This document shows positions 1-64,000 of a stretch of DNA of 64,000 nucleotides, in pieces. The stretch spans positions 16,657 through 80,656 of the forward strand of contig JAHLFK010000002.1 of NCBI GenBank assembly GCA_018883805.1, in the 5' to 3' direction. The translations under genes were made by a program, and so were the position numbers. This DNA comes from Candidatus Limosilactobacillus merdavium (GTDB lineage: Bacteria > Bacillota > Bacilli > Lactobacillales > Lactobacillaceae). Every line of letters starts with the position of its first letter. Position 1 is the stretch's first letter. The notes below the pieces were generated by a model. That model was not told where the DNA came from. It did not search any database and worked only from the letters and a program-made list of their open reading frames with translations.

Positions 1-489
1 TTTGCAGAAATTCAAGAAACTGTAAAGGAAAAAATTCCTGAAGGTTACTTAATGACTGTTCAACGACGGATGATGTTACGGTTAGCTGCGGCAATTACAA
101 TGAAACGTAAGGGCCTTGCTATCTTCAATGGTGAATCACTTGGACAAGTGGCATCACAGACAATGGAGAGTATGCTAGTAATTAACGATGTTACCAACTT
201 ACCTGTTCTCCGGCCAGTCTTGTCTTACGATAAAACTGAAATTATCGATGTTGCTAAAAAGATCGATACATATGATTTATCTATTTTGCCATATGAAGAT
301 TGCTGTACCGTCTTTACCCCACCTTCCCCAAAGACAAAGCCAAATCTGATGAAGACTCGGAAGTACGAGGAACGATTAGATATTGATGCCTTGATTAAAC
401 GGGCACTTGATGGGATTGAAATTACCGAAATTCATTCTGGTGAAGATTTCTTGAACCAAAATGAAGATGTTTTTGCGGAACTTCTTTAA
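1..489 (+). CDS. thiI: tRNA 4-thiouridine synthase/sulfurtransferase ThiI, C-terminal part (5' truncated by window edge)
   Basis: Frame open from position 1; ...[64 protein letters not shown] is typical of ThiI C-termini. Confidence 0.93.
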
Positions 490-547
490 ACTTCTGCTTG
501 ACGATGGTTTTTAAATTAGCTATCATACAAACAAATAGTAAATGCGT

Positions 548-775
548 TGACTAAAAGAGTAGTTAAGCTTTTTCTTGGCAGAGAGGAAACGAAAGGTGAA
601 ATGTTTCTAAGAAAGACTTGATGAAAGTAGTTTAGTAGCAATCTAACTGAACTGATAGTAGGTTAGAGCGGTTCATTTTACCGTTATAAAATGACTGAGT
701 GGGATTACATTATTGGTGTAATCTAAAATAGGTGGTACCGCGGAGCTCGTCCTATATCTAGGGCGAGCTTTTTTA
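548..775 (+). promoter_or_regulatory. T-box leader (Val) upstream of valS
   Basis: Stem I motifs AGTA and AGAGAG, GAAA-GTA-G specifier region (GTA = Val), T-box AGGTGGTACCGCG, terminator GCTCGTCCTATATCTAGGGCGAGCTTTTTT, directly before valS. Confidence 0.93.
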
Positions 776-824
776 TTTTCTCAACGCAAGAACTTAATTT
801 CTATTTATTAGAGGAGGACTTCAG

Positions 825-3482
825 ATGAGTACTGAAAAAGAAATGTCCACTAAGTACGATCCAACGGCTGTTGAAGCTGGACGTTACCAATGGTGGATTG
901 ATCAAGGCTTATTTAAGCCTAGTGGTGATAAGAAGGCACATCCATATTCAATCGTTATTCCACCACCGAATGTTACTGGTAAGTTGCACTTGGGTCATGC
1001 CTGGGATACAACTTTGCAGGATATGATTATTCGGCAAAAGCGGATGCAAGGGTATGATGTCTTATGGCTTCCAGGAATGGACCACGCCGGAATCGCAACC
1101 CAAGCTAAGGTTGAAGCACGGTTACGGAAGCAAGGAATTTCTCGTTACGATCTTGGCCGTGAAAAGTTTGTTCAACAAGTATGGGACTGGAAAGACGAAT
1201 ATGCTGATATTATCCATAAGCAATGGGCTAAAATGGGGATTTCAGTTGATTACGATCGTGAACGGTTCACTTTGGATAAGGGATTGAACAAGGCTGTTCG
1301 CAAGGTCTTCGTTGATTTATACAAGAAAGGCTTGATCTACCGGGGAACTTATATTATTAATTGGGATCCTCAAGCACGGACCGCATTGTCTGATATTGAG
1401 GTTATTCACAAAGATGATAAGGGTGCTTTCTACCATGTTAAGTATCCATTTACTGATGGTACTAAGTTCAATGGCAAGGATTACATTGAAATTGCAACTA
1501 CTCGTCCAGAAACCATGTTTGGTGATGAAGCGGTTGCTGTTAACCCTCATGATGAACGGTACAAGGATTTGGTTGGTAAGCATGTTCGTGTACCATTGGT
1601 TGATCGAGAAATCGAAATCATTGCTGATGATTACGTAACTCCTGACTTTGGTACTGGGATGGTTAAAATTACTCCAGCCCATGATCCTAACGACTTTAAG
1701 GTTGGTAAGCGTCATAATCTTCCTGAATTGAACACAATGAATGAAGATGCTTCAATGAATGAAAATGCTGGAAAGTATGAAGGTATGGACCGCTTTGAAG
1801 CTCGTAAAGCAATGGTTAAGGATCTTCAAGATCAAGGTTACATGCTAAAGATTGATCCAATTGTACACTCAGTTGGACATTCAGAACGGACTGGTGTTCA
1901 AGTTGAAGCCCGTCTTTCTACTCAATGGTTTGTTAAGATGAAGCCATTAGCTGAAGCAGCCTTGAAGAACCAAAAGACTGATGATCGTGTTAACTTCATC
2001 CCAGGTCGCTTTGAAAATACCTTCACACAATGGATGGAAAATATTCATGACTGGGTTATTTCTCGTCAATTATGGTGGGGTCACCGGATTCCAGCATGGT
2101 ACAACAAGAAGACCGGCGAAGTTTATGTTGGCATGGAAGCACCAAAAGATGCTGAAAACTGGGAACAAGATAAGGACGTATTGGATACTTGGTTCTCCAG
2201 TGCCCTTTGGCCATTCTCAACAATGGGCTGGCCAGACACTGATGCACCTGACTACAAGCGTTACTTCCCAACTAACACATTAGTTACTGGTTATGACATT
2301 ATCTTCTTCTGGGTTTCTCGGATGATTTTCCAATCACTCGAATTTACAGGTAAGGCACCATTTAAGAATGTTTTACTTCACGGTTTAATTCGTGATGAGC
2401 AAGGTCGGAAGATGAGTAAGTCACTTGGTAACGGGATTGATCCAATGGACGTTATTAAGAAGTACGGTGTCGATGCGCTACGGTGGTTCTTAATTACTGG
2501 TTCAACTCCTGGTCAAGATATCCGGTTCAGTTACACCAAGATGGATGCGGCTTGGAACTTCATCAACAAGATTTGGAATGCTAGTCGTTATGTAATTATG
2601 AATCTTGGCGACATGCCTGCACCAGTTCTTCCTGATAAGGATAAGTGGGACTTAGCTGATCGGTGGATTTTGAGTCGCTTGAACGCCACTGTTAAGCAAG
2701 TTAGTGATCAGTTTGAAAAGTTTGAATTTGGTGAAGCTGGTCGAGCACTTTATAACTTCATCTGGAATGATTTCTGTGACTGGTATATTGAAATGACCAA
2801 GGAGAAACTCAACAACGGTTCTGATGAAGAAAAGGCCAACACCAAGAACATTCTTGGCTACGTACTTGATCAAATCCTCAAGCTGATGCACCCAATTATG
2901 CCATTTGTTACTGAAAAGCTTTGGCAATCAATGCCACATGAGGGTAAGTCCATCATGGTTGCCAAGTACCCAGTCGCTCATGACGAATTTGATGATGAAA
3001 CTGCTACTGAACAAATGAATCACTTGATTGAGTTGATTACTGCTGTTCGGAATATTCGAAATAAGGCCAATGCACCAATGTCAAAGCCAGTTGATTTAAT
3101 CATTAAGGTTGAAAATGATCATCTTGGTGACATCTTCAAGGCAAACGAAGATTACATCGATCGTTTCTGTCATCCAGAAAAGTTAACTATTGGTACTGAC
3201 GTTGAAACACCAAAGTTAGCTTTGTCAGGAATTATTACCGGAGCAGAAGTTGACATCCCAATGGCTGAATTGGTTGACCTCGACAAAGAACGTGCACGGA
3301 TGAAGAAGGAAATCGAAAGCCTTGAAAAAGAAGTTCAACGTTCAGAAAAGAAGTTAGGTAACGAAAACTTTGTTAAGAATGCTCCAGAAAAGGTTGTTGA
3401 AGAAGAACGAACTAAGGCTAAGGAATGGCAACAAAAGCTTGATGCTGCTAAGGATCGTTTAGATTCACTTCAAGAAGCCTAG
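825..3482 (+). CDS. valS: Valyl-tRNA synthetase
   Basis: 885 aa; [27 protein letters not shown]-terminal coiled coil. Confidence 0.98.
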
Positions 3483-3503
3483 AGGATAATAGAGTAATTA
3501 ACA

Positions 3504-3538
3504 AAAAGAGTATGATAAATTCATCATACTCTTTTTTT
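3504..3538 (+). terminator. Rho-independent terminator after valS
   Basis: AAAGAGTATGAT-AAATTC-ATCATACTCTTTTTTT. Confidence 0.9.
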
Positions 3539-3641
3539 GATCTTAATTTTTTTAGAATCAAATATCATTTGATAAGACGCGTAATACAGCGGAATCAAGC
3601 GATCCTATTTAAGAAAAAGGTAAAATAATTAGGAATAAAAA

Positions 3642-3670
3642 TTGTAATTACTTATCAACAGTATTATGAT
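3642..3670 (+). promoter_or_regulatory. Candidate sigma-A promoter of cyd operon
   Basis: TTGTAA - 17 nt - TATGAT. Confidence 0.5.
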
Positions 3671-3680
3671 TGTAATTGAA

Positions 3681-3701
3681 TGAAACACGGTAACGGTTTC
3701 A
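3681..3701 (+). promoter_or_regulatory. Candidate cre (CcpA) site upstream of cydA
   Basis: TGAAACACGGTAACGGTTTCA; the reverse complement reads TGAAACCGTTACCG, close to the cre consensus TGWAARCGYTWNCW. Confidence 0.6.
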
Positions 3702-3734
3702 CGTTTATTACTTCATTGGAGGGAGGCTTTTATT

Positions 3735-5150
3735 ATGAGTATTCTTAGTCTTGCGCGATTTCAATTTGCGATGACTACGGTGTACCACTTTTTCTTTGTT
3801 CCATTCACAATTGGAACGGGGTTCGTTGTAGCCATTATGGAATCAATGTATATTCATACTAAGAATGAATCATATAAAAAAATGACAAAGTTCTGGGGAA
3901 ACATTTTTCTCCTGAGTTTTGCTGTTGGTGTTGTTACAGGAATTATTCAAGAATTCCAATTTGGGATGAACTGGTCTGATTATTCACGGTTTATGGGTGA
4001 TATCTTTGGTGCCCCATTAGCCTTGGAAGCTTTGCTATCATTCTTTATTGAATCTACATTTATTGGTCTCTGGGTATTTACTTGGGATAAGGTAAAACCA
4101 GGACTCCATGCATTCTTTATTTGGATGACTTGTTTTGGTTCCTTGACTTCTGCTTTGTGGATTTTAACCGCTAACTCATTTATGCAACACCCAGTTGGTT
4201 ACGAAATCCGTAACGGACGGGCAGAAATGGTTAACTTTGGTGCCTTACTAAAGAACCCTCAATTATGGTTCGAATATGGGCACGTAATTTTGAATGCATT
4301 GATGATGGGTGCAGTTATTTTTGCTGGGTTGACTGCTTTTCAACTTTTGAAGAAGAAGAACATTTCAACTGAAGCACAAACAATTTACAAGAAGACAATG
4401 CGTCTTAGCTTGTGGATCTCATTAATCTTTGCAGTCTTTGGCTTAGTCCTTGGTGATCTTCAAATGCAATACTTGGTTAAAGAACAACCAATGAAGTTTG
4501 CTGCAACTGAAGATGTTTATACTACAACTGGTAAGCATGCACCATGGACAATCGTTGGTATTGCTAACACTAGGGAACACAAGGTTCAAAATAATATTGA
4601 TGTTCCATATGCATTAAGTATTTTAACTTATCACAAGACTTCTGGTGCCGTTACCGGGATGAATGAATTAAATGCTCAATATAAACAAAAGTATGGTAAG
4701 AATATTGATTACTATCCACCAGTAAATACCTTGTTCTATAGCTTCCGGATTATGTGTGCAATTTCTGCTTGGATTATCTTAGTTTCATTCGTTGGCTTAA
4801 TTATGAGTCGACCAAAGTCAGAATCGTTGTACAAGCATAAGTGGACGTTATGGGTACTTGGCTTAACGACATTCCTTCCATTTATTGGTAATACAGCTGG
4901 TTGGTTTGTTACTGAATTCGGTCGTGTTCCTTGGACTGTTTACGGTCTCTTTACCATTCAACAAAGTGTTTCACCAAATGTCTCTGCAGCATCATTGTTG
5001 ACTTCTAACATTATTTACTTCTTGCTGTTTACTACATTGGCAATTACTTTGATTGGTTTAATTGTTCGGGAATTAAGAAAGGATCCAACTCAGGTTATTG
5101 AGCCTAAGTTTAAGAAGGTCCTCGATCCATTTGATAAGGAGGCGTTCTAA
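3735..5150 (+). CDS. cydA: Cytochrome bd ubiquinol oxidase subunit I
   Basis: 471 aa; RFQFAMTTVYHFFFVPFTIG, GRVPWTVYGL. Confidence 0.97.
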   Translation: MSILSLARFQFAMTTVYHFFFVPFTIGTGFVVAIMESMYIHTKNESYKKMTKFWGNIFLLSFAVGVVTGIIQEFQFGMNWSDYSRFMGDIFGAPLALEALLSFFIESTFIGLWVFTWDKVKPGLHAFFIWMTCFGSLTSALWILTANSFMQHPVGYEIRNGRAEMVNFGALLKNPQLWFEYGHVILNALMMGAVIFAGLTAFQLLKKKNISTEAQTIYKKTMRLSLWISLIFAVFGLVLGDLQMQYLVKEQPMKFAATEDVYTTTGKHAPWTIVGIANTREHKVQNNIDVPYALSILTYHKTSGAVTGMNELNAQYKQKYGKNIDYYPPVNTLFYSFRIMCAISAWIILVSFVGLIMSRPKSESLYKHKWTLWVLGLTTFLPFIGNTAGWFVTEFGRVPWTVYGLFTIQQSVSPNVSAASLLTSNIIYFLLFTTLAITLIGLIVRELRKDPTQVIEPKFKKVLDPFDKEAF

Positions 5151-6167
5151 ATGAGTTTTCTCCAATTATTGTGGTTCATTTTGATTGGCGTACTCTTTGC
5201 GGGCTTCTTCTTCCTTGATGGATTTGATTACGGTGTTGGAATGGCAACTGTAACATTAAGTAGTGATGAAGCTGAACGTGATCAAATGGTTCGGACAATC
5301 GGACCTGTTTGGGACGGTAATGAAGTTTGGTTAATTACAGCTGGTGGGGCAATGTTTGCTTCATTCCCTTACTGGTATGCAAGTTTGTTCAGTGGCTACT
5401 ACCTGATTTTGATGTTAGTCCTCGTTGGCTTAATTATCCGTGGTGTATCATTCGAGTTCCGTGCTAAGAGCCCAATGCCACGTAAACGGATTTGGGACTT
5501 TGCATTAGGACTTGGTAGTTTTATGGCACCATTCTTCCTTGGAATTATGTTCATTAGTATGATCCAAGGAATGCCAATTGATGCTAATGGTAACTTCCAT
5601 GCAACCTTCTTCGATTACATTAACTGGTTCTCAGTTGTTGGTGGGGTTGCATTAACTCTGCTGACCTACCTTCACGGATTGAATTACATCGCATTAAAGA
5701 CTGTTGGTGATATTCGTCAACGGGCTAACAATGTTGCTCAATTCTTATACTGGGTTCTTTACGTTGGATTGGTTGTCTTCGCATTGATGTTAATCTTTAT
5801 GACTGACTTCATGAAGGTTCACCCAGTCGCAACAATTACTATGTTGGTTGTAATGGTTGTTCTGACAATTATTGCTCACGCAGCTGCTATTATAGGAAAA
5901 GAACTTACTGCATTTATTTCCAGTGGTTTAACCTTAGTTGCATTGGTTGCATTATTGTTTATCGGCTTATTCCCACGGGTATTGATTAGCTCAATTAGCC
6001 CACGTTATGACCTCTTAATTCAAAATGCATCATCAACTCAGTACACATTGACAGTAATGACAATTGCTACATGCTGCTTATTGCCATTTGTTCTTGCTTA
6101 TACAATCTGGGCATACTGGATCTTCCGTAAGCGGATTACAATGCCAGTAGTTACGGAGGCTAAGTAA
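5151..6167 (+). CDS. cydB: Cytochrome bd oxidase subunit II
   Basis: LDGFDYGVGM, VWDGNEVWLITAGGAMFASFP. Confidence 0.97.
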   Translation: MSFLQLLWFILIGVLFAGFFFLDGFDYGVGMATVTLSSDEAERDQMVRTIGPVWDGNEVWLITAGGAMFASFPYWYASLFSGYYLILMLVLVGLIIRGVSFEFRAKSPMPRKRIWDFALGLGSFMAPFFLGIMFISMIQGMPIDANGNFHATFFDYINWFSVVGGVALTLLTYLHGLNYIALKTVGDIRQRANNVAQFLYWVLYVGLVVFALMLIFMTDFMKVHPVATITMLVVMVVLTIIAHAAAIIGKELTAFISSGLTLVALVALLFIGLFPRVLISSISPRYDLLIQNASSTQYTLTVMTIATCCLLPFVLAYTIWAYWIFRKRITMPVVTEAK

Positions 6168-6172
6168 GTATT

Positions 6173-7891
6173 ATGATTGATCGATTACTCTTCACACTAA
6201 AGGGGAGCAAGCAGATCATGATAAAGCTTGTAGGGTTTTACGTCCTACAAGCTTTTCTTATCATTGGTCAAGCGATTTCGCTAGCATCACTATTAACTAA
6301 TTTGTGGCAGGGTCACCCGCTGCAAAAGGAATTTGGCTGGTTACTCGGATTTGCAGGTTGTTTTATCGGAAGACATATCATTAATTGGTGTGATACCGTC
6401 CTTCTTGACAATTATGCCCGTACCACTGCTCTGGCTTTGCGTCAGCAGTTATTGGTTAAGCTCTTCAAATTAGGCCCACAATTAGTACAACAACAAGGAA
6501 CAGGAAATATTGTTACCTTGACACTAGATGGGATTTCTGAAGTCGAGAACTACATTAACCTACTATTTAGTAAGTTTGTCAGCATGATGGTTATTCCAGT
6601 GATGCTATTAATTGTTGCTTTTTACTTAGACTGGATCTCGGGATTAGTAATGCTCCTCGTTTACCCGTTGATTATTTTGTTCATGATTATTCTAGGGTAC
6701 GCAGCAAAAGCTAAAGCAGATCGTCAATATGCTAGTTTTCAAATGCTGTCAAACCACTTTATCGATTCGCTACGAGGGATTGATACCTTAAAATACTTTG
6801 GCCTGAGTAAACGCTATTCAAAAAGTATTTTTCGTTCTAGTGAACGTTTCCGCAAGTCAACAATGAGTGTGATTCGGGTGGCAATGTTATCTACGTTTGC
6901 CCTTGATTTCTTCACAACCTTATCAATCGCAGTGTTGGCAGTTTTTCTTGGCTTACGATTGATTAATGGCCACTTGCTTTTATTCCCGGCTTTAGGGATC
7001 TTGATTTTAGCTCCAGAGTACTTCATGCCAATTCGTAATTTTGCAAATGATTACCATGCAACCCTTAATGGAAAGAACTCCTTCCATGCTGTGGAAAAAA
7101 TTCTCAATGAAGAAGTTCCTCCTGAACCACATGTTGATATTCAACAGTGGCAAGAAGATAGTCAGCTTGACTTAACAAATGTTGAATTTCAGTATCCACA
7201 TGGTAGTCATCTAAAGCCAATTAACTTAAAACTTAAAGGCTTCCAAAAGGTTGGCATAGTTGGAATGAGTGGTGCTGGGAAGACAACGTTAATTAACCTT
7301 CTCAGTGGCTTCCTTCAACCAACAGCCGGTCAAATCAAAATTCAAAATCAAGAAGTTGCATCCTTAAACATTAAGGATTGGCAGAAACAAATTATTTATA
7401 TTCCTCAAGATCCATATATCTTTGATGATACCTTGAGAAATAACATTAGTTTCTATACTCCAAATGTTAGTCAAGAAAAGATAGACCAAGCGGTAGAAAT
7501 TGTTGGTCTTACTGAACTAGTCCACGAGTTGCCAGATGGATTAGATACTCTAATTGGAAAAGGTCACCGTCAATTAAGTGGTGGTCAGGCGCAACGAATC
7601 GCTTTAGCTCGGGCATTCTTGGATCAGTCACGACGAATCTTAATTCTTGATGAACCAACTGCCCACCTTGATATTGAAACTGAACTAGAACTAAAAGAAC
7701 GGATGATTCCGATCATGAAAGACAGGTTAGTTCTCTTTGCTACCCACCGTCTTCACTGGATGAGGCAAATGGATCATATTGTGGTTATGAAACACGGTCA
7801 GGTAATTGAACAGGGAACCTACGATCAACTAATGGCCAAACCAGGTTACTTTAATGATTTAATATTCGATCGGGCTAAGGAGGGAGAATAA
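6173..7891 (+). CDS. cydD: ABC transporter CydD (cytochrome bd assembly)
   Basis: ABC transmembrane domain plus Walker A GMSGAGKTT and LSGGQAQRIALARA; position after cydAB. Confidence 0.93.
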   Translation: MIDRLLFTLKGSKQIMIKLVGFYVLQAFLIIGQAISLASLLTNLWQGHPLQKEFGWLLGFAGCFIGRHIINWCDTVLLDNYARTTALALRQQLLVKLFKLGPQLVQQQGTGNIVTLTLDGISEVENYINLLFSKFVSMMVIPVMLLIVAFYLDWISGLVMLLVYPLIILFMIILGYAAKAKADRQYASFQMLSNHFIDSLRGIDTLKYFGLSKRYSKSIFRSSERFRKSTMSVIRVAMLSTFALDFFTTLSIAVLAVFLGLRLINGHLLLFPALGILILAPEYFMPIRNFANDYHATLNGKNSFHAVEKILNEEVPPEPHVDIQQWQEDSQLDLTNVEFQYPHGSHLKPINLKLKGFQKVGIVGMSGAGKTTLINLLSGFLQPTAGQIKIQNQEVASLNIKDWQKQIIYIPQDPYIFDDTLRNNISFYTPNVSQEKIDQAVEIVGLTELVHELPDGLDTLIGKGHRQLSGGQAQRIALARAFLDQSRRILILDEPTAHLDIETELELKERMIPIMKDRLVLFATHRLHWMRQMDHIVVMKHGQVIEQGTYDQLMAKPGYFNDLIFDRAKEGE

Positions 7892-9630
7892 TGAGTAAAA
7901 TACCTTTATTAAAAGCTCTCCGTCATGATCGCTGGGTTCGACCTTTCTTAAGAAAGTATCGGTGGACATTAACATTAGCAATTTTACTTGGTATTTTAAC
8001 CTTTGTTTGTGCTGATGGACTAATGTTTACTGCAGGGTACCTGATTAGTAAGTGTGCCACGATGCCATTTAACATCTTACTTGTCTATGTACCAATTGTT
8101 TTAACTCGTGCTTTTGGAATTTTTCGACCAGTTTTTCACTATGCAGAACGTTTAACTAGTCATAACTGGGTTTTAAAAATGACCTCAGTGTTCCGGAAAA
8201 AGTTATATAACTCATTGGAAAAAGATGCAGTGTTTTTCAATAGTAAGTACCGAATCGGTGATATTTTAGGATTGCTTTCTGAGGATGTTGCCCATATTCA
8301 AAACCTGTACTTGAGAACAATTTTCCCAATGTTGGTAGCTTCCGGTTTGTACCTCATTATCGTGATTGCCTTAGGTGCTTTAACTCCCTGGATGGGTCTC
8401 CTAATGCTGTTACTATTTGGATTGATTATTTTTGGAATCCCTGTCTGGTCAATCCTGGTTAACGGTGCGCGTCAGGAACAGGAAAAACAAGCAACTAATA
8501 AGCTATATTCAGATTTAACGGATAATGTTATGGGAATTACTGACTGGATTCTCTCTGGAAATTCAGCAAAGTATATTCGCCGTCACGACACTCATGAACA
8601 GAAATTGATGAGTTCGCAAAAGGCAATGCATCGGTTTAATAACTTCCGTGACTTCCTCCTTCAAATGGTAATTCTCTTAATAATTATTTCCTTAGTTGTT
8701 TGGGGATCCTATCGTTTCGGTGGTCACTGGGGCGCTAACTGGATTGCAGCATTTGTTCTTTGCGTATTCCCGTTAGATGAAGCACTAGTAGGTTTGCCAG
8801 CTGCTGCACAGCAAACCAATGTCTACACGGATTCGTTGGTACGGTTAAACAATTTGCCACAGACAAGTAAAGAGAAGGCAACTGCTCCTCAAATTGAGGC
8901 TCCTTACCAAATTAAGGTTTCAGATGTTAGTTTTAGGTATAGTCCAGATACGAGGCTAATCTTGCAACACTTAAACCTAGATATTCAACCTGGAGAAAAA
9001 TTGGCTATTCTTGGTCGGAGTGGTGCTGGTAAAAGTACTTTAGCAAGCTTAATTCGTGGAGATCTTAAACCAAGTGATGGTCAAATTACTCTGAATGGCG
9101 AACCAACGAGTTCATTTGGTGATCAAATTGCCGATTATATTGGTGTAGTTCACCAGTCTCCATATCTGTTTAATACGACCGTGTTGAATAATATTCGATT
9201 GGGAAATGAAGAAGCTACTGAAGATGATGTTTGGGACGTCCTTAAACGTGTCGGCCTGGAGAAAAAGGTTCAACAGTTACCTGAAGGCTTAAATACTAAG
9301 ATCGGGGAAGCTGGATCAATCTTTTCAGGCGGTGAACGTCACCGGCTTTCATTAGCACGAATTTTGTTGAAGAACGTGCCAATTGTTATTTTGGATGAAC
9401 CAACTGTTGGTCTTGATCCGTTAACAGAGCAACAGGTTATCGATACCTTTATAAATGAACTAGAGGGAAAGACACTCATCTGGATTACCCACCATTTACA
9501 AGGAATTGAAGCAATGGATCAAGTTGTCTTTATTGAAGATGGTAAAATATCAATGAGCGGTACTCCGCAAGAATTGTGGGAAAATAATTCTCATTATCAG
9601 AAGCTTAAAAAAGCTGATCAAGGATTGTAA
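7891..9630 (+). CDS. cydC: ABC transporter CydC
   Basis: Walker A GRSGAGKST, FSGGERHRLSLARI; overlaps cydD stop. Confidence 0.93.
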   Translation: MSKIPLLKALRHDRWVRPFLRKYRWTLTLAILLGILTFVCADGLMFTAGYLISKCATMPFNILLVYVPIVLTRAFGIFRPVFHYAERLTSHNWVLKMTSVFRKKLYNSLEKDAVFFNSKYRIGDILGLLSEDVAHIQNLYLRTIFPMLVASGLYLIIVIALGALTPWMGLLMLLLFGLIIFGIPVWSILVNGARQEQEKQATNKLYSDLTDNVMGITDWILSGNSAKYIRRHDTHEQKLMSSQKAMHRFNNFRDFLLQMVILLIIISLVVWGSYRFGGHWGANWIAAFVLCVFPLDEALVGLPAAAQQTNVYTDSLVRLNNLPQTSKEKATAPQIEAPYQIKVSDVSFRYSPDTRLILQHLNLDIQPGEKLAILGRSGAGKSTLASLIRGDLKPSDGQITLNGEPTSSFGDQIADYIGVVHQSPYLFNTTVLNNIRLGNEEATEDDVWDVLKRVGLEKKVQQLPEGLNTKIGEAGSIFSGGERHRLSLARILLKNVPIVILDEPTVGLDPLTEQQVIDTFINELEGKTLIWITHHLQGIEAMDQVVFIEDGKISMSGTPQELWENNSHYQKLKKADQGL

Positions 9631-9692
9631 AAAAGAAGAATAAATTTACTAATAATGTTTTATACTAATAAGTAAGTAGGGGATGAATTATT

Positions 9693-10910
9693 ATGAAGAA
9701 GATCGTTGTATTAGGTGCCGGATACGCTGGCCTAAAGACAGTTGTCCTCCTTCAAAAGAAATTGAAGGGCGAAGGTAGGATCGTGTTGGTTGATCGGAAT
9801 ACTTATCACTATGAAGCAACCGATCTCCATGAAGTTGCTGCAGGGAACGTTCCTCCTGCAAAGATTTCTTACCAAGCTAGTGATTTGATTAATTCAAAAG
9901 TAACTACTTTTATTCAAGATGAAGTTGTAAAGATTAACCCAGACGATAAGACGGTTGAATTAGCTCATCGTGAACAACTCTTAGACTATGATTACTGTGT
10001 TGTTAGTCTTGGCTTTACTTCTGAAACCTTCGGAATTGAAGGGGCAAAAGAAAATGCTCTGCAAATGACCAATGTTAAGGAAGCTCTTGAAATCCACAGT
10101 CATATTATTGATAAGATGAAGGATTACAAGATTACCAAGAACCCTGACGATTTAAAGATCATTGTTTGTGGTGCCGGTTTTACTGGGATCGAATTAGCAG
10201 GGGCCTTAGTAGATGCTCGTCCACGCTATGCCCAAATTGCTGGCGTTCAACCAGAAGATATTCAAATTTACCTTATTGAAGCATCTGAACGGTTACTCCC
10301 AATGTTTAATCAAGACTTAGCCGATTATGGAATTAATTTAGTTAAGAAGTTAGGCGTTCATTTGTACACTAGTTGCTTAATTTCACGGATTAAGCCAAGC
10401 ACTGTTATTTACCAACATGGTCGTGGTAATGGTGATGAATCTATGACAGCTGGAACTATTATTTGGACAACCGGTGTTAGTGGTAGTCCGGTAATGGCTG
10501 AATCTGGCTTTAATGAACGTCGTGGTCGGGTTGTCGTTACTGACCACTTGAACGATCCAGATCACGATGATCTTTACATTATCGGGGATGTTGCCGCAGT
10601 TATGGCTCCAGGTTCACCACGTCCATACCCAACAACAGCTCAGTTGGCTCTTTCAATGGCAGATTATGTAGCTGAAGACTTAACGGATCGGATCCGTAAG
10701 GGCGAACGTGCAAGCGAACCATACACATACAAGTCACTTGGTACTGTTGCTTCTGTTGGTAACACCCGTGGCTTCGGTGTTGCAATGGGACACGAAGTTA
10801 AGGGATACCCTGGTTCATTCATGAAGAAGATGATTGCAAACCGTTCGCTTCTTGAAGTCGGTGGCTTGAAGGAACTCTTTGCCAAGGGTCGTTTCGATTT
10901 GTATCACTAG
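9693..10910 (+). CDS. ndh: Type II NADH dehydrogenase
   Basis: 405 aa; KKIVVLGAGYAGLKT, second dinucleotide site VCGAGFTGIELAG, YIIGDVAA, PYPTTAQLA. Confidence 0.9.
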   Translation: MKKIVVLGAGYAGLKTVVLLQKKLKGEGRIVLVDRNTYHYEATDLHEVAAGNVPPAKISYQASDLINSKVTTFIQDEVVKINPDDKTVELAHREQLLDYDYCVVSLGFTSETFGIEGAKENALQMTNVKEALEIHSHIIDKMKDYKITKNPDDLKIIVCGAGFTGIELAGALVDARPRYAQIAGVQPEDIQIYLIEASERLLPMFNQDLADYGINLVKKLGVHLYTSCLISRIKPSTVIYQHGRGNGDESMTAGTIIWTTGVSGSPVMAESGFNERRGRVVVTDHLNDPDHDDLYIIGDVAAVMAPGSPRPYPTTAQLALSMADYVAEDLTDRIRKGERASEPYTYKSLGTVASVGNTRGFGVAMGHEVKGYPGSFMKKMIANRSLLEVGGLKELFAKGRFDLYH

Positions 10911-10960
10911 AATAAAATCGCGGAAGACGGGAAAGTTCGTTAGTCCGCAATGAATTTAAT

Positions 10961-11004
10961 AAGGTCGTTAGTGCTTAGTACTTAGCAAACACTAACGGCC
11001 TTTT
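10961..11004 (+). terminator. Terminator after ndh
   Basis: AAGGTCGTTAGTG...CACTAACGGCCTTTT. Confidence 0.85.
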
Positions 11005-11109
11005 AAATATCGACGTGCTATAATCGTATCGATAATAGTTGTCAAAGGATCATTAAAATACCAAAGAGATCGAGTTAGTTTTCATTCTCTTTGAAGCAGT
11101 TAGGGGAAA

Positions 11110-12426
11110 ATGATAATGATAAAATCATATGCGGATGCTCTAAATTTTATTCATGGTCGAACACAATTTAAAAAAATCCCAACTCTGGATAGGATGCGTC
11201 TCTTTTTGGAGCGTCTTGGCAACCCACAAGAAGGATTAAAGTATGTTCATATAACAGGAACCAATGGCAAGGGCTCAACAGTTGCAATGATGAGAAAAAT
11301 GTTGATTGAAGCAGGATTGAATGTCGGTAGCTTCACGTCGCCATTTATCACTCGCTTCAATGAAAGAATTGAATATGACGCGGAACAGATTAGCGATGAA
11401 GATCTTACGCGGCTGGCACAAAAAGTCGAACCAGTTGTCCACCAATTAGATCAAGAATTACCAACTGGCGGTCCGACAGAATTTGAAATTGATACTGCAA
11501 TTATGTTCTGTTATTTTGCTGAGAAAAAGCCAGATCTAGTATTGCTTGAAGTTGGGATTGGCGGTCTTTATGATTCCACTAATGTTATTGTTCCTGAAGT
11601 AAGCGTAATTACAACAGTTGGCTGGGATCATATGAAGTACCTTGGTAATACTTTAGGAAAGATCGCCCACCAAAAAGCAGGAATCATTAAGAATGATGTC
11701 CCGGTAGTAATTGGTAAGCTACCAGAATCTGCACGAGAAGTGATTATTAGTGAAGCAGCTGAAAAGAATTCTCAAGTAATAGAATTAGGCGTTGATTTTT
11801 CAGCACGTAAAGTAAATCAACATGCCGTTAAACCTGAAATTGATTACCAAGGTAACATTCTCCATCATTTCCGCGCTAAATTAGGCTTGGCGGGTGATTA
11901 TCAGGTGGAAAACGCAGCAATTGCGCTTACTGCAACATGTATTGCCTTAGAACGATTAGGGATTCCGCTTAATGCTAATGATCTGAAAAAGGGACTTGAA
12001 AAAGTTCAATGGCCAGGAAGAATGGAAAAGGTGATTGACGAACCTCTAGTTCTTCTTGATGGGGCACATAATTTACCAGGAATGCAAGCGCTGGTAAAAA
12101 CCATTCAAGATGATTTTAGTGATCGTGAGGTTTATATTTTGGTTGCCATCCTAGCTGATAAACAATATGATCTAATGCTTGGTGAATTAGCAAGTCTAGG
12201 AAATGTTCATTTAATGGTTACTAACTTTGCTGGACCAGGGCCAAAACGACCAAGTGCTGATTTAACGAGTGTTATTAGTGAATTGAAAACTAAGTACCCA
12301 ATTCAGATTGCTGAGAATTGGCAGACTGGCTTTGTTCAAATGTCGCGTGAATTAAGTAGTGATGATGTAATGATTGTGACCGGTTCGCTATACTTTATCT
12401 CAGAAGTTCGACAAAATTTAAAATAA
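11110..12426 (+). CDS. folC: Folylpolyglutamate/dihydrofolate synthase
   Basis: 438 aa; HITGTNGKGSTVAM, VGIGGLYDSTN, LLDGAHNLPGM. Confidence 0.95.
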   Translation: MIMIKSYADALNFIHGRTQFKKIPTLDRMRLFLERLGNPQEGLKYVHITGTNGKGSTVAMMRKMLIEAGLNVGSFTSPFITRFNERIEYDAEQISDEDLTRLAQKVEPVVHQLDQELPTGGPTEFEIDTAIMFCYFAEKKPDLVLLEVGIGGLYDSTNVIVPEVSVITTVGWDHMKYLGNTLGKIAHQKAGIIKNDVPVVIGKLPESAREVIISEAAEKNSQVIELGVDFSARKVNQHAVKPEIDYQGNILHHFRAKLGLAGDYQVENAAIALTATCIALERLGIPLNANDLKKGLEKVQWPGRMEKVIDEPLVLLDGAHNLPGMQALVKTIQDDFSDREVYILVAILADKQYDLMLGELASLGNVHLMVTNFAGPGPKRPSADLTSVISELKTKYPIQIAENWQTGFVQMSRELSSDDVMIVTGSLYFISEVRQNLK

Positions 12427-12434
12427 AAAAATGC

Positions 12435-12485
12435 AAAGTTCCTTTTTCTTCGTTCTGTATATATAGAACGAGAAAAGGAGCTTTT
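12435..12485 (+). terminator. Long near-perfect hairpin between folC and radC (terminator and/or SD-sequestering structure)
   Basis: AAAGTTCCTTTTTCTTCGTTCT / AGAACGAGAAAAGGAGCTTT; the 3' arm contains the radC SD. Confidence 0.75.
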
Positions 12486-12488
12486 ATT

Positions 12489-13127
12489 ATGTTAACTCAA
12501 GAAACTTCTAGTTATTTTGCAGCAGTAGGTCATATTTTGCTCAATGGCAGTAAGGAAAGTGAAGAATTATATCGCGAATTTATTCGTTGCTACCCAACAC
12601 CAAATGATTTGAAAAACTTAACGCTAGATGAAAGAATGACTTTTATAAAGAAACATCGAGGTGCTGAGAAGGTATTCATGGCCATCTTACTCGGTAAATT
12701 GGTATTGCAAAGTAAGTCAGATTTACGTGGTCACGCATATTCCAGTCAATTACTTAGCAGAGAGATGATGGATCGCCTAAGTGGTGAAAATCAGGAAAGT
12801 CTCTACTTAGTTGGGACTGATGTTCATAATGAAATCATTGATATTAAGCAGATGTTTGTAGGGGGATTAAGTGAATGTAATGTGTACCCTGATCAGATCT
12901 TCCATCGGGCCCTCCTCCAGTCAGCTAATGGAATTGCTATTATTCATAACCATCCTTCTGGCAACGTTGAACCATCGGCTGCTGACATGAGAATGATGGA
13001 GAGGCTAGAAAGAGGAAGTAAATTACTAGGAATAACATTTCTTGATTTCCTAATTGTTTCTCAAGATAACTATTACAGTTTCCGAGAAAATCAAGCATTT
13101 CAGGAGCGAAGAGACCAGAAAAAGTAA
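12489..13127 (+). CDS. radC: RadC/JAB-domain DNA repair-like protein
   Basis: IIHNHPSGNVEPSAAD (JAMM motif). Confidence 0.93.
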   Translation: MLTQETSSYFAAVGHILLNGSKESEELYREFIRCYPTPNDLKNLTLDERMTFIKKHRGAEKVFMAILLGKLVLQSKSDLRGHAYSSQLLSREMMDRLSGENQESLYLVGTDVHNEIIDIKQMFVGGLSECNVYPDQIFHRALLQSANGIAIIHNHPSGNVEPSAADMRMMERLERGSKLLGITFLDFLIVSQDNYYSFRENQAFQERRDQKK

Positions 13128-13269
13128 AGAAAACGTTAATTTATTGATTAATCATTCTTCTGAAGTAATTTATTGTGTATATTAATGTTCGTATATGGCT
13201 ATTTGCTATGGTATAATATGCTCGATATTAGATTAAAAATAATTTTACTAAACGAAGGGAAGAAGCAGA

Positions 13270-14274
13270 TTGCTAGGAATCGGAACCAAAAACATTGGGA
13301 TCGACCTTGGTACAGCAAACACAATTGTGTATGTTGAAGGCAAGGGAATTGTATTACGTGAACCATCAGTAGTTGCTCGCAATACTAAGACCAATGAAGT
13401 CATTTCTGTAGGTAAAGATGCTCGTGATATGATCGGCCGGACTCCAGGTAGTATTACCGCTATTCGTCCAATGAAGGATGGGGTTATTGCTGATTATGAT
13501 ACGACTGTCGCAATGATGAAGTATTACATTGAAAAAGCTCTTGGTAGCGCTAATGGGAAGCCATACGTAATGGTATGTGTTCCAAGTGGAGTTACTGAAG
13601 TTGAAAAGCGGGCAGTAATCGATGCTACTCGTGTTGCAGGCGCCAGAGATGCTTATGTTATTGAAGAACCATTTGCTGCTGCCATTGGTGCAGGTCTTCC
13701 AGTAATGGACCCAACTGGTAGTATGGTTGTTGATATTGGTGGTGGGACCACTGATGTTGCTACAATTTCCTTAGGTGGAATTGTTTCTAGTCGTTCAATT
13801 CGGATGGCTGGTGACGAAATGAATGATGCAATTGCACAATACGTTCGTCAAAACAAGAACTTGTTAATTGGTGAACGGACAGCCGAAAAGATCAAGTGGG
13901 ATATTGGTTCTGCTTCAGTTGATGCTGCCGAAGAAATGGGCTCAACTGAGGTTCGTGGCCGTGACTTGGTTACTGGTTTGCCAAAGACAATGGAAGTATC
14001 TGCTAAGGATGTCTCTGTTGCATTGCAAGATGTTGTCAATTCAATTATTGATGCTATCAAGGGAACCCTTGAAGAAACATCACCAGAAATCGCTGCTGAC
14101 GTTATCGATCACGGTATCGTTTTAACTGGTGGTGGAGCATTATTAAAACACTTGCCTGATGTAATTGCAGATGCCACTAAGGTTCCTGTATTTATTGCAA
14201 ACGATCCTCTTGATTGTGTGGCCATCGGTACTGGTGAATCATTAAAGAGTATCGATGTAATGAAAAAGAAGTAA
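13270..14274 (+). CDS. mreB: Rod shape-determining protein MreB (TTG start)
   Basis: 334 aa; [28 protein letters not shown]. Confidence 0.98.
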
Positions 14275-14288
14275 TAAGTAATGGGATG

Positions 14289-14338
14289 GAGCTGGTCGCA
14301 AAACGATTTGTTTTGTCCAGCTCTTTCTTATTATCTAG
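14289..14338 (+). terminator. Strong terminator-like hairpin between mreB and mreC
   Basis: GAGCTGG-tcg-CAAAAC-gattt-GTTTTG-t-CCAGCTC-TTTCTT. Confidence 0.8.
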
Positions 14339-14361
14339 TAAAGTAGTGCTGGAGGAATAAA

Positions 14362-15210
14362 ATGCACAAGTTTTTTTCCAATCGACGGCTAGTTATCCTT
14401 GTCTTAATCCTTATTGCATGTTTTGGATTGATGGCTGGTTCCGTAACAATGCGAAATCGGCGAAATACGCCACCATTAATTCAACAATTTGGAAATGATA
14501 TTGTGGGTTTTGCTGATAGTGTGGTTGCAATTCCTGTTAATGCTGTTCAAGGTGGCTTTGGTTCCATTGATCAGTTGATGAATACCTATTCTGAAAACAG
14601 GGAACTAAAGCAACAAGTTTCGGAATTAGCACAAACTAAAGTCCGCGATCAGACGTTAGCAAAGGAAAATAAACAACTCAAGCAAGAATTAAACTTAAAT
14701 AAATCACTAACTGATTACAATACAATTACTGCTTCAGTTTTGATGCGGACCCCTTCATCATGGCAAAAACAGTTAGTTATTAACAAGGGACAGTCTAACG
14801 GAATCAAGAAGAATATGCCGGTAATGAGTGGTAGTGGCTTGATCGGACGGATTAGCGAAGTTAATAAGACTAACAGTAAAGTTGAATTGCTAAGTAATAC
14901 TGGTGAATCAGCTAACCGTTTTGCTGTAACGATTAATGGTTCAAATAGCCGAACAGTTAATGGAATCATTACTGATTACAACGCCTCAAATGATGAGTTA
15001 GTCATGGGACAAGTTAGTTCAAAGGCTAAAATTAAAAAGGGTACTCGTGTTATGACTAGCGGTATGGGTGGCGTTACCCCTAAAGGATTGTATGTCGGTC
15101 GTGTCACCAGAGTGGGAAAAGATGACTATGGTTTGGCACAAAAGGTATATATTCGGCCAGCAAGTAATTTGAATGACGTCAATATTGTGACCGTAGCAGA
15201 ACCGGCTTAA
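14362..15210 (+). CDS. mreC: Rod shape-determining protein MreC
   Basis: N-terminal TM, coiled coil, SNTGESANRFAV, position after mreB. Confidence 0.95.
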   Translation: MHKFFSNRRLVILVLILIACFGLMAGSVTMRNRRNTPPLIQQFGNDIVGFADSVVAIPVNAVQGGFGSIDQLMNTYSENRELKQQVSELAQTKVRDQTLAKENKQLKQELNLNKSLTDYNTITASVLMRTPSSWQKQLVINKGQSNGIKKNMPVMSGSGLIGRISEVNKTNSKVELLSNTGESANRFAVTINGSNSRTVNGIITDYNASNDELVMGQVSSKAKIKKGTRVMTSGMGGVTPKGLYVGRVTRVGKDDYGLAQKVYIRPASNLNDVNIVTVAEPA

Positions 15211-15223
15211 TCGAGGTGAGCAC

Positions 15224-15760
15224 ATGTACAGATTATCGCGATTAAGGTATATTTTTCCGCTGGGTTTATTTATCTCATTGTTCTTAGATGGGTCATTAAG
15301 TAACGTATGGTCGAAACTGTTTTTCAGTTACCCTTACTCAATGATGAGTGAGCTAATTTTATTGTGGCTTGTCTTGTCCTATTATTTTGAAGAAGATATC
15401 GAAATCCCGCTCGTTCCCTTTGCAGCGATTGCTGGTATTGTGTTTGATGTTTACTTTACCGGAATCCTGGGATTAGATGTTTTCCTTTTCCCGCTAATTG
15501 TTGAATTAACTAAGATTTTATCTAGGTATTTTAGTCAGTCGTTCCTAACGATTATTATGATATTCTTTATTGATATTTTAGTTTTCGTTACGTTGACTTA
15601 TTGGGCTTACTCACTTGTTGAGATTACCCATATGAATATCGGCGATTTCTTGGTATTTACGTTAGCACCAACGTTAGCACTTAATTTAGTTTATTTTGTT
15701 ATTTTGTATTGGCCAATCCAATCTTTATATACTTGGGCTTTAAAACAAAAAAAGTCATAA
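15224..15760 (+). CDS. mreD: Rod shape-determining protein MreD
   Basis: Polytopic membrane protein directly after mreC. Confidence 0.9.
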   Translation: MYRLSRLRYIFPLGLFISLFLDGSLSNVWSKLFFSYPYSMMSELILLWLVLSYYFEEDIEIPLVPFAAIAGIVFDVYFTGILGLDVFLFPLIVELTKILSRYFSQSFLTIIMIFFIDILVFVTLTYWAYSLVEITHMNIGDFLVFTLAPTLALNLVYFVILYWPIQSLYTWALKQKKS

Positions 15761-15819
15761 GTACTATTGACAAAGTAAAATATTGAGTGTAACATGCATG
15801 ACAATATCAAAAAACGAAG

Positions 15820-16066
15820 AACAGACTAGTAAAGAATAAATTAACTCTAAAGAGAGTTCACGATGATGGAAAGTGAATGGGTTGGTTTTCTTGAATCACA
15901 TCTGCAAGTTGACTTGTTGAACTAATTAGGCAAGTCCGGGGTAGCCCGTTATAGCGCGGAGTTTAATTATTGAACTTACTGAGGTTATCTTTGTGAGAAG
16001 GTAACAACATGAGGTGGAACCGCGTAAAACGCCCTCATAGCCAGACAGGCTGTGAGGGCGTTTTTT
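15820..16066 (+). promoter_or_regulatory. T-box leader 1 (complete; specifier probably CAC/His)
   Basis: CAGA-ct-AGTA...AGAGAG...GGAAAG...GAAT-CAC-A-TCTG, T-box TGAGGTGGAACCGCG, terminator CGCCCTCATAGCCAGACAGGCTGTGAGGGCGTTTTTT. Confidence 0.85.
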
Positions 16067-16074
16067 GTTTCATC

Positions 16075-16192
16075 TGAAGGAAGATTAAGATTGAACTCCA
16101 TGAGGCAGTCGTTGTGAAGCGACTGTAAAATGAGGTGGAACCACGACTTGCTCGTCCTCTTAAACTAGTGATAGTTTAAGGGGACTTTTTGT
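16075..16192 (+). promoter_or_regulatory. T-box leader 2 (truncated: Stem III, antiterminator and terminator, no Stem I)
   Basis: CAGTCGTTGTGAAGCGACTG stem, T-box TGAGGTGGAACCACG, terminator GTCCTCTTAAACTAgtgaTAGTTTAAGGGGACTTTTT. Confidence 0.8.
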
Positions 16193-16225
16193 TTAACGTT
16201 TTTTCGGAATTAAGGAGGTCATTAT

Positions 16226-16873
16226 ATGTCGTTCAATTATATTTCTCAAATTTTACCATCACTTATTCAGGGTGCTGGATTAACATTACAAATCTTTTTC
16301 TGGACATTAATCGTATCTATTCCATTAGGGATTGTTGTTAGCTTAGGGTTAACTTCTAAGATCCAACCACTTAAATGGGTTCTTGAAGTTTATGTTTGGC
16401 TGATGCGGGGAACACCATTACTTTTGCAATTGATTTTTGTTTTCTATGGTCTCCCAATTATCGGCATTGTTTTCCAACGTTATGATGCTGCCTTAGTTGC
16501 ATTTATTCTTAACTATGCTGCTTACTTTGCAGAAATTTTCCGTGGTGGTTTTCAATCTGTTAGCGTTGGTCAATATGAAGCAGCAAAGGTACTTCGGTTG
16601 AACTACTGGCAAACAGTCCGGAAGATTATTATTCCACAAGTGGTTAAGATTGTTATCCCTTCAATCGGAAATGAAGTAATTAACTTGGTTAAGGATTCAT
16701 CATTAGTTTACGTTATCGGGTTAGGTGATCTTTTACGTGCCGGTAATGTAGCAACTTCACGTGATGTTACCCTTGTTCCACTTCTGTTAGTTGGTTTAAT
16801 TTACTTAATTCTTGTTGGTATTTGTACATTGGTATTACGCCAAGTCGAAAAGCGTTATTCATACTTTAAGTAG
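16226..16873 (+). CDS. Polar amino acid ABC transporter permease
   Basis: HisM/GlnP-like: MRGTPLLLQLIFVFYGLP, EIFRGGFQSVSVGQYEAAKVL. Confidence 0.93.
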   Translation: MSFNYISQILPSLIQGAGLTLQIFFWTLIVSIPLGIVVSLGLTSKIQPLKWVLEVYVWLMRGTPLLLQLIFVFYGLPIIGIVFQRYDAALVAFILNYAAYFAEIFRGGFQSVSVGQYEAAKVLRLNYWQTVRKIIIPQVVKIVIPSIGNEVINLVKDSSLVYVIGLGDLLRAGNVATSRDVTLVPLLLVGLIYLILVGICTLVLRQVEKRYSYFK

Positions 16874-16887
16874 GGGAGGAATCGCAT

Positions 16888-17535
16888 ATGCTAGAAGTTA
16901 AGAACTTAAAAAAGAGCTTTGGTGATCGAGTAATTCTTGATGACGTTAACTTAACAGTTAAGGATGATGAAATTCTTTGTATTGTTGGTCCTTCTGGTGC
17001 TGGTAAAACAACTCTTCTTCGTTGCATTACTGGACTTGATTCTCCCGATAGCGGAACATTTTTGATGGATGGCAAACCATTCGATCCCCAAGGTACAGGT
17101 GCATCTGATCGGGTAATCGGTGTTGTCTTTCAGGATTTTAACCTTTTTCCTAACCTTTCAGTAATGGAAAACATTACCTTAGCACCAACAATGGTTTTAA
17201 AGAAATCAAAAGAAGATGCTATTAAAGATGCACAGGAATTGCTTGAAGAACTAGGTCTTTCAACCAAAGGTGACCTTTATCCATGGCAACTATCTGGTGG
17301 TCAAAAGCAACGGGTTGCTATTGCGCGGGCACTCGCAATGAAGCCAAAAATTCTATGTTATGATGAACCTACATCAGCACTTGATCCAAACCTTCGTCAA
17401 GAAGTTGCTAATATCATTCTTTCATTAAAGAAGAGTGGGGTAACTCAATTAGTTGTTACTCACGACTTGGACTTTGCTGAAGAAATTGCAGATGATTTGC
17501 TTAAAGTTAACCCGATTGACCAGAGACAGAACTAA
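16888..17535 (+). CDS. Polar amino acid ABC transporter ATPase
   Basis: GPSGAGKTTLLRC, LSGGQKQRVAIARALAMKPKILCYDEPTSALDP. Confidence 0.93.
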   Translation: MLEVKNLKKSFGDRVILDDVNLTVKDDEILCIVGPSGAGKTTLLRCITGLDSPDSGTFLMDGKPFDPQGTGASDRVIGVVFQDFNLFPNLSVMENITLAPTMVLKKSKEDAIKDAQELLEELGLSTKGDLYPWQLSGGQKQRVAIARALAMKPKILCYDEPTSALDPNLRQEVANIILSLKKSGVTQLVVTHDLDFAEEIADDLLKVNPIDQRQN

Positions 17536-17544
17536 GGTTAGGGA

Positions 17545-18396
17545 GTGGTGTTTGTGAGAAAAATTAAATATTGGCTGGTATTATTAATTTTGATTGCTCC
17601 AGTCTTTGTCCTTAGTGGCTGCGAAAATGTTATTCAACGGGCTAATACTCAGGATACCTGGAATCGGATTGAAAGACGAAAACGGGTTGTGATCGGTTTA
17701 GACGATAGCTTCGTACCAATGGGCTTCCGGCAAAAGAACGGCAAGCTAGTGGGCTATGATGTTGATCTTGCCCGGGCCGTATTTAAGCAATATGGAATTA
17801 AGGCTGACTTTCAACCAATTGATTGGTCAATGAAGGAAACCGAGTTAAAAAATGGAACGATCGATCTCTTATGGAATGGGTATTCAATTAATGCCAGCCG
17901 TAAGAAGAAAGTTGCCTTCAGTCGTCCATACTTAAAGAATGAACAGATTTTAGTTACTAAAAAGGCTTCTAAGATCATGAACTTTAATGACATGAAGGGG
18001 AAGGCATTAGGGGTTCAAAATGGTTCAACTGGTTTAACCGCATTAGATGAGCGGCCAAAAGTTCTTAAAGATTTAATTAGGAACAAGAAACCTGTCCTTT
18101 ACGATACTTTCCCAGATGCCTTTATCGATTTAAATGCTAACCGGATCCAAGGAATTTTAATGGATCAGGTATATGCGGATTACTACATTAAGCACCAAAA
18201 GAATAGTTCTTCTTACCGAACTTATACTAGTAAGGCCTTACCTGCTGAATATTATGCGGTAGGGATGCGTAAGGGTGATAAGACTCTTCGCCAAAAGATT
18301 AATAAGGGCCTTGGTCGCTTACAGAAAAATGGTGAATTGAAGAAGATTAACCAAAAGTGGTTTGGCGAAAATAGTAATTACTTAGGTGCAGAATAA
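17545..18396 (+). CDS. Amino acid ABC transporter substrate-binding lipoprotein
   Basis: Lipobox LSGC; RKRVVIGLDDSFVPMGF, GYDVDLARAV. Confidence 0.92.
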   Translation: MVFVRKIKYWLVLLILIAPVFVLSGCENVIQRANTQDTWNRIERRKRVVIGLDDSFVPMGFRQKNGKLVGYDVDLARAVFKQYGIKADFQPIDWSMKETELKNGTIDLLWNGYSINASRKKKVAFSRPYLKNEQILVTKKASKIMNFNDMKGKALGVQNGSTGLTALDERPKVLKDLIRNKKPVLYDTFPDAFIDLNANRIQGILMDQVYADYYIKHQKNSSSYRTYTSKALPAEYYAVGMRKGDKTLRQKINKGLGRLQKNGELKKINQKWFGENSNYLGAE

Positions 18397-18408
18397 TTAT
18401 TAATAACA

Positions 18409-18471
18409 GAACGTGATTAATAAAATGTTTGTAAAGATGGGCATTTTGTTGAAGAATCACGTTCTTTTTTA
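18409..18471 (+). terminator. Terminator after ABC transporter
   Basis: AGAACGTGATT...AATCACGTTCTTTTTT. Confidence 0.85.
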
Positions 18472-18570
18472 GGTCAAGGTTTGTAATTTGCAGTCTGATA
18501 AAGTATCATTAATCAGTATGATTTAATTCGTTAATAAAAATAATTGCCTTTAGGGAAGGGAGATATACAA

Positions 18571-19824
18571 GTGGATTATCGTCTTGCTAAGGGTGTCGAT
18601 TTACATGTTATTCCGACAAAGCAATTTAAGATGACCCATATCTTGATTGACTTTGCGACACCACAAACAACTACGAATGCCACAGCACGGAATTTACTTG
18701 CTAACCTTTTAGAAACAAGTACTCACCTTTATCCAACTCAGACAGCACTGGCACGACAGATGGCTAAGTTGTATGGAGCATTTGTTTCAATTATTGTTGG
18801 TCGAGTAGGCCGCTTGCATACTGTTCGTTTACGTTCTAGTTTCATTAACGATCACTTAGCCGAAAGAGAACTATTTTCGCAGGTGGTAGAGCTAATTAAC
18901 CAGGTATTGTTCCACCCATTAGTTGATGATGGTGAGTTTGACAGTCCGACATTTCGCCTTCAATCAAATAATTTAGCTAGTACCATTAAGTCACTCTATG
19001 ATGACAAACAGTTTTATGCCAACCAGAAGTTATTGAAACTGTATTATTCTGATGATTCAGTAATGAAGAATCCTAGCTTTGGTAGTATTGAGGATTTGGA
19101 GTATTGCTCACCAGCAAGTCTCTTTGAAACTTACCAAAAAATGATTAATCAAGATAAAGTGGACATTTTTGTATTAGGGAATGTTGATCCAGAAAAGGTC
19201 AGTTCTATTATTCGTCAGTTACCATTTACGGATCGTGAACCTGAACTACCAGATACTCCATTTTATTTTCAAAAAGTTCATGCAGACGTGGTTAGCGACC
19301 AAGAACGCCAAAATGTTAGTCAAGCTAAATTGGATTTAGGTTATCACTTGCCGATTTACTACCGCGACCCGCTATATCCGGCAGCACTAGTATTTAACGG
19401 CTTATTTGGTGGTACACCATATTCGAAACTATTTACAAATGTTCGTGAGAAAGCAAGCCTTGCATATTACGCATCAAGCCGACTAGCACCGTTTTCTGGT
19501 TTAGTTAATGTTCAGACAGGGATCCAGTCTGCTGATTACGAGACTGCCCTTAAGATGATTCAGCAACAAGCAGTTGAGATTCAGGAAGGACAATTTACGC
19601 CTGAGCTAATGCGAGAAGTTCAGGACGCCTTAATTAATCAGCACTATGCTGGTTTCGATATAGCCAATAATGTTTTAGAACATCATTTAGTTAACCAATT
19701 GCTTTCTTTACCAGAGCAAACAGACTTTGCTGAGCAAGTTAATCAGGTGACTAAAGACGATGTGATGAAAGTTGCAGCAATGATGAAGTTACAAGCAAGC
19801 TATTTATTGAGTGGTGAAAAATAA
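18571..19824 (+). CDS. M16-family peptidase-like protein (YmfF type), probable GTG start
   Basis: M16 fold-like sequence; no HXXEH; GGGAGATATACAA-GTG start preferred over the 18544 TTG. Confidence 0.85.
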   Translation: MDYRLAKGVDLHVIPTKQFKMTHILIDFATPQTTTNATARNLLANLLETSTHLYPTQTALARQMAKLYGAFVSIIVGRVGRLHTVRLRSSFINDHLAERELFSQVVELINQVLFHPLVDDGEFDSPTFRLQSNNLASTIKSLYDDKQFYANQKLLKLYYSDDSVMKNPSFGSIEDLEYCSPASLFETYQKMINQDKVDIFVLGNVDPEKVSSIIRQLPFTDREPELPDTPFYFQKVHADVVSDQERQNVSQAKLDLGYHLPIYYRDPLYPAALVFNGLFGGTPYSKLFTNVREKASLAYYASSRLAPFSGLVNVQTGIQSADYETALKMIQQQAVEIQEGQFTPELMREVQDALINQHYAGFDIANNVLEHHLVNQLLSLPEQTDFAEQVNQVTKDDVMKVAAMMKLQASYLLSGEK

Positions 19825-19830
19825 AATTCT

Positions 19831-21129
19831 ATGAATAAAGAAGTTTACGAAGAATTTAATCAGGCAGTTTATCGTCATAAATTGGATAACGGTTTATCGA
19901 TTCAAATGATGCCAATGACTGGATACCATAAAACGTATGCAATCTTTACAACTGATTTTGGCTCGATCGACAATCAGTTTGTTCCTTATGGTGAACAAGA
20001 TCCAATTAAAGTTCCTGACGGGATCGCACATTTTCTTGAACACAAGATGTTTGAAAAACAAGATCATGACGCCTTTGATCTCTTTGGAAAACTAGGGGCA
20101 GATTCAAATGCGTTTACTAGTTTTACCCAGACTAGCTATCTCTTTTCGACAACTAGTCATGTCCATGAAAGCCTTGATGTTCTTCTCGACTTTGTCCAAG
20201 AACCATACTTCACTGAACAAACAGTGCAAAAAGAGCAGGGAATTATTGGGCAAGAAATCAAAATGTATGATGATGATGCTTCATGGCGTTTGTATTTGGG
20301 AATATTAGGTAACCTTTACCCTAATGATCCAATGCATATTGATATTGCCGGCACTGTTGATAGTATTAGCAAGATTACGCCGGAATATTTAATGAAAACA
20401 TATCAGACATTTTATCAACCAAGCAATATGAACCTAATTTTGGCTGGTAATGTAAATCCAAAGGAAACGATTAACTGGATTGAGGAAAATCAAAGTCAAC
20501 GGGAATTCCTTCCAGCAATTAAACCAGAGCGGCTCCTTAAATTAAATGATCCGTCTGCTCATGATGTTATTCCATTTAGAACACTGACTATGGATGTTGC
20601 TAGGCCAAAAGTCATGGTTGGTCTTCGGGGAATTGAAATGCCTGAAGATAGCCATGAGCGACTCCACTACAAACTAGCAATTGATCTGCTTTTGGATGTG
20701 TTATTTGACGATACATCTGACAATTACTTGCGTTTGTATAATAGCGAGGTTTTAGATGATTCCTTTGCCTATAACCTAGAAATGCAACGTGACTTTTATT
20801 TTGCTTACTTTAGTTCTGATACAGATCAGATGGAACGTTTCTCTGATGAGATTATCGCTATTTTGGAAAGTGCTGATCAACAGATCGACGCTGCACGAAC
20901 ACGCTTTAATGGAATTAAAAATGCTGAAATTGGACGCTTAACCGGATTGCTTGATTCACCAGAAACGGTTGCTAATCATTATGCGGGTAAGCTATTTAAT
21001 GGTGCTAACCTGATGGATGAAATTAGGGAACTTAGAAAGATCGAATTAACTGATTTATACGATGTTGCTAAACGTTTCATCGTTTCACAAGGGATTTCTG
21101 TTTTCCAAATTATCCCCCAGCACCGTTAA
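19831..21129 (+). CDS. M16-family zinc peptidase (YmfH type)
   Basis: HFLEH (HXXEH) Zn motif within IAHFLEHKMFEK; tandem with preceding gene. Confidence 0.9.
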   Translation: MNKEVYEEFNQAVYRHKLDNGLSIQMMPMTGYHKTYAIFTTDFGSIDNQFVPYGEQDPIKVPDGIAHFLEHKMFEKQDHDAFDLFGKLGADSNAFTSFTQTSYLFSTTSHVHESLDVLLDFVQEPYFTEQTVQKEQGIIGQEIKMYDDDASWRLYLGILGNLYPNDPMHIDIAGTVDSISKITPEYLMKTYQTFYQPSNMNLILAGNVNPKETINWIEENQSQREFLPAIKPERLLKLNDPSAHDVIPFRTLTMDVARPKVMVGLRGIEMPEDSHERLHYKLAIDLLLDVLFDDTSDNYLRLYNSEVLDDSFAYNLEMQRDFYFAYFSSDTDQMERFSDEIIAILESADQQIDAARTRFNGIKNAEIGRLTGLLDSPETVANHYAGKLFNGANLMDEIRELRKIELTDLYDVAKRFIVSQGISVFQIIPQHR

Positions 21130-21213
21130 TTCAAGACTTTCTTAATAATTAATGATTAAATGCCATGCTATAATTAGCTGGTAGAATTAAATTTCAGAGA
21201 TGGAGATATCACA

Positions 21214-22305
21214 ATGAGTGAAAACGAGAACGAATCACAAATTCAAATAGGGAAGAAGTTGCGTGATGCTCGTCAAGAAAAGGGCTACACGTTAGATGAT
21301 CTGCAACAACTGACCAAGATTCAAAAGCGCTACTTAATCGCAATTGAAGATGAAAAATTTGATGAATTGCCAGGTGACTTCTATGTACGGGCATTTATCA
21401 AGCAATATGCTAATACAGTTGGCCTTGATGGCAATGAATTGCTGACTGAATTTAACGAACAGCTTCCTAAGGCAAAGACAGAAGAATACTCTGATCACAT
21501 TAGCCAAGCTGTTGAGACACGGGCAAACCGGCGTAAAACTGTTAGCCAGGGAGTTAGCAAGGTTCGTCAATACATGCCAACAATTATTATTGCTTGTGTA
21601 ATCGTTATTGTGTTAGCAGCTATCTGGGTTACCGCCATTGTTCGTGGTCATCAAGATGCTTCAACTAAAATTGATAACAGTTCTGTATCTGTTTCTGGTG
21701 AAAGCCGTAAGAAGAGCAGCAGTTCATCAGCTAAGAAGCACTCAACCAAGACAAAGAAGAGCCAAGCAATTAAGCTGACTGAAGCAAGTCGGAATAGTAC
21801 CAGTGTTACCTACAATGCAGCTTCATTAAAGAAGAATACTACATTGCAGGTTAAAACTACTGGACGTGCTTGGAATAGCGTAACTACTGATGGAACAAGT
21901 GCGTTGAGTCGGACAATGGACGCTAATTCAACTGCCAACGTTACGATTAAGCGGACTGTAAATACTGTGGTTATTACAGTTGGCAATGCCTCAGCAACAA
22001 CTTTGAAGATTGGTAATAAGAAGATTAACTTCACAGATAATGGCCGGTACAACAATACACGGACTGTCACAATTCATTTTGGTAGTTCTTCTAGTTCTTC
22101 CGTTTCAAGCAGTTCAACTTCTAACCGGACTACAACATCAACCAATAATGGTCGAACTACCCAGTCAACTAATACAAACCAAGTTAACCAGAACACTAAC
22201 AGTACTGCGGTTCGGTCAAATACTACTACAACCAATCAAAACCAAAGTCGAACACAATCGACTACAACAACTCAAACGCAAAATACGCAAGCACAAACTC
22301 GTTAG
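21214..22305 (+). CDS. RodZ/YmfM-like HTH membrane protein with low-complexity Ser/Thr/Asn/Gln tail
   Basis: N-terminal HTH (IGKKLRDARQEKGYTLDDLQQLTKIQKRYLIAIE), TM segment, C-terminal beta domain, repetitive tail. Confidence 0.85.
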   Translation: MSENENESQIQIGKKLRDARQEKGYTLDDLQQLTKIQKRYLIAIEDEKFDELPGDFYVRAFIKQYANTVGLDGNELLTEFNEQLPKAKTEEYSDHISQAVETRANRRKTVSQGVSKVRQYMPTIIIACVIVIVLAAIWVTAIVRGHQDASTKIDNSSVSVSGESRKKSSSSSAKKHSTKTKKSQAIKLTEASRNSTSVTYNAASLKKNTTLQVKTTGRAWNSVTTDGTSALSRTMDANSTANVTIKRTVNTVVITVGNASATTLKIGNKKINFTDNGRYNNTRTVTIHFGSSSSSSVSSSSTSNRTTTSTNNGRTTQSTNTNQVNQNTNSTAVRSNTTTTNQNQSRTQSTTTTQTQNTQAQTR

Positions 22306-22326
22306 TGGCTATGAGGAGGAAGCACT

Positions 22327-22914
22327 TTGAATTTACCTAATAAATTAACAGTAGTTCGTTTAATTATTATCCCCTTCTTTCTGTTATTAATGGTTTTACC
22401 ATTACAATCATGGGGCTCAGTTAGCTTTTGGGGAGCAACAATCCCAGTTGCCCAACTAATTGCTGCAATTCTGTTTATTGCCGCAACAATTACGGATAAC
22501 CTTGATGGACGAATTGCGCGAAAGAACCACCTAGTCACTAACTTTGGAAAGTTTACTGATCCGTTAGCAGATAAATTGCTTGTAATGACTGCTTTTATCG
22601 TTCTCACAGGTAATCAAGTTGTTCCAGCCTGGGTAACTTCAATCATTATCTGGCGGGAATTAGCCGTTACTGGATTACGGTTATTGTTGGTTGAACAAGA
22701 CGGGGTTGTTCTTGCTGCTAAAATGCCTGGTAAGATTAAGACAACTACTCAATTTATCGCGATTATTTTCTTACTCCTCAATAACGTAATCTTCGCTATT
22801 TGGGGAATCCCATTTGGACAAATTATGCTTTACATCTGCTTGTTCTTTACTATCTACTCAGGAGTAGATTACTTTATTCAAGGACGAGATGTTTTCTCAG
22901 ATGGGTTCAAATAA
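22327..22914 (+). CDS. pgsA: CDP-diacylglycerol-glycerol-3-phosphate 3-phosphatidyltransferase (TTG start)
   Basis: NLPNKLTVVRLIIIPFF; DNLDGRIARKNHLVTNFGKFTDPLADK (CDP-alcohol phosphotransferase motif). Confidence 0.95.
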   Translation: MNLPNKLTVVRLIIIPFFLLLMVLPLQSWGSVSFWGATIPVAQLIAAILFIAATITDNLDGRIARKNHLVTNFGKFTDPLADKLLVMTAFIVLTGNQVVPAWVTSIIIWRELAVTGLRLLLVEQDGVVLAAKMPGKIKTTTQFIAIIFLLLNNVIFAIWGIPFGQIMLYICLFFTIYSGVDYFIQGRDVFSDGFK

Positions 22915-22935
22915 AAAGTTATAAGTATAGTATGT

Positions 22936-22979
22936 AGGCGCTAAGCATTCGTTTTATTGAATGGTTAGTGCCTATTTTC
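22936..22979 (+). terminator. Terminator after pgsA
   Basis: AGGCGCTAAGCATTC...GAATGGTTAGTGCCTATTTT. Confidence 0.85.
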
Positions 22980-23116
22980 TATCTGGTTCAAATCAAGTCG
23001 GATATTCGTAATAAAAGTCATTTGTTTTTAGCTGATGGATATTTTGTGATTTAATAAAAGTAATTTGAAAATCAAAATGGAATTTTTACGTTTTAACTTA
23101 TTGGAGGCAAAAAAAC

Positions 23117-24358
23117 ATGGAAGCAGAGATTATCTCAGTAGGGGATGAACTTCAACGGGGGGATATTGTTAATACCAATGCTGCTTACCTAGCTAAGCAG
23201 TTAAATAACCTCGGGATTTCAGTTCACGCTCAACTAACTGTTGGCGATGATTCATCAGCAATTATTAATAGTGTTCAGGAGGCTGCTCACCGCGTTCAAT
23301 TAATTTTTGTTTGTGGTGGACTTGGACCGACTGCAGATGATGTTACGTTAGCTGCAGTGGCTGCTAGCATGGAAGAACCAGTGAAAACTGATGAGCCGAC
23401 ATGGCAACACCTTTTGGCAATATTTGCTGAACGGCAAATTACAGTTCAACCGGAAAATAAGCGACAAGCTCAATATATTGGAGAATTGCTTCCTAACGAA
23501 CAAGGATTAGCCCTAGGAAGCTGGCTAAAACGCGGTCAGCAAAGAATTGTTGCTTTACCTGGCCCCCCTGCTGAATTTAAGGGGATGGTAGAACAAGCAG
23601 TTATTCCACGGATCACTAAGGAATTTAAAGTGGGTAGTACTATTCAAACAAGAGCGTTGCACTTTCTCGGTAACCCTGAATCAACGTTAATGAAAGAATT
23701 AGCGCCTTTAGCTAAAGAGTTTCCAGATGTAACAATCACCTCATATGTTAAACCAACGAATATTGAAGTCCGTTTAACAACAACTGCTGATAAATTGAAT
23801 GATGCTGAGAGAAGATTTGATCAAGTAACTGAGAAAATTTTAGAAAAAGAAAGCAAATTCTATTTAGGTGAAGGTAAAAACTTTAGTTTAGCTACTAAGG
23901 TTGTTGGGTTATTAAAAGAGCGGCAGTTAAAGATCACAGGTGCTGAAAGTTTAACTGGTGGTTTATTCCAAAGTACTGTTTGTTCGGTCCCAGGGGCTTC
24001 AGAGATCTTTGATGGTGGCTTTGTAACCTATGCTGCGACTGCCAAGGCTAGTTTATTAGGGATCCCTTCGTCATTGATTGAAAAATACGGGGTTGTAAGT
24101 AGTGAAACCGCTCAGGCGATGGCTGAACATTCAAAAGAAAAACTCGGATCAAATATTGGAATCGGTTTTACTGGAGTTGCAGGGCCAGATAGCTTAGAAG
24201 GTCAACCAGCAGGAACGGTGTGGATTGGCCTTGCAATTGATGGTCATAAAACAATCACTAAACAACTGCATTTAGCTGGTTACTTAGGAAGACAAGAGAT
24301 TCGTTTATTAAGTGTTCAATATGGTTTGCAAATGATTTTACAGTCATTGACAAAATAA
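23117..24358 (+). CDS. cinA: CinA family protein
   Basis: MEAEIISVGDELQRGDIVNTN; GGLGPTADD; C-terminal TGAESLTGGL. Confidence 0.95.
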   Translation: MEAEIISVGDELQRGDIVNTNAAYLAKQLNNLGISVHAQLTVGDDSSAIINSVQEAAHRVQLIFVCGGLGPTADDVTLAAVAASMEEPVKTDEPTWQHLLAIFAERQITVQPENKRQAQYIGELLPNEQGLALGSWLKRGQQRIVALPGPPAEFKGMVEQAVIPRITKEFKVGSTIQTRALHFLGNPESTLMKELAPLAKEFPDVTITSYVKPTNIEVRLTTTADKLNDAERRFDQVTEKILEKESKFYLGEGKNFSLATKVVGLLKERQLKITGAESLTGGLFQSTVCSVPGASEIFDGGFVTYAATAKASLLGIPSSLIEKYGVVSSETAQAMAEHSKEKLGSNIGIGFTGVAGPDSLEGQPAGTVWIGLAIDGHKTITKQLHLAGYLGRQEIRLLSVQYGLQMILQSLTK

Positions 24359-24359
24359 T

Positions 24360-24373
24360 CGAACCATTGTTCG
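24360..24373. promoter_or_regulatory. LexA/DinR (SOS) box upstream of recA
   Basis: CGAAC-CATT-GTTCG, perfect inverted repeat matching Gram-positive SOS box CGAACN4GTTCG. Confidence 0.85.
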
Positions 24374-24446
24374 CAAAAATTCTTGTTTTTTTGCTCAAAA
24401 CTGTTATCATAATTAACGGATATTCCGTTTCAAAGGAGGAATTTTT

Positions 24447-25529
24447 TTGGCTGATCAACGAAAAGCAGCACTTGATGTAGCAATTCGAAAGATTGAAAAG
24501 AATTTCGGTAAGGGTTCCATTATGCGAATGGGAGACGCTGCCGATATGAAGATTGCTACAATTTCAAGTGGCTCATTAGCAATCGATAAGGCTTTAGGTG
24601 TAGGTGGCTATCCTCGTGGCCGAATCATCGAAATTTACGGACCTGAAAGTTCCGGTAAAACTACGGTTGCTTTACAAGCTGTTGCTGAAGTTCAACGGCA
24701 AGGCGGAACTGCAGCTTATATCGACGCTGAAAACGCGCTTGATCCTCAATATGCTGAGGCATTAGGGGTTGATGTTGATGACTTGCTACTATCTCAACCA
24801 GATACTGGTGAAGAAGGCTTGGAAATTGCCGATGCCTTAATTTCTAGTGGTGCTGTTGACTTAGTTGTTGTTGACTCAGTTGCTGCGCTTGTTCCCCGTG
24901 CTGAAATTGAAGGTGAAATGGGTGACGCCCATGTCGGTCTTCAAGCACGGTTAATGTCACAAGCTTTGCGGAAGCTTTCTGGTGAAATTAACAAGACTAA
25001 AACAATTGCAATCTTTATTAATCAGATCCGTGAAAAGGTTGGGGTAATGTTTGGTAACCCTGAAACGACAACTGGTGGTCGAGCATTAAAGTTCTACTCA
25101 ACTATCCGGATGGAAATTCGTCGTTCTGAACAAATTAAGAATGGTACTAATGTTATTGGTAACCGGACTAAGATTAAGATTGTTAAGAACAAGGTTGCTC
25201 CACCGTTTAAGCGTGCCGAAGTTGATATCATGTACGGTGAAGGGATCTCCAAGACCGGTGAGTTGCTTGATATGGCTGTCGAAAAGGACCTTGTTAATAA
25301 GTCAGGTGCCTGGTATTCATATGGTGACGAACGGATCGGTCAAGGGCGTGAAAATGCCAAGAAGTGGTTGTCTGAACACCCAGATAGCATGGCTGAACTA
25401 ATGAATAAAGTTCGGGAAGCATACGGTATGGAACCACTGAAGAATACTGCCACTAAAGAATCAGATGACAAGTCTGATTCAAAGGGCGGCGCTAAACAAG
25501 AAACAATTGAAGAAGCTAGTAAAAAATAG
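24447..25529 (+). CDS. recA: Recombinase RecA (TTG start)
   Basis: [39 protein letters not shown]. Confidence 0.99.
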
Positions 25530-25543
25530 CTAACTTAAAAAAT

Positions 25544-25597
25544 TAAATAAGGAGTAGAGGGTTCTTGGTTAAAAGGCCTTCTGCTCCTTATTTAATA
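25544..25597 (+). terminator. Terminator after recA
   Basis: AAATAAGGAGTAGAGGG...CCTTCTGCTCCTTATTT. Confidence 0.8.
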
Positions 25598-25725
25598 TAA
25601 AGAATGGTTGACACTAATTACTGGCAAGCTTAAAATTTAATTTGTGTGATATTTAATTTATCATACGGTTAAATTAAACTAATTAATTGAACCAATAATA
25701 AAAATATAGTGAAAGCGGAGGTGAA

Positions 25726-27288
25726 ATGATGGAAGCTTTCGGCTTAGTTTTCGCCGCGCTTGCTATGATTGTCGGTATTATTATTGGATATGCAATTCAT
25801 AAAGTTTCTGTTGAAAAGCAATTAAAGGCAGCTAATCAAAGCGCAGAACAAATTATTTCTACTGCCAAGCAAGATGCTGCGACGGCGAAAAAAGAAGCAA
25901 TTTTAGAAGCCAAAGAAGAAAGCCACCGTTACCGAGAAAACGTAGAGCAAGAGTTAAAAGATCGACGTAATGAGGTTCAAAAGCAAGAGGATCGCCTTTT
26001 GCAACGGGAGACATCATTAGACCGAAAAGATGACGCTCTTGAGAAACGTGAAGATGCTGTTGGTAAGCGAGAACATCAACTTGAACAACGGACCAGTCAG
26101 TTAAAAGAATCTCAAGAGAAAGCTGCATCATTGATTGAACAACGACAACAAGAATTAGAAAAAGTTGCTCAATTATCACATGAGGATGCAAAGAAGCTTG
26201 TCTTGGATAAGGTTAAGGATGAATTAAAGACTGAGCGTGCAGTTATGATTCGTGATAGCGAGCAAAATGCTGAACTAACAGCCGATCGGACTGCTAAAAA
26301 GTTGATTGTTGAAGCTATTCAACGAAGTGCCGCAGATGTCGTTTCAGAGGCAACTGTTTCTGTTGTTAATTTACCTAATGATGAGATGAAGGGGAGAATT
26401 ATTGGTCGTGAAGGACGGAATATTCGTACCCTTGAAACATTAACGGGGATTGATTTAATTATTGATGATACCCCAGAAGCAGTTGTTTTAAGTGGCTTTG
26501 ATCCTGTTCGTCGGGAAATTGCTAAGATTGCTCTAGAAAAATTAATTCAAGATGGTCGTATTCACCCAGCACGAATTGAAGAGGCAGTGGATAAGGCTCG
26601 TCAGGAAATGGATGCTAACTTACGTGAAACAGGAGAACAAGCTCTCTTTGAATTAGGAATCCATTCAATGCATCCTGATTTGATTAAGACAGTTGGTCGA
26701 ATGAAGTATCGTACAAGTTACGGTCAAAACGTTCTAGATCACTCAATTGAAGTGGCCAAGCTTGCCGGAATAATGGCAGCCGAATTAGGTGAAGATGTTA
26801 CCCTTGCTAAGCGGGCCGGTCTTCTTCATGACATTGGTAAAGCAATTGATCATGAAGTTGATGGCTCTCACGTTGAGCTAGGGGTTGAACTAACAACTAA
26901 GTATAAAGAAAACAAGGTTGTTATTAATACAATCGCTTCTCACCACGGGGATGTACCAGCTAAGTCAATTATCGCTGCTTTAGTTCAAGCAGCTGATGCA
27001 ATTTCTGGTGCTCGTCCGGGTGCGCGGAGTGAATCACTTGAACAATATATTCAACGATTAAAGAAACTGGAAAGTATTGCAAATGAACATGATGGTGTCG
27101 ACCATAGTTACGCAATTCAGGCAGGTCGTGAATTACGAGTAATTGTTAAACCGAAGAAGATCTCAGATCTCCAAGCTACGGCACTTTCTCATGATATAAA
27201 GCATGAGATTGAAGAAGAGCTTGAATATCCAGGTCATATTAAAGTAACGGTTATTCGTGAAGTTCGTGCGATCGATTACGCAAAGTAA
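25726..27288 (+). CDS. rny: Ribonuclease Y
   Basis: N-terminal TM and coiled coil, KH domain [17 protein letters not shown] domain [12 protein letters not shown]. Confidence 0.97.
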
Positions 27289-27385
27289 ACATTAAAGTTA
27301 AAAACTAACCCTTTTAGATATCTATGTTGATAGATAAGGGTGAAAGTTACTTTTCAAGATGGTGCTTTGCAATATTCTTGATTTT

Positions 27386-27432
27386 AAAGAGACTAAGGAT
27401 CAACTTTGGTTAATTCTCAGTCTCTTTCTCTA
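27386..27432 (+). terminator. Terminator-like hairpin after rny
   Basis: AAAGAGACT...AGTCTCTTT with inner GGATcAAC/GTTaATTC. Confidence 0.55.
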
Positions 27433-27563
27433 TATTAAAGAATTGGAGTTTAGTATAGCCTCTTCCTTGCGCTTGGATTGTCCAAAAAATATAATAAATA
27501 AAGTATGATTTTTAGAAAAGGACGTTATAAATAGTATAAGAAAGATTAATGGGGTGAGATTAG

Positions 27564-30209
27564 GTGGCAAAGAAAACGACACCAATGATGGAACAATACC
27601 AAAAAGTGAAAGATCAATATCCGGACGCATTTCTCTTTTATCGACTTGGCGATTTTTATGAATTGTTCAACGATGATGCAATTAAGGGTGCCCAGCTTCT
27701 TGAATTGACTTTAACAACTAGGAACCATAGTGCAAAGAATCCAATCCCAATGTGTGGAGTCCCTCATCGAGCAGTCAATAGTTACGTTGATGTTTTGATT
27801 GATAAGGGATATAAAGTTGCGATCTGTGAACAGATGGAAGATCCGAAGAAGGCTAAGGGAATGGTCAAACGGGCAGTTACTCGTCTGATAACTCCTGGTA
27901 CGCAAATGGATCTAAACGGTGATCAAGCCAAAAATAACAACTATTTAGCAGGAATTATTCGCCAAGATGATCATTATTACCTTGCGTATACTGACCTTTC
28001 AACGGGTGAATTAAAAACTACTGAGTTCTCTAGTATCGATGAAACAATTAATGAACTGATTAACTTGCAAAGTCGTGAAGTGGTCATTGACGATTCTGTT
28101 GAAGAAGAACTTAAAGAGCAGTTAACTAAGCGGAATATTCTTCAATCTCACCAACCAAATATTGTTAAGAGTGCGGAGGTTAGCTACTTAATTCAAGACT
28201 TAAGTGATCAAGGACAAAGGACAGTAGTTTCGCTATTAGTTTCATACCTCTTAACCACCCAAAAACGTTCTTTGGAACACCTGCAAAAAGCAATTTCCTA
28301 CCAGTCAAGTTCGTTTATGAAAATTGATCATTATTCCAAGACTAACCTTGAACTGATGACCAACATGCGGAGTGGAAAGCGTCAAGGGACATTAGCATGG
28401 CTGTTGGATGAAACCAAGACCGCAATGGGGAGCCGACTATTAAAGCGCTGGTTGGATCGTCCATTAATTAATCCTCAGCAAATTAATGCTCGTCAGGATA
28501 AGGTTCAAGAGCTGTTAGAACATTACTTTGAACGAAACAATATTCAACAAGAGTTAATTAAGGTTTATGACCTAGAACGTCTTGCCGGTCGTGTGGCTTA
28601 TGGGAGTGTTAATGGTCGAGATCTGATTCAACTTAAAACATCTTTGCTGCAAGTTCCTAAAATTAAGTACACTTTAGAAACTTTAGATTCTCCAGCATTT
28701 GCTGATCTAGAGAAACGCTTGGATCCATTGAGTGACGTCGCTTCCTTAATTGATAATTCCATTGTCGAAGAACCACCAATTAGCGTGACTGAAGGTGGCG
28801 TAATTAAGGATGGTTATGATAAGCAACTTGATGAGTATCGTGATGCAATGAATAACGGTAAGCAATGGATCGCTGACTTACAAGCACATGAACGTGAAGT
28901 GACGGGAATCAATAACCTTAAGATTGGTTACAACCATGTTTTCGGTTACTATATTGAAGTTACTAAAGTGAACTTGAGCAAAATTCCGCAAGATCGTTAT
29001 GAACGGAAACAAACACTAGTCAATGCGGAACGTTTTTCTACTCCTGAATTAAAGGAAAAAGAGGCACTGATTTTAGGGGCACAAGAAAAGTCAACTGCCC
29101 TTGAATACGATGTCTTTGTTAATATTCGTGAGAAAGTAAAAAAGCAGATCAAACGACTACAAAGTTTAGCCCAAGCTTTATCAGAGCTTGATGTTTTACA
29201 AAGCTTTGCGGTAGTCAGTGAAGACTATCATTTTGTACGGCCAAAGATGAATAATGGTCATAATTTGAAAATCAAGAATGGTCGCCACCCAGTTGTCGAA
29301 AAGTTTATGGGCCATCAGGAATATGTCCCTAACGATGTTCTTATGGGTGATTCAACTGACATTCTCCTTATTACAGGGCCAAACATGTCAGGGAAGAGTA
29401 CTTACATGCGGCAATTAGCTTTAACTGCTGTAATGGCACAAATGGGATGCTTTGTCCCTGCAGAAAGTGCTGAATTGCCAATTTTCGATCAGATTTTCAC
29501 GCGAATTGGTGCAGCTGATGACTTGATTTCTGGAGAAAGTACCTTCATGGTCGAAATGATGGAGGCAAATAATGCATTAACTCACGCCACTGATCGGAGC
29601 TTAATTCTCTTTGACGAAATTGGTCGGGGAACTGCTACTTATGATGGAATGGCTCTCGCACAGGCAATTATTGAGTATATCCATAAACATTTGCGTGCTA
29701 AGACGTTATTCTCAACTCACTATCATGAATTGACTGCTCTTGAAAAGACACTGCCTCGCTTAAAGAATGTTCATGTCGGGGCAACGGAAAAGAACGGTGA
29801 ATTAGTATTCTTGCATAAGGTGAGTGCAGGTCCAGCTGATAAGTCTTATGGGATTCATGTTGCTAAATTAGCGGGGATGCCGGATGATTTATTGAAACGC
29901 GCAGACCAGATTCTTGGCTCTTTGGAGGAAAAAGGCGTTAAGTTACCAACTACCTCTTCAACAGATAATAAGTCAGCTGTAGATTCAGTTGAAGAGAATA
30001 AGGTTAAGGAAAGTTCAGCACCAACAAAGCAACAAGAGACGCTCATCGATCCTAATGGTCAAGTCGAATTGTTTAGTGCTCCTGCACCAAAAGCTAAGAA
30101 CACGGCAGCTGATAAAGTTGTTAAACAATTAAAGAGCCTTAACCTGATGGGGATGACGCCAATGGAAGTTATGAACCAAATCTATCAGTGGCAACAAAAA
30201 TTAAAGTAA
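27564..30209 (+). CDS. mutS: DNA mismatch repair protein MutS (start probably GTG/ATG near 27564)
   Basis: [25 protein letters not shown]. Confidence 0.98.
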
Positions 30210-30219
30210 GGTGTCATCA

Positions 30220-32217
30220 ATGGGAAAGATTCATGAATTAAATGACGTATTAGCGGATCAAATTGCAGCTGGTGAAGTAATTGAACGCCCAGCTTCAATT
30301 GTTAAGGAATTAGTAGAAAACTCATTAGATGCTGATAGTAAACGAATTGATATTATTGTTGAAAATTCTGGACTAGATAGTATTCGGGTGATTGATGATG
30401 GTTCAGGGATCGCAGCAGATGATGTAAAGATTGCGTTTAAACGTCATGCAACGAGTAAGATCTTGACACGACGGGATTTATTTAAAGTTCGCACAATGGG
30501 ATTCCGTGGTGAAGCCTTACCTAGTATTGCATCAGTTGCTGATGTCACCTTGACCACTGCAACACCAGGAAGCAATGAAGGTTCATTAATTCATATTCAT
30601 GGTGGTAAGCTGGTTGATTTAAAACCAGGTCCTGCTCGCCAAGGGACTGATGTGGTTGTTCGTGAGCTATTCTTTAATACTCCAGCACGATTGAAGTACT
30701 TAAAGTCACCGCAGACAGAATTGGCACGGATTACTGATATCGTAAACCGCCTTGCTTTAGCAAATCCTCAAGTAGCATTCAGTCTGACCCATAATAGTAA
30801 GGAATTGTTCAGGACCGCGGGAAATAATAATTTGCAGCAAGTTGTTGCGGCTATTTATGGGATCCAGGTAGGTAAAAAAATGCTGCCATTTTCTGGCGAA
30901 GATAATGATTTCCAAGTTAGTGGACTTGTATCTTTACCTGAGCTTACGCGAGCATCAAGGCAATATATTACAATAACGATTAACCACCGTTATGTTCGTA
31001 ATTTTGAATTGACCAAAGCAATCATTAATGGTTATGAATCGAAGTTAATGGTTGGTCGATATCCAATTGCAGTCCTTAATATTCAGCTTGATCCCGTCTT
31101 GGTCGATGTTAATGTTCACCCAGCTAAGCGTGAAGTCCGGTTAAGCAAGGAACAACAATTATCATCGCTGATATCTAAGGTGATTCGGGAACGGATATCA
31201 AAAGAAAACTTGATTCCTGATGTAGATGCTAAGCAGTTTATTCCTGATGAACCCGATGTTGATGATTTGGAGCAACAGTTGAGTGAAGCTGCTCAGGAGT
31301 ATACGACTCCTAGTACTGGCTTTCAACATCATCAATCATCTGCTGAGCCTTCCATTGATAATGGTGGTCCAGCAGATGCTGATGCGAATGACAGTATTGT
31401 TCGCGAACCAGTCGTTATTCATACGAGTGATGAACTTTCCGGTCCACAAATGCAAAAATTTGATCAACGCTATCAGAATAGTGAAATCGCTTATCCATTT
31501 GGACGACCGGATGAACAAGCTCCTGCAAATCAGACTAAAGCAGAAAATATAGAGCTAGATGTTCATGATAAGAGTGATGAGTCAAAGAAACGTTTCCCTG
31601 ACTTACAGTATATTGGCCAACTACAAGGCACTTTCCTGCTTGCTCAAGCGGGGGATGGATTATATATTGTCGATCAACATGCTGCACAGGAGCGGATTAA
31701 CTATGAACGCTTTAGGAAAGCGATCGGTCAGGTAAGCGATGACCAGCAGACTTTCTTAGTTCCGTTAGTGTTGAATTACTCAACCGTAGATGCAATGACA
31801 ATTACTCAACATTTGGACGTTCTTGATGCGGTTGGCTTGCATTTAGAGTCGTTTGGTCCTAATAGTTTTATTCTTCGCTCTCATCCAACATGGTTTGCTG
31901 AGGGACAAGAAGAAGCAACCGTCAAAGAAATGATTGAATGGTTAATAAATGATGGAAAAATTTCTGTTCATGATTTTAGACAACGAACTGCGATCATGAT
32001 GAGCTGTAAGCGGGCAATTAAAGCTAATCACCACCTTGATGATCGAGAAGCTAAAGCTCTTTTGCGTCGTTTGCCTCAATGCGAAAACCCATTTAATTGC
32101 CCTCATGGTAGACCAGTAACGGTTCATTTTAATGATCGGGATCTGGAGAAAATGTTTAAGCGAATTCAGGACTCACATGTTCCATTTGCTCAAGATTTTG
32201 ACGAACACGAATTCTAA
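30220..32217 (+). CDS. mutL: DNA mismatch repair protein MutL
   Basis: DQIAAGEVIERPASIVKELVENSLDA. Confidence 0.98.
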   Translation: MGKIHELNDVLADQIAAGEVIERPASIVKELVENSLDADSKRIDIIVENSGLDSIRVIDDGSGIAADDVKIAFKRHATSKILTRRDLFKVRTMGFRGEALPSIASVADVTLTTATPGSNEGSLIHIHGGKLVDLKPGPARQGTDVVVRELFFNTPARLKYLKSPQTELARITDIVNRLALANPQVAFSLTHNSKELFRTAGNNNLQQVVAAIYGIQVGKKMLPFSGEDNDFQVSGLVSLPELTRASRQYITITINHRYVRNFELTKAIINGYESKLMVGRYPIAVLNIQLDPVLVDVNVHPAKREVRLSKEQQLSSLISKVIRERISKENLIPDVDAKQFIPDEPDVDDLEQQLSEAAQEYTTPSTGFQHHQSSAEPSIDNGGPADADANDSIVREPVVIHTSDELSGPQMQKFDQRYQNSEIAYPFGRPDEQAPANQTKAENIELDVHDKSDESKKRFPDLQYIGQLQGTFLLAQAGDGLYIVDQHAAQERINYERFRKAIGQVSDDQQTFLVPLVLNYSTVDAMTITQHLDVLDAVGLHLESFGPNSFILRSHPTWFAEGQEEATVKEMIEWLINDGKISVHDFRQRTAIMMSCKRAIKANHHLDDREAKALLRRLPQCENPFNCPHGRPVTVHFNDRDLEKMFKRIQDSHVPFAQDFDEHEF

Positions 32218-32234
32218 TAGAGGAGTGTTAGAAA

Positions 32235-32837
32235 ATGTATGAATACCTAACCGGATTAGTAACGATGGTAGAACCGCGTTACATTGTAATTGATGTTAAT
32301 GGAATAGGTTACCGGCTGTTAGTTGCTAATCCATATCGGTACCATGTAGACCACAAAAAAGTAGTTAAAGTATTTGTCTATCAAGCAGTTCGTGATGATG
32401 ATATTTCATTATTCGGCTTTAATGACCAAGATGAAAAGAACCTGTTCTTACAGCTGATTAATGTTTCTGGAATCGGTCCTAAAAGTGCGTTGGCAATTTT
32501 AGCCAATCCAGATCATGAAGGACTGATCAATGCAATTGCAAACGATGATGTTAAATATTTGACGAAGTTTCCGGGAATCGGTAAAAAAACTGCTTCTCAG
32601 ATCTGCCTAGATCTAAAAGATAAAATTAGTAACTTAACGGCAAATGAGACAGATCTTTTGAAGCCTTTATCAGTAACTGAAACATCAGTTAATCGTGATT
32701 TGAATGATGCACTAGAGGCGCTAACAGCTTTAGGTTATAAGGAACGCGAAGTTAAGCGAATTAAGAAGGAACTTGAAAAGGAAGAACCTGTTTCAACTGA
32801 AGAGTATCTTCGCCATGCGCTGAGATTATTAAATTAG
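32235..32837 (+). CDS. ruvA: Holliday junction helicase subunit RuvA
   Basis: [21 protein letters not shown]. Confidence 0.97.
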
Positions 32838-32852
32838 GAGGGAGGATAACAA

Positions 32853-33869
32853 TTGGCAAACCAGGATGAACACGAAATTGTTTCTGGAGAAACTACGGGG
32901 AAAGATGAAGCTGCCCTCGAATTGACCCTCCGCCCCCAAACTTTGGCCGAATATATTGGTCAGACAAAGATTAAACATGAATTAGGAGTGTATATCAAAG
33001 CTGCTAAAGAACGTGAAGAAGCGTTGGATCATGTTTTACTTTATGGACCTCCTGGACTAGGTAAGACAACCCTAGCAATGGTTATTGCAAACGAACTTGG
33101 GGTCAATATAAAGACGACAAGCGGGCCAGCAATTGAAAAGCTTGGAGATCTAGTTGCCTTACTAAACGAATTAAAACCCGGTGATGTCCTATTTATTGAT
33201 GAAATTCACCGCCTGCCTAAAGTAGTTGAGGAAATGCTTTACTCTGCGATGGAAGATTACTATATCGATATCGTAATTGGGGAAGGACCAACCGCCCACC
33301 CAGTTCATTTTCCACTGCCACCATTTACATTAATTGGTGCGACCACCCGTGCTGGGATGCTTTCGGCACCATTGCGGGATCGATTCGGGATTGTTGAGCA
33401 TATGAATTACTATAACCAAAGTGAATTAACTAAGATTATTTTCCGCTCTGCCAAGATCTTTCAAACTAAGATTGAAGATGAGGGGGCACATGAATTGGCC
33501 CTTCGCTCTCGTGGAACACCCCGAATTGCTAACCGATTGTTAAAGCGAGTTCGGGATTTTGCCCAAGTTGCTGGAAAAAATTCAATTGATTCGTCAAGTG
33601 TTCAGCAGGCATTAAAATTACTCCAAGTTGATGATCAGGGACTTGATGAAACTGATCGAAAGCTTTTGTTAACCATGATTAATTATTACCATGGGGGACC
33701 AGTTGGGTTAAAAACGATTGCTGCAAATATTGGAGAAGAAAAGTCGACGATTGAAGAAATGTATGAACCATATCTCTTGCAGATCGGTTACTTAACGCGA
33801 ACTGCGCGAGGGCGGATGGTAACTGCAGCCGCATATAAGCACTTGGGGATTGAGTACCCAACAAAGTGA
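32853..33869 (+). CDS. ruvB: Holliday junction helicase RuvB
   Basis: [26 protein letters not shown]. Confidence 0.98.
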
Positions 33870-33876
33870 GGTTAAT

Positions 33877-34914
33877 ATGAGTAGTCATTTTGAAGTTAAA
33901 TTTTCTTCAGACAATAGGCGGAATGGAGAACTCGTTACTGATAGTGGTAACTTGCCAACTCCTTTGGTCGTTCATTCGGCTTCAATTTCCCGTTACCTAA
34001 ATACAAAACAAATTGTCGCGACGGGAACAAAAGCGTTGTTCTGTGATCCAATTCAGTTAGCTGAAGAATTGGGTGAACGTGATTTAGAACAGCTTCCGAA
34101 TATGAAACAGTTATTAAATTGGGAAGGACTCCTTTTTGCTACACCAGGTGCTGATGAAATTAGTAAGTTAGCAAAGCCACGAGGTTATAAAAAGGATGGA
34201 GTTAATTTCCGTTTACCTAGTTCTGGTCAGTTGGAAAAAGTGACGCCACAGGGAGCCATTGATTTACAAAAGAAGATTGGTGCAGATGTAATTGGTGAAC
34301 TTTACCGAAATGTTGATTACTATGCTCCAGTTGATGATTTAGCAGCTGGGGTAACAACCACCAATAGTTGGCGTCTTAATGAAAAGGACACATTATTACC
34401 GATTAATGGTGGTGGGTTAAAGGAACTGCATGAAGAAAGTATTGCTGCGTTAAATGAACAAGGACTTGGTTACTTTATTACCCAGGTAGATCAAGTTGAT
34501 ACAACTGCTGAAGAAGAACGGGACCTTTTATCAATTTTGGCGCTCCTACCAACCGATAAATTACGGGTTACCAAAGTTAAAGCTAATTTGGAACAGCTGA
34601 AGGTCGCTCTTCATTCAGGAATAGATATTGTTTACTCAGATGTTGCTGCTCATGAGGCTAAGATGGGAAATGCAATAGTTGAAGATGGTAAGCGGCTAAA
34701 TATCGATCGCGCTCATTTTGGTAGTGACTATCAACCAATTGAAGAAGGGTGTCAATGTCCGGTTTGTTCGAGTAGAGTAACTCGTGCCTATTTGTACTAT
34801 TTGAGCAAGACACATGCACCGCAAATAGAGAGTTTATTGTTAGAACATAATCTTTATTGGTTGAACCGATATGTAGGTAATTTTCAGTTAGCTAATAATA
34901 GGTCAGAAAATTAA
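33877..34914 (+). CDS. Divergent tRNA-guanine transglycosylase-like protein, predicted catalytically inactive; Zn motif kept
   Basis: Collinear similarity to TGT: GELVTDSGNLPTP, KKDGVNFRLPSSG..TPQGAIDLQKKIGADVI, SGIDIVYSDVAAHEAKMGNAI, CQCPVCSSRVTRAYLYYL...EHNLYWLNR; sits at the tgt position before yajC. Confidence 0.8.
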   Translation: MSSHFEVKFSSDNRRNGELVTDSGNLPTPLVVHSASISRYLNTKQIVATGTKALFCDPIQLAEELGERDLEQLPNMKQLLNWEGLLFATPGADEISKLAKPRGYKKDGVNFRLPSSGQLEKVTPQGAIDLQKKIGADVIGELYRNVDYYAPVDDLAAGVTTTNSWRLNEKDTLLPINGGGLKELHEESIAALNEQGLGYFITQVDQVDTTAEEERDLLSILALLPTDKLRVTKVKANLEQLKVALHSGIDIVYSDVAAHEAKMGNAIVEDGKRLNIDRAHFGSDYQPIEEGCQCPVCSSRVTRAYLYYLSKTHAPQIESLLLEHNLYWLNRYVGNFQLANNRSEN

Positions 34915-35007
34915 AAAGATGTTAATGTGATCACTAGTAGTGAGTAGCTTTTTACTTGTTTTTTTGTTAAAGTTAAACATGAATATTTTTGAAGGGATGG
35001 ATAATCA

Positions 35008-35469
35008 GTGAACGGGTTAAACTTTTTGAACCTTGGTGCTGCTTCAAGTAGCGCTAGCAGTTATTCAGGTATGATTTTAATCATCTTGATGATTGCTTTA
35101 ATGTATTTCTTTATGATTCGCCCACAACAAAAGCAGCGGAAAGAACATCAAGACATGATGAGCAAACTGCACAAGGGTGATGAAGTTGTTACAATTGGTC
35201 GGATGCACGGGAAGATTGATTCAATCAACCGTGAAGACCGGACAGTTACTTTAGACTGTGAAGGAATTTACTTAACCTTTGATATGGTCGCAATTGCACG
35301 GGTAGTTAAGTCAGCTGATCAAGAAAATGAAGAAAAAACTGAAAAAGCTGAAAAGGCTACTAGCGAAGAAAGCCAACCAACTTCAGATACAAAAGAAACT
35401 TTGGCCGCTTCAGATTCTGCAGAAGATGAAAAACCAGCAGCATCTGACGCTGATAATGACGAAAAGTAA
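35008..35469 (+). CDS. yajC: Preprotein translocase subunit YajC
   Basis: MYFFMIRPQQKQRKEHQDMMSKLHKGDEVVTIGRMHGKI; acidic tail. Confidence 0.95.
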   Translation: MNGLNFLNLGAASSSASSYSGMILIILMIALMYFFMIRPQQKQRKEHQDMMSKLHKGDEVVTIGRMHGKIDSINREDRTVTLDCEGIYLTFDMVAIARVVKSADQENEEKTEKAEKATSEESQPTSDTKETLAASDSAEDEKPAASDADNDEK

Positions 35470-35621
35470 TTGACACGTTTAACAAAACGTGGGACACTTT
35501 TAAAGAATGTTATTGCAAGCCTTTTAGTTTGTGATTTCATAATGATATCAATTTATCATTATTATTTTTGAGTGTTCGCATTTTCGCTCATTACGACTGT
35601 AAAACAGGAGGGAATTTTAGA

Positions 35622-36527
35622 ATGCAAATTGGATTGATTGGTTTAGGTAAGATGGGTATTCACCTTGCCCAAAACATGATGAACAATGGTAACGACGTTG
35701 TTGCCTTTGATTTAAGTAAGGACCTTGTTGACGAAGCAGCTTCTTACGGTGCTACTAAGGCTTACAGCTTGGAAGAAATGGTTTCTAAGCTTGACAAGCC
35801 TCGTACAGTTTGGGTAATGGTTCCTGCCGGCAAGCCAACTGACGAAACTATGGACAAGTTAGCTGAATTACTTGATGCCGATGACATTGTTATTGACGGT
35901 GGAAATACTTTCTGGAAAGATTCTATGCGTCATAACCGTATGTTTACTGAAAAGGGTATTCACTACTTCGACTGCGGTTCCTCCGGTGGTTGGAAGGGTG
36001 CCCTTAAAGACGGTAACTTCATGATCGGTGGAGACGACAAGGATGTCTTTGACAAGCGTCTTGCCCCACTTTATGACGGTATCGCTGAAAAGGACGGCTA
36101 CCTTTACACTGGTAAGGCTGGTTCCGGTCACTACCTTAAGATGGTTCACAACGCTATCGAATACGGTATGATGGAAGCTATCGGTGAAGGTTTCGAAATC
36201 CTTGAAGCATCAGATTTCGATTACGATAACGCTGCTGTTTCTAAGATGTGGAACCACGGTTCAGTTATTCGTTCATGGCTGATGGAATTGGCTCAAGAAG
36301 CATTCGAAAAGGATCCACACCTTGACAAGATTGCTGGTCGTATGCACAGTTCAGGTGAAGCTCACTGGACTTTGATGGATGCTATGGACAAGCAAGTTCC
36401 AGCACCAGTTATTTACGAAGCATTAAGTGCTCGTTTCCGTTCAATGGAAGATGACAGCTTTGATGGTAAGGTTGTTTCTGCATTGCGGAACGGTTTCGGT
36501 GGCCACGCAATGGACAAGGCTAAGTAA
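35622..36527 (+). CDS. 6-phosphogluconate dehydrogenase, short (about 300 aa) YqeC-type
   Basis: MQIGLIGLGKMGIHLAQNMMNNG; SGGWKGALKDGNFMIGG; GSGHYLKMVHNAIEYGMM. Confidence 0.92.
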   Translation: MQIGLIGLGKMGIHLAQNMMNNGNDVVAFDLSKDLVDEAASYGATKAYSLEEMVSKLDKPRTVWVMVPAGKPTDETMDKLAELLDADDIVIDGGNTFWKDSMRHNRMFTEKGIHYFDCGSSGGWKGALKDGNFMIGGDDKDVFDKRLAPLYDGIAEKDGYLYTGKAGSGHYLKMVHNAIEYGMMEAIGEGFEILEASDFDYDNAAVSKMWNHGSVIRSWLMELAQEAFEKDPHLDKIAGRMHSSGEAHWTLMDAMDKQVPAPVIYEALSARFRSMEDDSFDGKVVSALRNGFGGHAMDKAK

Positions 36528-36587
36528 ACCAACAATTAAAATTAATTAAATTTGGAATAATGCAATTAAATTGCATTTTCCATAAAC

Positions 36588-36632
36588 AAAAGGTCCTAGC
36601 ATTCGGTATTTACGAACGCCTGGACCTTTTTA
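36588..36632 (+). terminator. Terminator after 6PGDH gene
   Basis: AAAAGGTCCTAGCATTCG...CGAACGCCTGGACCTTTTT. Confidence 0.8.
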
Positions 36633-36763
36633 GATCATATCCAATCTGCAATTCTTTAACTAACTAGACATTTATAAATTTCACCGGTAAAATTAATATT
36701 TTAATTCACTTAGCAAGCAGTGCTATAATCTTAGAGAGTATTATTTAGAAACGGAGATATATC

Positions 36764-37717
36764 ATGGCTGATCAATTAGAAGCAATCTTTGAACAAATCA
36801 AAAAGTATAACAAGATTATTATTCATCGTCACCAACGTCCCGATCCAGACGCAATTGGCTCTCAAGTTGGGCTGGCAGAAATCTTAAAAGCATCCTTTCC
36901 TTACAAGCAGATTTATGTTGTCGGAAAAGATATCCCTGGTCTAAATTGGATCGGCAAGATGGATGAGATTGATGGCAGTACTTTTGACGATGCATTGGTA
37001 ATTGTCACAGATACTGCTAATGCTCCACGAATTGATGATCGGCGTTTTGATAACGGTGATAAGTTAATTAAGATTGATCATCACCCCAATGATGAACCTT
37101 ATGGTGATATTATGTGGGTTCAACCCGAAGCATCTAGCTGTTCAGAAATGATTTATTCTTTCTATCAACACTTTGCTAAGGAATTGAAGATGCCACAACA
37201 AGCAGCTTCCGCATTATATGCCGGAATCATTGGTGATACTGGTCGGTTCTTATATCCTGCTACAACTCCTAAGACAATGTTAGTTGCTGGTGCTTTAATG
37301 GCAGCAGGAGCAGATGCTGCAGCAATTAGTCAACGGGAAAATGAAATTACGGAACCAGTAGCACGTTTATCTGCTTATGTATATGAAAATCTTACAATCA
37401 ATGAGAGTGGTGCTGCATACATCGTATTGGATAATGAGGCACTGAAGAGGTTTGGCCTCACAGAAGCTGGTACGTCAGCAGTTGTTTCATTACCTGGTAG
37501 GATCCAAAATGTCCTTGCCTGGGCGATCTTTGTTGAACAAGAAGACGGTCATTTCCGCATCCGCCTTCGTTCAAAGGGACCAGTTATTAACGAATTGGCT
37601 AAGCATCATGATGGTGGGGGTCACCCATTAGCCAGTGGTGCTAAGGCTGCCGATCGTGATGAAATTAAGCAAGTTATTCAAGAATTGGATGAATTAAGTA
37701 GTAAATATCAAAAATAA
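36764..37717 (+). CDS. DHH/DHHA1 phosphoesterase (NrnA-like oligoribonuclease/pAp phosphatase)
   Basis: RPDPDAIGSQ, KIDHHPND, GGGHPLASGA. Confidence 0.93.
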   Translation: MADQLEAIFEQIKKYNKIIIHRHQRPDPDAIGSQVGLAEILKASFPYKQIYVVGKDIPGLNWIGKMDEIDGSTFDDALVIVTDTANAPRIDDRRFDNGDKLIKIDHHPNDEPYGDIMWVQPEASSCSEMIYSFYQHFAKELKMPQQAASALYAGIIGDTGRFLYPATTPKTMLVAGALMAAGADAAAISQRENEITEPVARLSAYVYENLTINESGAAYIVLDNEALKRFGLTEAGTSAVVSLPGRIQNVLAWAIFVEQEDGHFRIRLRSKGPVINELAKHHDGGGHPLASGAKAADRDEIKQVIQELDELSSKYQK

Positions 37718-37729
37718 CGAAAGGGGTTA

Positions 37730-39109
37730 ATGATGAGTCAAACACAGACTTTTGCAGATTTTAACTTACCGCCTTACTTACTAGAGGCAATTAAAGAGAT
37801 TAACTTCCGTCAACCAACACCGGTTCAAGAAAAAGTTATCCCAATGATTTTAAAGGGAGAAAGTGTTGTTGGACAATCAGCAACTGGAAGCGGTAAAACG
37901 CACGCCTTCTTATTGCCGATTTTTGCTCAATTAGATCAAGAAAAGCAAGAAGTTCAAGCAGTAATTACAACACCAAGCCGGGAACTCGCTTACCAAATTT
38001 ATTCAGCGGCTAAGCAATTAAATAAACACTTGCCAAAGCCTTTAACGATTCATAACTATGTTGGGGGAACGGACAAGCAACATCAGATTGATCAACTACA
38101 AAGACAGCAACCCCAATTAGTGATTGGGACACCTGGTCGAGTATTAGACCTTATTAAGAGTCAAGCACTTGATATTCATACAGCAACCAAATTTGTTGTT
38201 GATGAAGCAGACATGACTTTAGATATGGGATTCCTAGATCAAGTAGATCAAATTGCTAGTCATTTCCCAGAAGATTTGCAAATGATGGTCTTCTCTGCGA
38301 CGATTCCGCAAAAGTTACGACCATTTTTGAAAAAGTACATGGAAAATCCAGTAATGGAAGAAATTCCAACCGAAACAGTCATTAATCCAGATGTTAAGAA
38401 CTGGTTGATGTCTACTAAGGGTCGCGACAAGAATCAGTTGATTTATCAATTATTGACGATGGGTGAACCATACCTCGCATTAGTATTCGCCAATACTAAG
38501 GAACGGGCAATTGAACTCTCTAAGTATTTAGGAGAACAAGGGCTTAAAGTTGCTTTGATTCATGGGGGACTAGAAGCACGGCGACGGAAACGGACAATGC
38601 GCCAAATTCGTGATTTGGACTTCCAATTTGTTGTTGCGACTGATTTAGCTGCACGGGGAATTGATATTGATGGTGTTTCATTAGTCATTAATGATGATAT
38701 TCCTTCTGATTTGGAATACTTTATTCACCGTGTTGGGCGGACTGGTCGAAATGGAATGACTGGGACAGCAATTACCCTATATGCGCCATCAGAAGATGAC
38801 TTGATCGCTAAGTTGGAAGACCGGGGGATTAAGTTTGTTCCTAAAGAGATCCGTCATGGTCGAATCGTGACAACCCATGATCGAAACCGGCGGCAAAAGT
38901 ATAGTCGTCGTCAAGCAGAACTTGATCCATCGATGAAGGGCTTTGTGAAGAAGACCAAGAAAAAGGTTAAGCCTGGTTATAAGAAGCGGATTAAGCGCGC
39001 TATTAGGGAAGATGAGCAGCAGAAACGGAAGTTGGAGCTGCGTCACAAGATTCGGAAAGCTAAACGGGCACGCCAACGTCAACATCGGCGTGAAAGAAAT
39101 AGTCGTTGA
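37730..39109 (+). CDS. DEAD-box RNA helicase (CshB-like)
   Basis: SATGSGKTHAFLLP, VDEADMTLDMGF, SATIP, HRVGRTGRNG; basic C-terminal tail. Confidence 0.93.
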   Translation: MMSQTQTFADFNLPPYLLEAIKEINFRQPTPVQEKVIPMILKGESVVGQSATGSGKTHAFLLPIFAQLDQEKQEVQAVITTPSRELAYQIYSAAKQLNKHLPKPLTIHNYVGGTDKQHQIDQLQRQQPQLVIGTPGRVLDLIKSQALDIHTATKFVVDEADMTLDMGFLDQVDQIASHFPEDLQMMVFSATIPQKLRPFLKKYMENPVMEEIPTETVINPDVKNWLMSTKGRDKNQLIYQLLTMGEPYLALVFANTKERAIELSKYLGEQGLKVALIHGGLEARRRKRTMRQIRDLDFQFVVATDLAARGIDIDGVSLVINDDIPSDLEYFIHRVGRTGRNGMTGTAITLYAPSEDDLIAKLEDRGIKFVPKEIRHGRIVTTHDRNRRQKYSRRQAELDPSMKGFVKKTKKKVKPGYKKRIKRAIREDEQQKRKLELRHKIRKAKRARQRQHRRERNSR

Positions 39110-39149
39110 TCTTGTGGGAATTATTAGTTATAATATGACTCGTTTGGGA

Positions 39150-39358
39150 CATACTATTTAGAATTACTTTTTCAGAAACAACTGGGTTGATGAGACAGTT
39201 GATTGTGTTCTAGTTAGGGCTACCCATTCGTAAAATTAGATATTAAACTTGCTAATAGTTAGCAAGAAATAAGAGGTTAACGAAATCCATCGTTGCAATC
39301 AGAGTGGTACCGCGTCAGTTCGGCGTCTCTGAAAGCAGGGATGGATTTTGTTTTTGGA
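39150..39358 (+). promoter_or_regulatory. T-box leader (probably Ala) upstream of alaS
   Basis: GTTAGGGCTACCC (candidate GCT specifier), T-box AGAGTGGTACCGCG, CGTCTCTGaaagCAGGGATG hairpin then T-rich; upstream of alaS. Confidence 0.8.
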
Positions 39359-39370
39359 AAGGGAGATATT

Positions 39371-42025
39371 ATGAAGCAGTTAAAGAAGCTGAACAGTGCT
39401 CAAGTACGACGGATGTACTTGAAGTTCTTCGAAGAACACGGCCATAAAGTAATGCCAAGTGCTTCCCTTGTTCCGGTTAATGATCCAACTTTACTTTGGA
39501 TTAACTCCGGTGTTGCAACAATGAAAAAGTACTTCGACGGAAAGGTTGTCCCAGAGAATCCACGGATGACTAGTTCACAAAAGAGTATTCGGACTAATGA
39601 TATTGAAAATGTTGGTAAGACCGCACGGCACCACACAATGTTTGAAATGCTTGGTAACTTCTCAGTCGGTGATTACTTCAAGAATGAAGTTATTCCTTGG
39701 GCTTGGGAATTGTTGACTAGTGATAAGTGGTTTGGCTTCGATCCTGAACGTCTGTATATTACTTATTACCCAAAGGATCACGATGCTTATAACAAGTGGC
39801 GTGAAGTTGGTGTCGCTAAGGATCACTTAATCCCAGATGAAGATAACTTCTGGGATATTGGTCAAGGTCCATCTGGTCCAGATACCGAAATCTTCTATGA
39901 TCGTGGCCAAGAATTTAACAATTTGGCTGATGATGATCCAGAAAACTACCCTGGTGGCGAAAATGAACGTTACCTGGAAATTTGGAACATTGTCTTCAGT
40001 CAATTCAACCACACTCCTGAAGATACTTATGAACCACTTCCTCATAAGAACATTGATACCGGGATGGGACTCGAACGGGTTGTTTCAATTTTTGAAAACG
40101 CCCCAACAAACTTTGAAACTGACCTCTTTATGCCACTGATTAAGCAAACTGAAGAATTTAGTGGTACAAAGAAATATGGTCAAAACAAAGAAGACGATAT
40201 CCAATTTAAGATTATTGCTGACCACATTCGGACAATTACATTTGCAATTGGTGATGGTGCTTTACCATCAAACGTTGGTCGGGGATATGTTATTCGTCGT
40301 CTTTTACGGCGTGCTGTTGTTGCTGGTAAGAAGTTGGGAATCGATAAACCATTCCTTGCTAAGATGGTACCAACAGTTGGTAAGATTATGGAAGATTACT
40401 ACCCAGACGTCTTACAAAATGCTGATTACATTGCCTCAGTTATTAAGTCTGAAGAAGATCGGTTTAGTGCAACATTAAACGGTGGACTAAACTTATTGAA
40501 CAATGTGATTGCTAGTGCAAAAGAAGACGGCACAAATGAAATTGACGGCCGGACTGCATTTAAGCTTTATGATACTTATGGTTTCCCAATTGAATTAACC
40601 AAGGAATACGCTAGTGATGAAGGCTTAACTGTTAATGAAAAAGGCTTCCAAGCAGCAATGACTGAACAGCAAAACCGTGCTCGTAATGCTCGTGACATGG
40701 ACAACGGAATGGGTGTTCAAACTGACTTATGGACTGACTTCAAGGAAGATAGTAAGTATGTTGGCTACACTGATTTAACCGTTGATAATGCTAAGGTAAT
40801 TGGTTTAGCACATGATGGCAAGCAAGCAGATGAAGCTCAACCAGGTGACCAAAACATTGAAGTAATCTTTGATGTTACACCATTTTATGCTGAAATGGGT
40901 GGCCAAGTAGCTGATACTGGTGACATTATTGATAATTACGGTAAGAAGGTTGGTCGGGTTGTTGATGTTCAACATGCACCAAACCAACAAAACCTTCATC
41001 GGGTTGAACTTAATGAACCATTAAAGAAGGGTGCTCGTTACAAGCTTGTTGTTGATCGGATCCGTCACTTGAAGATTGAAAAGAACCATACGGCAACCCA
41101 CTTGCTTGACCAAGCATTGCGGAATGTTCTTGGTGGTCATACTCAACAAGCAGGTTCACTTGTAGAAGAACACTACTTGCGGTTTGACTTTAACCACTTT
41201 GGCCAAGTTACTGCCAAGGATCTGAAGGCTGTTGAACAAATGGTCAATGAACAAATCTGGAAGGAAATCCCAGTTAAGACTGTCGAAACAGATATTGATT
41301 CTGCTAAGGAAATGGGTGCAATTGCCCTCTTCTCTGATAAGTATGGTGACAAGGTTCGGGTTGTTAAGATTGGTGATTACAACACAGAATTCTGTGGTGG
41401 GGATCACGTTAAGAACACAAACGAATTAGGCCTCTTCAAGATTGTTTCCGAAGGTGGGGTTGGTGCTGGTGTTCGGCGGATTGAAGCCGTAACATCAAGT
41501 GATGCATTTAAGTTCCTCCAAGATCGTGACGACCTTCTTAATACAGTTGCAAGTGACTTGAAGGTTTCACAAATTAAAGAGGTTCCTCACCAAGTTGAAG
41601 CTTTGCAAAATGATTTGAAGGAAGCTCAAAAGCAAAGTGAAGCACTTCAAGCAAAGATTGCTGCTCAACAAGCTAACAGTGTCTTTGAAAACGTTCAAAA
41701 GACTGCCAATGGTAGTTTGATCGCTGCTGAAGTTCAAGTTGCCGGAATGGGTCAATTACGGCAATTAGCCGATATTTGGCGTGAAAAGAACCTATCAGAC
41801 GTTTTAGTTCTTGGTACTGCTAATGATGGCAAGGCTAACCTGCTTGTTGCAGTGAGTGATGATAAGGTTAAGGCTGGATTAAAGGCTGGCGACTTAATTA
41901 AAGCAATTGCCCCTGCAATTAATGGTGGCGGTGGTGGTCGTCCAAACCTCGCCCAAGCCGGTGGGAAGAACCCTGCAGGAATTGCTGATGCTTTGAAGCA
42001 AGCTGCTGATTATTTAAATAAATAA
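39371..42025 (+). CDS. alaS: Alanyl-tRNA synthetase
   Basis: MKQLKKLNSAQVRRMYLKFFEEHGHKVMPSASLVP; start moved from 39293, which lies in the T-box. Confidence 0.98.
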   Translation: MKQLKKLNSAQVRRMYLKFFEEHGHKVMPSASLVPVNDPTLLWINSGVATMKKYFDGKVVPENPRMTSSQKSIRTNDIENVGKTARHHTMFEMLGNFSVGDYFKNEVIPWAWELLTSDKWFGFDPERLYITYYPKDHDAYNKWREVGVAKDHLIPDEDNFWDIGQGPSGPDTEIFYDRGQEFNNLADDDPENYPGGENERYLEIWNIVFSQFNHTPEDTYEPLPHKNIDTGMGLERVVSIFENAPTNFETDLFMPLIKQTEEFSGTKKYGQNKEDDIQFKIIADHIRTITFAIGDGALPSNVGRGYVIRRLLRRAVVAGKKLGIDKPFLAKMVPTVGKIMEDYYPDVLQNADYIASVIKSEEDRFSATLNGGLNLLNNVIASAKEDGTNEIDGRTAFKLYDTYGFPIELTKEYASDEGLTVNEKGFQAAMTEQQNRARNARDMDNGMGVQTDLWTDFKEDSKYVGYTDLTVDNAKVIGLAHDGKQADEAQPGDQNIEVIFDVTPFYAEMGGQVADTGDIIDNYGKKVGRVVDVQHAPNQQNLHRVELNEPLKKGARYKLVVDRIRHLKIEKNHTATHLLDQALRNVLGGHTQQAGSLVEEHYLRFDFNHFGQVTAKDLKAVEQMVNEQIWKEIPVKTVETDIDSAKEMGAIALFSDKYGDKVRVVKIGDYNTEFCGGDHVKNTNELGLFKIVSEGGVGAGVRRIEAVTSSDAFKFLQDRDDLLNTVASDLKVSQIKEVPHQVEALQNDLKEAQKQSEALQAKIAAQQANSVFENVQKTANGSLIAAEVQVAGMGQLRQLADIWREKNLSDVLVLGTANDGKANLLVAVSDDKVKAGLKAGDLIKAIAPAINGGGGGRPNLAQAGGKNPAGIADALKQAADYLNK

Positions 42026-42050
42026 TTCCCGTAATTCTTATTGAATATTA

Positions 42051-42092
42051 GGTCTTTAGTGCGATTTAACCGCGTGCTAAGGACCTTTTATT
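42051..42092 (+). terminator. Terminator after alaS
   Basis: GGTCTTTAG...CTAAGGACCTTTTA. Confidence 0.8.
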
Positions 42093-42220
42093 ATCCTTTA
42101 ATAAAGTCGTCCAGACATAGAGGAAACAATTAAGAACTACGATCTTTTCATACTTTTGTGCTTGTGAATTGTGATTTACCGGTGAATATAGTAAAATTAG
42201 AACATGAATAGTCACTGGAG

Positions 42221-42499
42221 GTGACAAGAGTGTCAGAAAATAATGATAAGACGATGTTTTTCGACTTTGGTCAAAATCGTCAAGAAGATATTAAACAAAC
42301 ATTAAAAACAGTTTACGAAGCATTAGAGGAAAAAGGATATAACCCAATTAACCAGATTGTTGGTTATCTTCTTTCTGGGGATCCTGCTTATATTCCACGT
42401 TTGAATGATGCACGGAATTTAATTCGTCAACATGAACGAGATGAAATTATCGAAGAATTGGTTCGTTCATACCTTAAAAACAATGGGGAAACCAAATGA
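42221..42499 (+). CDS. ireB: IreB family regulatory phosphoprotein (UPF0297)
   Basis: [58 protein letters not shown]. Confidence 0.95.
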
Positions 42500-42939
42500 G
42501 ACTATTAGGACTTGATGTTGGTTCGAAAACTGTCGGAATAGCGGTTAGTGATCCATTAGGGTGGACTGCACAAGCGGTTGAAATTATTCCAATTGATGAA
42601 GATGAAGAAATCTTTGGGATTGATCGGGTTGCTGAAATTGTTAAGCAAAAACAGGTAGCCGGATTGGTTGTTGGTTTACCTAAGAATATGAATAATACTG
42701 AAGGTCCACGTGTGGAAGCTTCACAACATTATGGTGAGTTGCTAAAAGAACGTTTTCCGTCAATTCCAATTGATTATCAGGATGAACGACTAACGACAGT
42801 TGAAGCACACCGAATGTTGGTAGAAGAAGCTGATATTTCACGGGCAAAGCAGAAAAAGGTTATTGACGAAGTAGCGGCCACTTTTATTTTGCAAAGTTAC
42901 TTAGATCGGCATGGCAAGCTCGTTCAAAGATTGAAATGA
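42496..42939 (+). CDS. ruvX: Holliday junction resolvase-like RuvX/YqgF
   Basis: [37 protein letters not shown]. Confidence 0.95.
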
Positions 42940-42950
42940 GGTAAAAATTA

Positions 42951-43250
42951 ATGAGTAAGCAACAAAATACAGATGACCAAATGATTACCCTCGTTGATGA
43001 AGATGGTAATGAACAATTATTTAAGGAATTGTTCACATTTGATTCAGATGATTGGGGAAAATCCTATATTTTCATTTATCCAGCTGAACAGGAAAATGAT
43101 GACTCAGTGGATATTCAAGCTTACATTATCGCTGACAATAAAGATGGCGATGGTGAAGACTTGGTACCAATTGAAGATGATAAAGAGTGGGATATGGTAG
43201 AAGAAGTTCTCAATACTTTCTTGGATAACGATGGGAACTTTAAAGCTTAA
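42951..43250 (+). CDS. DUF1292 family protein (YrzB-like)
   Basis: [33 protein letters not shown]; locus ireB-ruvX-yrzB. Confidence 0.9.
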
Positions 43251-43267
43251 TTCCATTACGATATAAA

Positions 43268-43304
43268 GGCTGGGATGTGACTAGTTCACGATCCCAGTCT
43301 TTTG
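43268..43304 (+). terminator. Terminator after DUF1292 gene
   Basis: GGCTGGGATGTGACTAGTTCACGATCCCAGTCTTTT. Confidence 0.8.
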
Positions 43305-43340
43305 ATTTCTAGTTCTCTTTAATTATGGAGGATTCAATTC

Positions 43341-43871
43341 TTGATACTTTCAACGGTTATTTTGTTGTTACTGATCATTAGTATTGTTCATGGTCATCGG
43401 GTAGGGGTACTATCGATGATCATTTCAGTTGCAACATACGCAATTAGTTATTTTGGAGCAAAGGTTAGTACGCCAATTATTGGTGGTTGGTTAACAACCC
43501 TTTTTCCAGAAATTGGTCATGGAACAACTACAATTTCTGGAAATAGTCTATCTGGTCTCGATCTTAGTCAATTTTTCTATCGGGGAATCGCATTTATTAT
43601 TTGTTTTATTATCTTGAATGTGATTGTCCGATTATTATTGAGAAAATTAAAATGGTTTACTAAATTACCAATTCTAGGAACTGTTGATCGGTGGGCTGGC
43701 GCAATTTTAGACTTTGTTATTTGTTATGTAATTATTTTTGTGTTACTAGTAGTCTTTCAACTTTATCCTGGTGGCTGGTGGCAAATGCAACTAGCTAATT
43801 CAGATGTTGCACAGTTGATTATTAAAGAAACACCATTTTTAACGGAAACATTAATTAATCTTTTAGGTTAG
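43341..43871 (+). CDS. CvpA family membrane protein
   Basis: Polytopic; upstream of mutS2 as in many Firmicutes. Confidence 0.85.
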   Translation: MILSTVILLLLIISIVHGHRVGVLSMIISVATYAISYFGAKVSTPIIGGWLTTLFPEIGHGTTTISGNSLSGLDLSQFFYRGIAFIICFIILNVIVRLLLRKLKWFTKLPILGTVDRWAGAILDFVICYVIIFVLLVVFQLYPGGWWQMQLANSDVAQLIIKETPFLTETLINLLG

Positions 43872-43884
43872 GAAGGAAAAAACA

Positions 43885-46263
43885 GTGGATCAAAAAGCAA
43901 TTTCAACAATGGAATTTGATCAAATTAAACAAGAGTTAGGACGCTACCTTGTTTCTGCTTCAGGCAAACGAGAATTAGCAGCACTAACTCCATCTGCTGA
44001 TCAAACAACAATTCAATATTGGCTAGATGAAACGACTGATGGTGCTGATATCTTACGCTTAACCGGTGGAATTCCGATTCCTAAATTAAAAAACATCCAA
44101 CCGCAGTTAAAGCGATTACGGGTTAATGCTAATCTGAATGGTACAGAATTAGCGCAGATTACTAAAGTCCTTCAAACTAGTATGAGTGTAAAGAATTTCT
44201 TTGCTGAATTTAAAGAGCAGCAAAAACAACAATTACGAGTAATTGAAGATTCAGTTCAACGGCTAACGACAATTCCATCAATCACAAAGCGGTTAATCCA
44301 GTCAATTGATCCTGATGGACACGTTAATGATGAGGCTTCAACGAAATTGCATGGGGTTCGGCGATTAATTACTAAAACGGAAAGTGAAATCCACCATCAA
44401 ATGGAGCGGTTTACTCAAGGACGGAATGCCAAGTATCTAAGTGATGCAATTGTGACAGTACGAAATGATCGGTATGTTGTTCCAGTCCTTGCTCGCTACC
44501 GGAATAAGTTTGGTGGGGTAGTTCATGATCAAAGTGCTAGTGGCCAAACACTTTACATTGAGCCAGCGGCAGTAGTTGAATACAATAACCGTCTGCGCCA
44601 GGCTCAAGTCGAAGAAAAACAGGCGATTCTTGAAGTATTGGCAGAGTTGTCTGCATTGATTGCCCCCTATCGTGAAGAAATCAATGACAATGCTAAGATT
44701 CTAGGACACCTTGACTTTATTAATGCCAAGGCTCGTTTTGCACGTGACCATAATGACAGTCTGCCCTTACTAAATGCTGAAAATAAGGTTATGCTTCGTC
44801 AGGCGCGTCACCCATTAATTGATAGCCAAAAAGTTGTTGCCAATGATATTAAGATTGGTGATGATTATAAGACAATTGTGATCACAGGGCCGAACACCGG
44901 TGGTAAGACAATTACCCTAAAGACATTTGGATTAATTCAAATGATGGGACAAGCCGGTTTATTTATTCCTGCTCAAGAGGGAAGTACGATTGCTGTCTTT
45001 GACAATATTTATGCTGATATTGGTGATGAACAATCTCTGGAACAGAACTTAAGTACCTTCTCGGGTCATATGGAGAATGTAAAGTCAGTTCTGGAACGGA
45101 TTACTAGTAGAAGTTTAGTACTGCTTGATGAATTAGGTGCCGGGACTGATCCAAAAGAAGGGGCAGCGCTTGCGATGTCAATTCTTGATTATATTGCAAG
45201 TAAAGACAGTACCGTTGTCATTACAACTCACTATCCAGAGCTAAAAGTTTATGGCTACAATCGTCCAGGAACAATTAACGCTAGCATGGAATTTGATCAA
45301 GAAACGCTAAAACCAACATATCATTTTCTCTTGGGGATTCCGGGACGGTCAAATGGGATTGAAATTGCCCAGCGATTAGGAATTAACGAAACTATCATCA
45401 TAGAATCAAAGTCCCTTGTGAGTGATGACAGTCAAGATCTTAATCAAATGATTGGTGAGTTAGTTGAACAACGTAAAGCAGCACGGGAAGAAAAAGAACG
45501 GCTGCAAAAGCTCTTAACGAAGAACCAACAAAAAGAAGAAGAACTTACTACTAAGCTTGATCGCTTTAATGAGCAACGTGATGACCTGTTAGCAAAGGCT
45601 CGAAATGAAGCTAACCACGAAGTTTCAATGGCTAAAAAGAAGGCAGACCGAATTATTCATCATTTGCGTCAATTGGAAATTAAGCAGGGCGGTAACGTTA
45701 AAGAAAATGAGTTAATTGATGCTCAAGGTGCATTAAATGCCTTACACCGTGAAGATCCACGACTTAAACACAACTCTGTTCTTCGGCGTGCTAAAGCAAA
45801 ACATGATTTCCATGTTGGGGATGCTGTACTGGTAAAATCCTATGGTCAACAGGGTGAATTACTCTCTAAGCGCGGTAAACATAAGTGGGAAGTTCAGATT
45901 GGTATTTTACGGATGGAAATTGATGAAAACGATCTAGAAAAAATTAATCATAAGCAACTACGGAAAGAAGAACGGGCCAAGGAAAAAGTATCTTCTGGAG
46001 TACATACTACCCAGACGCGCCAGACTAGTGCTCGTCTTGACTTACGTGGTCACCGTTATGAACAGGCGATGAGTGAATTATCTAATTTCATCGATCATGC
46101 TTTGCTAAATAACCTTTCTACGGTTACGATTATTCATGGAAAAGGTACCGGTGCATTACGAAAAGGAACGCAACAATACCTTCGCTCTAATCCTCGAGTA
46201 AAATCATTTGATTATGCTGCACCAAATAATGGTGGCGATGGAGCAACAATTGTTAACTTATAA
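43885..46263 (+). CDS. mutS2: Endonuclease MutS2
   Basis: TGPNTGGKTITLKT, C-terminal Smr domain LDLRGHRYEQAM...IIHGKGTGALRKG. Confidence 0.97.
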   Translation: MDQKAISTMEFDQIKQELGRYLVSASGKRELAALTPSADQTTIQYWLDETTDGADILRLTGGIPIPKLKNIQPQLKRLRVNANLNGTELAQITKVLQTSMSVKNFFAEFKEQQKQQLRVIEDSVQRLTTIPSITKRLIQSIDPDGHVNDEASTKLHGVRRLITKTESEIHHQMERFTQGRNAKYLSDAIVTVRNDRYVVPVLARYRNKFGGVVHDQSASGQTLYIEPAAVVEYNNRLRQAQVEEKQAILEVLAELSALIAPYREEINDNAKILGHLDFINAKARFARDHNDSLPLLNAENKVMLRQARHPLIDSQKVVANDIKIGDDYKTIVITGPNTGGKTITLKTFGLIQMMGQAGLFIPAQEGSTIAVFDNIYADIGDEQSLEQNLSTFSGHMENVKSVLERITSRSLVLLDELGAGTDPKEGAALAMSILDYIASKDSTVVITTHYPELKVYGYNRPGTINASMEFDQETLKPTYHFLLGIPGRSNGIEIAQRLGINETIIIESKSLVSDDSQDLNQMIGELVEQRKAAREEKERLQKLLTKNQQKEEELTTKLDRFNEQRDDLLAKARNEANHEVSMAKKKADRIIHHLRQLEIKQGGNVKENELIDAQGALNALHREDPRLKHNSVLRRAKAKHDFHVGDAVLVKSYGQQGELLSKRGKHKWEVQIGILRMEIDENDLEKINHKQLRKEERAKEKVSSGVHTTQTRQTSARLDLRGHRYEQAMSELSNFIDHALLNNLSTVTIIHGKGTGALRKGTQQYLRSNPRVKSFDYAAPNNGGDGATIVNL

Positions 46264-46338
46264 AAAGTAAGCATATTATCTGACAAGTATTAAGGTTTTT
46301 GGTAAAATACTGTCATGATGATTAAGGAGGATTTTGTT

Positions 46339-46656
46339 ATGACTGTTAAAGTAACTACTGATCAAACTTTTGAACAAGATACTGCTACTGGTGTGACTCT
46401 AACTGACTTTTGGGCAACTTGGTGTGGTCCTTGTCGGATGCAATCACCTGTAGTTGAGAAGTTATCTGAAGAAATGCCAGACGTTAGTTTTACTAAGATG
46501 GATGTTGATCAGAATAAGGAAACTCCACAAGAATTCCAAATTATGAGTATTCCAACATTATTGATTAAGAAGGATGGTCAAGTAGTTGATAAGGTAATCG
46601 GCTATCACTCAAAGGAACAATTAAAGCAATTGTTGGAACAATACACTAATGACTAA
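46339..46656 (+). CDS. trxA: Thioredoxin
   Basis: FWATWCGPCRMQSP; start moved to ATG 46339 behind AAGGAGG. Confidence 0.95.
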   Translation: MTVKVTTDQTFEQDTATGVTLTDFWATWCGPCRMQSPVVEKLSEEMPDVSFTKMDVDQNKETPQEFQIMSIPTLLIKKDGQVVDKVIGYHSKEQLKQLLEQYTND

Positions 46657-46686
46657 TTAAATTGCAGCCATTTACGGTTCTAACCC

Positions 46687-46735
46687 AAAAAAGCATCAGG
46701 TATTCAAATAAGTCGAATACCTGATGCTTTTGTTA
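46687..46735. terminator. Bidirectional terminator between trxA and yslB-like gene
   Basis: AAAAGCATCAGGTATTC...GAATACCTGATGCTTTT. Confidence 0.9.
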
Positions 46736-46772
46736 ATTATGAAAAGAGTTCAGTTAATTTCCAAATTCACTA

Positions 46773-47324
46773 TTATTTTTCTTTACGCGAATTTTTCTTT
46801 TTCTTACTCTTTTTATCTTTCTTGGGTTTATCGTCGGTTGATTGATGATTATGTAGATCAAGGAAGGTTACCAATTCGGTCCGCTCACTGTCTGCATCGC
46901 TTTGTGGATCGCTCTTGACTTTGATTAAAATACTATCCTTTTTTCGCTCAATGATTTCAGCTTCAGAGATAGTCATCAACTGAAATTCAATCTCTTGAGC
47001 GATGAAGCCTAATTCTAAACCGAAGGAAGTCTGTTCATCATTTTGGGCAATTCGTTCTTGAACAATTTGGCCACCTAATCGCCATAGTTGGCTAGTTGCT
47101 GTTTTCTTTTGTAAGGAAAGTTCACCAAAACCGAGTTGACTAGTAATTAATTGTAAATCCTCAAGCGAGCCAACGGGGAACTGTCGGGCTACGTCCTTTC
47201 CAATCCAATATAGCATTTCGTCGGTCTCTTTTCCGAGAATTGCTGGCAGAATAACGTCACGTAAGCTCCCATTCATTAATCCCCGGTTACTGTTTAATAA
47301 TGAATCGTATAACTTTTGGCTCAT
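46773..47324 (-). CDS. YslB family protein (DUF2507) with Lys-rich C-terminal tail
   Basis: ILGKETDEMLYWIGKDVARQFP; position before murI. Confidence 0.85.
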   Translation of the reverse strand: MSQKLYDSLLNSNRGLMNGSLRDVILPAILGKETDEMLYWIGKDVARQFPVGSLEDLQLITSQLGFGELSLQKKTATSQLWRLGGQIVQERIAQNDEQTSFGLELGFIAQEIEFQLMTISEAEIIERKKDSILIKVKSDPQSDADSERTELVTFLDLHNHQSTDDKPKKDKKSKKKKNSRKEK

Positions 47325-47466
47325 TAATTTAATACTCCTTTTGAAGAATCATTACTATTATACTGAATAATTAGAAAAAAACAGACTTTTTATTCGAAAA
47401 CTTGCAAAAGATTGGAGAAAATTAAATAATGGAGTTTCAAGGAATTATAGAAACGGGGTACAAATA

Positions 47467-48270
47467 ATGGATAATCGTCCAATTGGTGTAATGGATTCTG
47501 GCTTAGGTGGACTTTCTGTTGTACGCGTCCTCCAAAAGCAGTTACCGAACGAATCGATAATTTTTGTGGGGGATGAAGGTCATTTTCCATATGGTACAAA
47601 GACCCAAGACGAAATTCGACACTTGGTTGTTAATATTGGTAAGTTCTTGCAAAGCCAACCAGTAAAGATGATGGTGATTGCCTGTAATACTGCAACTGCT
47701 GCCGCATTAACAACAGTTCAAAAAGAATTAAACATTCCAGTGATTGGAGTAATCAATCCGGGCGCTAAAGCAGCAATCGAAAGTAAAGCACAGCGGGTTG
47801 GTGTAATCGCAACTGAGTCAACTACCCAAGATGGCGCTTATGTTCGTGAGATCAAGAAATTAGATCCAACTGTAAATGTTGTTAGTAAAGCAACTCAACC
47901 ACTAGTTTCCGTCGTTGAACATGGACATACTGGGACACCAGCAGCACAAAAAACAGTGGATCAACAATTGGCAATCTTTGATGATCAACCAGTTGATGCC
48001 TTGATTCTGGGTTGTACGCACTTTCCTTTCTTGACAAAGGAAATTAGAAAAAAGATGGGCCCTGCAGTGAAATTAATCGATCCTGCATTAGAAACGGTTA
48101 ACCAAGTTAAGACAATGTTAACGGCAAAGCAGCTTTTAAGTGATCAACCAGCCAGTTATGTTCTTTATTCAACTGGCAACCGTCAAGATCTCGAAGCGGG
48201 TGCGGAGAAATGGTTAAATGGTCAATATGATAGTTGCAACGAATTAAAATTAGGGGAGGATGATGACTAA
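47467..48270 (+). CDS. murI: Glutamate racemase
   Basis: PIGVMDSGLGGLSV; ACNTATAAAL; LGCTHFPFL. Confidence 0.97.
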   Translation: MDNRPIGVMDSGLGGLSVVRVLQKQLPNESIIFVGDEGHFPYGTKTQDEIRHLVVNIGKFLQSQPVKMMVIACNTATAAALTTVQKELNIPVIGVINPGAKAAIESKAQRVGVIATESTTQDGAYVREIKKLDPTVNVVSKATQPLVSVVEHGHTGTPAAQKTVDQQLAIFDDQPVDALILGCTHFPFLTKEIRKKMGPAVKLIDPALETVNQVKTMLTAKQLLSDQPASYVLYSTGNRQDLEAGAEKWLNGQYDSCNELKLGEDDD

Positions 48271-48866
48271 TGGATTCGCTCGTAATTGCTACTAAAAATC
48301 AAGGTAAGGCCCGTGAATATCGTGAAATGTTGGCACCTTACAAAATTGAAGTTAAGACACTTGCTGATTTCTCTGATCCAATCGCAATTAATGAAAATGG
48401 AACGACCTTTTTAGAAAATGCCACAATTAAAGCTCAAACAGTAATGGATGTACTTGGGATTCCTGTGATGGCTGATGATTCAGGGTTAGTTGTGGATGCA
48501 TTAGATGGTGCGCCTGGAGTCCATTCTGCTCGGTATGCTGGCGATCACGATGATCAAGCAAATAATGCAAAGCTCTTGCGTGAATTAACCGGTGTCCCTG
48601 AAAGTAAGCGAACAGCTCATTTCCACACAACAATCGTGGCTTTAAAACCTGATGGGGCTAAGTTAGTTGCTAATGGCCGAGTTGATGGCCGAATCTTAAC
48701 CGGTCCACGCGGTCATAATGGGTTTGGTTATGATCCACTGTTTTATGTCGAAAAATTCCATTGCGCAATGGCTGAATTGACAGCTGAACAAAAGAATTCA
48801 ATTAGTCACCGTGGTCGTGCGCTAGAAGAATTTCTTAAGCATTTTGCAGAATGGTGGAATAAGTAA
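48270..48866 (+). CDS. rdgB: XTP/dITP diphosphatase
   Basis: VIATKNQGKAREY; ADDSGLVVDALDGAPGVHSARYAG. Confidence 0.96.
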   Translation: MDSLVIATKNQGKAREYREMLAPYKIEVKTLADFSDPIAINENGTTFLENATIKAQTVMDVLGIPVMADDSGLVVDALDGAPGVHSARYAGDHDDQANNAKLLRELTGVPESKRTAHFHTTIVALKPDGAKLVANGRVDGRILTGPRGHNGFGYDPLFYVEKFHCAMAELTAEQKNSISHRGRALEEFLKHFAEWWNK

Positions 48867-49390
48867 TGAAGGCATTAATTATTAGCGATAACCATGGCGA
48901 TAGTCGGATATTAAATGATATCAAAGAGCAATTTGCTCAGGATGTGGATGTTTTAGTTCATTGTGGTGATTCAGAATTAAAAGCTGATTCAACCGCAATG
49001 CAAGGGTTTAAAGCTGTAAAAGGAAACAATGATTGGGGATTAGATTATCCAGGTCAACTCGAATTTACGGTTGCGGGTATTTCTTTCTTGGTTGTTCATG
49101 GTGATCATGATCAGGTTAATTATTCTCTGACACCTTTGATGTTAAAGGCACAATCATTCGGTTCTAATGTGGTTTGTTATGGACATACACACCAATTAGC
49201 TGTATCAATGAATGATGACATTTTATTTATTAATCCGGGAAGTATTAGCCTGCCTCGTGGCGAATATTCACGGATTGGTGGAACATTTGCGATTGTTGAT
49301 GCTAATGAAGAAAGATACATGGTTGACTACTATGATCGCAATTGTCAATTACTGCCAGAACTACACTTCGAATTTGAACGACCAAACTAA
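48866..49390 (+). CDS. YfcE/MJ0936-family metallophosphoesterase (YsnB-like)
   Basis: ISDNHGD, HCGDSE, GNND, HGD, CYGHTHQ, NPGSISLPRG. Confidence 0.94.
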   Translation: MKALIISDNHGDSRILNDIKEQFAQDVDVLVHCGDSELKADSTAMQGFKAVKGNNDWGLDYPGQLEFTVAGISFLVVHGDHDQVNYSLTPLMLKAQSFGSNVVCYGHTHQLAVSMNDDILFINPGSISLPRGEYSRIGGTFAIVDANEERYMVDYYDRNCQLLPELHFEFERPN

Positions 49391-49400
49391 TAAAAACAAA

Positions 49401-49448
49401 CACCTCCTTGAAAGTCTAAATGATTATTAGGCTCACAAGGAGGTTATC
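49401..49448. terminator. Bidirectional terminator between convergent yfcE-like and mscS genes
   Basis: CACCTCCTTGaaAGTCTAA..TTAGGCTcaCAAGGAGGT. Confidence 0.8.
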
Positions 49449-49458
49449 TTTATAATAG

Positions 49459-50325
49459 CTATGATTTTGTAGTTGAAGGGTTTTCGGTCCAACCGAGAGG
49501 GATTTTATTTGCACGTAAAGCCTTTAAATACTGTGAAAGGAACTTACTTGCAATTTGATCCTGAACACCGTTTTGCGTAGTGATCGTTACGCGAAAAACT
49601 AGTTGACCATTTGTGTTGACGGGGCCGACAATAACGGGAGTTGAGCGTAATTCAGTAACTGTAGCAGTTAACTTTTTATTTTCCTCACTAATAATTTCCG
49701 CAATTTTTTCGAGAGGTGCCTTTGGCGAAATCCGGATATCAATATTTGCAACCATGTTATTTCGCGAAAAATTACGAACCGTAGTAATTCTTCTGTTGGG
49801 GATATAGTTTAATGTTCCGTCACTACTAGTAATTTGAGTAGTACGCAACCCTAAGGCAGTGACTGTTCCCTTAATTGAATCAACCTCAACAACATCACCA
49901 ACGTCTAATTGTTGTTCAAGTAAAATAAAAAAACCAGTGACCATATCGCTAACGAATCCTTGAGCACCAAGTCCTAAAGCAATACTGAATATTCCGGCAC
50001 CAGCGATTAATGTTCCAACCGGTACACCAATTTCGGATAAGATTGCATATAGTAAAAAGAAATAGCACGTGTAGCGGTAGATATTAAGAGTAAGTGCATG
50101 AATCGTCGCTACCCGATTGCTTGACTTGAGGATCTTGACGTGATTAGATTCGACAAATAGGTGATCGATGATGAGTCGTCCTAACCACAGTAAAATGAAA
50201 AACAAGATAATCGTAACGACGATTAACAATAAGCGACTAAAAAAGTGCTGAGAAATTTCATGCCATGATAAGTCGGTAAAAACTTTAGTGACTTGTTGGA
50301 ATTGCTTATTAAGCACTGAATTCAT
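49459..50325 (-). CDS. Small-conductance mechanosensitive channel MscS family
   Basis: IGVPVGTLIAGAGIFSIALGLGAQGFVSDMVTGFFILLEQQLDVGDVVEVD. Confidence 0.93.
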   Translation of the reverse strand: MNSVLNKQFQQVTKVFTDLSWHEISQHFFSRLLLIVVTIILFFILLWLGRLIIDHLFVESNHVKILKSSNRVATIHALTLNIYRYTCYFFLLYAILSEIGVPVGTLIAGAGIFSIALGLGAQGFVSDMVTGFFILLEQQLDVGDVVEVDSIKGTVTALGLRTTQITSSDGTLNYIPNRRITTVRNFSRNNMVANIDIRISPKAPLEKIAEIISEENKKLTATVTELRSTPVIVGPVNTNGQLVFRVTITTQNGVQDQIASKFLSQYLKALRANKIPLGWTENPSTTKS

Positions 50326-50453
50326 TATTTTCCTCCTTAAAAAATCCTTATTTTATTGTACAAGTCATTGGATTGATTGTCGAATGGGAGTTAGATATGC
50401 TATTCTACTATTGTTAATTGATTTATCGTAACTTACAAAAAGGAGGATTAGTG

Positions 50454-50885
50454 ATGACAATTGGTGAATTAGCTGGACTGATTGCAGCAATTGCATTTGT
50501 TATCCTGGTCATTTTTGCCTGCATTTCACTCAACCAGGTAAGCAAAATGTTGAAGGAAACTAATGATTCAGTAAAGGTGCTTTCAAGTGATGTTGATGCT
50601 TTAAGTAAAGAAACAGAAAAATTGTTGGGCAATACCAATAGCTTACTTGAAGATCTTAATAAGAAGTCAGGAGAACTTGATCCTGCCGTTAAGGCAGTTG
50701 CTGATGTTGGTCAAAGTGTTTCAAACGTTAATGATGCCCTAAATAATTTTGTTGAACGACGGGAAGAACGTCAAAGTCGGTTCTCTAATTTAGCAAAATC
50801 AGCAACCCAGGCTGCAGTGTTGGGAACATTACGAAAAGTTCGTCAACATCGACAAGCAAAGAAAGCAAAGGAGATGGATGAATAA
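50454..50885 (+). CDS. DUF948 domain-containing protein
   Basis: N-terminal TM plus coiled coil; AAGGAGGATTAGTG-ATG. Confidence 0.85.
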   Translation: MTIGELAGLIAAIAFVILVIFACISLNQVSKMLKETNDSVKVLSSDVDALSKETEKLLGNTNSLLEDLNKKSGELDPAVKAVADVGQSVSNVNDALNNFVERREERQSRFSNLAKSATQAAVLGTLRKVRQHRQAKKAKEMDE

Positions 50886-51274
50886 TGAGTAAGAATATTT
50901 TATTAGGAGCAATCCTTGGTGGAACTGCTACTTATGTTGCTTGGAAGACTTTATCTGCAAAGCAAAAAGAATCAATTAAAGAAAATATTAGTTCATGTGT
51001 AACTGATTTTGCAGACGCATCAACCGACTATGCATTAAATGCCCTCGATATTATCGATGAAAAGTTAGCTGAATATGAAGCTAGTGACAAGGTAAGTGAC
51101 CTGAGCAGTCGGTTTAGTGAGGCCGCTGATGGGGTTAAGAATAAGGCCAGCAAAGTAGTTGATCATTTTACTAATGAAGATTTTGATAAGCAGACTGCAG
51201 ATATTCGGCAACAACTTGCAAAGAGCGCTGAACCAGACATTGTGATTGACGCAACCAAAGAAAAGCATGATTAA
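50885..51274 (+). CDS. YtxH-like general stress protein
   Basis: LLGAILGGTATYVAWKTLSAKQKE N-terminus. Confidence 0.7.
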   Translation: MSKNILLGAILGGTATYVAWKTLSAKQKESIKENISSCVTDFADASTDYALNALDIIDEKLAEYEASDKVSDLSSRFSEAADGVKNKASKVVDHFTNEDFDKQTADIRQQLAKSAEPDIVIDATKEKHD

Positions 51275-51293
51275 AACTTGCATTAGTTATACG

Positions 51294-51340
51294 AAAAGAC
51301 GCTTAGCATTTAACTTTGAATGCTGGCGTTTTTTATTTTT
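51294..51340 (+). terminator. Terminator upstream of ccpA
   Basis: AAAAGACGCTTAGCATT...AATGCTGGCGTTTTTT. Confidence 0.85.
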
Positions 51341-51393
51341 CACCCATAATACTGTGAACAAATAGCATAATATTAGCGATTTGAAAAAAATTA

Positions 51394-51407
51394 TGGTAAC
51401 GTTTGCC
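51394..51407 (+). promoter_or_regulatory. Candidate cre-like site upstream of ccpA
   Basis: TGGTAACGTTTGCC, partial match to cre consensus. Confidence 0.4.
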
Positions 51408-51489
51408 AAAAGTAGTTGGATCTGATATATTAATGTGGTTATGAAAAATTATGAAAGCAAATAAAGACAATAAAGAAAGGGCTATCAAT

Positions 51490-52497
51490 ATGGAAAAACA
51501 AGCAGTTACCATTTACACTGTTGCTCGTGAAGCACGTGTTTCTATGGCTACCGTTTCGCGGGTAGTTAACGGTAATCCAAACGTTAAACCAGAAACACGG
51601 CAAAAAGTGCTTGATGTTATTAAAAAACTAAACTATCGTCCGAATGCTGTTGCTCGTGGTTTAGCTTCAAAGAAGACCACTACTGTTGGGGTAATCATTC
51701 CTAGTGTTACTAACCCATATTTTGCTGAATTAGCGTTAGGAATTGACGATATTGCGACGATGTATAAGTACAATATCATTTTAACCAATTCCGATTTTAA
51801 CGATGATAAGGTATTAAAAGTTGCTCGTGGATTGTTGGCTAAACAAGTTGACGGAATTATTTTCATGGGCCATGATATGTCAGCTGAATTACAACAAGAA
51901 TTTGAAGCTTCTAATACTCCTGTTGTTGTAGCTGGCTCAATTGTAAACGATGATCAACTTGCTACTGTGCGGATTGATTACCAAAGCGCAGCTAAGGAAG
52001 CCACTAATTATTTGTTAGATCATAATCATGATCGGGTTGCATTTATGGTTAGCTCACTTGATTATTCTATTAACTCAAAGTATCGTTTAGCAGGTTACAA
52101 GGAAGCACTAGCAGAACATAATATTCCATACGAATCCAAGTACGTTATTGAAACTAATGGTGACTACAACCGTGCTTACGAACAAGCTACTCATTTGGTC
52201 GAACAAGGTGTTAAGGCAGCTTATGTAAGTGATGATGATTTGGCAGCTGGTCTCTTAAATGGTTTAACTGATAATCAAATTAAGGTTCCAGATGAATTTG
52301 AGATCATTACATCAAACGACACCAAATACGCTAAGATTACTCGGCCAACGTTAACGTCAATCACTCAACCACTTTATGATATTGGTGCTATTTCTATGCG
52401 TCTCTTAACTAAGATGATGGATGGAGAAGTAAGTGATAGTGATGATGTAATTCTCGATCACGGAATAATTGAGCGCCAATCTACACGTCGAGGTTAA
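51490..52497 (+). CDS. ccpA: Catabolite control protein A
   Basis: TIYTVAREARVSMATVSRVVNGNPNVKPETRQKVLDVIKKLNYRPNAVARGLASKKTTTVGVIIP. Confidence 0.96.
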   Translation: MEKQAVTIYTVAREARVSMATVSRVVNGNPNVKPETRQKVLDVIKKLNYRPNAVARGLASKKTTTVGVIIPSVTNPYFAELALGIDDIATMYKYNIILTNSDFNDDKVLKVARGLLAKQVDGIIFMGHDMSAELQQEFEASNTPVVVAGSIVNDDQLATVRIDYQSAAKEATNYLLDHNHDRVAFMVSSLDYSINSKYRLAGYKEALAEHNIPYESKYVIETNGDYNRAYEQATHLVEQGVKAAYVSDDDLAAGLLNGLTDNQIKVPDEFEIITSNDTKYAKITRPTLTSITQPLYDIGAISMRLLTKMMDGEVSDSDDVILDHGIIERQSTRRG

Positions 52498-52504
52498 TAT
52501 AACC

Positions 52505-53341
52505 GTGGAAACACGAAGCGCACTTCGTCAAGAGCGTGAGGAGAAAAAGCAGCAAAAGGAGAAACCGGTTAAACGGCGGCACCCGGCTTTCATTATCTGG
52601 GGGACAGTTTTGTTAACTTTATTAACGCTCTCGATGATTTTAAATCAGACTATCTTAAACGCACGATTTGCAGTCCATGAGATCACTACTTCAAATTTAT
52701 CGACCACGTTAATGGATAATGTGAATCAAGGGTTATCTCAGTATGGGATCTCTTCTAACGTGATTTCCTCTAGTGAGTCAAACAAATTAATTAAACAGGC
52801 AGTTAACCAGGTTTATTCAGGGAAAGAAATAAATCTTAATCTGCAATCCGAAGTAAATAACGTCGGTGATTCGGTCTCACAAGCAGCTGCAAAGTACGGA
52901 ATTTCTGCTTCAATTCCCAGTTCTGTAACTTCTGAAGCAGGTAGCAACATTTCAAATGCTGTAAATAGTCAACTTAATACCCCGCAAGTTAAACAATTAA
53001 CCAACGGAATAACGATTGCAAAGACTGTTGATCATATAGTGATGATCGGATCTTTGATTGGGCTGATTGTAATGGCGATAATGGCCTTACCAGGACGACA
53101 CCTATTAGGATCATTCTCTTGGATTGGCCTATGGGGTACTATTATTGTTTATGCCTTAATTTTAGGATTAAGCGCAATTATTTCACAGGTAGGAGCTCAG
53201 TTCCCTGACTACAGTACCTTTACTGCTCAATTAGCTACTGATTTCCAATCACAGGCACAGAATATCTGGATCGTTCTGCTGATAATAACGATCATCTTAT
53301 TCTTAGTCCGGATTGGTGGTCGTGTAGTGAAAAGGCAGTAA
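52505..53341 (+). CDS. Uncharacterised membrane protein (probable GTG start)
   Basis: Four TM segments, one near the N-terminus and three C-terminal, with a Ser-rich extracellular loop; starts 8 nt after the ccpA stop. Confidence 0.7.
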   Translation: METRSALRQEREEKKQQKEKPVKRRHPAFIIWGTVLLTLLTLSMILNQTILNARFAVHEITTSNLSTTLMDNVNQGLSQYGISSNVISSSESNKLIKQAVNQVYSGKEINLNLQSEVNNVGDSVSQAAAKYGISASIPSSVTSEAGSNISNAVNSQLNTPQVKQLTNGITIAKTVDHIVMIGSLIGLIVMAIMALPGRHLLGSFSWIGLWGTIIVYALILGLSAIISQVGAQFPDYSTFTAQLATDFQSQAQNIWIVLLIITIILFLVRIGGRVVKRQ

Positions 53342-53414
53342 ACCTTGAATTTAGTAGGGAGATCTGCTAAAATCTACCTGTTTATCACATTAATTAAGAA
53401 AAGAGGAGTCAGTA

Positions 53415-54152
53415 ATGTCAGGACATTCAAAATGGCATAACATTCAGGGACGTAAGAACGCCCAAGATGCTAAACGTGGTAAGATTTTCCAAAAGATTTC
53501 ACGTGATTTGTACCAAGCAGCTAAAGCAGGTGACCCTGATCCAGCGAACAATGCCCAATTACGTTTGGTAATTGACAAGGCTCATGCCGCTAACATGCCA
53601 AAGAAGAACATTGATCGGGCAATTGCTAAGGCTTCTGGTATTGGTGGCGCAAAGTTCGAAGAAGTTACTTACGAAGGTTATGCACCAGGTGGTGTTGCCG
53701 TAATGGTTTCTGCTTTGACTGATAACAAGAACCGGACTGCAGCAGCGGTACGTTCAGCATTTACCCATGCTGGTGGTTCACTTGGAGCTAGTGGTTCAGT
53801 TTCATACATGTTCGACCGTAAAGGTTTAATTGAAATTCTTCGTGATGGCCTTGATAAGAGTGAAGATGACATGTTGATGGATGCACTTGATGCAGGTGCT
53901 GATGACATGAAGGCAACTGACGAAAAGTTCCAAATCTTCACTGATCCAAGTAGCATGACAAGTGTTCGTGACGCTTTACGTGAAAAGGGTTATGACCTTG
54001 ATACTGCAGAAGTAACCATGATTCCACAAAATCGGACTGCTGTTCCTGAAGATAAGGTTAAGCAATACAACCACCTTATCGATGAATTAACTGCAAACGA
54101 TGATGTTGCGGATATTTATGAAGCTGGTCAATTACCAGAAGATGCTGAATAA
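53415..54152 (+). CDS. YebC/PmpR/TACO1 family protein
   Basis: [37 protein letters not shown]. Confidence 0.97.
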
Positions 54153-54161
54153 GTATAAAAG

Positions 54162-54187
54162 AGTCGGGAATTTCCCGGCTTTTTTTG
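54162..54187 (+). terminator. Terminator after yebC-like gene
   Basis: AGTCGGGAATTTCCCGGCTTTTTTT. Confidence 0.8.
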
Positions 54188-54247
54188 TTTTAAAAAATTT
54201 AAGGGTGACTTTTTTACGTTCTTCTATATTGGAGGCGTAGATTAGTA

Positions 54248-55222
54248 ATGGAAAAATTTGAAGAGTTTGTAAATAACGCAATTAGCAAAAGGTGTTCCGA
54301 TATTTTTGTTCTTCCTTTTGGTGATCATTTTCGCATTATGGATTGTATTAAAGGGAAGAAGAAAGTTGTGACCGAGTTGTCAGCAAAAGCAGGGCAACAA
54401 ATGATTGCGTATTTCAAATATCGCGGCAATATGACAGTTAGTGAGCATCGGCGACCACAAATTGGTGCATTGAAATGGAAAGCAAATAGTGGTGAGTTTG
54501 TAGATTTACGATTATCAACGGTTGGAGACTACCAATCTCGAGAATCCTTAGTAATTCGTTTGATATATTCGTTGTCTGCGATTAAGTATCAGGTAGCCTT
54601 TCCTCAGCAGTGGGATGAACTAGAACAGCTGGTACTCCAAAGGGGACTGATTCTTTTTGCTGGACCGATGGGATCGGGGAAAACAACCACAATGTATCGT
54701 TTGGCAAAGAAGTTAGCGGTGGAAGAGTTAGTTATGACAATTGAGGATCCTGTAGAAATTGAAGAGAGCGACTTTCTCCAATTACAAGTAAATAATACTG
54801 CAGGGATGGGGTATCAAGAGTTACTTAAAGTTGGTTTGCGGCATCGTCCGGATAATTTCATTATTGGCGAAATAAGAGATCCACAGACGGCTAAAATGGC
54901 TGTTCAAGCTGCCTTGAGTGGTCATTTAGTTTTAGCAACAGTTCATGCGACTAATGCATGTGGTGCAATAGCAAGAATGCGGCAATTAGGGGTTGAGTCG
55001 TATTATCTACAGCAAGTGCTTACGGGAATATGTTACCAGCGACTCCTTCCGCTGAAACAAAGCTCTGCGGTTTTGTTTGAATTACTAGCAAATAATGACG
55101 GATTCCAAATAACAGAAGAAGGGCATAGGGGGATGAGTGATGAGTGGCAACAACGGCTTAAACAGCTACTTCAAGAAGAACAAATTACATTGGCAACTTA
55201 CGAAAAATTCCAAAACGGTTAA
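54248..55222 (+). CDS. comGA: Competence pilus assembly ATPase ComGA
   Basis: AGPMGSGKTTTMYRL; IGEIRDPQTAKMAVQAALSGHLVLATVHA. Confidence 0.95.
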   Translation: MEKFEEFVNNAISKRCSDIFVLPFGDHFRIMDCIKGKKKVVTELSAKAGQQMIAYFKYRGNMTVSEHRRPQIGALKWKANSGEFVDLRLSTVGDYQSRESLVIRLIYSLSAIKYQVAFPQQWDELEQLVLQRGLILFAGPMGSGKTTTMYRLAKKLAVEELVMTIEDPVEIEESDFLQLQVNNTAGMGYQELLKVGLRHRPDNFIIGEIRDPQTAKMAVQAALSGHLVLATVHATNACGAIARMRQLGVESYYLQQVLTGICYQRLLPLKQSSAVLFELLANNDGFQITEEGHRGMSDEWQQRLKQLLQEEQITLATYEKFQNG

Positions 55223-56207
55223 GTTTAGTCGGCATGATCAAGCTGAGTGGCTACTGTTAATCGCAGATCTTTTGAAGAGTGGCTTTCCTCTTCATCATGC
55301 AATTGCCTTTTCAGCTTCTGTTTTGAATAAGCACCGGATTCTCTTTCAGACAATTAATCAATCAATGAGTGCTGGAGAAACATTTGCTGACTGTCTCAAA
55401 CCATATATTGGGACAAACCTGTACTACCAACTGCTTTTAGCAGAACAACATGGCAATCTGGAAGAATGCTTACAAGAAATTGGCAAATTGATGGTCCTTC
55501 AAGAAAAGCAACGGCAGAAGTTGGTTAACTTAATACAGTATCCATTAATTCTTTTAGGACTCTTAATCATTCTAATGATCGCTTTAAAGGTTTTCGTTTT
55601 TCCAGAATTGAGCGAATGGGGCGGAAAGTCAGGGAACTTTGATAACTTTTACTTGATAGACATTTTTGCTTATTCTGCTGGTGGGATTATCGTTACTGCT
55701 TTCCTTGAAATAATGAAATGGTCGAAGATGGATCAATTACAGAAGGTTCGTACTTGTTGCTCGTTGCCAGTGATTGGAAAATGCTATCGTCTATTTTATG
55801 GCTATTACGTGGTAACCAACTTGGCAATGATGATGCGCCACGGATTAAAAATCCGCGAAATTTGTCTGATTGTTGAAAAGTACCAATCGCAGGACTTCTT
55901 ATCGTTATTAGGGAAAATAGTGAAAAATGAGGTAAATCAAGGACATGATTTGACGCTTGTTTTTCAGCAAGCTCCTTTTCTTCCCCCAGAATTGAAATTA
56001 ATTATTGAAAAGGGATCGACAATTGATGATTTGGGGAATGACTTAACAGCATTAGCCAATATTTTATTTCAGCGGTTGGCAAGCCGGATTGAACGGTTGT
56101 TAACGTTAATCCAACCAATTATTTTTGGGATAATCGCAATAATTATTGTTGGCCTTTACCTTCGACTTTTATTACCAATTTATCATTCAATGCAGGGGGT
56201 TATTTAG
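55137..56207 (+). CDS. comGB: Competence pilus membrane protein ComGB (start could be downstream)
   Basis: Type II/IV secretion F-domain protein between comGA and comGC. Confidence 0.9.
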   Translation: MMSGNNGLNSYFKKNKLHWQLTKNSKTVKFSRHDQAEWLLLIADLLKSGFPLHHAIAFSASVLNKHRILFQTINQSMSAGETFADCLKPYIGTNLYYQLLLAEQHGNLEECLQEIGKLMVLQEKQRQKLVNLIQYPLILLGLLIILMIALKVFVFPELSEWGGKSGNFDNFYLIDIFAYSAGGIIVTAFLEIMKWSKMDQLQKVRTCCSLPVIGKCYRLFYGYYVVTNLAMMMRHGLKIREICLIVEKYQSQDFLSLLGKIVKNEVNQGHDLTLVFQQAPFLPPELKLIIEKGSTIDDLGNDLTALANILFQRLASRIERLLTLIQPIIFGIIAIIIVGLYLRLLLPIYHSMQGVI

Positions 56208-56510
56208 ATGTTGAAGAAACGAAATGCATTTACGCTTCTGGAAATGTCGATTGTCTTATTTATTATCAGTTTATTAATCCTGATTGTGCTGCCTAACCTG
56301 TCGGCTCAGCGGAAAAGTGCTAAAAGGATTCACGGGGATGCAATGGTTTCTGTGATCCAAACACAAGTTGATGAATATTCAAATGATGGGGGTAAAGAAG
56401 ATGTTAGTTTGGAAGAACTTAAAGAGGCTAAGTATTTAACGGCGGCTCAAGTAAAAAAAGCTCATGAGCAGCATATTGTGATTGTCGATGGAAAGGTAAT
56501 TAAACGGTGA
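56208..56510 (+). CDS. comGC: Major pseudopilin ComGC
   Basis: AFTLLEMSIVLFIISLLILIVLPNL prepilin motif. Confidence 0.95.
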   Translation: MLKKRNAFTLLEMSIVLFIISLLILIVLPNLSAQRKSAKRIHGDAMVSVIQTQVDEYSNDGGKEDVSLEELKEAKYLTAAQVKKAHEQHIVIVDGKVIKR

Positions 56511-56941
56511 GGGAAAGAGCATTTACGCTTTTAGAAACGATTATTGTCCTGTCATTGACGGTGATAATTATTACCTTCTCGTTTCCAGCAATTACTAGAA
56601 GTCAGCAGATGGCGGCTGAAAGAAAATTTTGGAACAGCTTTTGTCAAGAATGGCAGGCGGCACAAGTACGTTCTAAAGTGAATCATACGGCAACAACAGT
56701 TTCATTTGATCATATTGATTATCAAATTGAATTTGCCTGGATTGATGGCAATCATTCAGAGAAAAAACAAATTGATATCCCTGAAACGTTGTTAGTCAGA
56801 GAATTCACTAATTTTAAGATGCACGAAAATGGGTATACAAAACCAATGACTCAAAAATTCCAGTCGTCAATTAATCACAAGACTTATTTGATGCGAATCC
56901 AACTTGCATGGGGAGGTTACCATATTGAAACAAAGGAGTAG
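56507..56941 (+). CDS. comGD: Pseudopilin ComGD
   Basis: AFTLLETIIVLSLT. Confidence 0.88.
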   Translation: MRERAFTLLETIIVLSLTVIIITFSFPAITRSQQMAAERKFWNSFCQEWQAAQVRSKVNHTATTVSFDHIDYQIEFAWIDGNHSEKKQIDIPETLLVREFTNFKMHENGYTKPMTQKFQSSINHKTYLMRIQLAWGGYHIETKE

Positions 56942-57215
56942 GTGTGCATTTGTCTTAGCAGATAGCATAGTTGCTTTGACGATCATTTCTTTAAGCATTA
57001 CTTTCACGTTGATTTGTCATAACTGTTTGTTACAACAAGCGAAGCGCCAAGAAATTAATCTTGCTGCAAATAGGTTAGCCAAAGAAGCAAGTGATGAGTT
57101 AGTTGCAGTACATCATTCAGTAAACATACGCCGAGGTAACTTCCTAGCCAGCGCAAATAGGAATCGGGTAGTTGTTTATCGAAGTGATCAAAAGATTCTT
57201 GAGGTAGTGAAGTGA
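56904..57215 (+). CDS. comGE: Pseudopilin ComGE (true start probably TTG/GTG downstream of 56904)
   Basis: FVLADSIVALTIISLSI; order in operon. Confidence 0.75.
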   Translation: MHGEVTILKQRSRCAFVLADSIVALTIISLSITFTLICHNCLLQQAKRQEINLAANRLAKEASDELVAVHHSVNIRRGNFLASANRNRVVVYRSDQKILEVVK

Positions 57216-57646
57216 AGAAGGAAGGCTTTACTCTAGTAGAATGTTTAGCAGCTTTGGTCATCATCGCACTCATAGTGATGCTCTTATCTTTTCAGATGAA
57301 GGTTATAAAGTCTTCATGTATTAAACAAAATTCACAACCGTTAGACTGGTACCTATGTTTATCCGAATTAGAATCAGCCGATCATCATTTTATGATTGAA
57401 GAAGTATCGTCTAACCAGTTAAGGTTATGGAGCAAGTCAACGGGGTTAACCTATGAACTTCACAGTACTGACCGATTGTACTTAAGCTGTGTGGGACATG
57501 GAGGGTATATGCTTATTTTTCGAGATCTAGCTCCTAATTCTGTAACATTTAGTGAGCTTAGTGGTTCCAGAGTTGAAATCAGAGGACAAAGGAAAAATGG
57601 ACAAGGATTGATCGGGATTGTTAAGTTTTATGGACAGGTTGAATAA
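57212..57646 (+). CDS. comGF: Pseudopilin ComGF
   Basis: GFTLVECLAALVIIALI. Confidence 0.85.
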   Translation: MKKEGFTLVECLAALVIIALIVMLLSFQMKVIKSSCIKQNSQPLDWYLCLSELESADHHFMIEEVSSNQLRLWSKSTGLTYELHSTDRLYLSCVGHGGYMLIFRDLAPNSVTFSELSGSRVEIRGQRKNGQGLIGIVKFYGQVE

Positions 57647-57854
57647 AAAGAGTCGCCCAGGGTACGCACTCCTGATTAGCATGTTATTATTACTATTTTC
57701 CACCGGAATCATTATTTTTGAATTTCAGTACCAAAAACATCAATTTTTCATTAATCGTGAAATGAATCGAAAACTAGAAGGTCAGATAAAGAAAAATCTT
57801 GATAAATTCAGCGGTTTGAAAAAGGAAAATAATCACAATTTTCAGAACAAATGA
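57618..57854 (+). CDS. comGG: ComGG-like short protein
   Basis: Single TM, position at the end of the comG cluster. Confidence 0.6.
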   Translation: MLSFMDRLNKKSRPGYALLISMLLLLFSTGIIIFEFQYQKHQFFINREMNRKLEGQIKKNLDKFSGLKKENNHNFQNK

Positions 57855-57968
57855 ATATATTTTAGACAAAATTACTTAAAAACGTTCGGCAGTGAAGCGC
57901 TACCTTGAATTTAATAGACAGAATCGTTAAACTTATAAGTGATTGTAATGTAATGGAGGTGACCTACA

Positions 57969-58982
57969 CTGTCACAGCAATCAATTCAAGATTTATTTGA
58001 GTTATTTGATCAAGGGACAACTCTTTTACAAGCTGCGTTAAATAGTTCGTATTTAGATGCAATGCTAGAAAATGCGGAAAATATTATTGATAATAATACA
58101 GTTCGCGTTGAAAATGGGGTTCCGGATAAAGAAACTCAAAAGAAACTAGAAGATATTTATAAGCAACTCGATTTAAAGAATGTAAAAGCGGAAGCAATTC
58201 GTCAGTTAGTCCAGTTAAGCTTTTTGAAAGTTATTCGGAAGGATGCAATTCAAGCAAATCACCAGATGACTCCAGATACAATTGGACTTTTAATGGCATT
58301 CTTGATTGAAAAGGTAACGCAAACTGCTAAACCTGAAACAATCTTTGATCCTGCAGTGGGGACAGCAAACTTGCTAACAACTGTAATGAATCAGTTAGAT
58401 AAAGATGAGCATGAGGATATCAAAGGATACGGAATTGATAATGATGATTCAATGTTAGGTGTTGCTAGTGTTAACGTTGCACTGCAACATGCAAATATTG
58501 ATTTGTACCACCAAGATTCGATTGGTGCATTGGATATCCCACAATGTGATCTTGCTGTTAGTGATTTGCCAATTGGCTATTATCCATTAGATGACAATAC
58601 CAAGTCTTACCAAACGCGAGCGGAAAAAGGCCATTCATTTGTTCATCACTTGTTGATTGAACAATCAATGAATTACTTAAATCCAGGCAGCTTTGGTGTA
58701 TTCTTGGTACCAAGCAGTCTTTTTCAAACTAAAGAGACTGAAGGATTCATTAAGTGGATTCATTCAGTTGCTTATCTGCAAGGATTTGTAAGTTTGCCAA
58801 GTGAGTTGTTTGCAAATCCAGCGGCGCAAAAGTCAATTTTGCTACTCCAACGTCATGGTGGTAATAGCAAGCAGGTGCCAAAGGTTCTTCTTGGTGAATT
58901 TCCATCGTTCAAAGATAAAAATAAGTTTGCCCGTTTTATGCAAGAGATTGATAATTGGGTTGCAACGAATATTAATAAGTAA
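57969..58982 (+). CDS. YtxK-like N6 adenine-type SAM methyltransferase; apparent CTG start
   Basis: VFDPAVGTANLLT-type motif I (TIFDPAVGTANLL), AVSDLPIGYYP (NPPY-like); ORF extends 31 codons upstream of ATG 58062 to CTG 57969 behind GGAGGTGA. Confidence 0.88.
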   Translation: MSQQSIQDLFELFDQGTTLLQAALNSSYLDAMLENAENIIDNNTVRVENGVPDKETQKKLEDIYKQLDLKNVKAEAIRQLVQLSFLKVIRKDAIQANHQMTPDTIGLLMAFLIEKVTQTAKPETIFDPAVGTANLLTTVMNQLDKDEHEDIKGYGIDNDDSMLGVASVNVALQHANIDLYHQDSIGALDIPQCDLAVSDLPIGYYPLDDNTKSYQTRAEKGHSFVHHLLIEQSMNYLNPGSFGVFLVPSSLFQTKETEGFIKWIHSVAYLQGFVSLPSELFANPAAQKSILLLQRHGGNSKQVPKVLLGEFPSFKDKNKFARFMQEIDNWVATNINK

Positions 58983-58997
58983 AAGGGGACGTATTAA

Positions 58998-60197
58998 ATG
59001 TCAAAAACAATCGCGGTTAATGCCGGAAGCTCAACATTAAAATTTAAGTTATTCGATATGCCAAGTGAGGACGTTGTTGCAGAAGGAACAATTGAACGAA
59101 TTGGCGAAGAAATGGGTCATGCAAAGATCAAGTATGGTGATGGTCAAAAGCATGAAGAAGAACGGCCATTTGCCGATCATGGTAGTGCTGTTAAGTACTT
59201 ACTTGATCAATTAATCTCTCTTGATATTGTTAAGAGCTATGACGAAATTACTGCCGTTGGTCACCGGGTTGTTGCTGGTGGTGAATACTTCAAGGATTCC
59301 GCAGTAATTGATGATGATGTAATTGCAAAGATTGATAAGTTAGCAGAATATGCTCCATTACACGATCCAGCTGAATTAATTGGTATTAAGGAATTTAGAA
59401 AAGTATTACCAAATGCTTTTGCTGTGGCAGTATTTGATACTTCATTCCACGTAGATATGCCAAAGAAGAATGCTCTTTACAGTGTTCCTTATGAATGGTA
59501 CGAAAAGTATGGTGCCCGGAAGTATGGTGCTCACGGAACTAGTCACCGTTATGTTGCTAGTCGGGCAGCAGATATGCTTGGTAAGCCTTTGAAGGATCTT
59601 AAGTTAATCACCATGCATATTGGTGCTGGTGCATCTATTACCGCTATTAAGGGTGGTAAGTCATACGATACTTCAATGGGCTTCTCTCCACTTGCTGGTA
59701 TTACAATGGCTACTCGTTCAGGGGATGTTGATCCTTCATTAGTTGCCTTTGTTCAAGAAAAGTTGGGTAAGACTTCTTCTGAAATGATTGATATTCTTAA
59801 CCATGAATCTGGTATTAAGGGAATTTCAGGAATTTCACCAGATATGCGTGATATTATTGCGGCCGCTGACAAGGGTAACAAGCGTGCTCAATTAACAATT
59901 GATATCTACGTAAACCGGATTGTTCGTTATGTTGGTGCATACATTGCCGAATTAGGTGGTGCAGATGCAATTGTATTTACTGCCGGTGTTGGTGAAAACA
60001 GTGCTCCTATTCGGAAGCTAGTTACTGATAAGTTGGCTTACTTTGGTATTAAGATTGATCAAGAAAAGAACAAGTGCCATGGGGTTGAACGTGACTTGTC
60101 AGCTCCAGACGCAAAGATTAAGACGCTGTTGATTCCAACTAACGAAGAATTAATGATTGTTCACGATATTGAACGTTTGAAGAAGCAAAGCAAGTAA
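58998..60197 (+). CDS. ackA: Acetate kinase
   Basis: VNAGSSTLKFKLFDM; FDTSFH; YGAHGTSHRYV. Confidence 0.98.
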   Translation: MSKTIAVNAGSSTLKFKLFDMPSEDVVAEGTIERIGEEMGHAKIKYGDGQKHEEERPFADHGSAVKYLLDQLISLDIVKSYDEITAVGHRVVAGGEYFKDSAVIDDDVIAKIDKLAEYAPLHDPAELIGIKEFRKVLPNAFAVAVFDTSFHVDMPKKNALYSVPYEWYEKYGARKYGAHGTSHRYVASRAADMLGKPLKDLKLITMHIGAGASITAIKGGKSYDTSMGFSPLAGITMATRSGDVDPSLVAFVQEKLGKTSSEMIDILNHESGIKGISGISPDMRDIIAAADKGNKRAQLTIDIYVNRIVRYVGAYIAELGGADAIVFTAGVGENSAPIRKLVTDKLAYFGIKIDQEKNKCHGVERDLSAPDAKIKTLLIPTNEELMIVHDIERLKKQSK

Positions 60198-60208
60198 TTT
60201 TAATTATA

Positions 60209-60257
60209 GGAATCGGTAATTTGGCAGTTTTCTGTTGTAATTACCGGTTTCTTTTTA
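60209..60257 (+). terminator. Terminator after ackA
   Basis: GGAATCGGTAATT...AATTACCGGTTTCTTTTT. Confidence 0.8.
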
Positions 60258-60280
60258 ATATTTAAAATGTCTGTGAGGTA

Positions 60281-60898
60281 ATGAAAATGCAGTTTGTTAC
60301 AGCCGATACGCATTTCTTAGATGAACATTTACTTGGAATAGATAAATTTGCTCCGCGGCCATTTTTAACAGTTGATCAGATGGACGATGAGATTATTAAG
60401 AACTGGAATAATCGCGTTGGTGAAAATGATATTGTTTATCATCTTGGCGATATTGCGGTTTACTTTGCCAAGCCTCAGGTAAAAGCTTATGAAAAGATAT
60501 TTAAGATTTTAAATTCGTTAAATGGCCATCTTATTTTCATAAAGGGGAACCATGATCCACATGGCTTATTTAAGTATTTAGAGAAGAATAACTATGAGTT
60601 CGGAGATAAACCAAAGTTCGCATTTCATGATGTAGGTGTGTTGATGAAGTATGATCATCGTCAATACTATTTAACTCATTATCCATTAATGCTAGGCATT
60701 GCTCCCCAAATTATTAACTTGCATGGCCATATCCACCACTACGCAGTTCCGGCAAAAGAAAATATTAATGTGGGCATTGATTCTCCAGAGTTTGACTATT
60801 TGTTGCCACAAAAAGTTCCTTTTGGGATGCCATTGAATTTTGCTGAAGTTGAAAAAATTGTTGAAGGGAAGAGAGATGACTTTGCAAAGAGAGGCTAG
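60281..60898 (+). CDS. Metallophosphoesterase family protein
   Basis: TADTHF, HLGDIA, KGNHDPH, LTHYPL, HGHIHH. Confidence 0.9.
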   Translation: MKMQFVTADTHFLDEHLLGIDKFAPRPFLTVDQMDDEIIKNWNNRVGENDIVYHLGDIAVYFAKPQVKAYEKIFKILNSLNGHLIFIKGNHDPHGLFKYLEKNNYEFGDKPKFAFHDVGVLMKYDHRQYYLTHYPLMLGIAPQIINLHGHIHHYAVPAKENINVGIDSPEFDYLLPQKVPFGMPLNFAEVEKIVEGKRDDFAKRG

Positions 60899-60945
60899 TA
60901 TGATGGTAGGTGGTATTAATTAACAATGATGGGTGGTGAGAAAAA

Positions 60946-61497
60946 GTGAATCGTGCCAAAATTCAAGATTATATCGATCAACGTGAAGAACAGCGTGTAG
61001 ATTTATACCACTATGAGCGCCAAACCGATGATGAATTCCTATTAAACGGTCATCAGTATAAATTATTGAAAAATTACCGGGATGGCTTTGACGGTGACCA
61101 GTTAGCCAATCGATTTAGCAATATTCTGAATAAGTATGATTACATTGTTGGTGACTGGGGATACGATCAACTGAGACTAAAGGGGTTTTATGATTCAGCT
61201 AATCCGTTATTTCGGCCAGAACAGGGAGTAGATACGATTGAGGATTACCTTTTTGAAGATTGCAATTTTGGTTGTCCTTATTTCATTGTTCAAAATTGTG
61301 AGGTTCAACTGCCACGTCATCGTAATCGGCGACATCGGAAGTCTCATTCTCCAGTGATTAAAGAACGAAAGAGAAAAGTAAAGCAACCAGAACCACGAAA
61401 GCGGCATAATCAAACTGCTAAACGGGTTAAGACTGGATCACACCGCCAAAAATTTGTCATTCATCAACGAACAAAGAGGAAGCAAAATGAAAAATAA
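60946..61497 (+). CDS. YutD family protein with long Arg/Lys-rich C-terminal tail
   Basis: YKLLKNYRDGFDGDQLANRFSNILNKYDYIVGDWGYDQLRLKGFY. Confidence 0.88.
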   Translation: MNRAKIQDYIDQREEQRVDLYHYERQTDDEFLLNGHQYKLLKNYRDGFDGDQLANRFSNILNKYDYIVGDWGYDQLRLKGFYDSANPLFRPEQGVDTIEDYLFEDCNFGCPYFIVQNCEVQLPRHRNRRHRKSHSPVIKERKRKVKQPEPRKRHNQTAKRVKTGSHRQKFVIHQRTKRKQNEK

Positions 61498-62263
61498 CTA
61501 TCAGGGATATTTCATTGATCTTGACGGAACAATGTATAAGGGGACTAAACGGATTCCTGCAGCAGCAAGATTTATTAAGCGACTTCAGGAGAATAACAAA
61601 GAGATTTTATTTGTTACGAACAATAGTACAAGGACACCTGAGTTTGTTGCCCAAAACTTGACTGAGAACCACGGAATTAATGTGACGGCTAATAATGTTT
61701 ACACGACTGCCATTGCAACTGCAGATTATTTGGATCAAATTGCGGGAAGTAAACGCAAGGTCTACGTTGTTGGTGAAAGTGGATTACGGAAAGCTCTTGC
61801 TAGCCGTAATTTTGAAATTACTGATCAAAGTCCTGACTATGTTGTAGTTGGACTAGATTCTGAAGTGACATACGAAAAGCTAGCGACCGCTGTGTTGTTA
61901 ATTCGCGCAGGAGCTACCTTTATCGGAACTAATTCTGATAGCAATCTGCCAAATCAGCGGGGGATGGTTCCTGGAGCAGGTTCAATCGTTAAATTGGTGG
62001 AATACGCTACACAAAAGAAACCAATTATGATTGGTAAGCCTGAATCTATTATCATGGCAATGGCCTTAAAACGAAGTGGATTAGATAAAAATCAAGTGGT
62101 AATGGTAGGGGATAACTATCATACCGATATTCAAGCTGCCATTAATTTTGGAATTGATAGTTTATTAGTTTATTCTGGTCTTTCTACTAAAGAAGACGTT
62201 GCTAAGCAAAAAATTCAACCAACTCACCAGGTAGATAGCCTTGATGACTGGACGGTCCAATAA
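61487..62263 (+). CDS. HAD-IIA family (NagD/YutF-like) phosphatase
   Basis: GYFIDLDGTMYKG, FVTNNSTRTPE, MVGDNYHTDI. Confidence 0.94.
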   Translation: MKNNYQGYFIDLDGTMYKGTKRIPAAARFIKRLQENNKEILFVTNNSTRTPEFVAQNLTENHGINVTANNVYTTAIATADYLDQIAGSKRKVYVVGESGLRKALASRNFEITDQSPDYVVVGLDSEVTYEKLATAVLLIRAGATFIGTNSDSNLPNQRGMVPGAGSIVKLVEYATQKKPIMIGKPESIIMAMALKRSGLDKNQVVMVGDNYHTDIQAAINFGIDSLLVYSGLSTKEDVAKQKIQPTHQVDSLDDWTVQ

Positions 62264-62887
62264 ATGAAAGATACGATCAAATCTCTTTTAGAAGTAATAG
62301 TGTATTTCTTTGGGGCAGTTTCGCTTGCTATCATAATAAGTATTAATCTTTCGGTGCTGTTAATCCACTTTAATGGAGTTGGTGTAACTAGTTCTCAATT
62401 AATGGGTGATTATCTGCGGTTGATTTATTATTTGCAAAGTCCATGGGTAAATCAGCTTTCTTTTCATTTTTTAGCGATCAGTAAGAGTGCATTGGAGCAT
62501 TTTAGCTCTGTTCGTCATTTGATACTAAGTAATGAGCTGGTTTCTTTGTTTAGTTGGGGAATAATTGCCTTTATTCAAAAGAAAGAAAAAAAGCGAAATC
62601 AATTTCTAATGTTGATTTCGCTTATTAATTATGTATCTGTCGCTTTGTTAATTTTTGTGAGTCTATTGGCGGTTAATTTTAATAGCGCTTTTATAAAATT
62701 TCATCAGCTAATCTTCCGCCAAAATAACTGGGTATTCAACCCGAAAACGGATCCAATCATATTAGCAATGCCATCTGATTTCTTTTTAAAGCTCTTTTGC
62801 CTCTGTTTACTATTTAGTCTTATTATTCTCTATTTATTAAGAAAACATAATGTAAAACAATTAATCAGTGGCCAGTTTAGATTTTAA
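62264..62887 (+). CDS. TIGR01906-like lactobacillal integral membrane protein
   Basis: Multi-TM protein directly after the yutF-like gene; family assignment from locus. Confidence 0.6.
   Translation: MKDTIKSLLEVIVYFFGAVSLAIIISINLSVLLIHFNGVGVTSSQLMGDYLRLIYYLQSPWVNQLSFHFLAISKSALEHFSSVRHLILSNELVSLFSWGIIAFIQKKEKKRNQFLMLISLINYVSVALLIFVSLLAVNFNSAFIKFHQLIFRQNNWVFNPKTDPIILAMPSDFFLKLFCLCLLFSLIILYLLRKHNVKQLISGQFRF
62590..62623 (-). terminator. Terminator of dedA transcript, embedded antisense in the neighbouring gene
   Basis: Minus strand AAGCGAAATCA-acattagaaat-TGATTTCGCTT-TTTTTCTTT. Confidence 0.75.
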
Positions 62888-63505
62888 GTAACTGACAACT
62901 GCTGGGATTAAGGTAACAACAATAATTGCTAAGATGATTACTGAGAAATGTTCTTGGACAAAAGGTAAGTTTCCAAAGAAGTAACCAGCTGCGCAACAAA
63001 TTGTAACCCAAGAAACACAACCGATGATACTGTATCTTATAAACTTGTTATATGGGAAACCAGATCCCGCTGCTGCAAATGGAGCAAATGTTCTGATTAT
63101 CGGCATGTATCTTGCAAGGATAATTGCAGGTGCTCCGTGCTTTTCAAAAAATTGTTCTGCTTTTGCAAGGCTATCTTTATCAATCAATTTTCCAAAAAGA
63201 GAATGATTGGAAAGACCTTTTCCTATTTTGTGACCAATAAAGAAGTTTAATGAATCACCGAATAGGCAAGCTGCAAGAAAAACTAATAAGAAAATCCAAA
63301 TATTCAGATGGTATTGTGTATTTGCTGCTAGAGCACTTGCAGCAAATAATAGAGAATCACCTGGTAGGAATGGCAGAATAACTGCTCCTGTTTCAATAAA
63401 GATAATTGCAAACAGAATTAAATAAGTTGAACTACCAAAGTTATTTACTATTTGAATTAAGTGTGTATCAATATGAAGAACGAAATCAATAAGTGTTGAT
63501 ATCAT
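62861..63505 (-). CDS. DedA family membrane protein
   Basis: FIETGAVILPFLPGDSLLFAASALAA; FARYMPIIRTFAPFAAG-like motif. Confidence 0.93.
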   Translation of the reverse strand: MISTLIDFVLHIDTHLIQIVNNFGSSTYLILFAIIFIETGAVILPFLPGDSLLFAASALAANTQYHLNIWIFLLVFLAACLFGDSLNFFIGHKIGKGLSNHSLFGKLIDKDSLAKAEQFFEKHGAPAIILARYMPIIRTFAPFAAAGSGFPYNKFIRYSIIGCVSWVTICCAAGYFFGNLPFVQEHFSVIILAIIVVTLIPAVVSYLKSKLATD

Positions 63506-63652
63506 TATTTACTCCTTATAAAAAATCATAATACTAGGTAAGTTTATCAACGCAGTAAGGCTTTGTGAAGCATTATTTGTATGCTTTGGAAAAGTTTTAA
63601 AAGTTAGATTAACAGTTTTGCAAATTTAGTGTAATAATTTTGCAAAAACTTG

Positions 63653-63681
63653 TTGACAGGATGTTAAGAATACGGTATAGT
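63653..63681 (+). promoter_or_regulatory. rrn promoter P1
   Basis: TTGACA - 17 nt - TATAGT. Confidence 0.85.
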
Positions 63682-63737
63682 AATTAACGTTGTCTGCGAG
63701 GCAATGATGTGTTTCAAAAAAACATTGAAATTAGTTG

Positions 63738-63766
63738 TTGACTTAAGAAAGATAACATGATATATT
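63738..63766 (+). promoter_or_regulatory. rrn promoter P2
   Basis: TTGACT - 17 nt - TATATT. Confidence 0.75.
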
Positions 63767-63820
63767 AACTAAGCTGCTTGTTTGGGACATCAAATTTAAT
63801 TAAATAAATTAAATTAGTTG

Positions 63821-63849
63821 TTGACAAGATAATGAGCATGTGATAAAAT
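63821..63849 (+). promoter_or_regulatory. rrn promoter P3
   Basis: TTGACA - 17 nt - TAAAAT. Confidence 0.8.
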
Positions 63850-63855
63850 ATTAAA

Positions 63856-64000
63856 TGTTGTTTGACTGATTAGTTAAACAAAGTAGACCTTTGAAAACTG
63901 AACAAAGTTTCGACGAATCAAATGTGTAGGGTCTTCAATCATTATGATTTGAAGCAAAACATTTGCGAAGTCAATTCGCTTAATTAATTTGAATTAGAGC
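63856..64000 (+). other. Probable rRNA operon leader (16S rRNA gene expected just beyond the window)
   Basis: CCTTTGAAAACTGAACAAAGTTTCGACGAATCAAATGTGTAGGG leader-like sequence following three strong promoters. Confidence 0.7.

Follow-up and report, generated by a model that had tools for sequence, protein, structure and literature searches.

The leader of an amino acid ABC transporter operon in Candidatus Limosilactobacillus merdavium is probably a histidine T-box in which a single decoder, made up of Stem I and the Stem II elements, serves two discriminator/terminator modules in series. It lies in a 64,000 nt stretch of contig JAHLFK010000002.1, called here the window; coordinates are those of the window and all features are on its forward strand. 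The second unit lacks a Stem I, and opens with a strand, a'', that can re-pair with the linker hairpin of the first unit. The resulting a.a'' helix is strongly supported by comparison of Lactobacillales His leaders. On the best reading, unit 2 would read the anticodon via the Stem I of unit 1. The discriminators, the terminators and the a.a'' helix with its conservation are described here from computational analysis.

Unit 1 is a full member of the class-I transcriptional T-boxes, with Stem I, specifier, Stem II region, Stem III and antiterminator. It gives a full-length match to RF00230 at 15808-16039 (model positions 1-219, 121 bits, E = 3e-26, gathering threshold 93). Upstream there is a sigma-70-like promoter at 15767-15795 (TTGACA-17-TAACAT), scoring 10/12 in a consensus scan, which by itself is no evidence of function. 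In the RF00230 alignment the specifier at 15897-15899 is CAC, and we therefore read the operon as a histidine transporter. The T-box(His)-hisYZX operons of Lactobacillales agree with this reading (PMC9413887). In unit 1 a linker hairpin of 8 bp (15959-15977) separates the CGTTA element from Stem III and comprises strand a (15959-15966), loop b (15967-15969) and strand a' (15970-15977); the hairpin is paired in relatives also. A IIA/B pseudoknot involving the linker was sought by eye and not found. Stem III (15984-16005) is present in both the minimum free energy and centroid structures, and is followed by the T-box motif GGTGGAACCGCG (16013-16024) and terminator 1 (16026-16066), which has a 17 bp stem (16026-16064) and a T tract.

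The second T-box motif, GGTGGAACCACG (16134-16145), occurs 121 nt after the first. The interval is occupied by terminator 1, strand a'' (16089-16099) and a second Stem III (16105-16126, 9 bp with a GUGA loop), leaving no space for Stem I. The motif is contained within antiterminator 2 (16132-16159), which has helices A1 (16132-16135/16156-16159) and A2 (16143-16146/16152-16155). Terminator 2 (16154-16190) has a 14 bp stem (16154-16185) and a T tract, and shares 16154-16159 with the antiterminator, so that the two structures are mutually exclusive. Unit 2 alone matches only positions 161-216 of RF00230 (26.6 bits, E = 3e-4 per genome), and with no Stem I or specifier of its own it is not a complete T-box. 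It does have the parts of a class-I discriminator, i.e. the T-box bulge, helices A1 and A2 and a Stem III preceded by purines and followed by AA, all apparent in both sequence and covariation, together with the competing terminator. Folding z-scores are −7.7 for unit 1 and −5.3 for unit 2, and a terminator scan recovered both terminators, each with its T tract, where 0.3 would be expected in shuffled sequence. The leader differs from a standard class-I T-box in having one Stem I for two discriminators, and in the re-pairing strand at the start of unit 2. With one Stem I, two discriminators and a terminator for each, it has the layout of the partially tandem T-boxes. The initial annotation had described a complete T-box followed by a second unit with Stem III and terminator and without Stem I, and our RF00230, folding and terminator analyses bear out both the description and the coordinates.

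Downstream of the leader are genes for an amino acid ABC transporter permease (16226-16873; PF00528, HEQRo permease family TIGR01726), the transporter ATPase (16888-17535; PF00005) and a family-3 solute-binding protein (17545-18396; PF00497). The permease shares 96% identity with its L. vaginalis counterpart (locus L188). The window contains two other T-boxes, both single. One at 538-757 precedes valS (133 bits), and one at about 39132-39333 precedes alaS (59 bits, under the Rfam threshold).

The two-unit layout is widely conserved. A DNA search matched the leader region in 52 of 54 genomes of the genus, and 51 of the 52 leaders recovered have two T-box motifs. Two motifs are also present in 44 of 56 leaders sampled through the Lactobacillaceae, which were chosen by permease homology, blind to the second unit. 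Spacing between the motifs in relatives is mostly 99-136 nt. The strict pattern GAAnCAC(A/G) is found at the place corresponding to the specifier in 135 of 177 relatives, and CAC is retained in several others. A pattern scan of 84,980 genomes for two motifs gave at least 118 stretches; the matches listed include Lactobacillaceae, Enterococcus, Tetragenococcus, Leuconostoc, Clostridia, Veillonellales, Alicyclobacillus and Chloroflexi. One stretch (L265) was dropped as a false positive of the pattern scan, since it came from a tRNA region. L. vaginalis and L. urinaemulieris have a second dual-discriminator T-box 5' of a family-3 binding protein gene (L191 and L236). This is the same kind of locus as L077 and L078, and the L077 specifier appears by eye to be CAC. 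On a Veillonellales MAG contig (L213), a pair of dual-discriminator T-boxes lies within 2 kb, close to a gene for a branched-chain amino acid binding protein.

By the covariation test, unit 2 is a functional RNA. In 93 diverse His leaders, 96.7% of the cells of Stem III-2 and antiterminator 2 are paired (A1 99.7%, A2 94.9%), and 13 of the 17 pairs exhibit changes on both sides, including all nine of Stem III-2. The covariation score is 0.72, compared with 0.24 for shuffled alignments and 0.15 or less when the strands are slid. For terminator 2 in the same leaders, 92.8% of cells are paired and the score is 0.52, against 0.23 when shuffled. The initial annotation had asked whether homologous leaders would reveal random decay of the second unit; since Stem III-2, antiterminator 2 and terminator 2 all covary, this is rejected at the level of sequence conservation. 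A related idea is that the leader descends from a full tandem T-box whose second Stem I was lost, and that the remnant is now decaying. The units are indeed homologous in order and spacing, each having an a-type strand, purines, Stem III and a T-box motif. Yet every helix of unit 2, and a.a'' also, covaries strongly, and the arrangement has been retained through Lactobacillaceae, Enterococcus, Tetragenococcus and Leuconostoc, so a decaying remnant is scarcely credible.

Strand a'' resembles a', with which it has in common the sequence AACT and the spacing to Stem III, and it is complementary to a, loop b and outer bases. In the window it can form 11 bp with 15958-15968, overlapping strand a and loop b, and in Lactiplantibacillus-type leaders the two strands are exact reverse complements over 15 bases (GGAGTTTAGTGATAA and TTATCACTAAACTCC). 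Across 135 leaders the a.a'' duplex has a mean energy of −18.8 kcal/mol when strands from the same leader are paired, compared with −10.0 kcal/mol when they are swapped between species. The longest ungapped helix has a median length of 12 bp for a.a'' and 7 bp for a.a'. The pairing score of a.a'' exceeds that of a.a' in 130 of 135 leaders, and two or more loop nucleotides pair with a'' in 107 of 134.

We counted a.a'' pairs on a re-registered set, the first alignment having placed strand a one column off between genera. When a.a' and the purines preceding Stem III alone set the register, independently of a'', 80.7% of a.a'' cells are paired over all rows, against 37-48% for slid strands and no more than 64% in any of 500 shuffles. 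In 74 clean rows, from which about 17 with a clearly wrong a' register were left out by eye from their 5' letters, pairing rises to 86.8% and 12 of 13 pairs change on both sides. The covariation score of these rows is 0.605 compared with 0.194 for shuffled alignments, and none of 500 shuffles scored as high. The clean rows were picked by visible success of the register, so the all-row value of 80.7% is the conservative one. Related sequences share history, and shuffles alone therefore overstate the significance; stronger evidence for the helix comes from the slid controls and from changes that span genera.

It might be argued that a'' is complementary to a simply because it arose by duplication of a', the pairing having no present function. 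The AACT sequence and Stem III spacing common to a' and a'' are what such a history would leave. However, the loop positions are out of reach of a', and together with the outer positions that a' leaves unpaired they are 67-81% paired with a'' and covary. Moreover, inheritance would not account for a.a'' outscoring a.a' in nearly all leaders. We regard an inherited complementarity devoid of function as very improbable, and inheritance as its only source is rejected by the loop-position pairing.

Folding calculations, which leave out tRNA and tertiary contacts, favor exchange of the strands. In the window the isolated a.a' hairpin has an energy of −4.4 kcal/mol, and a.a'' joined by a short loop has −10.4 kcal/mol. 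Before a'' has been made, the pairing probability of a.a' is 0.98; once unit 2 is complete it is 0.00, and that of a.a'' is 1.00, and the loop closed by a.a'' contains the folded terminator 1. Over the 93 leaders with unit 2 complete, the mean probabilities are 0.63 for a.a'' and 0.12 for a.a', and a.a'' exceeds 0.5 in only 61 of them, a wrong register in some rows being partly responsible for the shortfall. The distance from the core of a'' to the purines of Stem III-2 is equal to that from a' to the purines of Stem III-1, in gap-free columns. Since the spacing to Stem III is equal, formation of a.a'' would put discriminator 2 at the site of discriminator 1 relative to Stem I. According to the initial annotation the second unit has no usual means of reading an anticodon, which is wrong or at least incomplete given that a'' pairs with the linker hairpin of unit 1. 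Of the options it listed, reliance on tRNA held by unit 1 and a double gate are the best.

These properties suggest the following model, in which the hand-off of the tRNA, the order of events and the physiological gain are those that we infer. Uncharged tRNA-His held by Stem I would stabilize antiterminator 1, allowing the polymerase to pass terminator 1. The loop and the additional outer G-C pairs would then let the emerging a'' invade the linker hairpin, and both a' and discriminator 1 would be displaced. Discriminator 2 would come to lie next to the tRNA bound by Stem I, where discriminator 1 had been, and the charging state would be tested again, such that only a second answer of uncharged would clear terminator 2 and permit transcription of the histidine transporter operon. 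Terminator 1 could refold without harm once the polymerase has moved on, and this would help to release the 3' end of the tRNA from discriminator 1. For an uptake operon, which is dispensable, the benefit would be a tighter OFF state together with a sharper response. We would give roughly even odds that one Stem I, possibly with the same tRNA molecule, is read twice through co-transcriptional, toehold-like strand displacement and that this is the general mode of action of partially tandem T-boxes. Single-molecule studies of glyQS are relevant to the timing, since in that system the discriminator may stay locked on the tRNA for more than 1 h (PMC5951919). Displacement could therefore be slow relative to transcription.

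One alternative would make terminator 2 a fail-safe that catches polymerases leaking through terminator 1. The same Stem I-bound tRNA would open antiterminator 2, and a.a'' would act as a compacting scaffold, with neither displacement nor a second test. This fits all the sequence data, including the two strong terminators in series and the conserved spacing of unit 2 to Stem III. Against it, a passive scaffold has no need for a strand that competes with a' for the same partner and reaches into the loop, and folding prefers a.a'' over a.a'. In addition, one tRNA 3' end cannot serve two discriminators simultaneously. We consider a passive fail-safe unlikely, though the most plausible of the alternatives, and prefer two successive tests through a single decoder.

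The bases that contact the tRNA bear on whether both units address the same tRNA. In the window the variable N base of the bulge is A in both units, where C73 of tRNA-His would call for G. Of 167 two-motif His leaders, unit 1 has A in 140 and G in two, and unit 2 has A in 96, C in 40, T in 23 and G in eight. In tRNA-His, G-1 lies opposite C73, and a G-1:C73 pair may leave just CCA free, which could explain the departure from the N rule. Variation of the N base of unit 2 in the His leaders might mean that this unit is less specific. In non-His leaders the N base agrees between the units (Fisher p = 2e-5), which supports, at the level of sequence, the two units addressing the same tRNA there. 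Three leaders with a Trp specifier (TGG) have C in both units, and tRNA-Trp has G73, which is matched by a bulge C. The G-U wobble at the foot of A2 has been described as a steric sensor of aminoacyl-tRNA. In the window this position is G-C in unit 1 and A-U in unit 2, so neither unit has the wobble. Over 93 leaders it is G-C in 49, A-U in 25 and G-U in 18 for unit 1, and A-U in 59, G-U in 20 and G-C in 14 for unit 2, where it is always a standard pair. Most His leaders have G-C or A-U at the A2 base in place of the wobble, which is described as conserved (PMC7583486).

The UGG of the bulge is intact in 167/167 two-motif His leaders. Taken with the variable N of unit 2, this could be what is expected if unit 2 sensed the uncharged 3' end of any tRNA from solution, as a decoder-free gate responding to general starvation. 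The initial annotation had offered sensing of the free NCCA end as one option. This is disfavored by the single-molecule glyQS work, in which tRNA failed to bind the antiterminator by itself; capture needed Stem I, which on its own retained the tRNA for about 4.5 s (PMC5951919). It is disfavored too by the cognate-matching base in both units of the dual Trp leaders, and by the wider agreement of N outside His. Variability in the His leaders need not mean lost specificity, given that in unit 1 too the N base fails to complement C73. A general gate also leaves the covarying a'' unaccounted for, and altogether we think it improbable.

Strand sharing is firm in the Lactobacillales His leaders and, on the sequence comparisons, suggestive elsewhere. 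A generic complementarity test on the non-His leaders gave a mixed result, with a mean z of −0.85 and a quarter below −2. Strand a'' is clear in the second Lactobacillaceae locus (L191, L236 and L245). It is clear too in Syntrophomonas and Peptococcaceae leaders (L206, L225, L226, L241 and others), where GTATCC faces GGGGATAT with similar spacing to Stem III. By the generic complementarity test the other non-His leaders gave no clear signal, the shared strand being absent or unclear in those of Alicyclobacillus and Chloroflexi. In the trpE leader of a Thermosediminibacterales MAG (L198), a short unit 2 carries ATGCCATC, which by eye is complementary to the 5' strand of Stem III-1; there the strand may be shared via Stem III and not the linker hairpin.

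The genes under this layout also form a pattern. Non-His targets among the matches listed include DAHP synthase, trpE, trpD, ilvD, ilvB, ilvN, lysA and carA, as well as branched-chain amino acid ABC components, sodium symporters, permeases, an aminotransferase and PaaK-like ligases. None of the 30 downstream proteins scanned among the matches listed (29 named, one without a match) is an aminoacyl-tRNA synthetase. By comparison, tRNA ligases follow 62% of T-boxes in a genome survey (PMC2494555), and synthetases make up 11 of the 20 other T-box targets examined in this genome (leuS, valS, pheS, ileS, tyrS, argS, serS, trpS, alaS, glyQ and aspS). This strongly hints that double gating is reserved for genes whose expression can be shut off completely, i.e. 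those of transport and biosynthesis. We put it no higher because the contrast is drawn from the matches listed in one pattern-based scan.

Vitreschak et al. (RNA, 2008) reportedly named a class of T-boxes with duplicated terminator-antiterminator elements, and for that reason we do not claim the layout as new. A 2020 review recognizes partially tandem T-boxes as a kind, with mode of action listed as unknown (PMC7583486). A 2022 comparative study found His T-boxes to be mostly single, with tandems only in five Enterococcus species (PMC9413887). The strand-sharing helix and the exchange model were not found in the literature searched. To our knowledge, what is new here is a'' with its a.a'' helix, and the strand-exchange model. 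The leader resembles the partially tandem T-boxes in having two antiterminator/terminator modules on one Stem I. It also resembles the full tandem T-boxes and tandem riboswitches (PMC12452182, PMC9481103), where gating in series is expected to sharpen the response. In those full tandem systems, however, each unit has its own aptamer, whereas the leader in the window has a single decoder.

The conserved a'' supplies a specific and testable mechanism for partially tandem T-boxes, by which one ligand-binding domain could drive two expression platforms in series. If true, this would be a modular RNA device that makes two successive tests of charging with a single ligand-recognition domain. It would link the layout to transport and biosynthetic genes that can be shut off fully, and not to those of tRNA synthetases. 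A second checkpoint, unreported in the 2022 study (PMC9413887), would be present in the His-transporter leaders of most of the Lactobacillaceae sampled.

Follow-up and report, generated by a model that had tools for sequence, protein, structure and literature searches.

What does a protein built like tRNA-guanine transglycosylase (TGT) do once the residues of its active site have been replaced? This question is raised by a gene of Candidatus Limosilactobacillus merdavium, located in a window of 64,000 nucleotides (the whole stretch of DNA that was analysed) from a Limosilactobacillus genome whose assembly comprises 1.36 Mb and is 82% complete. The gene, referred to here as TGT*, and its surroundings are laid out as follows:

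32853..33869, plus strand: ruvB, directly upstream of TGT* in 50/50 genus loci (open reading frame and locus comparison)
33865..33871, plus strand: Shine-Dalgarno-like stretch AGTGAGG, overlapping the ruvB stop codon (read in the sequence)
33877..34914, plus strand: TGT*, a TGT-fold protein of 345 aa (PF01702 match, AF2 model and Foldseek match as given below)
35008..35469, plus strand: yajC, directly downstream of TGT* in 50/50 genus loci (open reading frame and locus comparison)

The reading frame is real and intact, as the first-pass annotation had claimed, and encodes 345 residues plus a stop codon; the 346 aa reported there had counted the stop. The Shine-Dalgarno sequence of its own that had been attributed to the gene would correspond to the AGTGAGG stretch, and the proposed housekeeping position was borne out by the same-strand order ruvB-TGT*-yajC in every one of the 50 genus copies. 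In relatives, queA usually lies between ruvB and tgt.

The Pfam TGT model PF01702 covers the whole protein (2.9e-41, 142.1 bits against a cut-off of 26.3), and by this score homology to TGT is far above chance. The superfamily model TIGR00449 is likewise passed (126.8 against 47.6 bits), but the Tgt equivalog model TIGR00430, with a cut-off of 306.75 bits, is missed at 120 bits, and ten further genus members (27.7–280.6 bits) also remain below it. TGT* is thus a member of the TGT superfamily that fails the tests for the Tgt enzyme. A confident AF2 model (pLDDT 94.3, pTM 0.92), computed with 27 window and locus sequences as input, has Zymomonas mobilis TGT (3uvi) as its best match in the PDB (Foldseek, TM 0.87). 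The model, the match and the residues themselves indicate that the TGT barrel and its inserted zinc subdomain have been retained, so that the full-length likeness to TGT first seen by eye was upheld by profile and by model. The nearest named relatives are the proteins of Limosilactobacillus avistercoris, portuensis, vaginalis, urinaemulieris and fastidiosus (52–55% identity), followed by those of reuteri, oris, pontis, panis, frumenti and others (33–39%).

Residue equivalences were obtained by aligning TGT* to Z. mobilis TGT (3uvi). The nucleophile of TGT is D280, and D102 is its other catalytic aspartate (PMC6165067). The positions concerned are:

34141..34143, plus strand: T89, at the position of D102 (general base)
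34303..34305, plus strand: Y143, at the position of D156 (base pocket)
34405..34419, plus strand: N177, at the position of Q203, followed by the motif G178-G-G-L181 (alignment and conservation)
34480..34485, plus strand: T202 and Q203, at the positions of G229 and G230 (base pocket loop)
34633..34635, plus strand: Y253, at the position of the nucleophile D280
34750..34848, plus strand: zinc subdomain, C292, C294, C297 and H324, with all four ligands present

The claimed loss of D102, D156 and D280 is therefore correct for this protein, and further replacements are found at Y106 (D93), M260 (K233) and R286 (H259). The zinc motif, which had been described as kept, is an intact Cys3His set, with C318, C320, C323 and H349 of the Z. 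mobilis enzyme corresponding to C292, C294, C297 and H324. Among the motif pairings given by the first-pass annotation the residue changes stand, while the strings paired at D102 and at GGLAVGE are one residue off, without consequence.

Loss of all three aspartates applies to the window species and 23 others (24/50 genus copies) and does not extend to the whole genus, since 12/50 copies, those of panis and of the reuteri group including L. reuteri itself, retain them. No copy (0/50) combines D102, D156, Q203, G230 and D280, and a complete preQ1 site was found in none. For comparison of conservation, the copies were grouped into a main clade of 34, a three-species group (L002–L004) and a divergent group of 13. 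Asp occupies the D280 position in 26 of the 34 main-clade members; in the three-species group, Glu replaces D280 and Lys or Gln replaces D102. The zinc ligands are retained in 39/50 copies. The 11 without them (L037, L039–L041 and L044–L050) imply four or more changes when mapped onto the tree of ruvB, and their frames are still open.

The divergent form is a genus-wide trait. It is present as a single copy in 50/54 Limosilactobacillus genomes, with match scores of 36–287 bits throughout; among 109 genomes sampled from the rest of the order, every match scored 487–573 bits and 9 genomes had none, so that no score falls between the two ranges. A family-level sample gave the same split, except for two genomes of other genera (G213 and G334) with the gene in two pieces; each has two weaker TGT matches, which may stem from a canonical gene that is broken or split. 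TGT was wholly missing in the sampled genomes of eight genera of the family (g23, g24, g26, g28, g32, g34, g36 and g37). A 1258-bp contig labelled Corynebacterium (L107, from a metagenome-assembled genome) carries a Limosilactobacillus-type fragment, which is probably contamination. Four genus genomes lacked a match: G012 and G023 (ruvB missing too), G026, where the contig stops just after ruvB, and G049, a near-complete genome. The last shows a clean deletion, leaving a gap of 88 bp between ruvB and yajC (L114:1131-1219), and TGT* is accordingly dispensable there.

The pathway that TGT serves has disappeared from these bacteria. QueA was found in 0/54 Limosilactobacillus genomes and not in the host assembly either, and neither precursor importer was detected in the 46 genus genomes searched (QueT 0/46; YhhQ family 0/46 over the cut-off). 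Limosilactobacillus, whose species occur in the gut and in fermentations, has lost the queuosine tRNA-modification pathway.

TGT* evolves fast and is nevertheless constrained. Its median pairwise identity is 0.31, compared with 0.81 for ruvB, yet twelve close pairs from distinct subclades gave dN/dS values of about 0.10–0.29 (ruvB ≤0.03), as expected under purifying selection, and a pair without zinc ligands (L037/L039) gave 0.107. The frame is open in 50/50 copies; internal stops in some genus matches turned out to be natural stop codons beyond which the profile match had been extended. A decaying pseudogene was rejected in view of dN/dS, open frames and synteny, and the general decay in relatives that would have marked a dying gene was not seen. 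Separate trees of TGT* and of ruvB yielded the same main groups. This congruence implies vertical descent in place, and horizontal replacement was rejected. On its residues, TGT* would be a pseudoenzyme under selection, and because it is intact under selection, a new job is probable.

Only 36 of the 206 columns invariant in canonical TGT are still conserved in the main clade (n=34), where 24 positions carry newly conserved residues. Seven residues, P151, D153, D154, G178, G180, E212 and R215, are invariant in all 47 copies of the main and divergent groups. Two segments deserve attention:

34165..34197, plus strand: residues 97-107 (KLAKPRGYKKD), a basic loop spanning the counterpart of the tRNA-gripping loop L98-I104 of E. 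coli TGT (alignment; PMC13416341)
34327..34341, plus strand: P151-V-D-D-L155, with P151, D153 and D154 in 47/47 copies; canonical TGT has Tyr at D154

When E. coli TGT binds tRNA, its loop L98-I104 takes on an ordered form and packs by stacking against the flipped A37 (PMC13416341). Its equivalent in TGT* comprises residues 98-104 (LAKPRGY), and A99, K100, R102, G103 and K105 are invariant in genus group A2. Loop 97-107 has a net charge of –1.27 in canonical Lactobacillaceae TGT, whereas the three genus groups reach +4.03, +2.33 and +3.00; this gain is the highest of all 11-residue windows in two groups and among the highest in the remaining one. Basic residues outside the active site of the E. 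coli enzyme, K285, K292 and R320, which touch the tRNA stem, abolish tRNA attachment when mutated (PMC13416341); two of their counterparts in TGT* are not basic (N275 and G282), and the third is K311. Z. mobilis TGT likewise fails to conserve K285. The aromatic residues of the canonical dimer interface are not conserved in TGT*, and the basic loop might pair internally with the new acidic residues D153 and D154.

We hypothesize that TGT was exapted after the loss of queuosine into a chaperone or regulator that binds tRNA or another structured RNA without exchanging a base, a reading to which we assign a probability of roughly 0.55. The ancestor of Limosilactobacillus would have lost queuosine tailoring (QueA) and precursor import (QueT, YhhQ). 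Its sole chromosomal tgt, instead of being deleted as in several related genera, would have stayed between ruvB and yajC and taken on a role without base exchange. The barrel and, in the window species, the zinc subdomain would have been retained while the D102/D156/D280 machinery disappeared along with the preQ1 pocket, and the loop by which the canonical enzyme holds the kinked anticodon loop would have become the strongly basic AKPRGxK loop. Base exchange would thus have been given up, with the grip on RNA kept and strengthened. The replaced residues suggest the loss of base exchange, the charge reversal of the tRNA-facing loop lends indirect support to RNA binding, and a chaperone or regulatory role appears most likely. 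Counting against this reading are the two non-basic counterparts of K285 and K292, the possible internal pairing of the basic loop, the absence of the zinc ligands in 11/50 copies, the clean deletion in G049 and the unconserved aromatic dimer interface.

The newly conserved residues can also be read another way, in which the barrel was rebuilt as an enzyme or sensor for another ligand or chemistry, with a new site at the mouth of the old one. K100, R102, G103, K105, Y148, PVDDL, GGGL, E212, R215 and S254 are candidate residues of such a site, and the 24 newly conserved main-clade positions, the seven residues at 100% in 47 copies, the location of many of them in loops after barrel strands (DSSP) and the frequent Asp at D280 in the main clade all fit it. 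The excess of conserved residues facing the mouth, calculated for the pooled set, depends however on the threshold chosen (p = 0.04, 0.18 and 0.32 for the three used) and is not robust, and the catalytic Asp positions vary freely between relatives; we consider this reading possible but doubtful. We are as tentative about its broader form, in which a genus-wide, fast-evolving family derived from TGT would use a rebuilt mouth site (AKPRGxK, PVDDL, GGGL and ExxR) to recognise a different RNA or a small ligand in bacteria that lack queuosine, whether or not a new chemistry is involved. Much less probable is a dead relic that lost its function along with queuosine and has been drifting since, its frame surviving by chance or through tolerance of the operon. 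The low median identity relative to ruvB, the repeated loss of catalytic residues and the clean deletion in G049 are what such drift would leave; the dN/dS values, including that of the zinc-less pair, and the uniformly open frames are not, and many related genomes without queuosine have no such gene at all.

Retention of the three aspartates in 12/50 relatives could mean that TGT*, in the reuteri group at least, still works as a TGT whose site has been rearranged. All 12 of these copies nonetheless lack Q203, F106, M260 and E235, the window species has Thr, Tyr and Tyr at the three positions, no tested member reaches the Tgt equivalog cut-off, and neither QueA nor a known preQ1 importer was found in the genus; continued TGT activity is very unlikely on these grounds. 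The first-pass annotation had also considered a non-catalytic, QTRT2-like subunit of a heterodimeric TGT. The manner in which catalytic residues have been lost recalls QTRT2, in particular the substitutions of L002–L004, but a subunit needs a catalytic partner, and a profile search found no second TGT-family gene in the 82%-complete host assembly, nor did PF01702 reveal a catalytic TGT in the 50 genus genomes that carry a copy. This suggestion lost its footing with that result and is the least credible, at the edge of what we would entertain. Exaptation into an RNA-binding protein that no longer exchanges bases is accordingly the reading that we prefer.

No prior description of TGT* was found in the open-licence full-text literature. 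Non-catalytic TGT is already known in the form of eukaryotic QTRT2, which works in a pair; a stand-alone bacterial form was not found described there. TGT* amounts to a natural experiment on how a tRNA-modifying enzyme is recycled after its pathway is lost, with about 50 species presenting a gradient of active-site decay, among them the genetically tractable L. reuteri. Superfamily models still label these genes tgt, and genomes may be scored as users of queuine or preQ1 on that basis, probably wrongly. One survey assigned queuine use to 297 gut genomes, perhaps including Limosilactobacillus, on the strength of qTGT and nothing else (PMC6593275); its classification deserves to be rechecked in the light of TGT*.

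Compared with known systems, TGT* shares with bacterial Tgt (Z. mobilis, E. coli) the full-length fold, the Cys3His zinc site, the ruvB-yajC neighbourhood and a vertical origin, and differs from it in the replaced D102/D156/D280 and base pocket, in missing the TIGR00430 cut-off, and in a genomic context where QueA, QueT and YhhQ were not found. To the archaeal TgtA/ArcS and phage DpdA branches it has distant superfamily homology (TIGR00432 14 bits, far under the cut-off); a defence-related DpdA-like gene was rejected, as PADLOC returned no Dpd match and its best hit (12.5 bits) was to a different model. The closest parallel in kind is QTRT2, in which the TGT fold and the zinc site persist although the catalytic residues have been dismantled (Asp279 to Glu and Asp105 to Cys; PMC6165067), although its sequence match is limited to the C-terminal zinc region of TGT* (residues 273–333). 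Whereas QTRT2 partners the catalytic QTRT1, TGT* stands without a partner, as a stand-alone bacterial counterpart.
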